From contig BEHT01000030.1 of assembly GCA_002898575.1 (NCBI GenBank), positions 1 to 43,032 of the forward strand: DNA of 43,032 bases, given 5' to 3'. Below are positions 1 to 43,032 of this stretch, one piece after another; positions within the stretch are counted from its first letter, which is position 1; the number at the start of each line of letters is the position of its first letter. The notes under the pieces were generated by a model. It made no database searches and was not told the DNA's origin. It saw only the letters and a list, made by a program, of their open reading frames with translations. The position numbers and the translations under genes were made by a program. This DNA comes from a bacterium HR17. Lineage in GTDB: Bacteria; Armatimonadota; Fervidibacteria; Fervidibacterales; Fervidibacteraceae.

Positions 1-693
1 GGAGACATGGAACAGCGGCGATGCCTCCCGCCACACCTCAGGCGCTTCATCGTAGGGCTTACCGAGAAAGTCCACCAACAGGTTACCCACGACAGGCATG
101 CGGCTGGCTTGCACATAGCGGGGGTCGGTTAAGTCCGTCGGACCGAAGATGTCCAGCACACATTGCACCTTACTGCTAACGCCCTGCAACGCAGGGTCAC
201 TGTCGTCGCGCGTTTCCCGCATCCCCAACAGCAACGCCAGATGCCCACCTGCCGACGCACCAGCGGCGCCGATGCGTTTGGGGTCTATGCGCCACTTGGC
301 AGCCTGTTTGCGCAACCACCGCACCGCCCGCTGACAATCGTCCAACTGGGCAGGATAATGCCATTGAGGCGCCAAACGATAGTTGATGGCGGTGGCGACA
401 TAGCCCCGCGCCGCAAACCGTTCGGCGAGCAACCGCAGCTGTTGTTTGTTACCGCTCCGCCATCCGCCGCCGTGAATGACCACGACCGCCGGACGCAACC
501 CTTTCCCGTCGTCGTTGGGCAGGTAAAGGTCCAGCACTTGCCGCTCCAACGGTCCATAGGCGATATCTTGCTGGACTTCAAATGGCGGGCTTTGCGCCGC
601 TCGCCACGCCGCAACCGTTGCGACAAACGCCGCACTGGCGAAGAGCGCAGTCGCGGACAGTATTGCGACGCTCCAAAGCCACACTTTGCGCAT
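1..693 (-). CDS. Secreted/anchored alpha/beta hydrolase (esterase-lipase-like), C-terminus cut by window edge
   Basis: The reading frame starts at ATG 693 and is open to base 1, giving 231 residues without a stop, so the gene continues outside the window. Residues 1-30 form a hydrophobic, Ala-rich signal peptide or membrane anchor. The oxyanion-hole motif HGGGW lies at residues 74-78. The nucleophile elbow GASAGG is at residues 145-150, with Ser147 as the expected nucleophile. The segment between them (NYRLAP, then an Asp-rich stretch followed by W-L) is typical of the carboxylesterase/acetyl-esterase branch of the alpha/beta-hydrolase fold (BD-FAE/HSL-like). The catalytic Asp and His would lie in the missing part. 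The substrate cannot be told; short-chain esters or acetylated sugars are common for this group. A GGGGG stretch about 9 nt upstream may be the ribosome site. It is divergent from the neighbouring oxidoreductase gene. Confidence 0.85.
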   Translation of the reverse strand, partial: MRKVWLWSVAILSATALFASAAFVATVAAWRAAQSPPFEVQQDIAYGPLERQVLDLYLPNDDGKGLRPAVVVIHGGGWRSGNKQQLRLLAERFAARGYVATAINYRLAPQWHYPAQLDDCQRAVRWLRKQAAKWRIDPKRIGAAGASAGGHLALLLGMRETRDDSDPALQGVSSKVQCVLDIFGPTDLTDPRYVQASRMPVVGNLLVDFLGKPYDEAPEVWREASPLFHVS

Positions 694-836
694 CCCGATT
701 GCCCCCTTCCGCACCGCAACTTTATCACGCCTCCTACTTCGTTTCTACCCGCATTCGCCGCTTTTTTTCCGCCGAACCGGCGCTCGGCGCGATAAAATGC
801 GAGGGCAAATGCCTGAGACGAAAGTGAGGGACTGCG

Positions 837-3650
837 ATGGTGCGTTGGGTCATTCCGGTCGTCGCAATGTTGATAGCACCTGCGACGGCGCAATGGGTAG
901 AAGTGAACGAAGCGGGCGAACCCGTTAGCGGGCAATGGCAAGCCGTGACACTTTCCACTCCGCTCGGCACTTTCAACGGTTGGCAAACGACGACCCGCCG
1001 AGAGCGCCCCCACTTTCTTGCCCGCTGGTTTACGCCGACACGCCAAGTCGTGGAAGTGACTTTCGCAGTCAAAACACCGCCCAAAGGGCGGCGTGGGTTG
1101 ACTTTCGGGTTGAGTTACGGTGCGCCGACCCATTGGGCAAACGAAGGGGTGCGCGTCGCGTTTGGCGGTAACGGGGTTTTAATGCGCCACGATGTCGGCG
1201 ATTGGTTCACATGGCGCAGCCGTTTCGCATGGCTGCCTGTCGCCGAATTCGCTTTTTCTCAATGGCTCACGGTACGCTTGGTCGCTGACCCCACAATTGG
1301 CGCGTTCCGCGTTTGGCTTGACGACCGCGCCAGCGATTTACAACCTTTCCTTTCGCCTGTTCCGCAACTCAATTGCTTTTTCCTGTTCAACGGCGAAGGT
1401 GACGGCGCCGCGATTGAAGTCAGTGAACCGAACATGCGCATTGGTGCTCTACCCAATGCGCCCAAAAGCTTGCAAGTTGTTCCAATCAGCTCCGATCGCC
1501 TGCAATTGCGCTGGCAGCCGTCGGAAACACCAAACATCCGAGCCTATCGCATCTATCGGCGCGGACAATTGGCTGGTGAAACAAATCAGACTGTGTGGAC
1601 AGACACGAAGGAGCGCGCCGATGAAGCCTACAGCTACTTTGTGACCGCCGTCGCTGCGACAGCGCCTTCTGGCGGTGCAACCCATCGGGAACCGCCCTCT
1701 CCGCGTTCAGAGGTCGTGGAAAGTTTACCGTCTTGGCAGGACGCAGCGATGCCCCAACCGAAACGGGCGCCAGTTGTTCGCCGACATCCGCCCGTTGCCC
1801 GTTACGATATCGTCGTCGTCGGCGCGACGCCTGCAGGTATAGCCGCTGCGATCTCCGCCGCCCGCTTGGGGCACAAAACCGCTCTCGTTGAACGGACGAA
1901 TCACATCGGCGGGATGATGACCGGCGGGTTGTCAGCGACCGACCGCAGGTATCGCCAAGCCTCAGGGGGGTTGTTCGCTGAGTTCCTGCGACGGGTTGAT
2001 CGCTTCTACGCGCAAGCCTACGGCGAAAACTCCCCACAGCACCGCGCTTGTCGCGACGGCTATTTGTTTGAGCCGAAAGTCGCCTTGCAAGTTTTCTGGC
2101 ACATGCTCGCTGAAGCCCCAAACTTGCACCTTTACTTGCGTCACGAACTGGTCGGCGTCGTTGCCGGCAAACCCTCCGACATCCGCGCCGTTCTACTTCT
2201 TGACAAAAACCGAAGTGTTCGCTGGCGAATGGACGGGCGCATTTTCATTGACGCAACTTACGAGGGTGACTTGGCGGCGATGGCAGGTGTGCCCTATCGT
2301 GTCGGGCGCGAAGGCAGACACGAATTTGGCGAGGAGCACGCAGGCGAAGTTTTCTGGGACAGCCGCGACCGCCAGATTACTTTCGGCAGACCCGACGGCG
2401 ACAAAAAAGTTCAGGCTTACAATTACCGACTCAACTTGACCAAACGAGCCGACAACCGCCGACTTATCGCTGCCCCGCCCGATTACGCCCCGCACCTTTA
2501 CGAAGAAATCGTCGAGCGGGTCAAGGAAGGTGTCTTGTGGCATCCGATGGAGGTTGTCAGCCTCGTTAAATTGCCGCAGCAAAAATTTGACGCCAACAAC
2601 ACGCCAGGACCGTTTCCTTCAACGGATTTCATCGGCGCAAATTACGAGTATCCCGAGGCTGACTGGAACAAGCGGGAACAAATTGCCCGCAAGCACCGCA
2701 ACTACATCGTCGGCTTGCTCTATTTCCTGCAAACCGACCAACGGCTACCTAACGCGTTTCGCGTCGCAGCACAACATTGGTGCTTCGCCGCGGACGAGTT
2801 TGTTGACAACGATAACTTCCCGCCTCAGTTGTATGTCCGCGAAGCGCGGCGTATCGTTGGCGAATATGTGTTCACGGAGCACGACGCTCGCCCAACCTTC
2901 CCTGGTCGCCGCGCTCCCGTGCACGAGGACAGCATCGCCGTCGCCGAATATCCCATTGACAGCCACGCGACGACACCTCGTGACCCCAAACGACCCTACT
3001 TGCACGAAGGCTTTTTCTATCTGCCTCAAATCACCGCAGCGTCCTGTGTGCCTTATCGGGTGATGTTACCGATAGGACACATTGAAAACTTGCTTGTTTG
3101 CGGTGCTGTGTCGGCGACGCACATCGGGTTTGGGACGCTGCGGTTGGAGCCCGTTTGGATGGCGTTAGGGCAAGCAGCGGGAACGGCAGCCCATCTGGCG
3201 CTGACGCAAAACCCTACTCGTCCTTCGGTGCGCTCCGTGCCTGTCGACCAATTGCAGCGGTTGCTGCTGCAGCAGGGGCAAGTCATCGCCTTCTTCACCG
3301 ATCTACCGCCGACTGACACAGACGAATTTGCGGCGGTGCAGTTTTTCGCCGCGCGGGGTTTCTTTGACACTTACGAAGCGCGAGCGGGCGAAGCGGTGGA
3401 CAAAAGCGCAGCGCGCAAGATGCTGCATCGTTTCGCCGAACTCATCCGCCGCCCCATCCCGCACGCGTTTGGGACAGCGTATGAACATCCGACGCAAGAC
3501 GATGTGGTGCGTTGGCTGGCGTCGTTGCTGCAACGCTCCCCGAACGAACTGCGGGCTTGGCTGGACATCACCGTCAAAGACCGTGATGCGCCGCTCACGC
3601 GGGGACAACTGTGCGTTTGGCTCTATCGGCTGTGGGGGCGTCTGCGCTGA
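837..3650 (+). CDS. Large secreted FAD-dependent oxidoreductase with N-terminal beta-sandwich and FnIII module
   Basis: 937 residues, start ATG 837 with a GTGAGGG element just upstream. Residues 1-18 look like a Sec signal peptide ending near ATAQ. Residues about 25-200 are a Trp/Phe-rich beta domain that resembles a concanavalin/laminin-G-like sandwich. Residues about 209-285 are a fibronectin type III domain (PKSLQV start, then IRAYRIYRRG and a tail AYSYFVTAV). From residue 322 a Rossmann dinucleotide site, RYDIVVVGATPAG, begins a FAD-dependent oxidoreductase domain of the FAD_oxidored (PF12831) type. This includes the GGMMTGGLSATD segment typical of the group and a C-terminal FAD-closing region (about 740-790: LLVCGAVSATHIGFG...GQAAG). 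The last ~100 residues, ending LTRGQLCVWLYRLWG, vaguely resemble an SLH repeat. Related proteins are often labelled xanthan lyase or FAD-dependent oxidoreductase; the true substrate is unknown. Export of a flavoenzyme implies a periplasmic or surface role, perhaps on polysaccharide. Confidence 0.85.
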   Translation: MVRWVIPVVAMLIAPATAQWVEVNEAGEPVSGQWQAVTLSTPLGTFNGWQTTTRRERPHFLARWFTPTRQVVEVTFAVKTPPKGRRGLTFGLSYGAPTHWANEGVRVAFGGNGVLMRHDVGDWFTWRSRFAWLPVAEFAFSQWLTVRLVADPTIGAFRVWLDDRASDLQPFLSPVPQLNCFFLFNGEGDGAAIEVSEPNMRIGALPNAPKSLQVVPISSDRLQLRWQPSETPNIRAYRIYRRGQLAGETNQTVWTDTKERADEAYSYFVTAVAATAPSGGATHREPPSPRSEVVESLPSWQDAAMPQPKRAPVVRRHPPVARYDIVVVGATPAGIAAAISAARLGHKTALVERTNHIGGMMTGGLSATDRRYRQASGGLFAEFLRRVDRFYAQAYGENSPQHRACRDGYLFEPKVALQVFWHMLAEAPNLHLYLRHELVGVVAGKPSDIRAVLLLDKNRSVRWRMDGRIFIDATYEGDLAAMAGVPYRVGREGRHEFGEEHAGEVFWDSRDRQITFGRPDGDKKVQAYNYRLNLTKRADNRRLIAAPPDYAPHLYEEIVERVKEGVLWHPMEVVSLVKLPQQKFDANNTPGPFPSTDFIGANYEYPEADWNKREQIARKHRNYIVGLLYFLQTDQRLPNAFRVAAQHWCFAADEFVDNDNFPPQLYVREARRIVGEYVFTEHDARPTFPGRRAPVHEDSIAVAEYPIDSHATTPRDPKRPYLHEGFFYLPQITAASCVPYRVMLPIGHIENLLVCGAVSATHIGFGTLRLEPVWMALGQAAGTAAHLALTQNPTRPSVRSVPVDQLQRLLLQQGQVIAFFTDLPPTDTDEFAAVQFFAARGFFDTYEARAGEAVDKSAARKMLHRFAELIRRPIPHAFGTAYEHPTQDDVVRWLASLLQRSPNELRAWLDITVKDRDAPLTRGQLCVWLYRLWGRLR

Positions 3651-3717
3651 TGCGTTTGCGCCGGACGCGACGCCAATTCCCCGCGTGCCAAATTTGTAGG
3701 GCGGAGGTGAGCAAACG

Positions 3718-4671
3718 ATGCGTTGTCGGGTTGCAGCGCTGTTTGCGTTGGCAGCCATCGCCACACAAGCGAGGGCGCAAGAGGCGGTGCGGTTGACGCT
3801 GAACCTGATGCCCGGTGGAGCGGCATCACGCGTTGTCACAGGCGTCATCAAGGGCGAGTGGCGGTCGCCCGAACCCCTGCCTGTCAAGCTAGAAGTGCGC
3901 GTCAGCAGTTACATCGTCGTCTCGCAAGTGCTGTCCAACGGTGACGCTGTGATTACCGTGCAACCGCAGGGCTTTCAGTTAAAGGGCACGGTTGGCGACG
4001 CCCCGTTAGAGTGGGTCATAACAGCGGACGGCGACCTTCGGGCTTGCTGGCGCGACCGCACCTTTGACAGTCGCCAGTTGCCCCAAGAGGCACGCACCCC
4101 ATTGCGCAAAGCGTTGACCGCCGCTTACGAAGTCACAATCTCCCCACAAGGCGCCATCAAAAGCGTGAAAGCGCCGGAAAGCGTCAAGGCAGACATCTGG
4201 AAGGAAGTTCCGCCTGAACCCAAGTTAGCCCACAAAATCGCACAAGCGCTGCTACAAACTTTGTGGCTACCGTTGTTGCCCAACGAACCCGTGAAAGTCG
4301 GCAACCGTTGGTCGGTCAATGTGCCGCTGGCGATGTTTGAGGATGAAACATCTTTCCCCTTGCCGTTGAATTGCACGTTTGCCAGAACGGAAGGTGACGA
4401 AGCGCATATCGCTGTTCAAGGTGAACTGAAGGGCGAAGGGGCAGAACTGGCGTTGAAACGGGTGCATGTCAGCGACCCGAAAGTTACCGTGCAGCGGGGT
4501 CAGTTGCAATTGAGCGGGGAGGTCGTGTTTGTGCTGAGTTTAGGAGTGCCCCAGCGGGCTCACTGGAAATTGAGCGGCGAGGTGGCAGGCGCCGTGACAC
4601 CCGCTGAAGGCACCCCACAAACCTTCTCCTTCCGCTTTGAAGCAGACTTCAACGACCAACTGTTGTTTTGA
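3718..4671 (+). CDS. Secreted protein of unknown function
   Basis: 317 residues. ATG 3718 follows GGAGGTGAGCAAACG, a strong ribosome site at good spacing. Residues 1-20 are a clear signal peptide (hydrophobic core, then QARAQEA). The mature part is rich in beta-forming stretches with alternating hydrophobic residues and no cysteine motif or catalytic signature that I recognise. The middle contains a helical PEPKLAHKIAQALLQTLWLPLLP segment (in two parts here) followed by a WSVNVPL strand, a layout seen in several uncharacterised secreted families. It lies 67 bp downstream of the secreted oxidoreductase and 45 bp upstream of hslU. I do not recognise a family; a periplasmic or surface beta-sandwich protein is the most that can be said. 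Confidence 0.75.
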   Translation: MRCRVAALFALAAIATQARAQEAVRLTLNLMPGGAASRVVTGVIKGEWRSPEPLPVKLEVRVSSYIVVSQVLSNGDAVITVQPQGFQLKGTVGDAPLEWVITADGDLRACWRDRTFDSRQLPQEARTPLRKALTAAYEVTISPQGAIKSVKAPESVKADIWKEVPPEPKLAHKIAQALLQTLWLPLLPNEPVKVGNRWSVNVPLAMFEDETSFPLPLNCTFARTEGDEAHIAVQGELKGEGAELALKRVHVSDPKVTVQRGQLQLSGEVVFVLSLGVPQRAHWKLSGEVAGAVTPAEGTPQTFSFRFEADFNDQLLF

Positions 4672-4716
4672 GCGACGGTGCAAGGCGTGCCCTACAATTG
4701 TCGGCGGTGATTTCCG

Positions 4717-6126
4717 ATGGATTGGCAAGAACTGACGCCCCGCCAGATCGTTGCTGAGCTGGACAAATACATCGTCGGGCAGGAGCGGGCGAAGCGGATC
4801 GTCGCCATCGCGCTGCGCAACCGCTATCGGCGCAAGTTGCTCCCGGAAAACTTGCGGGACGAGGTGGCGCCCAAAAACATCCTGATGATTGGACCGACGG
4901 GTGTCGGCAAGACAGAAATTGCGCGGCGGTTAGCGCGGTTGGTCAAAGCCCCTTTTGTCAAGGTGGAAGCGACCAAGTTCACGGAAGTCGGCTATGTCGG
5001 GCGTGATGTGGACGGAATGGTGCGGGATTTAGTGGACGCCGCAGTGCGGATGGTGGAACAGGAAAAAATTGCCGAAGTGGAATATCAAGCGGAGGAGTTG
5101 GCGAACCAACGCCTCATTGAAGCGCTGGGGTTAGTGCCCCCCACCCGGCGCCGACGGCGCAGCCCTATCCCCTTCCCCTTCGCTGTTCGGGAAGATACCG
5201 AACCTGCAGAGCCAGACGAGGGCAGCGAAGACCGCGAGCGCATTGAACGATTGCGCCGCCATTATCTCTTGCGGATGAAAGCTGGCGAGTTTGACGACGA
5301 GGAAGTAGAAATTGAGGTTGAAGAACAGACGCCGCCCTTTTTCGTCAATGTGCTGGGACCGCAAGGGATGGAGCAGGTCGGGTTTGACCCAGCCGATTTG
5401 CTCGGTTCCCTGTTCCCCAAGCGCAAACGCAAGCGACGCATGAAGGTCAAAGATGCCCGCCGCGTGCTGATGCAAGAGGAAGCGCAAAAGCTGATTGACC
5501 GTGATGAGGTCGTCCGCGAAGCTATTCGGCGCGCTGAAGAGGACGGCATCATCTTCATTGACGAAATGGACAAGATTGCAGGGCGCGAACGGGGCATCGG
5601 TCCCGATGTGTCACGCGAAGGCGTGCAACGGGATTTGCTGCCCATCGTGGAAGGCAGCACGGTCATGACCCGTTACGGCGCCGTTCACACGCACCACATT
5701 TTGTTCATCGCGGCAGGCGCGTTTCATGTCACCAAGCCGTCCGACCTCATCCCCGAACTGCAGGGACGCTTCCCGCTGCGAGTGGAGTTGGACCCGCTGG
5801 GCAAAGACGACTTCAAGCGGATTTTGACCGAACCCGAAAACGCATTGATCAAGCAATACACGGCTCTGCTGGCGACGGAAGGTGTGACGCTGCACTTTAC
5901 GGAGGACGCCATTGACGCTATCGCCCACTACGCTCAAAAGGTCAACGAGGAGACGGAAAACATCGGAGCGCGCCGCTTGCACACGATCATAGAGAAGGTG
6001 CTGGAAGACATCAGTTTCCGTGCCCCTGAATTGACGGGGGAAACAGTGATCGTTGACGCCGATTATGTGCGACGGCAACTGGAAGGCATCATCGAAAACC
6101 GTGACCTCAGCCGCTACATCCTGTAA
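4717..6126 (+). CDS. hslU: ATP-dependent protease ATPase subunit HslU (ClpY)
   Basis: 469 residues, slightly longer than the usual 440-460. It is an AAA+ unfoldase that normally feeds substrates to the HslV peptidase in the cytosol. The Walker A motif GPTGVGKT is at residues 59-66 and Walker [10 protein letters not shown] at 278-286. The pore-loop region GYVGRDV follows the first domain. The I-domain insertion (about 110-260) is charged and contains an RRRRR patch. The C-terminal tail NRDLSRYIL matches the HslU tail that inserts into HslV, so the protein looks competent to bind HslV. However, hslV is not directly upstream or anywhere in this window: the upstream neighbour is a secreted protein and the downstream one a DUF883-like protein. 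GGTGAT precedes ATG 4717, and TACAAT at 4693-4698 could be a -10 element, but no good -35 was found at 17 nt. Confidence 0.95.
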
Positions 6127-6134
6127 TCCGCAGT

Positions 6135-6449
6135 ATGCCGGACCAAGACCTCGCGAAAGAAATTGAAGCGCTCAAGAAGGACTTCGCAAGCATCAAAGAA
6201 GATTTAGCCAGCGTGCTAAATGCGCTCAAGGAAGAACTGAAAGGCAGGGTGCGTCGTGCAGGTTCGCAGGTCAAAACAAAGGCAGAAGAGGTAGGTGAAG
6301 GAATGCGAGACGCCATAGAGGATGTCAAAGAACGCAGTTTTGATCTGATGGAACGCCTTAAAGAAGAAGTCAGAACACAACCCCTATTGAGCACGCTCAT
6401 CGTTTTTATCTTGGGCTTTGTAGTCGGGTGGTCATTGAAACGACAATGA
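6135..6449 (+). CDS. YqjD/ElaB-like (DUF883) membrane-anchored small protein
   Basis: 104 residues, starting 8 bp after hslU stops, so likely cotranscribed with it. Residues 1-80 are almost entirely charged amphipathic helix with Lys/Glu heptad-like spacing, including a KTKAEEVGEGMRDAIEDVKE stretch. Residues about 83-100 are a single hydrophobic helix (LLSTLIVFILGFVVGWSL) ending in KRQ. This long coil plus C-terminal anchor is the layout of the DUF883/ElaB-YqjD family, whose E. coli members associate with ribosomes and the inner membrane. The family assignment comes from architecture and composition rather than a strict motif; a YtxH-like stress protein is the main alternative. The stop codon overlaps the start of the next small gene. 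Confidence 0.75.
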   Translation: MPDQDLAKEIEALKKDFASIKEDLASVLNALKEELKGRVRRAGSQVKTKAEEVGEGMRDAIEDVKERSFDLMERLKEEVRTQPLLSTLIVFILGFVVGWSLKRQ

Positions 6450-6592
6450 TGCTTCGCCTGGTGACTCTGCTCTTTGCCTTGCTGCTACGCCATGAGTTTA
6501 AGACGCTGCGCAGAGAAATCTGGGTGACTGCAGAAAGCCTTGTTTTACTCCTGCTTGCCATCTGCTTTTCATTGGCGGGGGAGGTTTCTTGA
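6446..6592 (+). CDS. Very small membrane protein (48 aa), coupled to the DUF883-like gene
   Basis: A 48-codon frame starts at ATG 6446, sharing ATGA with the stop of the preceding gene, the classic arrangement for translational coupling. It has two hydrophobic segments (residues about 3-14, LRLVTLLFALLL, and about 31-45, LVLLLLAICFSLAG) separated by a charged HEFKTLRREIW linker, so a two-helix hairpin in the inner membrane is expected. No family is recognised. It could function with the DUF883-like protein as an envelope-stress pair. Alternatively it is a chance frame; the exact overlap and hydrophobic pattern argue for a real gene. Confidence 0.5.
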   Translation: MMLRLVTLLFALLLRHEFKTLRREIWVTAESLVLLLLAICFSLAGEVS

Positions 6593-6671
6593 TAGGAGCA
6601 CTTTATCTGTGCATCTGTAGATACCTTCCGCCTGCAGCCGCCAGTGCCCTTACGGGAACCACTGCTGTGCC

Positions 6672-6698
6672 TCGGAGGGCGCGTCTCCTGACGCGCCC
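6672..6698 (-). repeat. Hairpin repeat copy 1 (inverted)
   Basis: The sequence holds GGGCGCGTC-TCCT-GACGCGCCC, a perfect 9-bp stem with a 4-nt loop, preceded by the conserved flank TCGGAG. Read on the minus strand it aligns with copies 2 and 3 (shared TCAGGAGA and CGCCCTCCGA), but the stem bases differ while pairing is kept. Confidence 0.7.
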
Positions 6699-6722
6699 TT
6701 ATGGTTTTCATGCCGTTTTTTC

Positions 6723-6756
6723 GGCGGCTCAGGAGAGCCGCCCTCCGACCAAACCC
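6723..6756 (+). repeat. Hairpin repeat copy 2
   Basis: GGCGGCTC-AGGA-GAGCCGCC forms a perfect 8-bp stem with an AGGA loop, followed by CTCCGACCAAACCC. Bases 6726-6756 are identical over 31 nt to 6793-6823. Confidence 0.75.
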
Positions 6757-6792
6757 TGTCACCGCGCAAGCCTTTGCTGGCGCCCATATCCC

Positions 6793-6823
6793 GGCTCAGG
6801 AGAGCCGCCCTCCGACCAAACCC
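6793..6823 (+). repeat. Hairpin repeat copy 3
   Basis: This is a 31-nt exact direct repeat of 6726-6756. Only the inner 5 bp of the stem (GGCTC/GAGCC) is kept on the left side, so this copy seems truncated or diverged at its 5' edge. Confidence 0.75.
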
Positions 6824-6827
6824 CAGT

Positions 6828-6860
6828 AAAAATAGGCGCGCCCTTTTTGGGGACGCGCCC
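6828..6860 (-). terminator. Intrinsic terminator of the tig-lon operon
   Basis: On the minus strand a GC-rich stem (GGCGCG plus CCC paired with GGG plus CGCGCC, loop AAAAA, 2-nt bulge) is followed by TATTTTTAC. It lies about 90 bp past the lon stop codon and could also slow transcription arriving from the hslU side. Confidence 0.65.
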
Positions 6861-6951
6861 GTTTTGCCTCTTGCAATCGTTACTGCTGGCAGCGCCGGTT
6901 CCACTCGTCGGACGATGGAACACCCTGACGGCAGCTGTATAACGCAGTGCG

Positions 6952-9381
6952 TCACACCATCGTCGCCGCTGTCATCGGTGCAGGCGCCACAGCCGGCGCC
7001 GTCTGGGTGAACCCTTTGAGGGCGACAGGCAACACTTCGTCCATGTGACGCACAAAGACCAATTGCAAATCCTTAAGGACTTTGGGCGGCAAATCCTGCA
7101 GGTCTTTCTCGTTTTCCTTCGGCAAGATGACGACCTTCAAGCCAGTGCGATGGGCACCCAGTAGTTTCTCCTTGATGCCGCCGACAGGCAGGACTTTGCC
7201 CCGCAGCGTGATTTCGCCTGTCATACCGACTTCACGGCGAACGGGCAACCCCGTCACCGCCGAGACGAGGGCGACTGCCATCGTCACGCCGGCTGACGGT
7301 CCATCTTTAGGGATGGCACCAGCGGGGACATGGATGTGGACATCGGTCTTGTCAGTCAGGCGGTCTTTCAAACCCAAGCGGGCAGCGACGGTGCGGGCGT
7401 AAGTCAGCGCCGCTTTGGCGGACTCTTGCATGACTTCCCCCAACTGCCCCGTTAGCACTAACTTGCCGCTCCCTTCCAGCAGCGTAACTTCAACGGAGAG
7501 CACATCGCCACCGATGCCTGTCCACGCCAACGCCATTGCCACGCCGATTTCGTCCTGCTCTTCCATCTCCCCTAAGCGGAACTTGGGCGGTCCGAGGAAC
7601 TTGGGCAAATTAGACGGCGTAACGCGCACCGCGACCTCTTTGCCTTTGGCGACTTGGACGGCGACTTTGCGCATGATGGCTTGAATTTGCCGCTCCAAAT
7701 TGCGCACACCAGCTTCCTGTGTGTAATGGCGAATAATGCGACGCAGTGCCGTTTCAGTGATGGTCAGATAGTTGGAGCGGAGTCCGTGACTGTCCAGGTT
7801 TTTGGGAATCAGGTGGCGCAGGGCGATTTGCACCTTTTCGTCCTCTGTGTAGCCGGGGAAGTTGATAATTTCCAAGCGGTCGCGCAACGCTGGCGGGATG
7901 GTGTCAGTGACATTGCCCGTCAGGATGAATAGCACCTCGCTCAGGTCAAAAGGCACCTCAATGTAGTGGTCGCTGAACGCGTTGTTCTGTTCGGGGTCTA
8001 AGGCTTCCAACAGGGCAGCGGCAGGGTCGCCCCGCCAGTCCACACCCAGTTTGTCAATCTCGTCCAGCATGAAAACAGGGTTTTTCGTGCCGGCTTGGCG
8101 GATGCCTTGGATGATGCGCCCTGGCAGGGCACCGACATAAGTGCGTCGGTGCCCGCGAATTTCTGCCTCATCGCGGATGCCGCCCAAACTGATGCGGACA
8201 AACTTTCGTCCCATCGCTCGGGCAATGGATTTACCGATGCTGGTCTTTCCGACACCGGGCGGACCGATGAAGCACAAAATCGGACCTTTCGTTTTGTCGG
8301 TCAGTTTGCGGACCGCCAAGAACTCCAAGATGCGCTCCTTGACATCTTTAAGTCCGTAGTGGTCTTCATCCAAAATGCGTTGGGCACGGTCAACGTCCAA
8401 GTTGTCCTTGGTGCGCTTGTTCCAAGGCAAACTCAACAGCCAATCCAAGTAGGTGCGGATGACACCCGTTTCGGGTGACATCGGCGGTATTTTTTCCAAC
8501 CGCTCTATTTCTTTGAGGGCGCGTTCACGGGCGGGTTCAGAAAGCTTGAGCCGTTCTACCTTTTCGCGCAACTCCTCCACTTCGGCGGTGAAGATGTCGC
8601 GCTCCCCCAACTCCTCTTGGATGGCTTTCAGGCGTTCTCGCAGGATGAACTCGCGTTGTGACGCAGTGACGCCTTCTTTAACGCGGGCTTCAATACGCCG
8701 CTCCAGTTCAACGATTTGCAACTCCCGTTCCAACAAGACAAGCAGTTTGCGCAAGCGTTCTTGTGGCGACAATGTCTCCAAGAGGTCTTGGCGTTCGCCG
8801 ACCTTTAAGTCCGTGCAGAACGCTGCGATGATGTCAGCGGTGCGACCTGGACTGTCACTGCTGGACAGATACATCACCGCGTCGGGCGGGATAGAGCGAT
8901 TGCCTTGCACCAGTTGTTCAAACTTTTGCCGCGCCAATCGCTCCAAAGCGACGGTTTCTGCGTCGCGCTCGTCGGGCTCTTGCAACTCCTCCACGATCAC
9001 CAAGTAGAATGGCTCGGAGCGGGTGATTTTCACCAACCGCGCGCGGCACCGCCCTTGCGCCAGAACACGGATGTTGCCGTCTGGCAGCCGCATGGGCTGC
9101 AGTAAGTCAGCGACCGTGCCGATCGTGTAAAGGTCTTCCGCTTGCGGCTCGGCAGTTGTCGGGCTTCGTTGTAAAACCATGAACACCGGCAAGTCGCGCG
9201 CGAACACTTCTTCCATCGCCCGCAAGGATTTCTGTCGCCCGATGATGACAGGCGTCGTCGCGCCGGGAAAGATGACCAAATCAGGCAGGGGAATCATGGG
9301 GATGGCGTAAGTCCTCTTTTCGGCTGCTGTCGTTTGTTTTTCTGCCGTTTGCCTCTCGGCTTTAGCGGATACACGCGACAA
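6952..9381 (-). CDS. lon: ATP-dependent Lon protease (LonA)
   Basis: 809 residues, normal LonA length. It degrades misfolded and regulatory proteins in the cytosol. The order of domains is N-terminal LON substrate domain (from about residue 25, IPMIPLPDLVIFPG), a coiled-coil region (about 220-310), the AAA+ module with Walker A GPPGVGKT at 373-380, and the C-terminal protease with Ser696 in DGPSAG and Lys739 in the GGIKEK segment as the Ser-Lys dyad. The start is TTG 9381, supported by AAGGGGTGA with a 6-nt spacer. The first ~23 residues are polar, Ala/Lys/Thr-rich and probably disordered, as is the Ala/Pro/Thr tail. It lies 31 bp downstream of clpX and is the last gene of the tig-qorB-clpP-clpX-lon unit. 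Confidence 0.97.
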   Translation of the reverse strand: MSRVSAKAERQTAEKQTTAAEKRTYAIPMIPLPDLVIFPGATTPVIIGRQKSLRAMEEVFARDLPVFMVLQRSPTTAEPQAEDLYTIGTVADLLQPMRLPDGNIRVLAQGRCRARLVKITRSEPFYLVIVEELQEPDERDAETVALERLARQKFEQLVQGNRSIPPDAVMYLSSSDSPGRTADIIAAFCTDLKVGERQDLLETLSPQERLRKLLVLLERELQIVELERRIEARVKEGVTASQREFILRERLKAIQEELGERDIFTAEVEELREKVERLKLSEPARERALKEIERLEKIPPMSPETGVIRTYLDWLLSLPWNKRTKDNLDVDRAQRILDEDHYGLKDVKERILEFLAVRKLTDKTKGPILCFIGPPGVGKTSIGKSIARAMGRKFVRISLGGIRDEAEIRGHRRTYVGALPGRIIQGIRQAGTKNPVFMLDEIDKLGVDWRGDPAAALLEALDPEQNNAFSDHYIEVPFDLSEVLFILTGNVTDTIPPALRDRLEIINFPGYTEDEKVQIALRHLIPKNLDSHGLRSNYLTITETALRRIIRHYTQEAGVRNLERQIQAIMRKVAVQVAKGKEVAVRVTPSNLPKFLGPPKFRLGEMEEQDEIGVAMALAWTGIGGDVLSVEVTLLEGSGKLVLTGQLGEVMQESAKAALTYARTVAARLGLKDRLTDKTDVHIHVPAGAIPKDGPSAGVTMAVALVSAVTGLPVRREVGMTGEITLRGKVLPVGGIKEKLLGAHRTGLKVVILPKENEKDLQDLPPKVLKDLQLVFVRHMDEVLPVALKGFTQTAPAVAPAPMTAATMV

Positions 9382-9387
9382 TGAGGG

Positions 9388-9396
9388 TCACCCCTT
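9388..9396 (-). promoter_or_regulatory. Ribosome binding site deciding the TTG start of lon
   Basis: AAGGGGTGA on the minus strand lies 6 nt before TTG 9381. No ATG or GTG is near enough to use it in frame, which is why the rare TTG start is chosen. Confidence 0.65.
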
Positions 9397-9412
9397 CAAA
9401 AGGTCACGGCAG

Positions 9413-10699
9413 TCAGGCTGTTTCGCGTTGTCCCATATCGTTCTCGCCGACCAGTAACGGCTTTTTGCGCAGCCGCACGGTCTCTTCGGTAATGATGCAT
9501 TGCCGCACGCCTTCTAACGACGGCAACTCAAACATCACATCCAACATGAGTTCTTCAATGATGCTTTTCAAGGCGCGGGCACCTGTGCGGCGCCGCATGG
9601 CTTCTTCGGCGATGGCTTCCAGCGCCTCCGGTGTCACGACCAGTTCCACACCTTCGGCAGCGAGCAGCGTCTGGTATTGCTTGACGATAGCGTTTTTGGG
9701 TTCGGTTAAGATGCGCACCAAGTCTTCTTTGCTCAGCGGGTCTACGACCGCAATGACAGGCAACCGGCCGATGAACTCGGGGATAAAGCCATATTTGAGC
9801 AGGTCTTCAGGCATTACATAGTTGAGCAAATTGCCCCGTTCCTCTTTGCTGCGGATACGGGCGCCGAAGCCCATGCTGTTTTCCTTGAGGCGGGCTTCAA
9901 TGATCCTGTCCAAACCGTCAAAAGCGCCGCCGCAGATGAACAAGATGCCTGTCGTGTCCAACTGGATAAACTCTTGGTGGGGATGCTTGCGCCCGCCTTG
10001 CGGGGGCACATTGGCGACCGTGCCTTCCAAGATTTTCAGCAGGGCTTGCTGAACCCCCTCGCCCGAGACATCGCGGGTGATGGACGGGTTATCGGCGGAC
10101 TTGCGGGCGATCTTATCAATTTCGTCAATGTAGATGATGCCGCGTTTCGCGGCTTCTAGATCCCAGTTAGCGGCTTGGATGAGCCGCAGCAAAATGTTCT
10201 CCACATCCTCGCCGACATAGCCCGCCTCGGTCAAACTGGTGGCGTCTGCGATGGCAAACGGCACATCCAACAACTTCGCCAAAGTGCGTGCCAGCAGCGT
10301 TTTACCTGAACCCGTCGGACCGATCAGCAAAATATTGCTCTTCTCCACTTCCACGCCGTCCGTCGGCATTTGGATGCGCTTGTAGTGATTGTAGACAGCG
10401 ACGGCGAGGATTTTCTTCGCTCGCTCTTGCCCGATGACATATTGGTTCAAGAACTCGTAGATTTCACGGGGTTTGGGCAAGCGAAGGGGACGGTAGGCGG
10501 ACGATGCGGGCGCCGTGCGGTAGTTGCCAGAGCGCCGCTCCGTGCCGGGCAAGCCCAGCATGTCGTAGCAGGTCTGCACGCAATCGGCGCAAATGTTGAC
10601 CCCACCCGGACCCATGATCATGCTGGGCACCTCTTCCCGCCGCCGAAAACAGAACGAACAGCGCGGGTTGCTGCGGTCTTCACCGCCAAATAACGGCAT
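9413..10699 (-). CDS. clpX: ATP-dependent Clp protease ATP-binding subunit ClpX
   Basis: 428 residues, full length. This AAA+ unfoldase delivers tagged or adaptor-bound proteins to ClpP. The N-terminal zinc-binding domain has Cys14, Cys17, Cys37 and Cys40 (CSFC...CADC). Walker A GPTGSGKT is at residues 127-134, the pore loop GYVGEDVE at about 160-167, and Walker [10 protein letters not shown] at 188-196. An [14 protein letters not shown] sensor-2 segment is present near the C-terminus. ATG 10699 is preceded by ACGGAGGCG at suitable spacing. It is downstream of clpP by 62 bp, the standard order. Confidence 0.97.
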
Positions 10700-10761
10700 C
10701 GCGATCGCCTCCGTTTGAATGCATCGGCAGATAGCGCTGACCTTTCAAAGTTCGCCCTCCC

Positions 10762-11349
10762 TCAGTCGCCCCGTTTCTCCAGCACGTGGTCTACCAACCC
10801 ATATTCTTTCGCCTCGTAGGCGTCCATGAAGAAATCACGCTCGGTATCGCGCTCAATGCGTTCCAGCGGTTGTCCCGTGTGATCGGCAAGGATGTGGTTG
10901 ATGATGTTTTTGACCTTGAGGATTTCACGGGCATACACTTCCACATCGGCTGCCTTACCTTGCACGCCGCCCCAAGGCTGGTGAATCATGATGCGGGCAT
11001 GGGGCAGCGCGTAACGCTTGCCTTTCGCCCCCGCCGCCAGTAAGACCGCTGCCATGCTGTATGCGTGCCCGATGCAGTAAGTCGCGACATCCGGCTTGAC
11101 GAATTGCATGGCATCGTAAATCGCTAACCCAGCGTCCACCGAGCCGCCTGGGCTGTTGATGTAAAGGTCAATGGTCAGGTCAGGGTCTTCTTTTTCAAGA
11201 AACAACAACTGGGCGATGATGACATTTGCCAGTTGGTCGGTGATCTCACCGCCCAAAAACACGATACGGTTTTTGAGCAGTCGCGAATAGATGTCGTAGG
11301 CGCGTTCACCGCGCGGTGTTTCTTCAATGACCCACGGGATCAACACCAC
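10762..11349 (-). CDS. clpP: ATP-dependent Clp protease proteolytic subunit ClpP
   Basis: 195 residues, the usual size; it forms the tetradecameric peptidase chamber used by ClpX. The catalytic triad is visible: Ser98, His123 (in MIHQP) and Asp172 (in ERDFF). The nucleophile context is GHAYSM (94-99) instead of the common GQAASM, two substitutions right beside the active serine. The start is GTG 11349 or the next GTG 3 nt later; both follow AAGGAGGTGA. The short N-terminus (IPWVIEE) fits a ClpP with little or no propeptide, and the LIP/VIEET region matches the axial-loop start of many ClpPs. It is the only clpP in the window. Confidence 0.96.
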
Positions 11350-11382
11350 GGCTCACCTCCTTGCTTGCCTCGTTGAAGGCTG

Positions 11383-12243
11383 TTAAGTATTTTGCAAGAG
11401 CGCGGCGAGGGCGGCACGCCATGAAGTGGTAGGCCGCCCCAACAACCGGCTCAACTGACGACTGTCGTCAAAGAGGTCATCTTGTGCGACGGCTTCTTCC
11501 AACGCAGCATAAAGACGAGCGATCGGCTCGGGAAACCCAACGGAGACAAGCCAACGGGTGTATTCGTCCGATGACGCTTGGCGATACGCAACGGTCTTGC
11601 CCGTCAAACGGCTTAGTTCGGCGGCGAAATCCGCCATCGTAAAGGCTTCATCGCCTGCCAGTTCGTAAACCTTACCGATGTGCCCCTCCGTGGTCAGCAC
11701 AATGGCGGCAGCTTCTGCGTAATCGGCGCGCGGGGCGGCAGCGATACGCCCGTTGCCGGTACCGCCCACCAGCACCCCATGCTCGACAGCCGCACGCACA
11801 AAAGGGGCGTAGTTTTCCATATACCACCCGTTGCGCAAAATGGTGTAGTTCAGCCCCGACGCCACGATGAAACGCTCGGTTTGACGGTGCTCTTCGGCGA
11901 GAATGCCCAAGCGGGAGCGGTCGGCGTGCAAAAGGCTCGTGTAAACGAGCCATTGCACCTTGGCGTCTTGAGCGGCTTTGACGGCGTTCTGGTGTTGCTG
12001 CACGCGTCGCCCGACCGCCGGTGAAGAAATCAACAACACTGTGTGCACGCCCGTAAAGGCATCTACTAAAGTCTCGGGGCGGTCGTAATCGGCTTCGCGA
12101 ACTTGCACGCCCAACGCTGCCAGGTCGGCGGCTTTTGCCGTGTCTCGCACCGCCGCAACAATTTCGTTTGCCGGCACTTTGCGCGTCAAATGGGTGAGCA
12201 CGATGCGCCCCAATTGTCCCGTCGCTGCGGTGACGGCTATCAT
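11383..12243 (-). CDS. qorB: NAD(P)H:quinone oxidoreductase, QorB/YtfG-type (atypical SDR, NmrA-like)
   Basis: 286 residues from ATG 12243. The N-terminal NAD(P) site TAATGQLG is at residues 4-11. The body closely follows E. coli QorB (YtfG) as I recall it: VPA-QIVA-VRD-AKA, LLISSPAVG-R, YTSLLHAD, YT-LRNGWY-ENY, ADYA-AAA, GKVYELAGD and a C-terminal LFDDS--LS-L-GRPTT. E. coli QorB reduces quinones using NADPH without a flavin. The start codon shares ATGA with the tig stop codon, so translation is probably coupled. The longer frame that begins inside tig (to 12357) is rejected because the conserved fold starts at MIAVTAATG. Its place between tig and clpP is unusual. Confidence 0.88.
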   Translation of the reverse strand: MIAVTAATGQLGRIVLTHLTRKVPANEIVAAVRDTAKAADLAALGVQVREADYDRPETLVDAFTGVHTVLLISSPAVGRRVQQHQNAVKAAQDAKVQWLVYTSLLHADRSRLGILAEEHRQTERFIVASGLNYTILRNGWYMENYAPFVRAAVEHGVLVGGTGNGRIAAAPRADYAEAAAIVLTTEGHIGKVYELAGDEAFTMADFAAELSRLTGKTVAYRQASSDEYTRWLVSVGFPEPIARLYAALEEAVAQDDLFDDSRQLSRLLGRPTTSWRAALAALLQNT

Positions 12244-13559
12244 GGGTGAGCGCCCTCCTGCGCCGAGGCGGGCGGCACTTGCCCGCTTTCCGCAGGCTCT
12301 TCTTCTACCCATTCCGCTGTCATCAACACCAAGTCTATAACCCGCTGTTCCAGCCACTGGCGGCGCAGTGTCGCCAAGGTGTCTTCATCCATTTCTTGCG
12401 GTGCTCCTTGCATCGCTTGCAGCACTTCTTCATCTGTGACGACGATGCCCTCGCGCTGGGCGATGGCTTCCAAGATGAAGCGGAGTTTGAGGCGACGTTC
12501 CGCCTCTTGGCGCAGTTGCTGGCGATACTCCTCCAGCGTGCTGTTTTGTGCTTGGAGCCATTGCGACAGCGTCAGCCCCCGCTGGCGCAAGGATGCCTCC
12601 GTTTCCGCCAACAACTGGTCGGTGAATTTGTCTATCAAGGCGTTCGGAACCGTCACCGAACAGGATTGCAACAATGCCTCTTCCGCTTGCGCGCGTTCTG
12701 ACGCCCGCACCGTGCGGCGTAATCGCCCTTCCAGTTCGTGCCGCAGTTCTTCTTTGAGCGCTTGCACGCTATCCATGCCCAATTCCTGTTGAACGACTTC
12801 GTCGGTCAATTCCGGGACATGGCGGCGGAGCACGCTCTCCACGACGAACCGCACCCGCACCGTTTTGCCGGCTAAGTCGGGGTTTTGGTGGTCATCGGGG
12901 TAAGTGTAGGTGAACTCATCTTCGTCGCCCTTAGCACGCCCTACCAAGCGCTCCGGCAAAGGCGGCACCCATCCCTCTGCGCCAGCGGTGAAAGTGCCGC
13001 TCTGCCATTGGTCTGTGGGTTGTTCGTCTTCGGCTAAAACTTGGTAACGCACACGCACGCGGTCTTGGGGTTGCGCCGGTTCGTCGGTCGGTTCGTAGCG
13101 TGCTAAATCCTGACGCACTTCTTCAAGGGCTTGCTGCAACATTTCCTCAGTTACCGTTAACTTGACCCGCCGCAACTTTAGCCCTTTGTAATCCCCCAGT
13201 TGCACCTCAGGGCGGGTGATCACTTCGGCGACAAACCGCAGGGGGGCATCGTCGGCAAACTGCACATCGCGCCATTCAGGCGTGACGACCGGTTCTAAAG
13301 CCCGTTGTTCTATCGCTGCCATCAGCGCGTTGGGCAACAAGTCTTCCAAAACTTGCCGTCGGATTTGTTCTTCGCCGACCCAGCGTTTGATAATGCCTGG
13401 CGGGACATGACCGGGACGGAATCCTGGCACCCGCAAAGAACGGCTCAACTGCCTCAACACGCTTTCCGTCGCGCGTTGCACCTCTTCAGGCGCCACTTCC
13501 ACGGTCAATTCCCACACGCACGGTTCTTTTTGTTCCACTTGAACGCTCGTCAACTGCAT
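12240..13559 (-). CDS. tig: Trigger factor, ribosome-associated chaperone/prolyl isomerase
   Basis: 439 residues. Residues 1-145 form the ribosome-binding domain, with the signature loop GFRPGHVPP at 46-54 (GFRxGKxP in most homologues, so Lys is replaced by His). Residues about 150-245 are the FKBP-type PPIase domain, and the rest is the helical chaperone arm, Gln/Glu-rich with many RQ repeats. The C-terminus ends in a disordered Glu/Pro/Ala tail. ATG 13559 has GAGGTGA about 11 nt upstream. It is the first protein gene of the operon running to lon and follows tRNA-Gly by about 110 bp. Confidence 0.95.
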   Translation of the reverse strand: MQLTSVQVEQKEPCVWELTVEVAPEEVQRATESVLRQLSRSLRVPGFRPGHVPPGIIKRWVGEEQIRRQVLEDLLPNALMAAIEQRALEPVVTPEWRDVQFADDAPLRFVAEVITRPEVQLGDYKGLKLRRVKLTVTEEMLQQALEEVRQDLARYEPTDEPAQPQDRVRVRYQVLAEDEQPTDQWQSGTFTAGAEGWVPPLPERLVGRAKGDEDEFTYTYPDDHQNPDLAGKTVRVRFVVESVLRRHVPELTDEVVQQELGMDSVQALKEELRHELEGRLRRTVRASERAQAEEALLQSCSVTVPNALIDKFTDQLLAETEASLRQRGLTLSQWLQAQNSTLEEYRQQLRQEAERRLKLRFILEAIAQREGIVVTDEEVLQAMQGAPQEMDEDTLATLRRQWLEQRVIDLVLMTAEWVEEEPAESGQVPPASAQEGAHP

Positions 13560-13668
13560 TACGCATGGTCACCTCGTCCCGTTGACATGCGTCCGCAAGC
13601 ACCCAGCGGGGGTGCACAGTGCCTACCAGACAAAGACGCAAGGGGGTAACTCAACCCGCATAAAAATT

Positions 13669-13743
13669 TGGAGCGGGCGACGGGACTTGAACCCGCGACC
13701 TCCACCTCGGCAAGGTGGCGCTCTGCCACTGAGCTACGCCCGC
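13669..13743 (-). tRNA. tRNA-Gly(GCC)
   Basis: The cloverleaf on the minus strand has a 7-bp acceptor GCGGGCG/CGCCCGC, D-stem GCTC/GAGC, anticodon stem CCACC/GGTGG with loop TTGCCGA (anticodon GCC) and a T-arm GCGGG-TTCAAGT-CCCGT (last pair a G-T wobble). The 3' CCA is encoded (13669-13671). It is single copy in this window and sits between rsmA and tig. Confidence 0.95.
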
Positions 13744-13780
13744 TCCACAGCCCTTCGCTGCGTTCAGTTGGCGTGCGGTA

Positions 13781-13808
13781 AGTATAGCACGCCTCAGGCA
13801 TAAGGCAA
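13781..13808 (-). promoter_or_regulatory. Probable sigma70-type promoter for tRNA-Gly (and perhaps tig)
   Basis: On the minus strand TTGCCT (13803-13808) and TATACT (13781-13786) are separated by 16 bp, and the tRNA begins about 37 bp further on. The -35 lies inside the 3' end of rsmA. The same TTGCCT -35 recurs before the large permease gene at 32.57 kb. Confidence 0.5.
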
Positions 13809-14708
13809 GCCCTCCATGTCGCCTTTCAAGGCGTCCGCTAACCGCGCCAGTTCCACCAGCGTTAAAGTCTCCCCCCGCCGTTCTGGCTCTATGCCGCAAG
13901 ACCGCAAAATAGCCGTTATGCGGTCTTTGGGCAGTCGCAGCCCACCGCTCAGGGCGTTGGCAAGGGTTTTGCGCCGTTGCATCAGCGCTGCTTCCGCCAC
14001 GCGGAAAAAGAACCGTTCGTCGGCGACTGGAACGCGCGGGACAGGGAGAAAGCGAATGTGCACCACCGTTGACCACACTTCGGGCGGCGGAAAGAAACTG
14101 GTCGGTGGCAGCGTTGCGGCTAAATGTGCCTCCCCATACAGTTGGAAGGCAACGGACAGAACGCTGTAATTGCTTTGCCCCGGTTTCGCCACGAGCCGCT
14201 GGGCGACCTCACGCTGCACCGTTACTGTCGCGTCGGCAAAGAGGTGACGTTCCCGTAACAAGCGCATCAGCAGCGGCTTGCTGACAGCATACGGTAAGTT
14301 GGAGACGAACTTCCATCGGACCACACCATCGGCGTTGCGCTCCAGCAGATCCCGCCACTGTGCCACTAAAGCGTCGGCGTGGTAAACGACGACATTGGGA
14401 AACGCCGCCAGTTGCTGGACGGCGATGGCAAACAGTCGTCGGTCCTTCTCCAGCGAAACGGTGCGCCGACACCGCTGGGCAAGGGCAGCGGTCAAGGTAC
14501 CCAGCCCTGTCCCGACCTCCAACACCCCGTCGCTCGGTTGTAACGCGGCTGTCTCCACGATGACCGCCAGCGCCGAACGGCTGACAAGGAAGTTTTGCCC
14601 CAACGCTTTGGACGGACGGATTCGGTGCTCCAACAGCAACCGCCGCACCGTTCCCACCGAACAGAGGTTGAGCGGGTCCAAAGCCAGCCGCTTGGCACGC
14701 TCTTGCAT
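13794..14708 (-). CDS. rsmA: 16S rRNA (adenine1518-N6/adenine1519-N6) dimethyltransferase RsmA/KsgA
   Basis: 304 residues from ATG 14708. It dimethylates two adjacent adenines of the 3'-terminal helix of 16S rRNA during small-subunit maturation. Visible motifs are LGQNFLV (36-42), the SAM-binding loop EVGTGLG (64-70), LEKD for ribose binding, and the catalytic NLPY at 137-140. A C-terminal helical domain completes the expected length. The frame is open upstream to a TTG at 14759, which would add 17 residues; ATG 14708 is preferred because family proteins start close to this point, but its ribosome site is weak, so the longer form cannot be excluded. It is divergent from the M16 peptidase gene. 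Confidence 0.93.
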   Translation of the reverse strand: MQERAKRLALDPLNLCSVGTVRRLLLEHRIRPSKALGQNFLVSRSALAVIVETAALQPSDGVLEVGTGLGTLTAALAQRCRRTVSLEKDRRLFAIAVQQLAAFPNVVVYHADALVAQWRDLLERNADGVVRWKFVSNLPYAVSKPLLMRLLRERHLFADATVTVQREVAQRLVAKPGQSNYSVLSVAFQLYGEAHLAATLPPTSFFPPPEVWSTVVHIRFLPVPRVPVADERFFFRVAEAALMQRRKTLANALSGGLRLPKDRITAILRSCGIEPERRGETLTLVELARLADALKGDMEGLPYA

Positions 14709-14800
14709 CGTCGGCGTTGTTTCACGCTCCGTTACCTTGATGGTGCGCCATTTCTTCAACTGCCCGCCTACAATTTATCGCACGGAGGTGACAGTGACGG

Positions 14801-16090
14801 ATGACGACAGCGACGGAGTTCAAGGTAGAAGTCGCAGAACACACCCTCCCGAACGGGCTTAAGGTGCTGGTGGTGCCTGCCCACCACGCCCCCGTCGTGA
14901 GCGTTTGGGCGTTCTACCGCGTCGGTTCCCGCCACGAGCAGTTGGGGTTGACCGGTGTCAGCCACTGGGTGGAACATATGCTGTTTAAGGGCACCCCGAA
15001 GTTCCCCAAGGGACAGATCGCCCGGCTCATCCAAAAGCACGGCGGCACGCTCAACGGGCATACAACCTACGACCACACGGCTTACTTTGAAACTTTGCCC
15101 AAAGAAAACTGGCTCATCGGGCTGGACATTGAAGCCGACCGGATGACCAACGCCCTTTTTGACCCGCAGGAGACCGAACTGGAACGGGGCGTCATCCTCA
15201 GCGAACTGGAGATGTATGAGAACCACCCGGAGCACCGTTTGTTCACCGAGTTGGCAGCGACTGCCTTTCAGGTGCACCCCTACCGCAACCCGATTATCGG
15301 GTGGCGTTGCGATTTGGAGCGAATGACCCGTGACGACCTTTACCAACACTATCGGCGCTTTTACGCGCCCAATAACGCCTTCCTCGTCCTCAGCGGGGAC
15401 ATCACCGTGGAAGAAGCCCTGCCGGAGGTGGAGCGGCGCTTCGGCGATTTGAGCCCCCGCGAAGTGCCACCTGCCATCTCGGTGAAGGAACCGCCTCAAC
15501 GCGGCGAACGACGGGTGCGGATCAAAGGGCACGGTGAACTCCCGCTGTTGGCGATGGTCTTCCATGCCCCGACTTATTCGGTGAACGGAGCCCATAATGA
15601 GGCGGACGCCCTCGCCCCCTACGCCCTGCACTTGCTTGCCGATGTGCTGGGACAGGGGCGCACCGCCCGCCTCTACCGTCGGCTGGTGGAAACGCAAAAA
15701 GCCGTCAGCGTGTGGGCGGGTAACCATGTGCACAAAGAGGCAGCACTTTTCGGTATCTTTGTGACCTTGACGAACCAAGCGAACCTGCCGGAAGTGGAAG
15801 AAACGGTCTGGTCGGAGTTGCAACGGCTGACCCAAGAGCCACCGACACCCGAAGAGATAGACCGCGTCCTCCATTGTGAGGAAGCCGATTTCCTGCGTTC
15901 GTTGGACGGGGTGACCGAGCGAGCCTATCATGTCGGCGCCTACGAAGTCCTCGGCGATTGGCGGTTGCTGAACGCTTACCTCGCCCGGCTGTATACTGTC
16001 ACGCCCGACCTGCTTTTGGCAGCCGCTCGGCGAGTGTTCACCGAAACGAACCGCACCGTCGGTTGGTTTGAACCTATCAAAGATGCGTGA
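14801..16090 (+). CDS. M16 family zinc metallopeptidase (processing-peptidase-like)
   Basis: 429 residues, the length of single-unit M16B bacterial peptidases. The inverted zinc motif HWVEH is at residues 55-59 (His55, Glu58, His59), with the distal ligand Glu135 in VILSEL 77 residues after Glu58, the spacing expected for the family. The N-terminal strand TLPNGLKVLV and the VGSRHE loop are typical. The second half carries the inactive-half fold with the L-Y-RRLVE segment that helps close the chamber. There is no signal peptide, so it is cytosolic as read. ATG 14801 is preceded by GGAGGTGA about 10 nt upstream. TACAAT at 14769-14774 may be a -10 element. The substrate is unknown. Confidence 0.93.
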   Translation: MTTATEFKVEVAEHTLPNGLKVLVVPAHHAPVVSVWAFYRVGSRHEQLGLTGVSHWVEHMLFKGTPKFPKGQIARLIQKHGGTLNGHTTYDHTAYFETLPKENWLIGLDIEADRMTNALFDPQETELERGVILSELEMYENHPEHRLFTELAATAFQVHPYRNPIIGWRCDLERMTRDDLYQHYRRFYAPNNAFLVLSGDITVEEALPEVERRFGDLSPREVPPAISVKEPPQRGERRVRIKGHGELPLLAMVFHAPTYSVNGAHNEADALAPYALHLLADVLGQGRTARLYRRLVETQKAVSVWAGNHVHKEAALFGIFVTLTNQANLPEVEETVWSELQRLTQEPPTPEEIDRVLHCEEADFLRSLDGVTERAYHVGAYEVLGDWRLLNAYLARLYTVTPDLLLAAARRVFTETNRTVGWFEPIKDA

Positions 16091-16099
16091 CCGATTCAG

Positions 16100-16156
16100 G
16101 CGCCCTTGCCGTCCGCCCAACGCCTCCAAACAGCAAGGGCGCTGCGCTGTTTTTTT
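16100..16156 (+). terminator. Intrinsic terminator after the M16 peptidase gene
   Basis: GCGCCCTTG (16100-16108) and CAAGGGCGC (16134-16142) form a perfect 9-bp stem with a 25-nt loop, followed by TGCGCTG and seven T residues. It starts 10 bp after the stop codon. Confidence 0.65.
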
Positions 16157-16279
16157 CAAACGCATGGCTCTCACTGTCGGACACGAACGGGTTCGGGCAG
16201 GGATTGCGGGGAACGGTCCGCTTTCAACGCATCTTGGCTCCTCCGAGATGTCATGGCATTGGCGGCGAAGGCAAATCAA

Positions 16280-18352
16280 CTATCGCCTCCGTCGCGACCG
16301 ACCTGACAGTGACGGGTAGGTTGATGCATCCTTTTGCTTAACTTGAGCCGTTTCACCATGCAGGATACCGCGCAGGTAGCGGATGCGGTCGCGCAGTTCC
16401 GCAGCCCGCTCAAACTCCAACCGTTTTGCCGCTTCGTGCATTTCCTTCTCCAACCGTTTGATAACGAACGGAATTTCGTCAAGAGGTGGGACTTCACCCG
16501 CTACTCGTTCTGCACTTCCTGTCCCGACTTGATAGGAGGCGCGTCGCTCCATGATGGATGGGACGGGCAGATAGGCGTCGTAAACGGGCTTTCGCACGCT
16601 CTGGGGTTTGATTTTGTGCTTGCGGTTGAACTCTTCCTGAATGCGCCGACGGCGGTTTGTCTCCTCAATCGCCTTGCGCATACTGTCCGTGAGCGTGTCG
16701 GCATACATGATGACTTTACCTTCCCCATGCCGGGCAGCCCGTCCCATGATCTGGATAAGCGAGGTGTAGGAGCGCAAGAAGCCTTCCTTATCCGCATCCA
16801 AAATCGCCACCAAACTTACTTCAGGCAAGTCCAACCCTTCTCGGAGCAAGTTGATGCCAACGAGCACATCGTAATTGCCCAACCGCAAATCGCGCAAAAT
16901 CTCGGTTCGCTCAATGGCTTCAATGTCGTGGTGCAAGTAGTGAGCTTTGATGCCCAACTCAATCAAAAATGCCGTTAAGTCCTCGGCGGTTCGTTTCGTC
17001 AATGTTGTGACCAAAACCCGCTGCCCTTTTTCAACTCGCTTTTTGATTTCGCCGATCAAGTCTTCAATTTGCCCTTTCGTCGGTCGGACTTCAACTTCAG
17101 GGTCAAGCAAACCTGTTGGGCGAACGATTTGCTCCACAACTTGCTCGCTGACGGAAAGTTCCCATTCGCTTGGTGTCGCCGACATGAAGATGCATTGGTT
17201 GATGCGCTCCCAAAATTCGTCAAACTTGAGAGGTCTGTGGTCGTAGGCGCTGGGCAATCGCCAACCGAACTCCACGAGGTTTCGCTTTCGGCTCATCTCG
17301 CCCTCATACATCGCCCGCAATTGCGGGATCGTTTGATGGCACTCATCAATGATGAGCAAAAAATCTTTCGGGAAGTAGTCAATGAGCGTGTAAGGCGGTT
17401 CGCCGGGCTTGCGCCCGTCAAAGTGGCGGGAGTAGTTTTCAATACCCTTGCAGTAACCCGTCTCCCGCAACAACTCAAGGTCGTAACGGACCCTTTGCTC
17501 TAACCGCTGCGCTTCCAACAACTTGCCTTCACGCCGAAACTTTTCCAGTTGCTCTTGCAGCTCCTGTTCAATGGACTTGAGGGCTCGTTCCAACCTCTCA
17601 CGGGTGCAAACATAGTGGCTCGCTGGGTAGATGACGACGGCTTCCTTCCGCTCCATCACTTCACCCGTTAGTGGGTCAATAACGGTGATACTGTCAACCT
17701 CGTCACCGAAAAACTCAATTCGGTAGACCATCTCTTCGTAAGAAGGTCGGATTTCAAGCACATCGCCCCGCAGCCTGAAAGTGCCTCGCTCCAGTTCGTA
17801 ATCGTTTCGGGCGAAATAAAGGTCAACGAGTTTGTGCAGAATTCGTCGCAAATCGTAAGATTTGCCCCGCTCCAAAGTCAGGGTCATCTCTTGGTAAAGT
17901 TCAGGAGAACCGAGACCGTAAATGCACGAGACCGATGCAACGACGATAACATCGCGACGCGTTGAAACTGCTTGCGTGGCTGCGTGGCGGAGACGGTCAA
18001 TTTCGTCGTTGATGTCACAGTCCTTTTCAATGTAGGTGTCGGTTTGAGGGATGTAGGCTTCAGGTTGGTAGTAGTCGTAGAAACTGACGAAGTATTCAAC
18101 GGCGTTGTGAGGAAACAGTTGGCGCAACTCGGCACACAGTTGTGCCGCCAGCGTCTTGTTGTGGCAGATAATTAGCGCCGGTTTGTTCCACTGAGCGATG
18201 ACATTGGCGATGGTGAAGGTCTTGCCGCTTCCCGTCACGCCGATGAGCGTCTGGAAGCGGTAGCCCTTCCGTAGCCCCTCCAGCAACTGGCGGATGGCTT
18301 TAGGCTGATCGCCCTTGGGCACCAAGTCGGTCACGAGTCGGAAGCCGCTCAT
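16280..18352 (-). CDS. uvrB: Excinuclease ABC subunit B (UvrB)
   Basis: 690 residues. It is the damage-verifying helicase-like subunit of nucleotide excision repair, acting with UvrA and UvrC. Walker A GVTGSGKT is at residues 38-45. The damage-probing beta-hairpin region [20 protein letters not shown] follows at about 90-110. The DEAH-like box is DECHQT, helicase motifs continue with [14 protein letters not shown] and QIMGRAARH, and the C-terminal UVR domain (about 640-680) contains [23 protein letters not shown] 18352 follows a GGTGA element. It is transcribed alone and divergent from the antiporter pair; no uvrA or uvrC is in the window. Confidence 0.97.
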
Positions 18353-18540
18353 GATCGGTCACCGTTAACAGAGTTTAGCGGTGGCACACTTTGATTGCCA
18401 AAGGGCAAACTGTTGACAGGCATAGAGAGACGCTGGGGTTTTAGAGCGTGCTGCGGGCACTCTTTGCGCTGCTCCCTTAACCGTCAAAGCGCCTGCCTTT
18501 AAACGCTATCGCAAGGCACTGTTGAAAGGAGCGAAGGAGC

Positions 18541-19032
18541 ATGAGAGTGCGCGAAGTGGAGTTACCTGGTGTCGGCAAAAAGTTCGTGCTGACGCTGCAC
18601 AGCGGCGACGAATTGGTCATCGTCGCCCACCTGACGGGTACGCGGGAGTTATTTCTGTTTCCGCAGGGTGCCGAAGAACCAAGCGCTGTCATCGCCCTCT
18701 CAGACGCCGAAGCACGGGAAGTGGCGATGATTTTGGGCGGAGCGGTTTATGAGCCGACGCCGCTGTCACAAGCGGAAATGGTGCTCAGCGGGTTGGTGAT
18801 TGAATGGCTGACAGTGGCACCACGCTCGCCGCTGGCGGGGCGTTCCATTGCCCAACTGCAAATCCGTAAGCGGACGGGTGTTTCGGTCATTGCTATCCAG
18901 CGCGGAACGCAAATCATTCCCAACCCCGACCCGTCGGAGCAGCTGCAGGTCGGCGACCTGTTGTTGCTGGTCGGCACAGGGCAACAGATGCGGCAGTTCC
19001 AAAAAGTTTTTGAGGTGGCACCTGACCAATGA
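18541..19032 (+). CDS. KhtT-like regulatory subunit with RCK_C/TrkA-C domain
   Basis: 163 residues. Residues 1-75 form a small beta-rich N-terminal domain, and about 85-160 an RCK_C (TrkA-C) domain, recognisable from SPLAGRSIAQLQIRKRTGVSVIAIQRG and the end VGDLLLLVGTGQQMRQF (shown in two parts). In Bacillus the cytosolic KhtT gates the KhtU K+/H+ antiporter. The same arrangement is here: the stop codon overlaps the start of the antiporter gene by 4 nt, so the two are made together. The start codon is preceded by GGAGCGAAGGAGC. No KhtS is seen. The ion (K+ or Na+) and the ligand cannot be told from sequence. Confidence 0.8.
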   Translation: MRVREVELPGVGKKFVLTLHSGDELVIVAHLTGTRELFLFPQGAEEPSAVIALSDAEAREVAMILGGAVYEPTPLSQAEMVLSGLVIEWLTVAPRSPLAGRSIAQLQIRKRTGVSVIAIQRGTQIIPNPDPSEQLQVGDLLLLVGTGQQMRQFQKVFEVAPDQ

Positions 19033-20150
19033 CAGCCCAAACGGTGCTGGATGGGGAGTTGGCGGCTTTGGCGGTGGCGTTGTTGGGCATCGTGGTGGGC
19101 GGGGTCGTAGCGCGGTCGTTGGGCGTCCCGCTATTGTTGGGCTATTTGCTGGCAGGCGTCGGCGCCCAAGTGGTGGTGCGCCCTACGCCCTCCTTACACT
19201 TGCTCGGCACCCTCGGTATGGTGCTGTTAATGTTCTTTCTGGGCATGGGATTTGATTGGCGGTTGCTGCTGACGGGACGACGGCTGGGCACTATCGCGTT
19301 GAACTTTCTCGTCAACTTCGGGCTGCCGTGCGTGGGGTTGTGGGCGTTGGGTTGCCCCTTGAGCGGGGCATTTTTCGTGGCGATGGCAGTTTACCCGACG
19401 AGTTCCGCGGTGACTTTCACCGCCTTTGCCCAACTGCGTCGGCTCGCTTATCCCGAAACGGAAACTTGCCTTTGGCTCTCGTTGGGCGAAGATTTGACGA
19501 TACTGATACTGTTGGGTGTGGCGGGGGCGGTAGTCGGTAGCGGCACCCGGTGGACGACCGCCGCCCTCGGGTTCGGTTTCATCGTTGTCATGTTAATCGC
19601 CTCGGTCGTGCTGACGCGTCCGTTGGAACGCCTCTTTGCCCGGCTGCCGAGCGAACTGGACAACCTTGTGACTTTGGCGTCCGTTGTGGCGCTCAGCACA
19701 GCGGCGCAAGCCTTCGGTGCCTCGGAAATGTTGGGCGCCTTTTTGGCAGGCATGTTGTTCAGCGGCACTCGTGACCGCTCTGAATTGGAGCAACGGCTGC
19801 TACCGTTGCGGGAACTGGGCACGGCGCTGTTTTTCTTCACCTTTGGGCTGCAGATGTCGCTGCGGTTGACGCCCACCACGATTGGGGTGAGCGGCGCGTT
19901 GCTGGTCGCAGGTATTGCAGGGAAGGTTATCATCGGTTGGATCGCCGGGCGCGTGGACGCTTTGCGAACGCGGGCGCATCGGCGGCTGATGATGAGTTTG
20001 TGGGCACGAGGGGAGTTGTCGGCGTTAGCGCTGCTGCTCAGCGGTGAAACGCTGCCGCCCTTTTGGCGCGACGCTGTCAGTTGGTTCATCGTCGTCAGCA
20101 TTGTGGTGGGCGTCGTTGCCATCCGTTACGCCGAGCGCGCCGCGCGGTAG
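19029..20150 (+). CDS. CPA2-family cation/proton antiporter (KhtU/Kef-like)
   Basis: 373 residues with about 11-12 hydrophobic helices and no C-terminal RCK domain, the size of the KhtU membrane unit. Family features are the LGIPxxLGYLLAG-like stretch (here LGVPLLLGYLLAGVGAQ), GMGFDWRLL, the SSAVTFTAF discontinuous-helix segment, GEDLTILILLG, and SEMLGAFLAGMLFSG, all typical of Na+/H+ and K+/H+ exchangers of the CPA2 group. It exchanges cations for protons across the inner membrane and is probably gated by the overlapping RCK_C partner. It ends 19 bp from the convergent oxidoreductase gene. Confidence 0.87.
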   Translation: MTAQTVLDGELAALAVALLGIVVGGVVARSLGVPLLLGYLLAGVGAQVVVRPTPSLHLLGTLGMVLLMFFLGMGFDWRLLLTGRRLGTIALNFLVNFGLPCVGLWALGCPLSGAFFVAMAVYPTSSAVTFTAFAQLRRLAYPETETCLWLSLGEDLTILILLGVAGAVVGSGTRWTTAALGFGFIVVMLIASVVLTRPLERLFARLPSELDNLVTLASVVALSTAAQAFGASEMLGAFLAGMLFSGTRDRSELEQRLLPLRELGTALFFFTFGLQMSLRLTPTTIGVSGALLVAGIAGKVIIGWIAGRVDALRTRAHRRLMMSLWARGELSALALLLSGETLPPFWRDAVSWFIVVSIVVGVVAIRYAERAAR

Positions 20151-20169
20151 TGCCCGTAAGCCCTCGCCG

Positions 20170-21180
20170 TCACACTTCCACACGGACAGGTTGCCCTGTT
20201 TGTGCGGAACGGTAACCAGCGTCAATGACCGCCATATCGTGCAAGCCGTCGTCAGCGCTCAGCGGTTGTTCCCTGCCCTCTGATGCACCTTGCACGAAGG
20301 CGCGAACGCCTTCACGGATCGTTTCCTCCCACCAATCCCGCCCGCTCATCGCTGGCGGGGGCAAAACGACTTCGGGGTCGCGCCCCTTGCGGTGCCAGAC
20401 CAAACCGCGCCCGTGTTGTTCGTAATAGACGCTACCCTCCGTGCCCGCGACGAGGAACAAGGGAGCGACAGGTGTTCCGGGCATCCCGAAACTCGTGACC
20501 AAGTGTCCTGTCGCCCCGTTGGCGTAAAGGAGGTGCATGATGGCGGTGTCTTCACCCTCAATGTCCGTGACGGTTTTGCGGTGCGTGGTGGCGAAGACGG
20601 TGCGAACGCGTCCACCCAGCATGACGGCGAGGTCTACATAGTGGTGCCCGACATCAATGAGCGACCCGCCGCCGGACGACGCCAACGGTTGCCGCCACCC
20701 TTGCGGCACATAGTAGGCGAAGTGGTTGACCTGCACAAAAAAGGGCTCACCGATAGCGCCATCGTAGACCAACTGTTGCGCCCGAACGCAGTGGGCATAA
20801 GTGCGCATGTTTTCGGCGACCGCCAGCAACTTGCTGCGCTGACGCGCCGTTTGCACCATTTGGCGGGCTTCGTCCAAGGTGCGTGCCATCGGCTTCTCGG
20901 TCAACACATGCTTGTCGGCATCAAAGGCTTGCAGGGCGTAAGGCAGATGCAAATCGTGGGGCAAACAGATGTCCACGACTTCAACGCGGTCGTCTTGCAA
21001 GGCGTGTCGGTAATCGGTGAACCACGCGACAGCGTTAAACCGGTCGGCAAATTCCTTTGCCTTTCCAGCGTCGCGGCTGCAGACGAACAACGCCACCTGC
21101 TCACCGAGGGACGCCAACGCCTCGCAATGGACGCGTCCCATCCAACCCAAACCCACAACACAAACGCCTAACCGTGCCAT
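20170..21180 (-). CDS. Gfo/Idh/MocA family NAD(P)-dependent oxidoreductase
   Basis: 336 residues from ATG 21180, which has GAGGGTGA upstream; the longer frame to 21225 lacks support. The Rossmann motif GLGWMG is at residues 10-15, the EKP signature at 95-97 (LTEKPMA), and the catalytic segment at about 176-184 is DVGHHYVDL with Asp176 and His180. These features define the family of sugar and inositol dehydrogenases. The substrate is unknown. It is cytosolic with no signal peptide, and divergent from the outer-membrane protein gene, about 90 bp apart, so shared regulation is possible. Confidence 0.9.
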   Translation of the reverse strand: MARLGVCVVGLGWMGRVHCEALASLGEQVALFVCSRDAGKAKEFADRFNAVAWFTDYRHALQDDRVEVVDICLPHDLHLPYALQAFDADKHVLTEKPMARTLDEARQMVQTARQRSKLLAVAENMRTYAHCVRAQQLVYDGAIGEPFFVQVNHFAYYVPQGWRQPLASSGGGSLIDVGHHYVDLAVMLGGRVRTVFATTHRKTVTDIEGEDTAIMHLLYANGATGHLVTSFGMPGTPVAPLFLVAGTEGSVYYEQHGRGLVWHRKGRDPEVVLPPPAMSGRDWWEETIREGVRAFVQGASEGREQPLSADDGLHDMAVIDAGYRSAQTGQPVRVEV

Positions 21181-21268
21181 TGCCCTTTCACCCTCGCGAC
21201 GAGCGTTTGCAAAACGCTCCAACATTTTAGCGGCATCTCAAATTGCCTGGTTGAGGAGTGTGAGAGGT

Positions 21269-22672
21269 ATGCGTTGGGTTCACTGGGCACTTGTGATGGG
21301 GATAGGGGCTGCAGCGATGGCGCAAAGCGGGTTTAGCACTAAAACCCCGACCAGCGATTGGCTACATGACCTCATGCGCAACTCCCCTGCCCTTGCGTTA
21401 GGTGCAGCAGGCAAGGCAGTGTGGCTGCCGGGTGACGCGGAACGGTGGCAGCAGTTTGACGGTGTTCGGCGTGAAAGCGATGACGCTTTGTTCACCTGGT
21501 GGACGACAGAGAGGTGGCAACAAGGACGCTTGACGCCGCCGCGATGGCAGTGGAGCGTCCAGTTGCGCGGCTTTGCCGCGCGCCAAATCGGCGAACGGAC
21601 AACTTGGGAACACTTTGATGCGTTCACCCTCACCTATCACCCAGACGAGCGCTGGGGTGCGATACTACAATTGCGCCACCGCGACCCTCTGCCGCTGACG
21701 GACACGCGCCCTGTACCGACACTGGAAATCGCAACCGTTCGTGGGTTCATCGGCAGCACCGTGTGGGAGTTTGGGCGCAACTATCACCGATGGGGTCCTG
21801 GCTTTTGGGGCACGCCGTTGCTCTCCGACACCGGCTACCCGCTGGACGGCGTCACGGTGAGTTTGCGGCTTAAACTGCCACTCGTTGGGCGCTGGCGGGT
21901 GCGGCAATTGATGGCGTATCTGCATGGCGATCGGGACGGGCGGTTTTTGCTGGTGCGGCGGTGGGAGAAACCTTTGGGCACTGCATGGCACATTGGGTTT
22001 ACCGAATGCAACATTTCTCGGTCCTTTCCGCCCCCGACGACGGTCTTTTTGCCTTTTTATCCCGCGTCGCGGCTGGCGGTGCGGGCAGGGTGGCGCACCG
22101 AGGGCACTGACCAGGTCATCGTCAACGGTGATGTGCAATGGCGACAGGCCGCATGGACGCTCTACGGCGCCGTCGTCGTGGACGACATCCGCTTGCCCTT
22201 CTCCAAAAAAATTGAGGTCCAACAAAAACTGGGCTGGATTTTCGGGGCGCAGTGGGAGCGTCCCCGATGGACTTTGGGCGCTGAGTTCGCCCACTTTGAC
22301 CAGTTCACCTACACCCACACCCGTCCCGTCAACTTCTACGACTATCACGGCATCGGGTTGGGTTACCCGACAGGACCCGACTCGCGGTTGTTTTCTGTGT
22401 GGCTGCGGTGGCAGTGGCACCCGCGCTGGCAGTTAACGGGTATGGCAGCCAACAGTTTCCTGAACCGCCACGACCCCGCCCAACGGGACCGTGAAGGCTA
22501 TTGGACATTGAGCCTGCAATGGGCAGCCGATCGGTCTACCTTGTTGGCGCTCCATTGGACACGGGGCTTCCCGCCTATCTGGGGATTACAAGGTGGATGG
22601 TCTGAACAACAGGAGCGGCAACGCTTCCTGTTGCTGGAAGTGCGTTGGCGAGGGTTAGGCGCCATGCGTTAA
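21269..22672 (+). CDS. Outer-membrane beta-barrel protein, Wzi-like (capsule assembly family)
   Basis: 467 residues from ATG 21269. A signal peptide covers residues 1-18 (GAAAMAQSG cleavage region). The mature protein is rich in amphipathic strands with Trp/Tyr/Arg alternation and short turns, the pattern of a large beta-barrel. NYHRWGPG at residues 171-178 followed by GFWGTPLLSDTGYP matches the conserved RWGPG...LLS segment of the Wzi/CapsuleAssembly family (PF14052). E. coli Wzi is an outer-membrane lectin that holds group 1 capsule on the cell surface. No capsule genes are nearby, so the ligand is unknown. Presence of such a barrel argues for an outer membrane in this organism. The last codons lie in a large inverted repeat. 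Confidence 0.72.
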   Translation: MRWVHWALVMGIGAAAMAQSGFSTKTPTSDWLHDLMRNSPALALGAAGKAVWLPGDAERWQQFDGVRRESDDALFTWWTTERWQQGRLTPPRWQWSVQLRGFAARQIGERTTWEHFDAFTLTYHPDERWGAILQLRHRDPLPLTDTRPVPTLEIATVRGFIGSTVWEFGRNYHRWGPGFWGTPLLSDTGYPLDGVTVSLRLKLPLVGRWRVRQLMAYLHGDRDGRFLLVRRWEKPLGTAWHIGFTECNISRSFPPPTTVFLPFYPASRLAVRAGWRTEGTDQVIVNGDVQWRQAAWTLYGAVVVDDIRLPFSKKIEVQQKLGWIFGAQWERPRWTLGAEFAHFDQFTYTHTRPVNFYDYHGIGLGYPTGPDSRLFSVWLRWQWHPRWQLTGMAANSFLNRHDPAQRDREGYWTLSLQWAADRSTLLALHWTRGFPPIWGLQGGWSEQQERQRFLLLEVRWRGLGAMR

Positions 22673-22685
22673 ACGCATGGCGCCT
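22657..22685. repeat. Near-perfect inverted repeat spanning the stop codon of the Wzi-like gene
   Basis: Arms AGGCGCCATGCGTT (22657-22670) and AACGCATGGCGCCT (22672-22685) are perfect complements around one central A. TAA at 22670-22672 is the stop codon. As RNA the centre would open into a small loop on a stem of about 12 bp. There is no T-run, so this is not a standard terminator; a 3'-end stabiliser, or a barrier between the two convergent genes, is possible. Confidence 0.6.
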
Positions 22686-22731
22686 CCAAGGCAAGGGGAA
22701 CCTCTGCTGCGTCCTTGCCGTGGTGAGCGTT

Positions 22732-22941
22732 TTACGCCGATGGCATTTCACTCACCGACGGTGCAGCGGGTTGGGCTGCGGTAGCCGTTTCAGCCGACGG
22801 TGCCGCGCCAGTTTGCTGCTTTTGCTCCAGCTTGCGCAGTCGCGCTTCCAAAATGGCTTGCTTGATGCGTTGTTTTCTGCGCTTCCAATAGCGGTGGCGA
22901 CGGCGCCGTAACTCTTTTTCGCGCAGACGGCTTTTCGCCAC
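22732..22941 (-). CDS. Small, highly basic protein of unknown function (69 aa)
   Basis: The GTG start at 22941 has one of the strongest ribosome sites in the window, GAAGGAGGTGA with a 5-nt spacer, which fixes the start and supports a highly translated gene. Residues 1-45 are an Arg/Lys-rich helix (RLREKELRRRRHRYWKRR, then QRIKQAILEARLRKLEQKQQ) that looks RNA- or ribosome-binding. Residues 46-69 are a low-complexity Ala/Pro/Thr/Ser tail. It resembles the short basic proteins (such as DUF6800-like ones) found in Planctomycetes and related phyla, but I cannot confirm the family. GATAAAAT at about 22985-22992 on the minus strand might be a -10 element. Confidence 0.7.
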   Translation of the reverse strand: MAKSRLREKELRRRRHRYWKRRKQRIKQAILEARLRKLEQKQQTGAAPSAETATAAQPAAPSVSEMPSA

Positions 22942-22986
22942 GCAAGTCACCTCCTTCGTTGTGCGTTCGTGGGTGGTGGCTCAATT

Positions 22987-23520
22987 TTATCGCCGCTTGT
23001 GATAAAACTGCATAACCATGACCCATTGGCGCCCTTCATCGGTATCCCCGACGACTTTAAAGCCCAATTTGCGGTACAGAGCGATCGCGCGGTGATTGTG
23101 CTTGAAAACATGTAACTCAAGCCCCTCCATGCCCTTCAGGCGCGCCCCTTCAATCAGCAGGGTCATCAACGCCGTGCCCAAACCGAGCCCTTGGTAGGCA
23201 TCGGCGACAGCGATACTCAACAAGGGCATCGCGCGTTTAAAAATCTGCTGGCGCCAATAGGCATAGCCGACGATCGCTTCCCCTTGCAGAGCGACTAAGC
23301 GTAAGATATCAGGCGCATCCGCCTCACTGACGACCCAGTTCACCAACTGAGCGTCCAGCGGTTGCAGTGAGTAAAGTCGTTGGCTTTCCGGTGACAGCCC
23401 TTCCGTGAAAAATTGCAGCAACGCTTTCCCGTCCGAACGGCGAAACCGGCGCACCAATACTCGCTCACCATTTTTGAGCGTCACCGCAACACCCGACTCC
23501 AAGTCCAATAACGACTGCAT
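22987..23520 (-). CDS. GNAT family N-acetyltransferase
   Basis: 177 residues from ATG 23520; a GTG one codon earlier is equally possible because GGAGG lies 8 nt before it. The acetyl-CoA motif A is visible as VADAYQGLGLGTALMTLLIEGA (Q/RxxGxG/A form, QGLGLG) and motif B as LHVFKHNHRAIALYRKLGF. The first half begins VRRFRRSDGKALLQFF, like the RimI/acetyl-CoA synthetase-linked GNAT group. It transfers an acetyl group from acetyl-CoA to an amine or protein; the acceptor is unknown. Lying in a genome segment that also has acsA, a protein-lysine acetyltransferase role is conceivable but unproven. Confidence 0.88.
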   Translation of the reverse strand: MQSLLDLESGVAVTLKNGERVLVRRFRRSDGKALLQFFTEGLSPESQRLYSLQPLDAQLVNWVVSEADAPDILRLVALQGEAIVGYAYWRQQIFKRAMPLLSIAVADAYQGLGLGTALMTLLIEGARLKGMEGLELHVFKHNHRAIALYRKLGFKVVGDTDEGRQWVMVMQFYHKRR

Positions 23521-23663
23521 CACGCTCAACGCCTCCGTCAGAACTAACCCGTGCGGGCGCTGTTGAGTTTGTCATGCCCTCGTGCATGCCTTTGCGTCCG
23601 TCGTTTTGTGTCGGTGCCGCTCAAATTTTGCTTCACCGCTCCGTCCGTGCCGAACATTTCCCC

Positions 23664-24449
23664 TCACAAACCCAACAACGCTTTGGCTTTGGCGACAGGG
23701 TCATCGCTGCGGATGAGTGTTTCGCCGACCAAAATTGCGTCCACGCCCGCGTCGGCTAACCGGCGCACTTGTTCAGGCGTTTCAATGCCGCTTTCGCTGA
23801 CGACGACGCATCCGTCAGGGATGAGCGGGCGCAACCGCAAAGTCGTCGTTAGGTCAACGGCGAAAGTCGTTAGGTCGCGGTTGTTGATCCCGATGAGGGT
23901 CGCACCGGCGTTGAGCGCCGTTTCCAGTTCGGTTTCGGTGTGAACTTCCACCAACGCGTCCATGCCCAACTCGCGGGTCAGGCTCAGCAACTCGTGCAAT
24001 TGGGCTGGCGTCAGCGCCGCCACGATAAGCAGCACCGCATCGGCACCGTAAACCCGTGCCTCAAACAGTTGATAGGCGTCTATCAAAAAGTCCTTGCGCA
24101 ATAGCGGCTTGGTCGTCAGTTGGCGCGCCAGCGGCAAAAAGTCTAAACGGCCTTGGAAAAAGGGCGTGTCGGTCAAAATAGACAACGCGCTCGCAGGAGA
24201 TCGCTCATACGCCCGCAAAAACGCGGCGGCGTCAAAATCGTCGCGGAAAATACCTTTAGACGGCGATGCCTTTTTCAGTTCGGCAATCAACCGCATCGGC
24301 GTGTCAGGGCTGCGCTTCAACATCGCCCCAAACGGTCGGATGGGTAGGGCGCTCTTGAGCCGCGCTAAAAGCGCAGCGAGCGGATATTCCCGCTGCCGCT
24401 GGGCAATTTCGTCACGCTTCACCGCTACGATTCGCTGCAAAAGGTTCAT
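23664..24449 (-). CDS. trpC: Indole-3-glycerol phosphate synthase
   Basis: 261 residues, single-function TrpC. It closes the indole ring of CdRP in tryptophan synthesis. The TIM-barrel signatures are clear: IAELKKASPSKG (Glu57, Lys59/60), LLRKDF (Lys119), LVEVH (Glu168), IGINNRDL (Asn189/190) and VSESGI. ATG 24449 is chosen because GGAGGGG sits 7 nt upstream; the GTG two codons earlier is too close to it. It follows trpD by 92 bp and is probably in the same transcript. Confidence 0.96.
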   Translation of the reverse strand: MNLLQRIVAVKRDEIAQRQREYPLAALLARLKSALPIRPFGAMLKRSPDTPMRLIAELKKASPSKGIFRDDFDAAAFLRAYERSPASALSILTDTPFFQGRLDFLPLARQLTTKPLLRKDFLIDAYQLFEARVYGADAVLLIVAALTPAQLHELLSLTRELGMDALVEVHTETELETALNAGATLIGINNRDLTTFAVDLTTTLRLRPLIPDGCVVVSESGIETPEQVRRLADAGVDAILVGETLIRSDDPVAKAKALLGL

Positions 24450-24541
24450 CAGCACCCCTCCGTCAGGTGGTGTTGGGAAGAGCGGGCGCCTGACCGGACA
24501 TCGTTCGGCGCGCGGGGGCGCGGACTCTCCCAGTCAAACTT

Positions 24542-25570
24542 TCAACGGGCGACTTTTTGCGAGAACGCAATGAGCGCCTCCAGTTTCCGCAGGGCAGCCC
24601 CGCTGTCAATGGCTTCTTCAGCGATGGGGATGGCGTCTTTGATATCGTCCACAACGCCCGCTGCCGCGATAGCGGTGGCAGCGTTCAAAACGACGACATC
24701 GCGTTTTGCGCCCTTAACTTCACCGCTCAGGATCGCCCGCAGCAATTGCGCGTTCTCTTGCGGGGTGCCCCCCTCCAATTCGCGTGGGTCAGTCCGTTGA
24801 AAACCGAGATCTTCGGGGAAAATGACGAAGGTGTGCACCTCGTTGTCTCGCACGGCGCTCACTTGTGTCGCACTCGTGACGGACAATTCGTCCATGCCGT
24901 CCAAACTGTGCACGACAAACCCCCGCCGCACACCTAAGTTCGCCAGCACCCGGGCGACGACGGTCGTCAACGCGCCGTCGTATACGCCTACGACTTGCCC
25001 ATCCAACGGGCACGGATTGACGATCGGACCGAGCAAATTGAACACCGTCCGCAGCCCAATTTCGCGGCGCGGTCCCGCTGCGTGCTTCATGGCGGGATGA
25101 AAGTTGGGCGCAAACAGGAACGCAACCCCGATGTCGTCTAACGCCTGTTTTGCCCGTTCTGGGGGCATTTGCAGGTTGAAGCCCAGCGCCTCCAAAACAT
25201 CGGCGCTGCCTGCTTTGCTGGTGACGGACCGATTGCCGTGCTTGGCGACAGTCACGCCCGCGCCAGCCACGACGAAGGCAGCGGCAGTGGACACATTGAA
25301 GGTTTTGATGCGGTCGCCACCCGTCCCACAGGTGTCTACGACGGGGCGGCGCTTTGTGTCCACTTTGACAGCGCTTTCCTTCATCGCTTCGGCGAAGCCC
25401 GAGATCTCAGCGACCGTTTCGCCCTTCATGCGCAGCGCCACCAAAAACGCCGCGATTTGGGCGGGCGTTGCCTCCCCACGCATGATGACACCCATCGCCG
25501 CTTTGGCTGCTTCTTGCGTCAAGTTTTCGCGGTTGACGACTTTCCGTAAGGCATCCAGCAAGGCGCTCAC
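24542..25570 (-). CDS. trpD: Anthranilate phosphoribosyltransferase
   Basis: 342 residues, standard length. It joins anthranilate to PRPP in tryptophan synthesis. The PRPP loop DTCGTGGD is at residues 79-86, NVSTAAA follows, and KHGNRSVTSKAGSADVLEALG (residues 110-130, in family form) carries the anthranilate and metal sites. The GTG start has AGGTGA upstream. It lies 16 bp after the RpiB-like gene, so these genes are likely one operon; no other trp genes are in the window. Confidence 0.96.
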   Translation of the reverse strand: MSALLDALRKVVNRENLTQEAAKAAMGVIMRGEATPAQIAAFLVALRMKGETVAEISGFAEAMKESAVKVDTKRRPVVDTCGTGGDRIKTFNVSTAAAFVVAGAGVTVAKHGNRSVTSKAGSADVLEALGFNLQMPPERAKQALDDIGVAFLFAPNFHPAMKHAAGPRREIGLRTVFNLLGPIVNPCPLDGQVVGVYDGALTTVVARVLANLGVRRGFVVHSLDGMDELSVTSATQVSAVRDNEVHTFVIFPEDLGFQRTDPRELEGGTPQENAQLLRAILSGEVKGAKRDVVVLNAATAIAAAGVVDDIKDAIPIAEEAIDSGAALRKLEALIAFSQKVAR

Positions 25571-25586
25571 CGTCCATCACCTGCGC

Positions 25587-26039
25587 TCAACGCTGTTCGT
25601 CCCACGCCTTCAGTTTGGCGATGTTTTGCGCTTCCGTCAGGTCAATTTCGTTCACGGACAGCCACGCGTCCAAAATCTCCCGCGCCACTTCGGGCGTCAC
25701 CAGGCGCCCGCTCATCGCCAAAATGTTGGCGTCGTTCCACTTGCGGGCGCCTTCTGCAGTCTTGGCATCGTTGCACAAGGCGGCGCGAGCGCCCCGCACC
25801 TTGTTGGCGGCGATGGACACACCCGTGCCCGTGTAACAGACGACGACACCGAAATCCGCTTCACCTTGAACGACCCGCCGCGCCACTTCCAATGCGACAT
25901 CCGTCCAAGGCTCAACGCTGCCTGTGAGCAGCGCACCGACAGGCACGACCTCAAAACCCTTCGCCCGCAAGTAATCGCACGCCGCCTGAGCGGCAGGGTA
26001 AACATCGTCGGCACCAACGATCACCCGCTTGGTCGCCAT
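25587..26039 (-). CDS. RpiB/LacA/LacB-family sugar-phosphate isomerase, divergent
   Basis: 150 residues from ATG 26039 (a GTG at 26051 is an alternative). The fold is RpiB-like: VIVGADD at residues 6-12, VVVCYTGTGVSIAANKV at 65-81 with Cys68, and KWNDANILAMSGRL at about 100-113. In ribose-5-phosphate isomerase B the corresponding sites read SDHAG, CGTGIG and HNxAN. Here the first His is Asp12 and the second is Trp101, so two histidines used for ring opening and phosphate contact are replaced. A role on a different sugar phosphate is therefore likely, and the rpiB symbol is not used. It sits upstream of trpD. Confidence 0.85.
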   Translation of the reverse strand: MATKRVIVGADDVYPAAQAACDYLRAKGFEVVPVGALLTGSVEPWTDVALEVARRVVQGEADFGVVVCYTGTGVSIAANKVRGARAALCNDAKTAEGARKWNDANILAMSGRLVTPEVAREILDAWLSVNEIDLTEAQNIAKLKAWDEQR

Positions 26040-26203
26040 AATTTCCTTCACCGACCTTTACAAAGTGCAACGCTCGGACATTATCACCCCTCAATTTTGA
26101 GCGGACTCACCCGAACTTGGCAGAGGTGCTTCCAGCGGGCAAAATTTTCACCGTCGGGGCAAAAACAGGCTGGGTCGCTTGAGGGACAAGGGGTGTTTTA
26201 GCG

Positions 26204-26992
26204 ATGGACTTGGGCTTGCAGGGTAAAATCGCCGTCGTAACAGGAGGCACGAAAGGCATCGGTTGGGCGACAGCGGCATGGCTCGCCCGCGAAGGGGCAC
26301 AAGTGGCAATTTGCGCCCGCACCACGAGCGACTTAGAACGCGCCGCCGAGGAAATCGCCGCCGCAACAGCACGACGCCCGTTTGCGATGCCGTGCGATGT
26401 CACGGACGACGAACAGGTGCAGCGTTTTTTCACCGCCGTGCTGGAGCGCTTCGGCACGGTGCACATCCTCGTCAACAACGCGGGGCGGGCGCAACCGGGG
26501 CACTTTGACGAGTTGACTTGGCAGCAGTGGCAGGACGACCTGAATGTGAAACTTTACGCCCACATCCGTTGCATCAAGGCTGTGCTGCCTACGATGAAGG
26601 CGCAACGGTGGGGGCGCATCATTAACATGAACAGCATTTTGGGCAAGCAACCCAGCGCCGCCGCGATTTGCACCAGCACTTGGCGCGCCGCGTGCATCGC
26701 GTTCACAAAAGCGCTGGCAGATGAGTTAGCCCCCTACAACATCACGGTCAACAGCGTCAACTTGGGCACCATCGTCAGCGACCAGTTGGAGCGACGGCGC
26801 CAACGCGTTGCTCCGCACCTGACGCTGGAAGAGTTTGCAGACAAGACAGCAAAGGAGATGGGCATCCCGCTGGGGCGGTTGGGACGACCCGAAGAGGTGG
26901 CGGCGCTCGTGTGCTTCCTTGCGTCGGAGCATGCAGGCTACATTACTGGCGCCGCCGTCAACATTGACGGCGGCGCCGCTCGGTTCGTGTGA
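26204..26992 (+). CDS. Short-chain dehydrogenase/reductase with non-canonical active site
   Basis: 262 residues from ATG 26204. The cofactor motif TGGTKGIG is at residues 13-20, NNAG is present at about residue 92, and the C-terminus YITGAAVNIDGG is classic for SDRs close to 3-oxoacyl-ACP reductases. The catalytic Ser144 is kept (NMNSILG). The YxxxK motif is not: the aligned segment reads T157-S-T-W-R161, so Tyr is replaced by Thr and Lys by Arg. If one instead allows a 2-residue gap, Tyr becomes Ile155, still not Tyr. The protein may bind NAD(P) but use other chemistry. It is convergent with the prepilin gene, with stop codons only 3 bp apart. Confidence 0.9.
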   Translation: MDLGLQGKIAVVTGGTKGIGWATAAWLAREGAQVAICARTTSDLERAAEEIAAATARRPFAMPCDVTDDEQVQRFFTAVLERFGTVHILVNNAGRAQPGHFDELTWQQWQDDLNVKLYAHIRCIKAVLPTMKAQRWGRIINMNSILGKQPSAAAICTSTWRAACIAFTKALADELAPYNITVNSVNLGTIVSDQLERRRQRVAPHLTLEEFADKTAKEMGIPLGRLGRPEEVAALVCFLASEHAGYITGAAVNIDGGAARFV

Positions 26993-26995
26993 CCT

Positions 26996-27787
26996 CTACC
27001 ATTCCCAATCGTAGTAGCGCAACGAGCCGTTGCCAGAGACAGTACGGCAGTTGTTCCACCGAGACCACTTCACATGCCCGTCGGCAAAGCCCAAATTGGA
27101 GCCACCGGTGTGACGGGCGCGGTTCTCAGCGTTAGGTGGTATGTAATTGTTGCCGTCGCGCGGCGGGCAGCCACAGCCACCGCTACCCCACGCGTCGTTA
27201 TCAGACGCAAATGCCACGCGCCGCAAAAACGCGCGGTTAGCGGCACTGCCCGCGTTCCAGTAACCTCCGATCCAACTTTGCTGGCAATCCGCCAAGATAA
27301 GCGTTTCTGCGGGTGTTTTTAACTGCGCCAGTGCTAACCCACCGCCCCAGTTCCCAACGATTTCGTTGTAGCCGTAGTCAATGCGGAAGTTCGGTGCATC
27401 AAAGGGCGGTGTCCGCCACACCGCGCAGGAACTGAAGCCGCGGTTGTCTGAAGGGCATGCGTAAAGTTGCAGGTTTCGCACATACGGGTAGATGCCACGA
27501 AACCATGTCGCCGAGTAAGGGTTGTTCTGTTGGCAACCCTCACTCCAGTAGTAGTTCGGAAACCTCTCGTCGTAGTCTTGGACATATTGCACCAAGCCCA
27601 TGTTCAACTGACGAAGGTTGCTCAAGCAGCTGGACTGGCGGGCTTTTTCCCTCGCTTGACTGAACACGGGAAATAGGATCGCCGCCAGAATGGCGATGAT
27701 CGCGATAACGACCAACAACTCAATCAGTGTGAAGCCGCAACTGCGACCAGCATCAACGGTGTTGTTTGGGCGAAGGTGTAACACCAT
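26996..27787 (-). CDS. Type II secretion-style prepilin with H-X9-DG C-terminus (DUF1559-like)
   Basis: 263 residues from ATG 27787, which follows AAGGAGG at 5-nt spacing. The type IV prepilin signal is complete: a short basic leader, cleavage after Gly18, then [20 protein letters not shown] (residues 19-38). A helical stalk ([13 protein letters not shown]) follows. The C-terminal signature H-X9-DG is exact: His226, nine residues, Asp236-Gly237. Four or more cysteines occur in the globular part. These pseudopilin-like proteins are abundant in Planctomycetes, Verrucomicrobia and Armatimonadetes; their function is unknown. It needs a prepilin peptidase, not seen here. Confidence 0.92.
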
Positions 27788-27862
27788 ATCAGCCTCCTTG
27801 TTGATGAATTTTTTATCGCCTTCACCTTTAGACGCCGTTTGCTTTCTTAAGTTGCGCACGAT

Positions 27863-27897
27863 AAAAAATTGTAGGGGTGCAGCGTTTGCACCCCTAC
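27863..27897 (-). terminator. Intrinsic terminator after acsA
   Basis: On the minus strand GTAGGGGTGCA and TGCACCCCTAC form a perfect 11-bp stem with a 5-nt loop, followed by AATTTTTTATC. It lies 40 bp after the acsA stop and before the prepilin gene. Confidence 0.8.
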
Positions 27898-27936
27898 TTG
27901 CTGGCAAGCCTCATGCTCCACCGGTTTGGGTGGTTT

Positions 27937-29931
27937 TCAACTGCTTTCGCCATAACGCTCCTCATACATCTGCTTCAGTTGCTGCACGACGGTTGGGTCA
28001 GCGAGCGTGGTCGTGTCGCCGAGGACGCGTCCTTCGGCGATGTCCCGCAGCAGCCGGCGCATGATTTTGCCCGAACGGGTCTTGGGCAACTCCGCGGTGA
28101 AGAAAACATCAGCGGGTCGGGCGATGGCGCCGATGCGTTTGGCGACATACTCTTTCAGTTCCTGCGCCAGTTCGTTGTTTGTGGAGATACCCTCACGGAT
28201 GGTGACAAAGGCGACGGGCACTTGCCCCCTGACTTCGTCGGCGCGCCCGATGACCGCCGCTTCCGCGACCGCTGGATGCTCTACGAGGACGCTTTCCAAC
28301 TCCATCGTGCTGATGCGGTGTCCGGCGACATTGATGACATCGTCCACGCGCCCCAGCAGCCAGAAGTAGCCGTCTTTGTCCCTGACTGCGGCGTCACCCG
28401 TGAAGTAAACGCCGGGGAAGCGCGCCCAGTAGGTTTGCACATAGCGTTCAGGGTCGCCCCAAATGGTGCGGGACATGGACGGCCACGGTTTGGTCAGCAC
28501 CAAGTAACCCTGCACGCCTTCGGGACACGGGTTGCCGTTGTCGTCCAGCACCGCCGCGAAGAAGCCAGGCAACGGCCGGGTCGCTGAGCCGGGCTTGAGC
28601 GGGGTGATGCCGGGCAAAGGGGAAATGACGATGCAACCCGTTTCCGTCTGCCACCAAGTGTCCACGACGGGGCAGCGTTTGCCGCCGATGTGCTCCCAAT
28701 ACCACAGCCACGCTTCGGGGTTAATTGGCTCGCCGACAGTGCCGATCAACCGCAGCGACGACAAATCATGGCGGCGCGGGTAGCCTTCACCCCATTTCAT
28801 GAACGTGCGGATGGCGGTCGGTGCGGTGTAGAAGATGTTCACCCGATATTTTTCCACGATCGCCCAGAAGCGGTCGCGATCGGGATAATCGGGTGCACCT
28901 TCATACATGACCACGGTCGCGCCGTTGGCGAGCGGACCGTAAAGGATGTAACTGTGCCCGGTCACCCAACCGATGTCGGCGGTGCACCAGTAGATGTCGT
29001 CGTCCTTGAGGTCAAAGACCCACTTGGTCGTCATCGCTACGCCGACGAGGTAGCCGCCGGTGACATGAAGTTGCCCTTTGGGTTTGCCGGTCGTGCCGCT
29101 GGTGTAGAGAATGTAGAGCGGGTCTTCGCTGTCCATCGCTTCGCAAGGGCATTCCAACGGTGCTTTCTCCATCAACCGGTGCCACCACACATCGCGCCCG
29201 TTCACCATCGGAACATGGGTGGCATCCATGACACCGCGATGGACGACGATGACCTTCTCAATCGTCGGGCACTCTTTCAGGGCTTCGTCAGCGTTGCGTT
29301 TGAGCGGGACGATGTTGCCCCGTCGCCAACCGCCGTCCGCCGTGATGAGGATTTTGCTCTGCGAGTCGTTGATGCGGTCGCGCAACGCTTCTGCAGAAAA
29401 GCCGCCGAAAACGACGCTGTGAATGGCACCGATGCGCGCGCACGCCAGCATGGCGATGGGCAGTTCGGGGATCATCGGCAGGTAAATCGTCACGCGGTCG
29501 CCTCTGCGCACGCCCAGGGATTTGAGGACATTGGCGAACTTTTGAACCTCGCGGTGCAGGTCTTGGTAAGTCAGCACCCGCTCGTCGCCTGGCTCGCCCT
29601 CCCAGATGATGGCGGCTTTGGTGCGTCGCCAAGTTTGGATGTGGCGGTCAACGCAATTGTAACAGGCGTTGAGTTGACCGCCGATAAACCATTTCACCCA
29701 CGGCGGTTGTGTGCCCGGCTGCGGCGGCGTCCACTCCAACACCTTGTCCCACTTGCGGAACCAAGTGACCGTCTCTTCGGCGATTTTTGCCCAAAAGGAC
29801 TCAAAGTCGCGGGACGCTTCATCGTAAATGCGGGGATCACTGATGACGGCACGCTCCCGAAAATGAGAGGGCGGTTCAATGACGCGCTCTTGTGCCAAGA
29901 GCGCTTCCACCGTTGGTGCAGCCGTCGTCAT
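27937..29931 (-). CDS. acsA: Acetate--CoA ligase (acetyl-CoA synthetase, AMP-forming)
   Basis: 664 residues from ATG 29931, where AAGGAGG lies 8 nt upstream; the longer frame to 29967 is not supported. It makes acetyl-CoA from acetate, ATP and CoA. ANL-family motifs in order are the N-terminal ACS domain with [17 protein letters not shown], the P-loop [37 protein letters not shown], the hinge after [13 protein letters not shown], and the C-terminal [14 protein letters not shown] containing the lysine regulated by acetylation. The Shine-Dalgarno sits in the loop of a short CACAC/GTGTG inverted repeat. It lies 71 bp after aroE. Confidence 0.97.
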
Positions 29932-30002
29932 CGCCCACACCTCCTTGTGTGAGGGGCAAATTGTCATCGCTAAACAAATTTAGGACATCGCGCCTGCTTA
30001 CG

Positions 30003-30890
30003 CTACCCTGAGCGCAAAGCCGCGTAGCACACCCGCTTCATGAGAGCAACTAACTCCGCGGTGACGGCGACGCCCAAGCACAACTCCAGCGCTTTCTCGT
30101 TGGTGTAGACGAGCATCGGCACGCCGTCTATCGTGCGACAACCCTTGCGTTGCGCCTCTTGCAGCAAACGGGTGCGGACAGGGTTGTAGACGATGTCAAA
30201 GACTGCCAGCCGCCGGTGCAGCGCGTCGGCAGGCACAGGTGTGGCGTCTTCACGCGGGTGCATACCGACCGCAGTGGCGTTGATGAGCAGGTCGCACCTG
30301 CGCAACTGCTCCCGCAACGCGTCGGCATCGTGAGGGAAGACCTGAACGGTGCGAAAATGCAACTTGCGTCGCAATTCGCCTGCCAGTCGGTAGGCTTTGT
30401 CCACCGTGCGGTTGAAGAGGCACAGTTCCGCCGCTCCGTCCATCGCCAGTTGGAAAGCCAAGGCGCGTCCCGCACCGCCTGTCCCGACGACGGCGATGCG
30501 TTTGCCTTTGGGGTCAAAGCCCGCCTCTTTGAGGCTGCGGCTGGCGGCATAGCCGTCGGTGCTGTATGCGATGAACCGTCCCTCCCGTAACACCAGCAAA
30601 TTGGCGCTGCCCATTAGCCGCGCAAATGCGTCAGCGTCATCGGCGAGGCGCAACGCGGATTCTTTGTGCGGGATGGTCACCATCACGCCCAACACGCCGA
30701 TGGCTTTAAAGCCTTTTAACGCGGCGCGCAAATGGTGTGCCGCGACGCGAAAGGCGAGGTTGCGCACATTTGCGTTCAACCGCTGCAACGCAGCGTTTTG
30801 GATGCGAGGGGTTAAGGAGTGCTCCACTGGGTCTCCGATCAAGGCAATTAACCTTGTGCGGGCGTCAATATCCCACGGCACATATGCCAC
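30003..30890 (-). CDS. aroE: Shikimate dehydrogenase (NADP+)
   Basis: 295 residues. It reduces 3-dehydroshikimate in the aromatic amino acid pathway. The substrate motif reads HSLTP at residues 24-28 (HSxSP in most). Catalytic Lys76 is in TIPHK and Asp112 in STDG. The NADP loop GTGGAGRAL is at 136-144, and NRT for the cofactor phosphate follows at about 165. The C-terminal helix reads MLVYTNEKALELCLG, where most relatives have MLVxQ, so a shikimate contact is Asn instead of Gln. Starts GTG 30890 or GTG 30881 are both possible; AAGGGGTG suits the second. It lies 20 bp after tatA. Confidence 0.93.
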   Translation of the reverse strand: MAYVPWDIDARTRLIALIGDPVEHSLTPRIQNAALQRLNANVRNLAFRVAAHHLRAALKGFKAIGVLGVMVTIPHKESALRLADDADAFARLMGSANLLVLREGRFIAYSTDGYAASRSLKEAGFDPKGKRIAVVGTGGAGRALAFQLAMDGAAELCLFNRTVDKAYRLAGELRRKLHFRTVQVFPHDADALREQLRRCDLLINATAVGMHPREDATPVPADALHRRLAVFDIVYNPVRTRLLQEAQRKGCRTIDGVPMLVYTNEKALELCLGVAVTAELVALMKRVCYAALRSG

Positions 30891-30910
30891 CCCTTATATC
30901 CGCATGCGGG

Positions 30911-31114
30911 CTATTTCGCTTGGGTGCTTCGCGGGGTTGATGACCCTTCCGCTTCCGTTGACTTTGGAGCGTCCTCTTCCTCGCGCATTGCCTTTTTGAA
31001 TTCCTTGATGCCTTGCCCCAGCGAGCCGAGCAACTCGGGCACTTTCTTGGCACCGAACAAAAGCACGACGACACCCCCGATAATCAACAACTCCGTCGGT
31101 CCGAGCACGGTCAT
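30911..31114 (-). CDS. tatA: Sec-independent translocase subunit TatA
   Basis: 67 residues. A short N-terminal membrane helix ([15 protein letters not shown]) is followed by the amphipathic helix [20 protein letters not shown] and an acidic/polar tail, the exact TatA/E layout with the Phe-Gly hinge. TatA forms the pore for folded Tat substrates together with TatC, which is not in the window. ATG 31114 follows AAAGGAGG and shares ATGA with the stop of the upstream GGDEF gene. TatA and TatB-like E forms cannot be separated on length alone. Confidence 0.93.
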
Positions 31115-32337
31115 TCGCCTCCTTTGGGCGCAGTGTCCGCCATGCGGACGCAGTTGCGTCCGGCTTGCTTCGCTTGATACAAGGCAGCGTCAGCGGCTGC
31201 CACCAAGTCACTCTCATTTTGGGCGTGGTCGGGGAAAACTGCAACCCCGACGCTGATGGTGACAGGGATAGCAACGGGTCCGTTCGTTCCCGTCACAGTG
31301 ATCGGCTCGCTGTGGATAGCGCGGCGTAGCCGTTCGCTCAATATGCGCGCCGATTCTAAGGAGGTCTGCGGTGCCAAGACGCCGAACTCTTCGCCACCGT
31401 ATCGGGCGACGAAATCGGTGCGGCGCAAATTTTGGCGTAATCGCTGAACGACTTGTTGCAGCACAAAGTCCCCGATTTGGTGCCCATAGCGGTCGTTGAT
31501 TTGCTTGAAGTGGTCAATGTCCACCATGAGCACCGCCAACGGGTATCGGTAGCGCTGGGCGCGAGCGACTTCCTCGGCTAACCGCAGATCCCAATGCCGT
31601 CGGTTAGCGATGCCGGTCAAAGCGTCGGTGATGGACAAAGTTTCCAGCGATGTAATGAGTTTGATGCGCCCCAATGCCAGCGCAACTTGCGCCGCGACGA
31701 TTTCCAAGAATTGGCGGTCCTCAGGCGTGAAGGGTGCAAGCCGAACCAGATGCAACACAGCGATCACTGTTCCTTCCGCGCGCACTGGCACGACGATATC
31801 GCCGCTGGCTTCGCCTGCCATCGGTTGCGCGCCCATCCAATGGAGGTGCTGACGGGCTGAGTCGCTGTCCCACTCTTGCAAATACACCCGTCCGTCTTGC
31901 CGCCGCCATATGCCATAAAGGGCAGTTTGGTTGAGCAACACCCCTTCTGCCGTCTCCAACTTGAAAAACAGCCCCAATTCGCTCAACAGGGTCGTCAGCA
32001 ACTCGCGCCGTTCGGAGGCACTGACAAACCGTTGCATCAGCCGCACCAACAACCCCAATTGGTCGCGCTGGCGGAGCAACTCTTGTAAGGTCTGCTGAGC
32101 CATTTGCCACTCTGCGGTCAGCCTGTCTAAGCGTTCTTGTTGGGCGGAGGCTACCGCTAACTGGCGGAACAAAAGCAGCGCTGTGACCGCCAGCAGACCT
32201 GCCGCAGCGACGAGCGCAGTGACCAAAATAGCTAGCCACTTTTCGCCAGTTTCCTGCCACACGCGCCAACCGACAAAGCCGCTGCTTATGACCCAAAGGG
32301 TACTGGCGGCGACGGAAGCCCTCTGCGTCCCTGTCAC
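31111..32337 (-). CDS. Membrane-anchored GAF-GGDEF diguanylate cyclase
   Basis: 408 residues from GTG 32337, with GGAGGTGG about 9 nt upstream. Two hydrophobic segments are at about 11-27 and 35-58, then a coiled coil (60-95), a GAF-like sensor (about 95-225) and a GGDEF domain (about 235-400). The active loop is GGEEF at 314-318 and the inhibitory I-site RRTD is at 305-308, exactly five residues upstream, so it looks active and feedback-regulated by c-di-GMP. It makes c-di-GMP from GTP at the inner membrane; the GAF ligand is unknown. It overlaps tatA by 4 nt. Confidence 0.93.
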
Positions 32338-32414
32338 GAAGTGCCACCTCCAGCGTTACCGTGCGCTGCCGCCTTGACGGTGTATCTGCAGCGACCCAAA
32401 ATTTAAACGCCGAT

Positions 32415-32503
32415 GCCGCGGTGGCGGAACTTGGCAGACGCGCTGGCCTCAGGAGCCAGTGGGCTGAACGCCCGTGCGGGTTCAAATCCCGCCCGCGGCA
32501 CCA
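32415..32503 (+). tRNA. tRNA-Leu(CAG)
   Basis: 89 nt with a long variable arm (GGGCTGAACGCCC). The acceptor is GCCGCGG/CCGCGGC with discriminator A and an encoded CCA (32501-32503). The anticodon stem CTGGC/GCCAG holds loop CTCAGGA, giving anticodon CAG. The T-arm is GCGGG-TTCAAAT-CCCGC. Confidence 0.95.
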
Positions 32504-32565
32504 TGGCGCCTTGCCACAGGCACTGCACCCTCCATGAAAATTTTCGGCAGTTGCCGTGCCAGCCT

Positions 32566-32594
32566 TTGCCTCACGGCGGCGACTGTGCTACAAT
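32566..32594 (+). promoter_or_regulatory. Probable sigma70-type promoter of the M28-FtsX/OPT unit
   Basis: TTGCCT (32566-32571) and TACAAT (32589-32594) are separated by 17 bp, and the start codon is at 32667 with AAGGAGG before it. The -35 sequence is the same as that before tRNA-Gly. Confidence 0.55.
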
Positions 32595-32666
32595 GCCCGG
32601 TTGGAAGCCCTTTTAGGCGCAACGGTGCGACCCTGTGCCGGTGAAGGCGAAGGAGGCAACGGCGCT

Positions 32667-35600
32667 ATGCAAAGTATTTTCACTTTTGCCCGCCGTTGGT
32701 GGTTGTGGTGGGCGCTCATCGCCATTTCTTCATGTGCCGCGGCTCAACCGCGCACGGCTTACCGTTCCCTGTATGAAGGCATCAGCGAGTCCAATTTGCG
32801 CCAAACGGTCTCCACACTTGCTTCCTTTGGCAGCCGTGTCGTGGGCTTCCCCGGTGAGCGATTGGCAGCCGAGTATGTCCGCCAGCAGTTTTTGGCGTTG
32901 GGTTTGGACGCTGTCCGCGAACAACCTTTTGAAACGGTCGTCCCTGTAGACGAGGGGGCGACCTTAGACATTCCCGCTTTGGGCAAGCGCTACCGCCTTT
33001 ACGCCCTCTGGCCGAACTTGATACGCACCAGTCAAACACCACCTGAAGGGTTGCGCGGGCATTTAATTTACGCCGGCACGGGACGGTTAGAGGCTTTCAA
33101 CGGCAAAAAAGTACAGGGCAGTATCGCCCTCGTGGAGTTTGAATCCAGCACCGATTGGTTGAACGCGATTTTTCTCGGCGGCAAAGCCGTCATCTTTATA
33201 GAACCGCAAGACCCCACGCTGCCGCGCGGCGAAGCCGAACTGAAATTCCTCACGACCCCCATTGATATCCCCCGCTACTGGCTGCCCCGCAGTGACGCCG
33301 CCGAATTACTTTCGTTGCTCAAAACGCATGGGGACTTGGAAGTCGTGGTGCGTTGTCGTATGCCGTGGCGCCGTGTGACAGCGCGCAACATCGCCGGAGT
33401 TCTGTGGGGCGTTGACCCCAAACGACGCAACGAGGTCGTCGTCCTGCAGGCTTACTATGACAGCATGAGCGTCGTGCCCGCGCTGTCCCCCGGCGCAGAG
33501 CAAGCCAGCGGGCTTGCCGTTCTCTTGGAGTTAGCCCGTTTGTTGAAACGCTATCCGCCAGACCGCACCGTCGTTTTCTTGGCGACCAGCGCGCACTGTT
33601 TGGCGCTGCGGGGTGAAGCCCAGTTTGTCTACGACTGGTTGCAAGCGGAGCAGAAGACGACATGGGACGACCTTAAAAAAATGGGCGAGGCATCGGTGGC
33701 GTCCTTCCTCTTCCGCCACTTGACGACGCAAGACGCTTTTGCCAAAGGCGAGAAGCCCGTCCTCCTGACCTTCCTGAGCCTTGACCTGTCCACTCGCACA
33801 CCGACTGTCGGCGTGTTTTACAAGGGCTACTTTTGGGACTACAACGAGGACCGCCAATGGCAGTTCTCGGACATCGGCAAGTTATGCCGTGAATCTGCAG
33901 AACGCGTCGGGTTGCTTTACGGCTTTGAGCCCGAGACCCGTTTCGTGGACGCTATTAACCCGATCAAAGGCAAAAGTTGGCGCACTTACTGCTTAGGGCG
34001 GTTGGCGTTGGGCAGCGAAATGGCGACGATCGCCGGCAAAACGGGCATCGCCCTCGCGACGGTCAACGACGGTCGCCCCTGCGTGGACACACCCTTTGAT
34101 ACGCCCGACCGCGTGAACTTCGCGAACTTAACCGCTCAAGCCCAAGTCATCGCCTGTGTCGTTTACGATTTGCTGCGGGCGCCGACGGAAACGCTGAAGA
34201 CCGACTTGGAACAAAATTTCTGCGTGCTGCGGGGCGAGGTGCTGGAGTTTGACCCCAAGCGCAGTGTCCTTTCGGTGCCTGACCAACCCGTTTTCAACGC
34301 GTTGGTGACCCTGCGCCACACGGCGTTGCCCGCCAAGACCAACATGGGCGTGCGCACGGTGTTGATGAGCCTCGCCAAATCGCAAAAAACGCCGCAAGGG
34401 TTGACGACCGCCGTTTACGAACTCGTCGGCATCCCCATGAGCCGGTTTCGGGGCGGCAATGTGCGCTTGGAAGGCTACACGGTAGACCCTCGCACCGGTC
34501 AAATCACCCGCGCCCCTGATTTGGGTTACATGGGCGCTCAAGCGACCCCTCTGGAATTTGCGATGGACCTCAACGAAAAGGAGCGCCGCTTGGCGCTCTT
34601 CCAGTGCCGTTCCATGATGTTGTTTGACATGGTTGACCAGCGCCGATTTAGCCTACTGGGGCAAATGTATGTTTACGACACCACGACGGGGTCTGAACCC
34701 TTTTTCTACGGTTACTCGCTGCCCATTCCGCAACCGATGACCAGTTACTATGAACCGTGCGCCGTCGTTTACGCGCCCCCTGGCACGCGTGTCAAGGTGA
34801 CGATGGGGGCATCCGTGCTGGGGTTGCAATTGGTCCTCATCAACGCGCCTGACCACCTCTTCCAACAACCCGACCAAATTTTGCGCGCCCGCAACGAAGA
34901 GGAACTGGGCGAGGGTTTCCTCGTGGACGACACCCCCGCGGTTTATTTCACCCCGCTCAAGGTCGCCAAGGACATGTGGGTGCTGGACGAATACCGTATC
35001 CAAAAACTGCGCCGCTACGGCGTGGAGAACCCCCGCATGAGCCAGATGCACAAGAACGCCCGAGAGTTTCTGTTAGCGGCTGAACAGTCCCTTAAAGAGA
35101 TGCGCTATGACCGGTTTATGACCAACGCCCGCGCCGCGTGGAGTTATGAGGCGAAAGCCTACCCCGATGCCCAGTCAACGGCGATGGATGTCGTCAAAGG
35201 TATTCTCTTCTACTTGGCGCTGCTCATCCCGTTCGCTTACTTCACCGAGCGGTTGTTTTTCTACATGTCCGACCTGAAGTGGCAAATCGTCATGACCGTT
35301 CTTATCTTCGCCGCCATCACTGCGGTAATGCGTTATGTGCACCCGGCGTTTGCGATCGTGACCGTCAACCCGTTAATTGTCGTCTTAGCGTTCATCATCC
35401 TCACACTGGCGGTCATCGTCTCCGTCATCATCATTCAAAAGTTTGAGGCGCAGATGCGCCAAATCCAGTCGGAAACTTCCGGCATGCACACAGCCGATGT
35501 GGGGCGGTTATCAGCGACCGCAGCGGCGTTCAACCTGGGCGTTTCCAACATGCGCCGCCGCAAAGTGCGCACCGTGCTGACAGCGGTCACCCTCATCCTG

Positions 35601-37310
35601 TTGACTTTCACCGTTTTGTCTTTCACCTCTGTCGTCCCCTATGTGCGGGTCAACAAAGTCGCTGTCCCGCGCGGCAAGCCCGTCTACGCCGGCGTGCTCA
35701 TTCGCGACCGTGCGTGGAACCCGCTGGGTGAGCCGACGACACGCATTTTGCGCGATGAATATGGCGACCGCTTCCCGATCGCCCCGCGAGCGTGGTATTT
35801 CTCGGAGATGGTCGGCAATCAGTCATTCGTGGATGTCGTCTACCAAGGCAAGGTCTACTCTGCCACCGCCATCGTCGGAATGCATCCCGATGAGTTGAAA
35901 ATTACCCCGATTCGTAAAGCCATCACCGGGCGATGGTTCAAAGACGAATATGAGCGTGCCGCGCTCATCCCGACGCGCATGGCGCAACAGTTCGGCATCA
36001 ACGAACGGGACATTTTACTGGGGCTGCGCACGGGCGATTTGCCCCGCATCCAAGTGCTGGGGATGTCCCTTCCCGTGATCGGCATCGTGAAATCAGAAGT
36101 CATGAAAAACATCGTGGATTTGGACGGGGAACCGTTGACCCCTGTGGATTACTTGCTTATGCAAGAACGCCAACGACAACAACAGCAAGCGGGGCAACAA
36201 ACGGCGATGGAGTTGGAAGAATACATCCACCTCAACCCCGACGCCGTCCTCTACCTGCCCTTCCATTTGGTCATGGCAGCCGGCGGCAACTTGCGTTCGG
36301 TTGCCATCAACATGGGCGATGAGGAAACCGTCTCAAAGGAGCTACAAACGCTCATTGACCGCACGGAACTAAACCTGTTCGCTGTGGAGCGCGACCGCAG
36401 CGGTCGCCCTTATGTCGTGCTGTGCAGTTCCATCGGGACAACGGGCGTCTCCGGCGTAGAGACGGTGTTCATTCCGATCGTCATCGCTGCCTTGATCGTT
36501 CTGAACACGATGTTAAGCGCCGTCTACGAACGCATCCGCGAAATCGGGATTTACACGGCGCTCGGTTTAGCCCCTGTTCACATCGGCGCCCTTTTCTTAG
36601 CGGAATCCGCTGTCTACGCTGTGTTGGGGGCGATCGTCGGCTACATGTTGGGGCAGTTGGTCGCAATGTTGCAAGTGCATTATCAACTCATTGAAGGTTT
36701 GAACCTCAACTACTCCTCTGTCGCCGCCGTGTTTACTGTCTTGGTCGTGATGGCGACGGTGCTGGGGTCAACCCTTTACCCGGCGTGGAAAGCCTCGCAA
36801 GTGTCGGTGCCAGGCATTGAGCGGCGGTGGCGCTTACCCCAACCCGAAGGCGACTACCTGCACATCCTGCTTCCGTTCACCGTTTCGTCCTCGCAAGCGG
36901 TCGGCATTATGATGTTCCTTCGGGAATACTTGGAAGCCCACACAGACTACAGTCTCGGTCATTTCTCCACCGACCGGGTGCAAATGAGCCGCTTCACGAC
37001 CGAGCACGGGGAAGGGTATCGGTTGGAGTGTATGGTGTGGTTAGCCCCTTACGATTTGGGCGTCAGCGAATATTTCATCATTGAAACCCGTCCGACAGAA
37101 GACATTTTCGTCAACACCATCCACATCACCATTCGGCGCGAAAGTGGGGACGAGTCGTCGTGGCTGCGGGTCACCCGCAACTTCCTTAACCTCATCCGCA
37201 AGCAGTTCTTGCTGTGGCGCACGCTGCGCCCTGAGACAAAGGAGCATTACATCCGCACCGGTTGGGCGGCGGTGCACGGTGTTGGCGAAGAACGCATCGC
37301 CAGCGCATAA
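32667..37310 (+). CDS. Fusion of degenerate M28 peptidase domain with FtsX/MacB-type permease (1547 aa)
   Basis: ATG 32667 with AAGGAGG 10 nt upstream. A signal or anchor helix is at about 12-30. Residues about 40-490 follow the M28 aminopeptidase fold with an inserted PA-like domain, but the metal and catalytic positions are changed: AHYD is A262-Y-Y-D, PGADDNASG is PGAEQASG (275-282), AEE is A309-H-C311, and the late YHT is V473-D-T. About 490-840 is a beta-rich extracytoplasmic region. Three membrane helices follow (about 845-866, 872-893, 899-922), then RRRK (963-966) and an FtsX core: helix 967-995, an extracytoplasmic domain to about 1265, and three helices (about 1267-1290, 1305-1330, 1345-1370), including the IREIGIYTALGL coupling segment. 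The last ~170 residues are a soluble domain I do not recognise. No ATPase gene is adjacent. The peptidase part is probably a binding domain. Confidence 0.85.
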   Translation: MQSIFTFARRWWLWWALIAISSCAAAQPRTAYRSLYEGISESNLRQTVSTLASFGSRVVGFPGERLAAEYVRQQFLALGLDAVREQPFETVVPVDEGATLDIPALGKRYRLYALWPNLIRTSQTPPEGLRGHLIYAGTGRLEAFNGKKVQGSIALVEFESSTDWLNAIFLGGKAVIFIEPQDPTLPRGEAELKFLTTPIDIPRYWLPRSDAAELLSLLKTHGDLEVVVRCRMPWRRVTARNIAGVLWGVDPKRRNEVVVLQAYYDSMSVVPALSPGAEQASGLAVLLELARLLKRYPPDRTVVFLATSAHCLALRGEAQFVYDWLQAEQKTTWDDLKKMGEASVASFLFRHLTTQDAFAKGEKPVLLTFLSLDLSTRTPTVGVFYKGYFWDYNEDRQWQFSDIGKLCRESAERVGLLYGFEPETRFVDAINPIKGKSWRTYCLGRLALGSEMATIAGKTGIALATVNDGRPCVDTPFDTPDRVNFANLTAQAQVIACVVYDLLRAPTETLKTDLEQNFCVLRGEVLEFDPKRSVLSVPDQPVFNALVTLRHTALPAKTNMGVRTVLMSLAKSQKTPQGLTTAVYELVGIPMSRFRGGNVRLEGYTVDPRTGQITRAPDLGYMGAQATPLEFAMDLNEKERRLALFQCRSMMLFDMVDQRRFSLLGQMYVYDTTTGSEPFFYGYSLPIPQPMTSYYEPCAVVYAPPGTRVKVTMGASVLGLQLVLINAPDHLFQQPDQILRARNEEELGEGFLVDDTPAVYFTPLKVAKDMWVLDEYRIQKLRRYGVENPRMSQMHKNAREFLLAAEQSLKEMRYDRFMTNARAAWSYEAKAYPDAQSTAMDVVKGILFYLALLIPFAYFTERLFFYMSDLKWQIVMTVLIFAAITAVMRYVHPAFAIVTVNPLIVVLAFIILTLAVIVSVIIIQKFEAQMRQIQSETSGMHTADVGRLSATAAAFNLGVSNMRRRKVRTVLTAVTLILLTFTVLSFTSVVPYVRVNKVAVPRGKPVYAGVLIRDRAWNPLGEPTTRILRDEYGDRFPIAPRAWYFSEMVGNQSFVDVVYQGKVYSATAIVGMHPDELKITPIRKAITGRWFKDEYERAALIPTRMAQQFGINERDILLGLRTGDLPRIQVLGMSLPVIGIVKSEVMKNIVDLDGEPLTPVDYLLMQERQRQQQQAGQQTAMELEEYIHLNPDAVLYLPFHLVMAAGGNLRSVAINMGDEETVSKELQTLIDRTELNLFAVERDRSGRPYVVLCSSIGTTGVSGVETVFIPIVIAALIVLNTMLSAVYERIREIGIYTALGLAPVHIGALFLAESAVYAVLGAIVGYMLGQLVAMLQVHYQLIEGLNLNYSSVAAVFTVLVVMATVLGSTLYPAWKASQVSVPGIERRWRLPQPEGDYLHILLPFTVSSSQAVGIMMFLREYLEAHTDYSLGHFSTDRVQMSRFTTEHGEGYRLECMVWLAPYDLGVSEYFIIETRPTEDIFVNTIHITIRRESGDESSWLRVTRNFLNLIRKQFLLWRTLRPETKEHYIRTGWAAVHGVGEERIASA

Positions 37311-37346
37311 CCGCACCGATAACGCGGAAAGGGGGCACGGTCGCTC

Positions 37347-39353
37347 GTGGGGTTGATGAAGATCCAAGCGGAGTTGGAAGAATATCGGCGGTTGATGGAG
37401 CCTCCCCCACCCGAGGAGTTTGAGGAAGGGTTCAGCGTCCGCACCGTCTTGGGGGCTCTTTTTGTCGCCTTCGTTATGCTCCCCGGCGCCGCTTACCTCA
37501 GCCTCGTTACGGGCACCGGCTTAGGCGCGGCACCCCAATGGGTGACGGTCATCCTCTTCATGGAAATTGCCCGCCGTTCGTTCATCACCCTCAAACGCCA
37601 AGAGATTTACCTGCTCTATATCGTGGCAGGCGCCATCTTGGGTACGAACCCCTACTCAGGCTACATCTGGAATGTGTTCCTGCGCACCTCCCAAGTGACG
37701 CAAGGGTTAGGCGTCGCCCAAGACATCCCGACTTGGCTGGTTCCACAAGCCAACTCTCCCGCCATCTTACAGCGCACCTTTTTCCATCCCGACTGGTTCA
37801 TTCCCGTCGCTGTCAGCTTAGCGCTCCTTCTGCTCACCCGCGCCAGCGGTTTCGCCGCTGGCTATATCCTGTTCCGAATCACTTCAGACTACGAGCGACT
37901 GCCGTTTCCGTTAGCGCCGGTCGGTGCCCAAGGGGCAACGGTGCTGGCGGAAATCTCCCGCAAGGAAGAAACCTGGCGGTGGCGCTATTTCAGCATCGGG
38001 GCAATGATCGGGTTGGCGTTCGGCTTGTTTTACGCCGGTATCCCGACGATCACTGGGGCGATCATGAACCGTCCCTTGCAACTCATTCCCATCCCTTTCA
38101 TTGACCTGACCCAAAACACCGAGAGCGTGTTGCCTGCCACCCCGGTCGTCATCAACACCGACTTGGGTGGGTTTTTGGCGGGCTTTGTCCTGCCCTTCTG
38201 GGCGGTCATCGGTGGGTTCATCGGTTCGTTGATCCCCGCAGTTCTCAACCCGCTATTGTATCGGGGTCGTTGGGGGCGTATCTATTTGCGCCATTGGCGC
38301 CCCGGCTTGGACGCGATTCAAACGGAAATGCTCAATCAATACGATTTTTGGCTGAGCGCACGCATCGGTGCAGGGCTAGGCATCGCCGGCTTGGGCATCG
38401 CTTCAGCCCTCACAATGGCGGTTCGCGAACGACACGCCTACCGTGTCGCCGGCGGAACGCGTGAAGACCGCATCCCGCTGACGGCTATGTTGCCCCATCG
38501 GGGAGATTTTCCCGTGCCTTTGATGTTCGGCGTCTATTTGGTAGCGACAGCGCTTATCGTCATTTTGTGCAAACTGCTGCTGCCCCACCTCTCTATCCTG
38601 TTCCCCCTCTTCTTCGCCTTCATTTACACCCCGATCATCTCGTATGTGGACGCTCGTATGCGCGGTTTGACAGGACAGTGGACGGGCATCCCCTTCGTCC
38701 GCGAAGGGTTCAACATCATCTACAGCAAAATGACGGGCTATCGGGGATTGGACATTTGGTTCGCTCCGTTGCCTATCTACGACTACGGGGAGGGCGCCCA
38801 GAACTTCCGCGTCGTAGAACTGACCGGCACCAAGTTCACCGGGCTGCTGAAGACGGAGGTCGTCATCGTCGTCATCGGTTTGTTGGCAAACTTGGCAGTC
38901 TGGCAGTATTTGTGGCGGTTGGCACCGATTCCGTCCTATGTTTACCCCTTCGCTCAAAAGATGTGGCCGCTTTACGCCTTCGGACAAGCCTTGCTGTGGA
39001 CGACGACGACCGAGCGCGGACGACAGTTAATGCCCCTCAAACCCGACATCATCGTCACTTTCTTGGCAGGCACCCTCCTCGCCTACCCTCTGTTCGCCTT
39101 TACCAATTTGCCGACCCTCTTTTTCTACGGTCTCGTTCAGGGCGTCAGCGGAATGCCGTTTAGCGGTTTGCTAACGCTGGCAGGTGCATTGGTTTCCCGA
39201 TTTTACTTTGAGAAAAACTATCCTGACGCTACGACTTGGCGCCGCTACGCCACCGTGTTACTCGCCGGTTACTCCTGCGGGATGGGCTTGGTCGGGATGT
39301 TCTGCGCCGCCTTAGCGATGGTCAGTAAGGCAGTAACCCAATTGCCTTACTGA
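37347..39353 (+). CDS. OPT-like multi-pass membrane transporter
   Basis: 668 residues from GTG 37347, 36 bp after the permease fusion, so likely in one operon with it. An acidic cytosolic N-terminus (ELEEYRRLMEPPPPEEFEE) precedes about 14-16 hydrophobic helices. The features SVRTVLGALFVAFVMLPGAAY near the first helix and YERLPFPLAPVGAQG in the middle recall oligopeptide transporter (OPT/YSL) proteins, where a LPFP segment and similar early Gly-rich helix occur. Overall similarity is loose, so a related uncharacterised integral membrane family is the alternative. OPT members move peptides or metal chelates with protons. The substrate here is unknown. Confidence 0.7.
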   Translation: MGLMKIQAELEEYRRLMEPPPPEEFEEGFSVRTVLGALFVAFVMLPGAAYLSLVTGTGLGAAPQWVTVILFMEIARRSFITLKRQEIYLLYIVAGAILGTNPYSGYIWNVFLRTSQVTQGLGVAQDIPTWLVPQANSPAILQRTFFHPDWFIPVAVSLALLLLTRASGFAAGYILFRITSDYERLPFPLAPVGAQGATVLAEISRKEETWRWRYFSIGAMIGLAFGLFYAGIPTITGAIMNRPLQLIPIPFIDLTQNTESVLPATPVVINTDLGGFLAGFVLPFWAVIGGFIGSLIPAVLNPLLYRGRWGRIYLRHWRPGLDAIQTEMLNQYDFWLSARIGAGLGIAGLGIASALTMAVRERHAYRVAGGTREDRIPLTAMLPHRGDFPVPLMFGVYLVATALIVILCKLLLPHLSILFPLFFAFIYTPIISYVDARMRGLTGQWTGIPFVREGFNIIYSKMTGYRGLDIWFAPLPIYDYGEGAQNFRVVELTGTKFTGLLKTEVVIVVIGLLANLAVWQYLWRLAPIPSYVYPFAQKMWPLYAFGQALLWTTTTERGRQLMPLKPDIIVTFLAGTLLAYPLFAFTNLPTLFFYGLVQGVSGMPFSGLLTLAGALVSRFYFEKNYPDATTWRRYATVLLAGYSCGMGLVGMFCAALAMVSKAVTQLPY

Positions 39354-39420
39354 TTCGGCGCTGAATAGGTCTACTTTTGCTCAGTAATTGCGACCAAACG
39401 CACGATAAGGGGGATCGCGT

Positions 39421-40404
39421 GTGGAGTATACGACACTCGGGAAGACCGGGTTGGAAGTCTCACGCATTTGTCTTGGCTGTATGGGGTTTGGTGACCCGAA
39501 CATTTGGATTCACAAATGGGTGCTCACGGAGGAGGAAAGCCTTCCAATCATCAAGAGAGCCCTTGAGTTGGGCATTAACTTCTTTGACACGGCAAATGTC
39601 TACTCGTTGGGAAGAAGTGAGGAGATCCTTGGGCGCGCCCTCAAAAAGTTTGGTGTCAATCGCGACGCAGTCGTAATTGCGACCAAGGTGCACTTTAGAA
39701 TGCGTGAGGGACCAAACGCTTTCGGGCTATCGCGCAAAGCGATCTTCAATGAAATAGACCACAGCCTAAGGCGACTCGGCACTGACTATGTTGACATCTA
39801 CATCATCCACCGCTGGGATTACCAAACTCCCATTGAAGAAACGATGGAAGCACTGAACGATATTGTGAGGATGGGCAAGGCACGCTACATTGGTGCTTCG
39901 TCCATGTGGACTTGGCAGTTCCAGAAAGCAAATCATGTCGCCGAAACGCATGGATGGTCGCGCTTTGTGGTAATGCAGAATCACTACAATTTGATTTATC
40001 GCGAGGAGGAACGAGAGATGCTTCCGTTTTGTCGTGCCGAAGGGATCGGCGTGATCCCTTATAGCCCGCTCGCCGGTGGGAGACTTGCCCGCGATCCCGA
40101 CGAAAAAACACAGCGCGCTGAGACCGATCAAATTGCAAAGTGGAAATACGATGCGACTTCCGACATAGACCGTCCAATCATAGAGCGTGTCGGGGAACTG
40201 GCGAAAAAGCACGGGGTGTCAAGGGCTCAGATTGCATTGGCTTGGCTGCTACACAAAGAAGGGGTGACAGCCCCCATCGTCGGTGCAACGAAAATCTCTC
40301 ATCTGGAAGACGCTGTCGGCGCTTTGTCCGTTAAACTAACTCCAGAGGAGATCGCCTACTTGGAAGAACCCTATATCCCACACCCTGTCGTCGGTCATCA
40401 ATGA
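39421..40404 (+). CDS. Aldo/keto reductase
   Basis: 327 residues, GTG start with AAGGGGG upstream. The (beta/alpha)8 reductase has its catalytic tetrad in place: Asp56 (FFDTA), Tyr61 (NVYS), Lys89 (IATKV) and His130 (YIIHRWD). NADPH-binding features near the C-terminus (VGATKISHLEDAV) suit the AKR family related to YajO and YghZ. It reduces aldehydes or sugars; the substrate is unknown. Hand counting the first 180 nt gives about 50% GC, clearly below the preceding transporter gene (about 56% in a 120-nt sample), so recent acquisition is possible. Confidence 0.94.
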   Translation: MEYTTLGKTGLEVSRICLGCMGFGDPNIWIHKWVLTEEESLPIIKRALELGINFFDTANVYSLGRSEEILGRALKKFGVNRDAVVIATKVHFRMREGPNAFGLSRKAIFNEIDHSLRRLGTDYVDIYIIHRWDYQTPIEETMEALNDIVRMGKARYIGASSMWTWQFQKANHVAETHGWSRFVVMQNHYNLIYREEEREMLPFCRAEGIGVIPYSPLAGGRLARDPDEKTQRAETDQIAKWKYDATSDIDRPIIERVGELAKKHGVSRAQIALAWLLHKEGVTAPIVGATKISHLEDAVGALSVKLTPEEIAYLEEPYIPHPVVGHQ

Positions 40405-40625
40405 ACGAGCCTTAAGATTGTCAAGACTTCTGCCCAAGCCTGTTGTGTTCTATCCACGAACCCAACGCCTAGGGGGTTGAACCTGTAGTTGATGGGCAAG
40501 TTTGCTGGGTGCCGATTTTAATTGGAGAGTAGCCCGTCGTCGTTCAAGTGGTGCTGGGGCAAAGATTAGGGTTGAGCGACAAGGTTTGTCAACCTCCGTC
40601 GCTTTCTGAACAGGAGGTTATGAAA

Positions 40626-41723
40626 ATGGCGCTGCTTTATGGGCGTGAGTGGACGCGGGAAGAATTACTCAAGCGGGTTGGAGACATCAGTCAATTGTGC
40701 GGCGCAAAAGTTTACGAATTGCTGGACGGTCCGGCAAGGGGAGTTGTTAGCGTGGATGTTTGGACAGGCGGTGGTCTGACTTTCACCGTGCTTGCCAGCA
40801 GGGGCATGGACATCGGCATGGCTCGCTATCGTGGCGTAGCGTTGGCATGGCGTTCACCGACAACCGAAATTCATCCTGCCTTTTACGAGCCTGAACGCTA
40901 CGGATGGTTGAGGGGCTTTCACGGCGGCTTGTTGACAACTTGTGGTTTAATGCACGCAGGTCATCCTATTGACGATGAAGGCGTTCACTACGGTTTGCAC
41001 GGTCGCGCTTCCTACACACCTGCATCGCACTTGAGGGTTGACGGCTATTGGGAAGGTGAGGATTACTTCGTCGTCGTGGAAGGGCGCATCCGTGAAGGTG
41101 CTGTCTTTTCGCCTGTGCTGGAACTGCATCGCCGTATAACTGTCAAGTTAGGCGAAAACCGATTGTTCATCCGCGACACAGTGACTAACATCGGGTTTCA
41201 ACCTTCGCCTTTGCTGCTACTCTACCACATCAACTTGGGCTTCCCGATTTTAAGCGAGCACTCAGAACTTGTCCTGCCCAGCAAAAATGTTCAACCCCGC
41301 GATCCCGATGCTGAAGCGGGGGTGAACGAATACATGAAGTTCAGCCCGCCACAACCCAACTTCCGCGAGCAGGTCTTTTTCCACCACCTCGTCGGCGCAC
41401 GGGATGGTAGCACATGCGCGGCTGTCATCAACCGAACGCTGATGCACGGTGAAGGGTTGGGCGTTTATGTCCGCTGGAACTTGAACGAACTGCCCCACTT
41501 CGTCCAGTGGAAAATGATGGGCGAAGGTATCTATGTCGTCGGGGTTGAGCCGACCAACGCTCCACTGCACTTGACCCGCACGGAAATGCGCCGACAAGGG
41601 TTACTACCCACCTTACAACCTAACGAACAACGCACCTTTAACTTGGAAATCGGTGTCCTCACTACCCGCGCCGAAATTGACCAATTCCGTCAATTTATCA
41701 CCCAACTGATGACGGGACGGTGA
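40626..41723 (+). CDS. DUF4432 protein, aldose 1-epimerase fold
   Basis: 365 residues from ATG 40626, where AGGAGG lies 8 nt upstream; ATG 40620 is too close to it. Recognisable DUF4432 features are the GGGLTFTVLASRGMDIG strand pair, GGLLTTCGL, GLHGRASYTPA, and the late VGVEPTNAPL followed by an E-x-N-E-Q-R-TFNLEIGVL end. Members have the galactose-mutarotase beta-sandwich and are often found with carbohydrate catabolism genes. Conserved His residues in HGGLL and GLHGR could serve in sugar binding. The precise reaction is unknown. It is cytosolic, with no signal peptide. A 221-bp gap separates it from the aldo/keto reductase. Confidence 0.88.
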   Translation: MALLYGREWTREELLKRVGDISQLCGAKVYELLDGPARGVVSVDVWTGGGLTFTVLASRGMDIGMARYRGVALAWRSPTTEIHPAFYEPERYGWLRGFHGGLLTTCGLMHAGHPIDDEGVHYGLHGRASYTPASHLRVDGYWEGEDYFVVVEGRIREGAVFSPVLELHRRITVKLGENRLFIRDTVTNIGFQPSPLLLLYHINLGFPILSEHSELVLPSKNVQPRDPDAEAGVNEYMKFSPPQPNFREQVFFHHLVGARDGSTCAAVINRTLMHGEGLGVYVRWNLNELPHFVQWKMMGEGIYVVGVEPTNAPLHLTRTEMRRQGLLPTLQPNEQRTFNLEIGVLTTRAEIDQFRQFITQLMTGR

Positions 41724-41907
41724 ACTTTCTGCCCACACGCGCGGTGATGTCACAGCTATCAGCACGGGGACAAGGCTTTTCCATGAGTTAGCAAAAATAT
41801 CTCCTCGTTCGCTAAAATGTTGACGGGTAAGGTAAGTTTTGCGAATATAACGCTCAATGTTCGCTCTTGAACAAATGCTCCGAGAATCTACGCAAGGGGT
41901 GAAATGG

Positions 41908-43032
41908 ATGCGACTGGCGCAACGCGTGCACCGTATCAAGCCGTCACCAACGATCGCTGCGGCAGCAAAAGCGAGAGCCTTAAAAGCGCAAGGGGTTGAC
42001 ATTTGTGACTTGACGGTTGGAGAACCTGATCTTGACACGCCTGAATTCATCAAAGAGGCTGCCGTTCAAGCCATGCGGGAAGGCTACACGAAATACACCG
42101 ATGCTCGTGGCATGGAACCGCTCAGGAAAGCCATTTGCGAGAAATTTGAGCGTGACAACGGGTTGCATTACACGCCCGATCAAATCGTTGCTTCATGCGG
42201 TGCCAAGCATGCCTTATTTAACGCTTTCCAAGCGCTCATTGACCCGGGAGACCAAGTTCTCATCCCTGCTCCCTACTGGGTCAGTTACCCCGACATGGTT
42301 TTGGTCTGTGACGGTGAACCAGTGATCATACCGACGACTGAAGAGACAGGTTTCAAGCCGACGCCAAAGCAAATTGCCGATGCCATCACTGACCGAACCC
42401 GCATCTTGCTCATCAACTCCCCATGCAACCCAACCGGTGCAGTTTGGGAGCGAGAACTTTTAGAGGAAATCGCAGAGATCGTCCTGAAGCACGATGACTT
42501 GTTCGTCATCTCGGACGAAGTTTACGAGTGCCTGATTTACGACGGTCGCAAGCATGTCAGCATCGCCAGTTTGAATGAGCGCATCAAAGAACGAACAATC
42601 GTCGTCAATGCCCTGTCGAAAACTTTCGCCATGACGGGTTGGCGGTTGGGCTATGCAGCAGCGCCCAAACCTATTGCCGATGCTATGGCGAAAATTCAAA
42701 GTCAAAGCACAACGAACCCGACAAGTTTCGTCCAGGTCGCTGCAATCAAGGCATTGCGAGAACCCGGTGACTTCCCGCAAAAGATGCTGGAACTTTACGA
42801 CTTTCGCCGTCACATGATCGTCACTTCTCTCAACAACATTGACGGTGTCAAGTGCAGGATGCCTGAAGGTGCATTTTACGCTTTCGCTAACTTTCAAGAA
42901 GCCATTGAAAGCAAGGGTTTCAAAGACGACTATGAACTTTGCGACTACTTGCTTGAGAAAGCCCATGTCGCCACAGTGGCAGGTTCACCGTTCGGCGCAC
43001 CCGGTTACTTGCGTCTTTCCTTTGCCACTTCC
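41908..43032 (+). CDS. Class I/II pyridoxal-phosphate aminotransferase (aspartate aminotransferase-like), 3' end cut by window
   Basis: 375 codons are visible from ATG 41908 to the window edge with no stop; full relatives are about 390-400 residues, so only the tail is missing. AAGGGGTGAA lies just before the start; an in-frame ATG at 41875 is an alternative. The PLP fold is plain: LTVGEPDLDTPEFI, YTDARGMEPLRKAI, NSPCNPTGAV (Asn194-type site), ISDEVYE, and the Schiff-base Lys238 in LSKTFAMTGWRLGY. It swaps amino groups between amino acids and 2-oxoacids in the cytosol. The closest type is the thermostable aspartate aminotransferase group Ib; a prephenate-specific variant cannot be excluded. 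Confidence 0.93.
   Translation, partial: MRLAQRVHRIKPSPTIAAAAKARALKAQGVDICDLTVGEPDLDTPEFIKEAAVQAMREGYTKYTDARGMEPLRKAICEKFERDNGLHYTPDQIVASCGAKHALFNAFQALIDPGDQVLIPAPYWVSYPDMVLVCDGEPVIIPTTEETGFKPTPKQIADAITDRTRILLINSPCNPTGAVWERELLEEIAEIVLKHDDLFVISDEVYECLIYDGRKHVSIASLNERIKERTIVVNALSKTFAMTGWRLGYAAAPKPIADAMAKIQSQSTTNPTSFVQVAAIKALREPGDFPQKMLELYDFRRHMIVTSLNNIDGVKCRMPEGAFYAFANFQEAIESKGFKDDYELCDYLLEKAHVATVAGSPFGAPGYLRLSFATS

Follow-up and report, generated by a model that had tools for sequence, protein, structure and literature searches.

A genome-wide family of GGAG-headed, REP-like DNA hairpins in bacterium HR17

Introduction

REPs are defined in PMC3686654 by the 5′ tetranucleotide GT(A/G)G with a palindrome downstream, by their large numbers and by an almost exclusively intergenic location; PMC8266576 words this more loosely, with a head that is 'most often GTAG'. 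Complementary stem changes, dimers and clusters are described in PMC3733652, as are the head variants GYAG, GYRG, GTRG, GTMG and GTGG; GGAG is not among the degenerate heads in the text of that paper on head variants. According to PMC8266576, RAYTs cleave REPs in single-stranded form at CT or CA; the head is presumed to be a guide, and A3 and G4 of GTAG can serve to select CT. If this holds, a GGAG head would likewise select CT. GGAG does not occur in the main text of PMC8266576, and a word search of a literature collection found GGAG and RAYT together, each as a whole word, in no paper. The rules for REP prediction given in PMC6006769 were built on 66 families, all including GTAG or GTGG, so GGAG families could be missed by them.

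The hairpins studied here are like the REPs and BIMEs of the GTAG superfamily (PMC2817692, PMC3686654, PMC3733652) in that a short head precedes a palindrome, in their many, mostly intergenic copies, and in their inverted dimers, clusters, subfamilies with complementary stems and co-occurrence of several families in one genome. They are unlike them in the head, which is GGAG instead of GT(A/G)G, and in that no RAYT flanked by GGAG units was found in this assembly. The CGTC-tagged REPs of PMC3733652 are also REP-like and apparently without a dedicated transposase, but have another head, and near-identical GGAG units flank a RAYT in another bacterium.

Results

Three hairpins between convergent gene ends

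The window, meaning the whole stretch of DNA analysed (43,032 nucleotides), corresponds to positions 1-43032 of contig C30 of a 3.15 Mb genome in 75 contigs (96% complete). Three hairpins were present where the original prediction had placed them, between a 104-aa ORF and the convergent lon gene (Table 1). Copy 1 is inverted relative to copy 2 (85% complementary), and paired changes separate its stem, GGCGCGTC/GACGCGCC, from GGCGGCTC/GAGCCGCC, in agreement with the proposal of an inverted copy with a different yet paired stem. The identity claimed for copies 2 and 3 was real, although it covers 32 nt and not 31. Copies 1 and 2 are arranged tail to tail with 25 nt between them, and of 90 tail-to-tail pairs in the sample described below, 10 have a spacing of 23-26 nt. 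When folded as single-stranded DNA, none of 200 shuffles folded as well as copy 1, two as well as copy 2 and 16 as well as copy 3. Unlike those of copies 1 and 2, the fold of copy 3 is not unusual, and this copy was left out of the 225 sample units, for which one stem mismatch was allowed. An Rfam search of positions 6400-7000 gave two matches only, both far under the gathering scores, and searching viral contigs for the hairpin family gave zero matches. Past the 3′ end of lon, a GC-rich hairpin containing a single-base bulge was seen by eye at 6835-6860, followed by TATTTTT on the minus strand; this is possibly the lon terminator.

Table 1. Positions of the hairpins, their neighbours and related features; positions without a locus label are those of the window.
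Feature	Position	Strand	Description
Copy 1, c-type	6672-6697	+	TC 6672-6673, head GGAG 6674-6677
Copy 1 hairpin	6678-6685, 6686-6689, 6690-6697		stem GGCGCGTC, loop TCCT, stem GACGCGCC
Copy 2, g-type	6723-6748	-	minus-strand reading TC GGAG GGCGGCTC TCCT GAGCCGCC
Copy 3, g-type	6790-6815	-	stem of 6 bp: inner 6 of the 8 pairs kept, outer two broken
32-nt identical stretch	6725-6756 = 6792-6823		comprises the head, the greater part of the hairpin and, past the head, ACCAAACCC
Neighbouring 104-aa ORF	6135-6449	+	weak match, far under cut-off, to an apolipoprotein-type model
Lon protease gene (lon)	6952-9381	-	converges on the repeats
Second REP family array	L031:1020-2132 and 2762-2952 (contig C41)		GTAG-CGTCG hairpins
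Second Y1-like ORF	L104:1402-2028 (contig C45)	-	208 aa, divergent, IMPNHFHG motif

Several hundred copies in one genome

When searching the whole genome, the relaxed pattern GGAGGGCG-N11-13-CGCC was found 353+327 times, against 1+0 for the reversed control. The pattern CGGAGGG-N5-9-TCCT-N5-9-CC gave 163+175 matches (control 0+1), with a few places counted twice owing to the variable gaps, and the strict motif GGAGGGCGNNTCTYYYGANNCGCC gave 242+216 (control 0+0). The three hairpins belong to a genome-wide family of several hundred small DNA hairpins, so the predicted scatter of the REP or BIME kind is present and the outcome in which no further copies exist did not arise.

The strict motif was absent from the other 290 of the 291 genomes of the phylum examined, which include two of the same genus that are merely 61 and 63% complete. 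A looser pattern gave low counts in these genomes, broadly as its reversed control did, so absence is judged on the strict pattern only. A search among relatives for a counterpart of this site without units gave no such empty site: the lon gene of G003 is 76% identical and has other neighbours, and the best match in G001, of the same genus, is 56% identical; at this site the relatives are either too distant or changed in gene order.

In genome_contigs, the strict 25-mer pattern was found in 31 stretches: Geminisphaera colitermitum TAV2 accounts for 30, and the remaining one is from a MAG labelled Flavobacteriales. Near the end of a contig of that MAG lies an inverted pair of family-like hairpins (L076:5264-5375), with 80% identity over 111 nt to a stretch of our genome; the GC content of the contig is 47%, compared to 59% for the stretches of our genome. 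Misbinning or transfer are possible explanations for this pair.

A conserved GGAG head and a covarying stem

The units were studied in a sample of 629,497 bases, made up of the window and 33 further genome stretches (586,465 bases); densities in it are biased upward because stretches were partly picked for holding copies. GGAG preceded 188 of the 690 strand-counted perfect hairpins of at least 8 bp, and the next heads were TTTC (40, mostly the reverse side of GGAG units) and GTAG (32). With one mismatch allowed, 241 hairpins followed GGAG, 53 followed GTAG and 6 to 46 followed each of nine other heads. We kept 225 of the 241, leaving out 16 whose stem starts other than with GG[C/T]. When units were picked by stem and loop alone, with the head disregarded, 191 of 201 carried GGAG and not GT(A/G)G, and 192 of 201 had TC ahead of it. 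A unit consists of TC-GGAG followed by a stem of 8 bp with a loop of 3-4 nt.

Selection on structure had been suggested from the stem changes in the window, and changes that preserve pairing were also found across the sample. In four stem columns left unconstrained together with their partners, with no preselection for pairing there, 815 of 848 pairs were Watson-Crick (shuffle mean 567, maximum 612), and 181 of 212 units were fully paired. Counting each of the 23 distinct stem combinations once, 75 of 92 pairs were Watson-Crick (shuffle mean 48, maximum 63). The commonest combinations were CGGC/GCCG (90), CGCG/CGCG (36), CGCA/TGCG (36), CGGT/ACCG (10) and TGCG/CGCA (5), and one-sided intermediates such as CGCA/CGCG (10) occur. 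Among 38 distinct rows, taken from 41 distinct rows with a 4-nt loop and preselected for pairing, double changes were found at five of the eight stem pairs, with a covariation score of 0.368 compared to 0.110 for shuffles and at most 0.049 for a slid alignment; a few G-U type pairs were present. The consensus 3′ of the hairpin is GAAaA, without a T run, in g-type units and the mildly T-rich G.TtT in c-type units. Outside the outermost heads, where a cut site might lie, only the dinucleotide TC next to the head is conserved.

Alternating arrays, mostly between genes

The 225 units comprise 119 g-type and 106 c-type units, called by stem position 5, and fall into 55 clusters, of which 15 consist of one unit and the largest of 16. 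Neighbours within 150 nt were opposite in both orientation and subtype in 155 of 170 pairs (90 +c/-g and 65 -c/+g). The remaining 15 pairs were same-type tandem neighbours, in which a unit in between could have been missed, and none of the 170 were same-type inverted neighbours. The c-type and g-type units are thus alternating and regularly spaced, which fits the BIME plan and the BIME-like organisation that had been anticipated. They resemble the alternating Y and Z2 units of E. coli BIME-2.

Outside ORFs we found 193 of the 225 units in a sample that is 83% coding when ORFs mostly made of repeats are set aside, and just 149 of 225 when these are kept; both counts rest on crude gene calling and on a sample biased to copy-bearing stretches. 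The contexts of the 55 clusters were -- 16, ++ 14, +- 5, -+ 5, within an ORF 7 and at a stretch edge 8. They track the intergenic background (-- 25.2, ++ 26.9, +- 14.4 and -+ 15.3 kb), with no excess at convergent gene ends.

A unit was located within 300 nt of six of the 13 contig ends looked at, taking the right end of the window as the end of C30. An array-flanked transposase could therefore be absent from the assembly. The last 43 nt of contig C1 are the first 43 nt of C41, inside a unit array, so these two contigs may be neighbours.

A RAYT flanked by a second, GTAG-headed family

A PF01797 search of the genome found one gene (C41:29343-29672). Its 174-aa product has E. coli TnpArep as its best solved structure (4er8, E 1.4e-7), and it is the sole REP-flanked RAYT of the assembly. 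A search for a REP-associated transposase had originally been suggested; the flanks of this gene hold GTAG units only and not the GGAG family. The GTAG-CGTCG.. hairpins of this second family have two stem types, mostly alternate, and lie around and beyond the gene. A strict pattern for one stem type had 15 matches genome-wide. Heads of 54 second-family units in the sample were GTAG (46), GTCG (7) and GAAG (1), and stems and loops differ between the two families.

The Y1-like ORF on contig C45 scored 21.8 bits against the Pfam cut-off of 23. Its locus (3,093 nt) holds no family units; two short G-headed hairpins there look like chance, and no inverted repeats of at least 14 nt were found around the ORF (L104:900-2400). 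Whole-genome protein searches at E up to 10 gave no third Y1 protein. No Y1 gene flanked by GGAG units was found in the assembly, and a rayt gene between two inverted copies, which characterises RAYT-associated REPs, was thus not seen for this family in its own genome.

Across the phylum, 124 of 201 genomes had a match. None of the 30 best-scoring Y1 loci, some of them cut by contig ends, was flanked left and right by G[TG][AG]G-headed hairpins; because they were chosen as best-scoring Pfam matches, these loci are biased to ordinary IS200-like genes.

GGAG hairpins beside a RAYT in Geminisphaera

Geminisphaera is a verrucomicrobium of the Opitutaceae. In G. colitermitum TAV2 (loci L061-L075, L077-L091 and L093) a related GGAG pattern had 84+88 matches (172; control 0). 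Hairpins were found on both sides of the Y1 gene at six loci, with GGAG heads at four and GTAG heads at two. At L093, GGAG GGCGGGTC[TCCC]GACCCGCC stands on either side of a Y1 transposase (RAYT) gene, the arms being a 29-nt inverted repeat, 100% complementary, 859 nt apart. The GGAG head with nearly the same hairpin is therefore RAYT-linked in at least one genome.

The Geminisphaera hairpins have the GGAG head, the 8-bp stem, the core TCTCC[TC]GA and the inverted dimers in common with our family. In contrast, their left arm is GGCGGGTC in all of 100 places among the matches listed, their dimers start about 70-100 nt apart, and they flank a RAYT, whereas the GGAG units of our genome flank none in the assembly.

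We also compared residues of GGAG-flanked RAYTs (LWQEDYWDRIVR, SWKKDYFDRLVR, GWQKDYFDRLIR) with those of GTAG-flanked ones (LWQRGFYEHIVR, FWQRESFDHWVR, QWQRDFWEHRLR). This signature was rejected because the set is too small, because a fourth GGAG-flanked protein (L092) fails to fit, and because the D and R changes are reported in PMC6006769 for subclasses 2.5 and 2.7, the latter with canonical GT[AG]G REPs.

Discussion

With a probability of about 0.8, the three hairpins are units of a GGAG-headed, REP-like, non-autonomous element mobilised by a RAYT. The copy number, the head, the covariation, the alternation, the intergenic bias and the GGAG-RAYT linkage in another bacterium are observed; the mobilising enzyme, and mobility itself, we infer, and the family is probably mobile. 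A RAYT-type HUH/Y1 transposase would recognise the GGAG head and the hairpin in single-stranded DNA and cut beside it, and single units or inverted pairs would be moved or copied, mostly to intergenic sites. Local amplification would then give the arrays in which c-type and g-type units alternate in opposite orientation, and selection for recognition would hold the head and the pairing while the stem letters drift. The cognate RAYT may have been lost, may be unassembled, or may have been replaced by a present Y1 protein that acts in trans.

The REP/BIME interpretation was correct in kind, with GGAG as the head instead of GTAG or GTGG. Under the strict head definition of PMC3686654 the GGAG family is not a REP family, though it is REP-like in build and organisation: the covarying 8-bp stem lies directly 3′ of the head, the 680 relaxed matches make it numerous, most units lie outside ORFs, and inverted dimers alternate.

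It is possible, though rather doubtful, that the C41 RAYT moves both the GGAG and the GTAG families, or that the C45 protein moves the GGAG family. No other Y1 protein was detected, and 25 of the 54 units of the second family have a GGAG unit no more than 355 nt away, a count that comes from a sample biased to GGAG-bearing stretches. The C41 gene being flanked by GTAG units only, and the different stems and loops, speak against a shared enzyme. The enzymology in PMC8266576 points both ways: head mutations were largely tolerated in binding by the Stenotrophomonas enzyme and in cleavage by the Marinomonas enzyme, but cleavage by the former suffered seriously, and GTAG is instrumental for E. coli.

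We consider it improbable that the units owe their retention mainly to a role as RNA hairpins, stabilising mRNA 3′ ends or stopping transcription, and that this use drove their multiplication. The position of the window copies between convergent gene ends, the good folding of copies 1 and 2 (with DNA parameters) and the few G-U type pairs would suit such a role. However, orientation alternates between neighbouring units, only c-type hairpins are followed by mildly T-rich sequence, clusters show no preference for convergent ends, and the highly conserved GGAG head is unpaired. Local duplication alone, or chance, has next to no probability: the 32 nt that copies 2 and 3 have in common, flank included, are set against 680 genome matches with a single one for the control.

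What is unusual about the RAYT-type element favoured here is that its head is outside the REP definition and that no transposase was found between its units in their own genome. The presence in one genome of a GTAG family around its RAYT, next to a more numerous GGAG family for which none was found, bears on how REPs outlive or switch transposases. As a tentative suggestion, GGAG-headed REPs might form a separate guide class with its own RAYT lineage, at least in Geminisphaera, and be an orphan or horizontally acquired burst in one species of the phylum studied here. Changed residues around the W-Q...R segment, which binds the guide, would then distinguish T from G at the second head position, amounting to a simple specificity code. 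For probing what reads the guide, Geminisphaera offers a ready set in its Y1 genes flanked by GGAG or GTAG hairpins.

Additional observations

Two perfect hairpins with 13-bp stems, unlike the GGAG family, are located in the window at 22657-22685 and 26948-26977. On contig C12, a 1268-aa ORF with Eco57I/MmeI-type methylase matches (L136:5628-9434) contains a unit array at 6368-6743, in which 11 alternating units with a 75-nt period are read in-frame as tandem 25-residue repeats.

Follow-up and report, generated by a model that had tools for sequence, protein, structure and literature searches.

An open reading frame in the genome of bacterium HR17, a member of the Armatimonadota, joins the fold of an M28 aminopeptidase to a permease core of the FtsX type, which raises the question what such a fold does on a membrane protein once the residues that normally bind zinc have been exchanged. 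The contig analysed here (BEHT01000030.1, positions 1 to 43,032; hereafter the window) had been described in a first-pass annotation as encoding a degenerate M28 peptidase, reused outside the membrane as a binding or sensing domain.

Gene and domain layout of the M28-FtsX protein

The gene for the M28-FtsX fusion (hereafter the giant) occupies positions 32667-37310 of the + strand, and its frame is open over 1547 codons, bearing out the 1547-residue protein that had been predicted. Translation from ATG 32667 is preferred over the in-frame upstream GTG 32556, because a Shine-Dalgarno motif (AGGAGG, + strand), read directly from the sequence, is located at 32651-32656. The protein is conserved across most of the phylum and therefore does not represent a chance open reading frame; this conservation and the ribosome-binding site also rule out a mis-called frame at 32667-37310. 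In one scan of genome contigs the closest relative was that of Armatimonadetes bacterium SKW126 (82% identical). A tRNA-Leu (CAG) lies directly upstream of the gene (32415-32503), and elsewhere in the window a 503-residue open reading frame beside uvrB (14768-16279, - strand) is without Pfam match at 1e-5.

The first-pass annotation had proposed profile searches with both families and comparison of a predicted structure with M28 enzymes, and these analyses agree with the fusion it had suggested. Peptidase_M28 (PF04389; 1.1e-8, residues 250-321) and FtsX (PF02687; 2.4e-13, residues 1268-1379) were both found above their curated Pfam cut-offs. An AlphaFold2 model of residues 27-512, built on 37 orthologues (pLDDT 89.6, pTM 0.91), adopts the M28 fold, and Foldseek matched it to 2ek8 (2.9e-25) and BSAP (4.5e-23), as well as to PaAP, the transferrin receptor and glutamate carboxypeptidase. 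The nearest PDB entry, 2ek8, was also found by profile search (1.6e-25), and the structural or profile matches of this half include nicalin as well as the transferrin receptor.

From its N-terminus, the giant consists of a signal peptide (residues 1-26; 32667-32744) followed by the extracytoplasmic M28 fold with a PA-type insertion (residues 27-505; 32745-34181), these and all following segments being on the + strand. The N-termini of the giant and its orthologues look like cleavable signal peptides, the hydrophobic segments of the orthologues running up to A-x-A type sites, so that the M28 half should reside outside the cytoplasmic membrane, as had been proposed. According to the secondary structure of the AlphaFold2 models, the M28 half is followed by a beta-rich extracytoplasmic domain that belongs to no Pfam family (residues 512-760; 34200-34946), a helical hairpin with three added transmembrane helices (residues 762-938; 34950-35480), and the amphipathic helix and transmembrane helix 1 of the FtsX core (residues 947-990; 35505-35636). 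Profile search, AlphaFold2 and Foldseek place a MacB/Lol-type extracytoplasmic domain (residues 991-1260; 35637-36446) between FtsX helices 1 and 2, and helices 2-4 (residues 1265-1380; 36459-36806) coincide with the PF02687 match. The protein ends in a cytosolic alpha/beta domain (residues 1397-1518; 36855-37220) with the element order beta-alpha-4 beta-alpha, which is possibly Bet v 1/START-like; weak Foldseek matches of the permease half to PR-10 and COXG structures probably belong to this domain. The permease half as a whole matches MacB, 5xu1 and LolCDE in both Foldseek and profile searches (Foldseek MacB 1.9e-10), and the placement of its domains relative to each other is uncertain because of the pTM of 0.64 (pLDDT 79.1).

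Replacement of the M28 ligands by an invariant set

The five ligand positions were located by HMMER alignments to 2ek8, BSAP and the Aeromonas aminopeptidase, and residues were counted in 63 orthologues with good coverage, including deeply divergent members and one member from outside the phylum. The canonical M28 ligand set is H-D-E-D-H, and the window protein has Y-E-C-D-D at the same positions. Site 1 (His97 of the Aeromonas enzyme) is Tyr263 (33453-33455, + strand) and varies among the orthologues (Y49/F8/H2/S2/N1/W1), such that the His is absent in 61 of the 63. Site 2 (Asp117) is Glu278 (33498-33500, + strand; E53/D10). HMMER positions the one-residue gap near this site otherwise; Glu278 was assigned to it because the Gly of an (A/C)SG-type motif follows four residues later and because a helix of the model begins at Glu278, the ligand Asp of M28 enzymes being the first residue of a helix. 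The catalytic base, Glu151, is replaced by His at the position of His310 in every orthologue, and the adjoining Cys311 (both at 33594-33599, + strand) is site 3 (Glu152), where Glu is absent in 63/63 and mostly exchanged for Phe (F39/C7/H7/G4/S3/Y3). Site 4 (Asp179) is Asp373 (33783-33785, + strand), which is kept in 63/63 and lies at the end of strand 339-347 of the AlphaFold2 model. Site 5 (His256) is Asp474 (D59/N4), encoded together with Arg470 (R in 63/63) within 34074-34088 of the + strand. Placement of Tyr263, Glu278/Gln279, His310/Cys311 and Asp474 at ligand or base positions had been part of the first-pass annotation, and the alignments to 2ek8 and BSAP concur with it; Asp373 and the neighbouring Asp265, both retained, were absent from its list.

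The canonical ligand set was encountered in 0/63 orthologues, and a search for intact ligands in the deepest members (families f13, f18, f29 and f30, and three outside-phylum genomes) found none. As a control, the canonical set is intact in two further M28 proteins encoded by the HR17 genome. The canonical dizinc chemistry has thus very probably been lost from the M28 domain of the giant, in line with what had been claimed.

To describe the site as degenerate is misleading if relaxation is meant. At four positions a new state is fixed in 63/63 orthologues, i.e., Glu/Asp at site 2, His at the base position, Asp at site 4 and Asp/Asn at site 5, and Asp265, Glu451, Asp468, Arg470 and Asp478 are invariant as well. 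Because of this fixation and of the invariance of the neighbouring polar residues, the pocket is, as judged from the alignments, recoded and under strong selection in its new form, and not relaxed by decay. The comparison of orthologues that had been proposed to see whether the changed sites are uniformly non-metal-binding has thereby a divided outcome: the canonical set is uniformly absent, but four of the site positions are invariant in their new form and hold residues potentially able to bind metal. A decaying, non-functional remnant that is kept only for folding could account for the variation at sites 1 and 3, but it is very improbable, since in a set of 38 sequences conservation reaches 95% or more at three of the five changed site positions, compared with 40 of all 486 columns (a simple binomial estimate gives about 0.005), and the polar neighbours do not vary across the 63 sequences.

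By homology to the M28 positions, Glu278, His310, Asp373 and Asp474 are predicted to form a cluster, in which the three carboxylates together with His310 could bind metal. This bears on the possibility that the M28 domain has remained enzymatically active through an altered site, in a machine that couples ATP to the hydrolysis of peptides or amides outside the membrane; His310 would then act as the base in place of Glu, and a single metal, zinc or other, would be held by Glu278, Asp373 and Asp474. Loss of the site 3 Glu from all orthologues and of the site 1 His from 61 of 63 removes ligands of both canonical zincs, and we know of no M28 ligand set with Asp in place of His at site 5, which makes this possibility rather unlikely. 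It does agree with the ability of all four invariant site positions to bind metal or act as a base, and with the alignment of PDB entry 2anp, which has His at the catalytic Glu position. Moreover, there is published precedent for His at the Glu151 position in the 'functional E151H aminopeptidase' named in the title of Bzymek et al. 2005 (cited in PMC4320195), and one-zinc M28 relatives exist (PMC7522609). A role of the M28 domain in binding or sensing, as had been envisaged from the start, is the more plausible interpretation of the recoded pocket.

Partner genes and distribution across the phylum

The multi-gene context of the giant was absent from the first-pass annotation. The next gene, 36 bases downstream (37347-39353, + strand), encodes P0002, a polytopic membrane protein of 668 residues and a putative distant relative of the OPT family. 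Its family adjoins the giant in about 32 orthologous loci and displays 53% mean column identity across 22 members. P0002 itself has no match to PF03169 or elsewhere in Pfam; few members of the family reach OPT (one of the 22 matched PF03169 at 1.5e-5), and members in two genomes exceed the PF03169 cut-off, 1e-6 being reached, which weakly suggests that the family consists of OPT relatives.

In relatives, these two genes are part of a six-gene operon that encodes the M28-FtsX protein, the OPT-like membrane protein, a soluble protein, a PqqD-like protein, a minimal FtsX protein and a LolD-like ATPase; some operons contain an additional small membrane protein after the OPT-like gene. The ATPase and the minimal FtsX are encoded beside the giant, mostly with the PqqD-like gene, in 18 loci of the phylum. 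Nine further loci have the operon whole or nearly so (L141 is without a match for the minimal FtsX and L143 without one for the soluble protein), and three of these are in genomes from other phyla. In families L045 and L051 the ATPase and the minimal FtsX precede the giant instead, and in several families, including that of the window, neither gene adjoins it; in families f13, f29 and f30 the giant stands alone. Of the operon genes, the window contains just the giant and its OPT-like neighbour. The genes for the PqqD-like protein (1644-2012), the minimal FtsX and the ATPase are found, in that order, elsewhere in the genome, on contig C23 (L075:1644-3542), which also contains a repeat-like intergenic stretch with repetitive open reading frames in several frames (L075:5270-6000).

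PqqD folds elsewhere bind leader peptides; apart from the PqqD-like gene, none of the genes in the conserved operon was noticed to be of a RiPP type. The soluble operon protein (330 residues; e.g., L044:4152-5141, - strand) has conserved Cys and His residues, and is possibly metal-binding in view of its W-x-C-x-x-C and W-H-C-E motifs. Searches for solved relatives of this protein and of P0002 found none. An optional operon protein (L058:4624-5472, - strand) has four hydrophobic helices and, by eye, a prepilin-like C-terminus.

In the ATPase encoded on C23 the Walker A motif (GPSGSGKS) and the signature motif (LSGGQ) are readable. This ATPase is closest to LolD (LolD model, 5.3e-71), and the minimal FtsX, of about 211 residues with four helices and almost no outer domain, is closest to LolC/E. 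These affinities, and the weak matches to lipid-binding folds (Bet v 1/START) that probably lie in the C-terminal domain of the giant, would suit an extractor of lipoproteins or lipids like LolCDE or YbbAP, with an M28 domain that does no more than provide a scaffold or a docking site for a partner. Such a function is doubtful, as the operon permeases and the ATPase miss every NCBIfam cut-off for Lol, MacB and FtsX, the permeases by a wide margin, and a mere scaffold does not need an invariant polar pocket. Assignment of the giant to LolC, MacB, ADOP or FtsX proper was rejected on the missed cut-offs; its best NCBIfam score was 33.2 bits against a cut-off of 622.3 (ADOP), with 27.7 against 473 for LolC.

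The distribution of the giant was determined with a profile of residues 560-985 across 291 genomes of the phylum. It was present in 189 of these, representing 114 of 156 genera, and the OPT-like family was present in 197. Both occur together in 184 genomes, the giant alone in 5, the OPT-like family alone in 13, and neither in 89, counts in which genomes are not independent because of kinship. Among the discordant genomes are some with fragmented assemblies, and in these (G005, G010) part of the giant was detected. The co-occurrence does not merely reflect linkage, since the two genes are unlinked in several genomes (G004, with the genes on C92 and C88, G186, G165 and G172). Outside the phylum, where its spread is undersampled, strong matches to the giant were obtained in three of about 106 genomes. 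In a midpoint-rooted tree these members fall inside the diversity of the phylum, which may reflect lateral transfer or an old age of the family. The giant is usually single-copy; G040, G042, G044, G250 and G275 have two to four matches each, so that some lineages possess paralogues.

A candidate type VII ABC machine and its known counterparts

In type VII ABC machines, ATP powers motions of domains outside the membrane, and no substrate passes through the core (PMC5985334). The giant has the features of this class, namely an FtsX-type transmembrane core with an extracytoplasmic domain between helices 1 and 2, and a LolD/MacB-like ATPase, presumed to pair with it, is encoded in the operon of relatives and on C23 of its own genome. 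Given the computed fold, fusion, ligand replacement, invariance, operon structure and co-occurrence, the giant is best explained as the larger permease subunit of a type VII ABC machine that has not been described before, and its pocket would bind a ligand and pass it, or a signal, to the OPT-like protein; the probability of this reading is estimated at roughly 0.6. Complex formation, mechanotransmission, ligand and direction are inferred. The LolD-like ATPase and the minimal four-helix FtsX, encoded here on another contig, would supply the other parts, the minimal FtsX as the unequal partner of the giant and the ATPase, by analogy, as the drive of this pair. The outer part of the giant, composed of the M28 fold, the beta-rich domain and a MacB-like stalk domain, would respond to ATP-driven stalk movement by moving or opening the M28-like domain. 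The recoded pocket (Glu/Asp278-His310-Asp373-Asp/Asn474, with Arg470) most likely binds a ligand, for which a peptide is the first guess because of the neighbouring OPT-like and PqqD-like proteins. This ligand might be handed over, or a signal might be sent, to the OPT-like membrane protein encoded next door. A wider proposal, namely that a phylum-wide, ATP-driven machine with a new invariant active or binding site on an M28 fold, driven by a type VII ABC core and accompanied by OPT-like and PqqD-like proteins, constitutes a new envelope system for handling or sensing peptides, is put forward tentatively, at somewhat less than even odds.

The system is wider and more ordered than the first-pass annotation had seen, and this conserved ABC system, a core trait of most Armatimonadota, appears to be undescribed. 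The open-access literature yielded no description of an M28-FtsX fusion or of such a system in Armatimonadota, in agreement with the novelty that had been claimed for the fusion. The pocket is a natural example of a catalytic site whose residues were exchanged one by one for another invariant set, and an old enzyme fold has apparently been recruited to a new task in binding or catalysis. Since the giant is large, usually single-copy and tied to few genes, its role and its pocket are directly testable in cultured members of the phylum.

The giant shares with MacB, LolCDE and FtsEX the four-helix FtsX core, the outer domain between helices 1 and 2 and the LolD/MacB-like ATPase, but differs in the strong asymmetry of its putative pair (1547 versus about 211 residues), in its three added helices, beta-rich domain and M28 domain, and in scoring below every NCBIfam equivalog cut-off. 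With the PA-domain M28 aminopeptidases (2ek8, BSAP 6hc6) it has the fold and the domain order in common, whereas its zinc ligands and base are replaced and the domain is part of a membrane permease. An M28 fold within a membrane protein or complex is also known from the non-canonical eukaryotic proteins transferrin receptor, nicalin and GPAA1, the first two of which are not known to have peptidase function; their membrane parts are unrelated and they contain no ABC core. The fusions of ABC-2 permeases with M1 aminopeptidases named in the first-pass annotation, compared here by description, likewise join a permease to an aminopeptidase fold, but the permease fold and the peptidase family are different. 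YbbAP-TesA of Escherichia coli is a type VII ABC system working with a hydrolase, and resembles the proposed machine in its extra transmembrane helices and in the location of the hydrolase outside the inner membrane (PMC12646458). In that system, the active esterase TesA forms a subunit of its own and the permease YbbP is internally duplicated, whereas the proposed machine has an M28-type domain with a recoded site on the same chain as one permease half, and additionally includes OPT-like and PqqD-like proteins.
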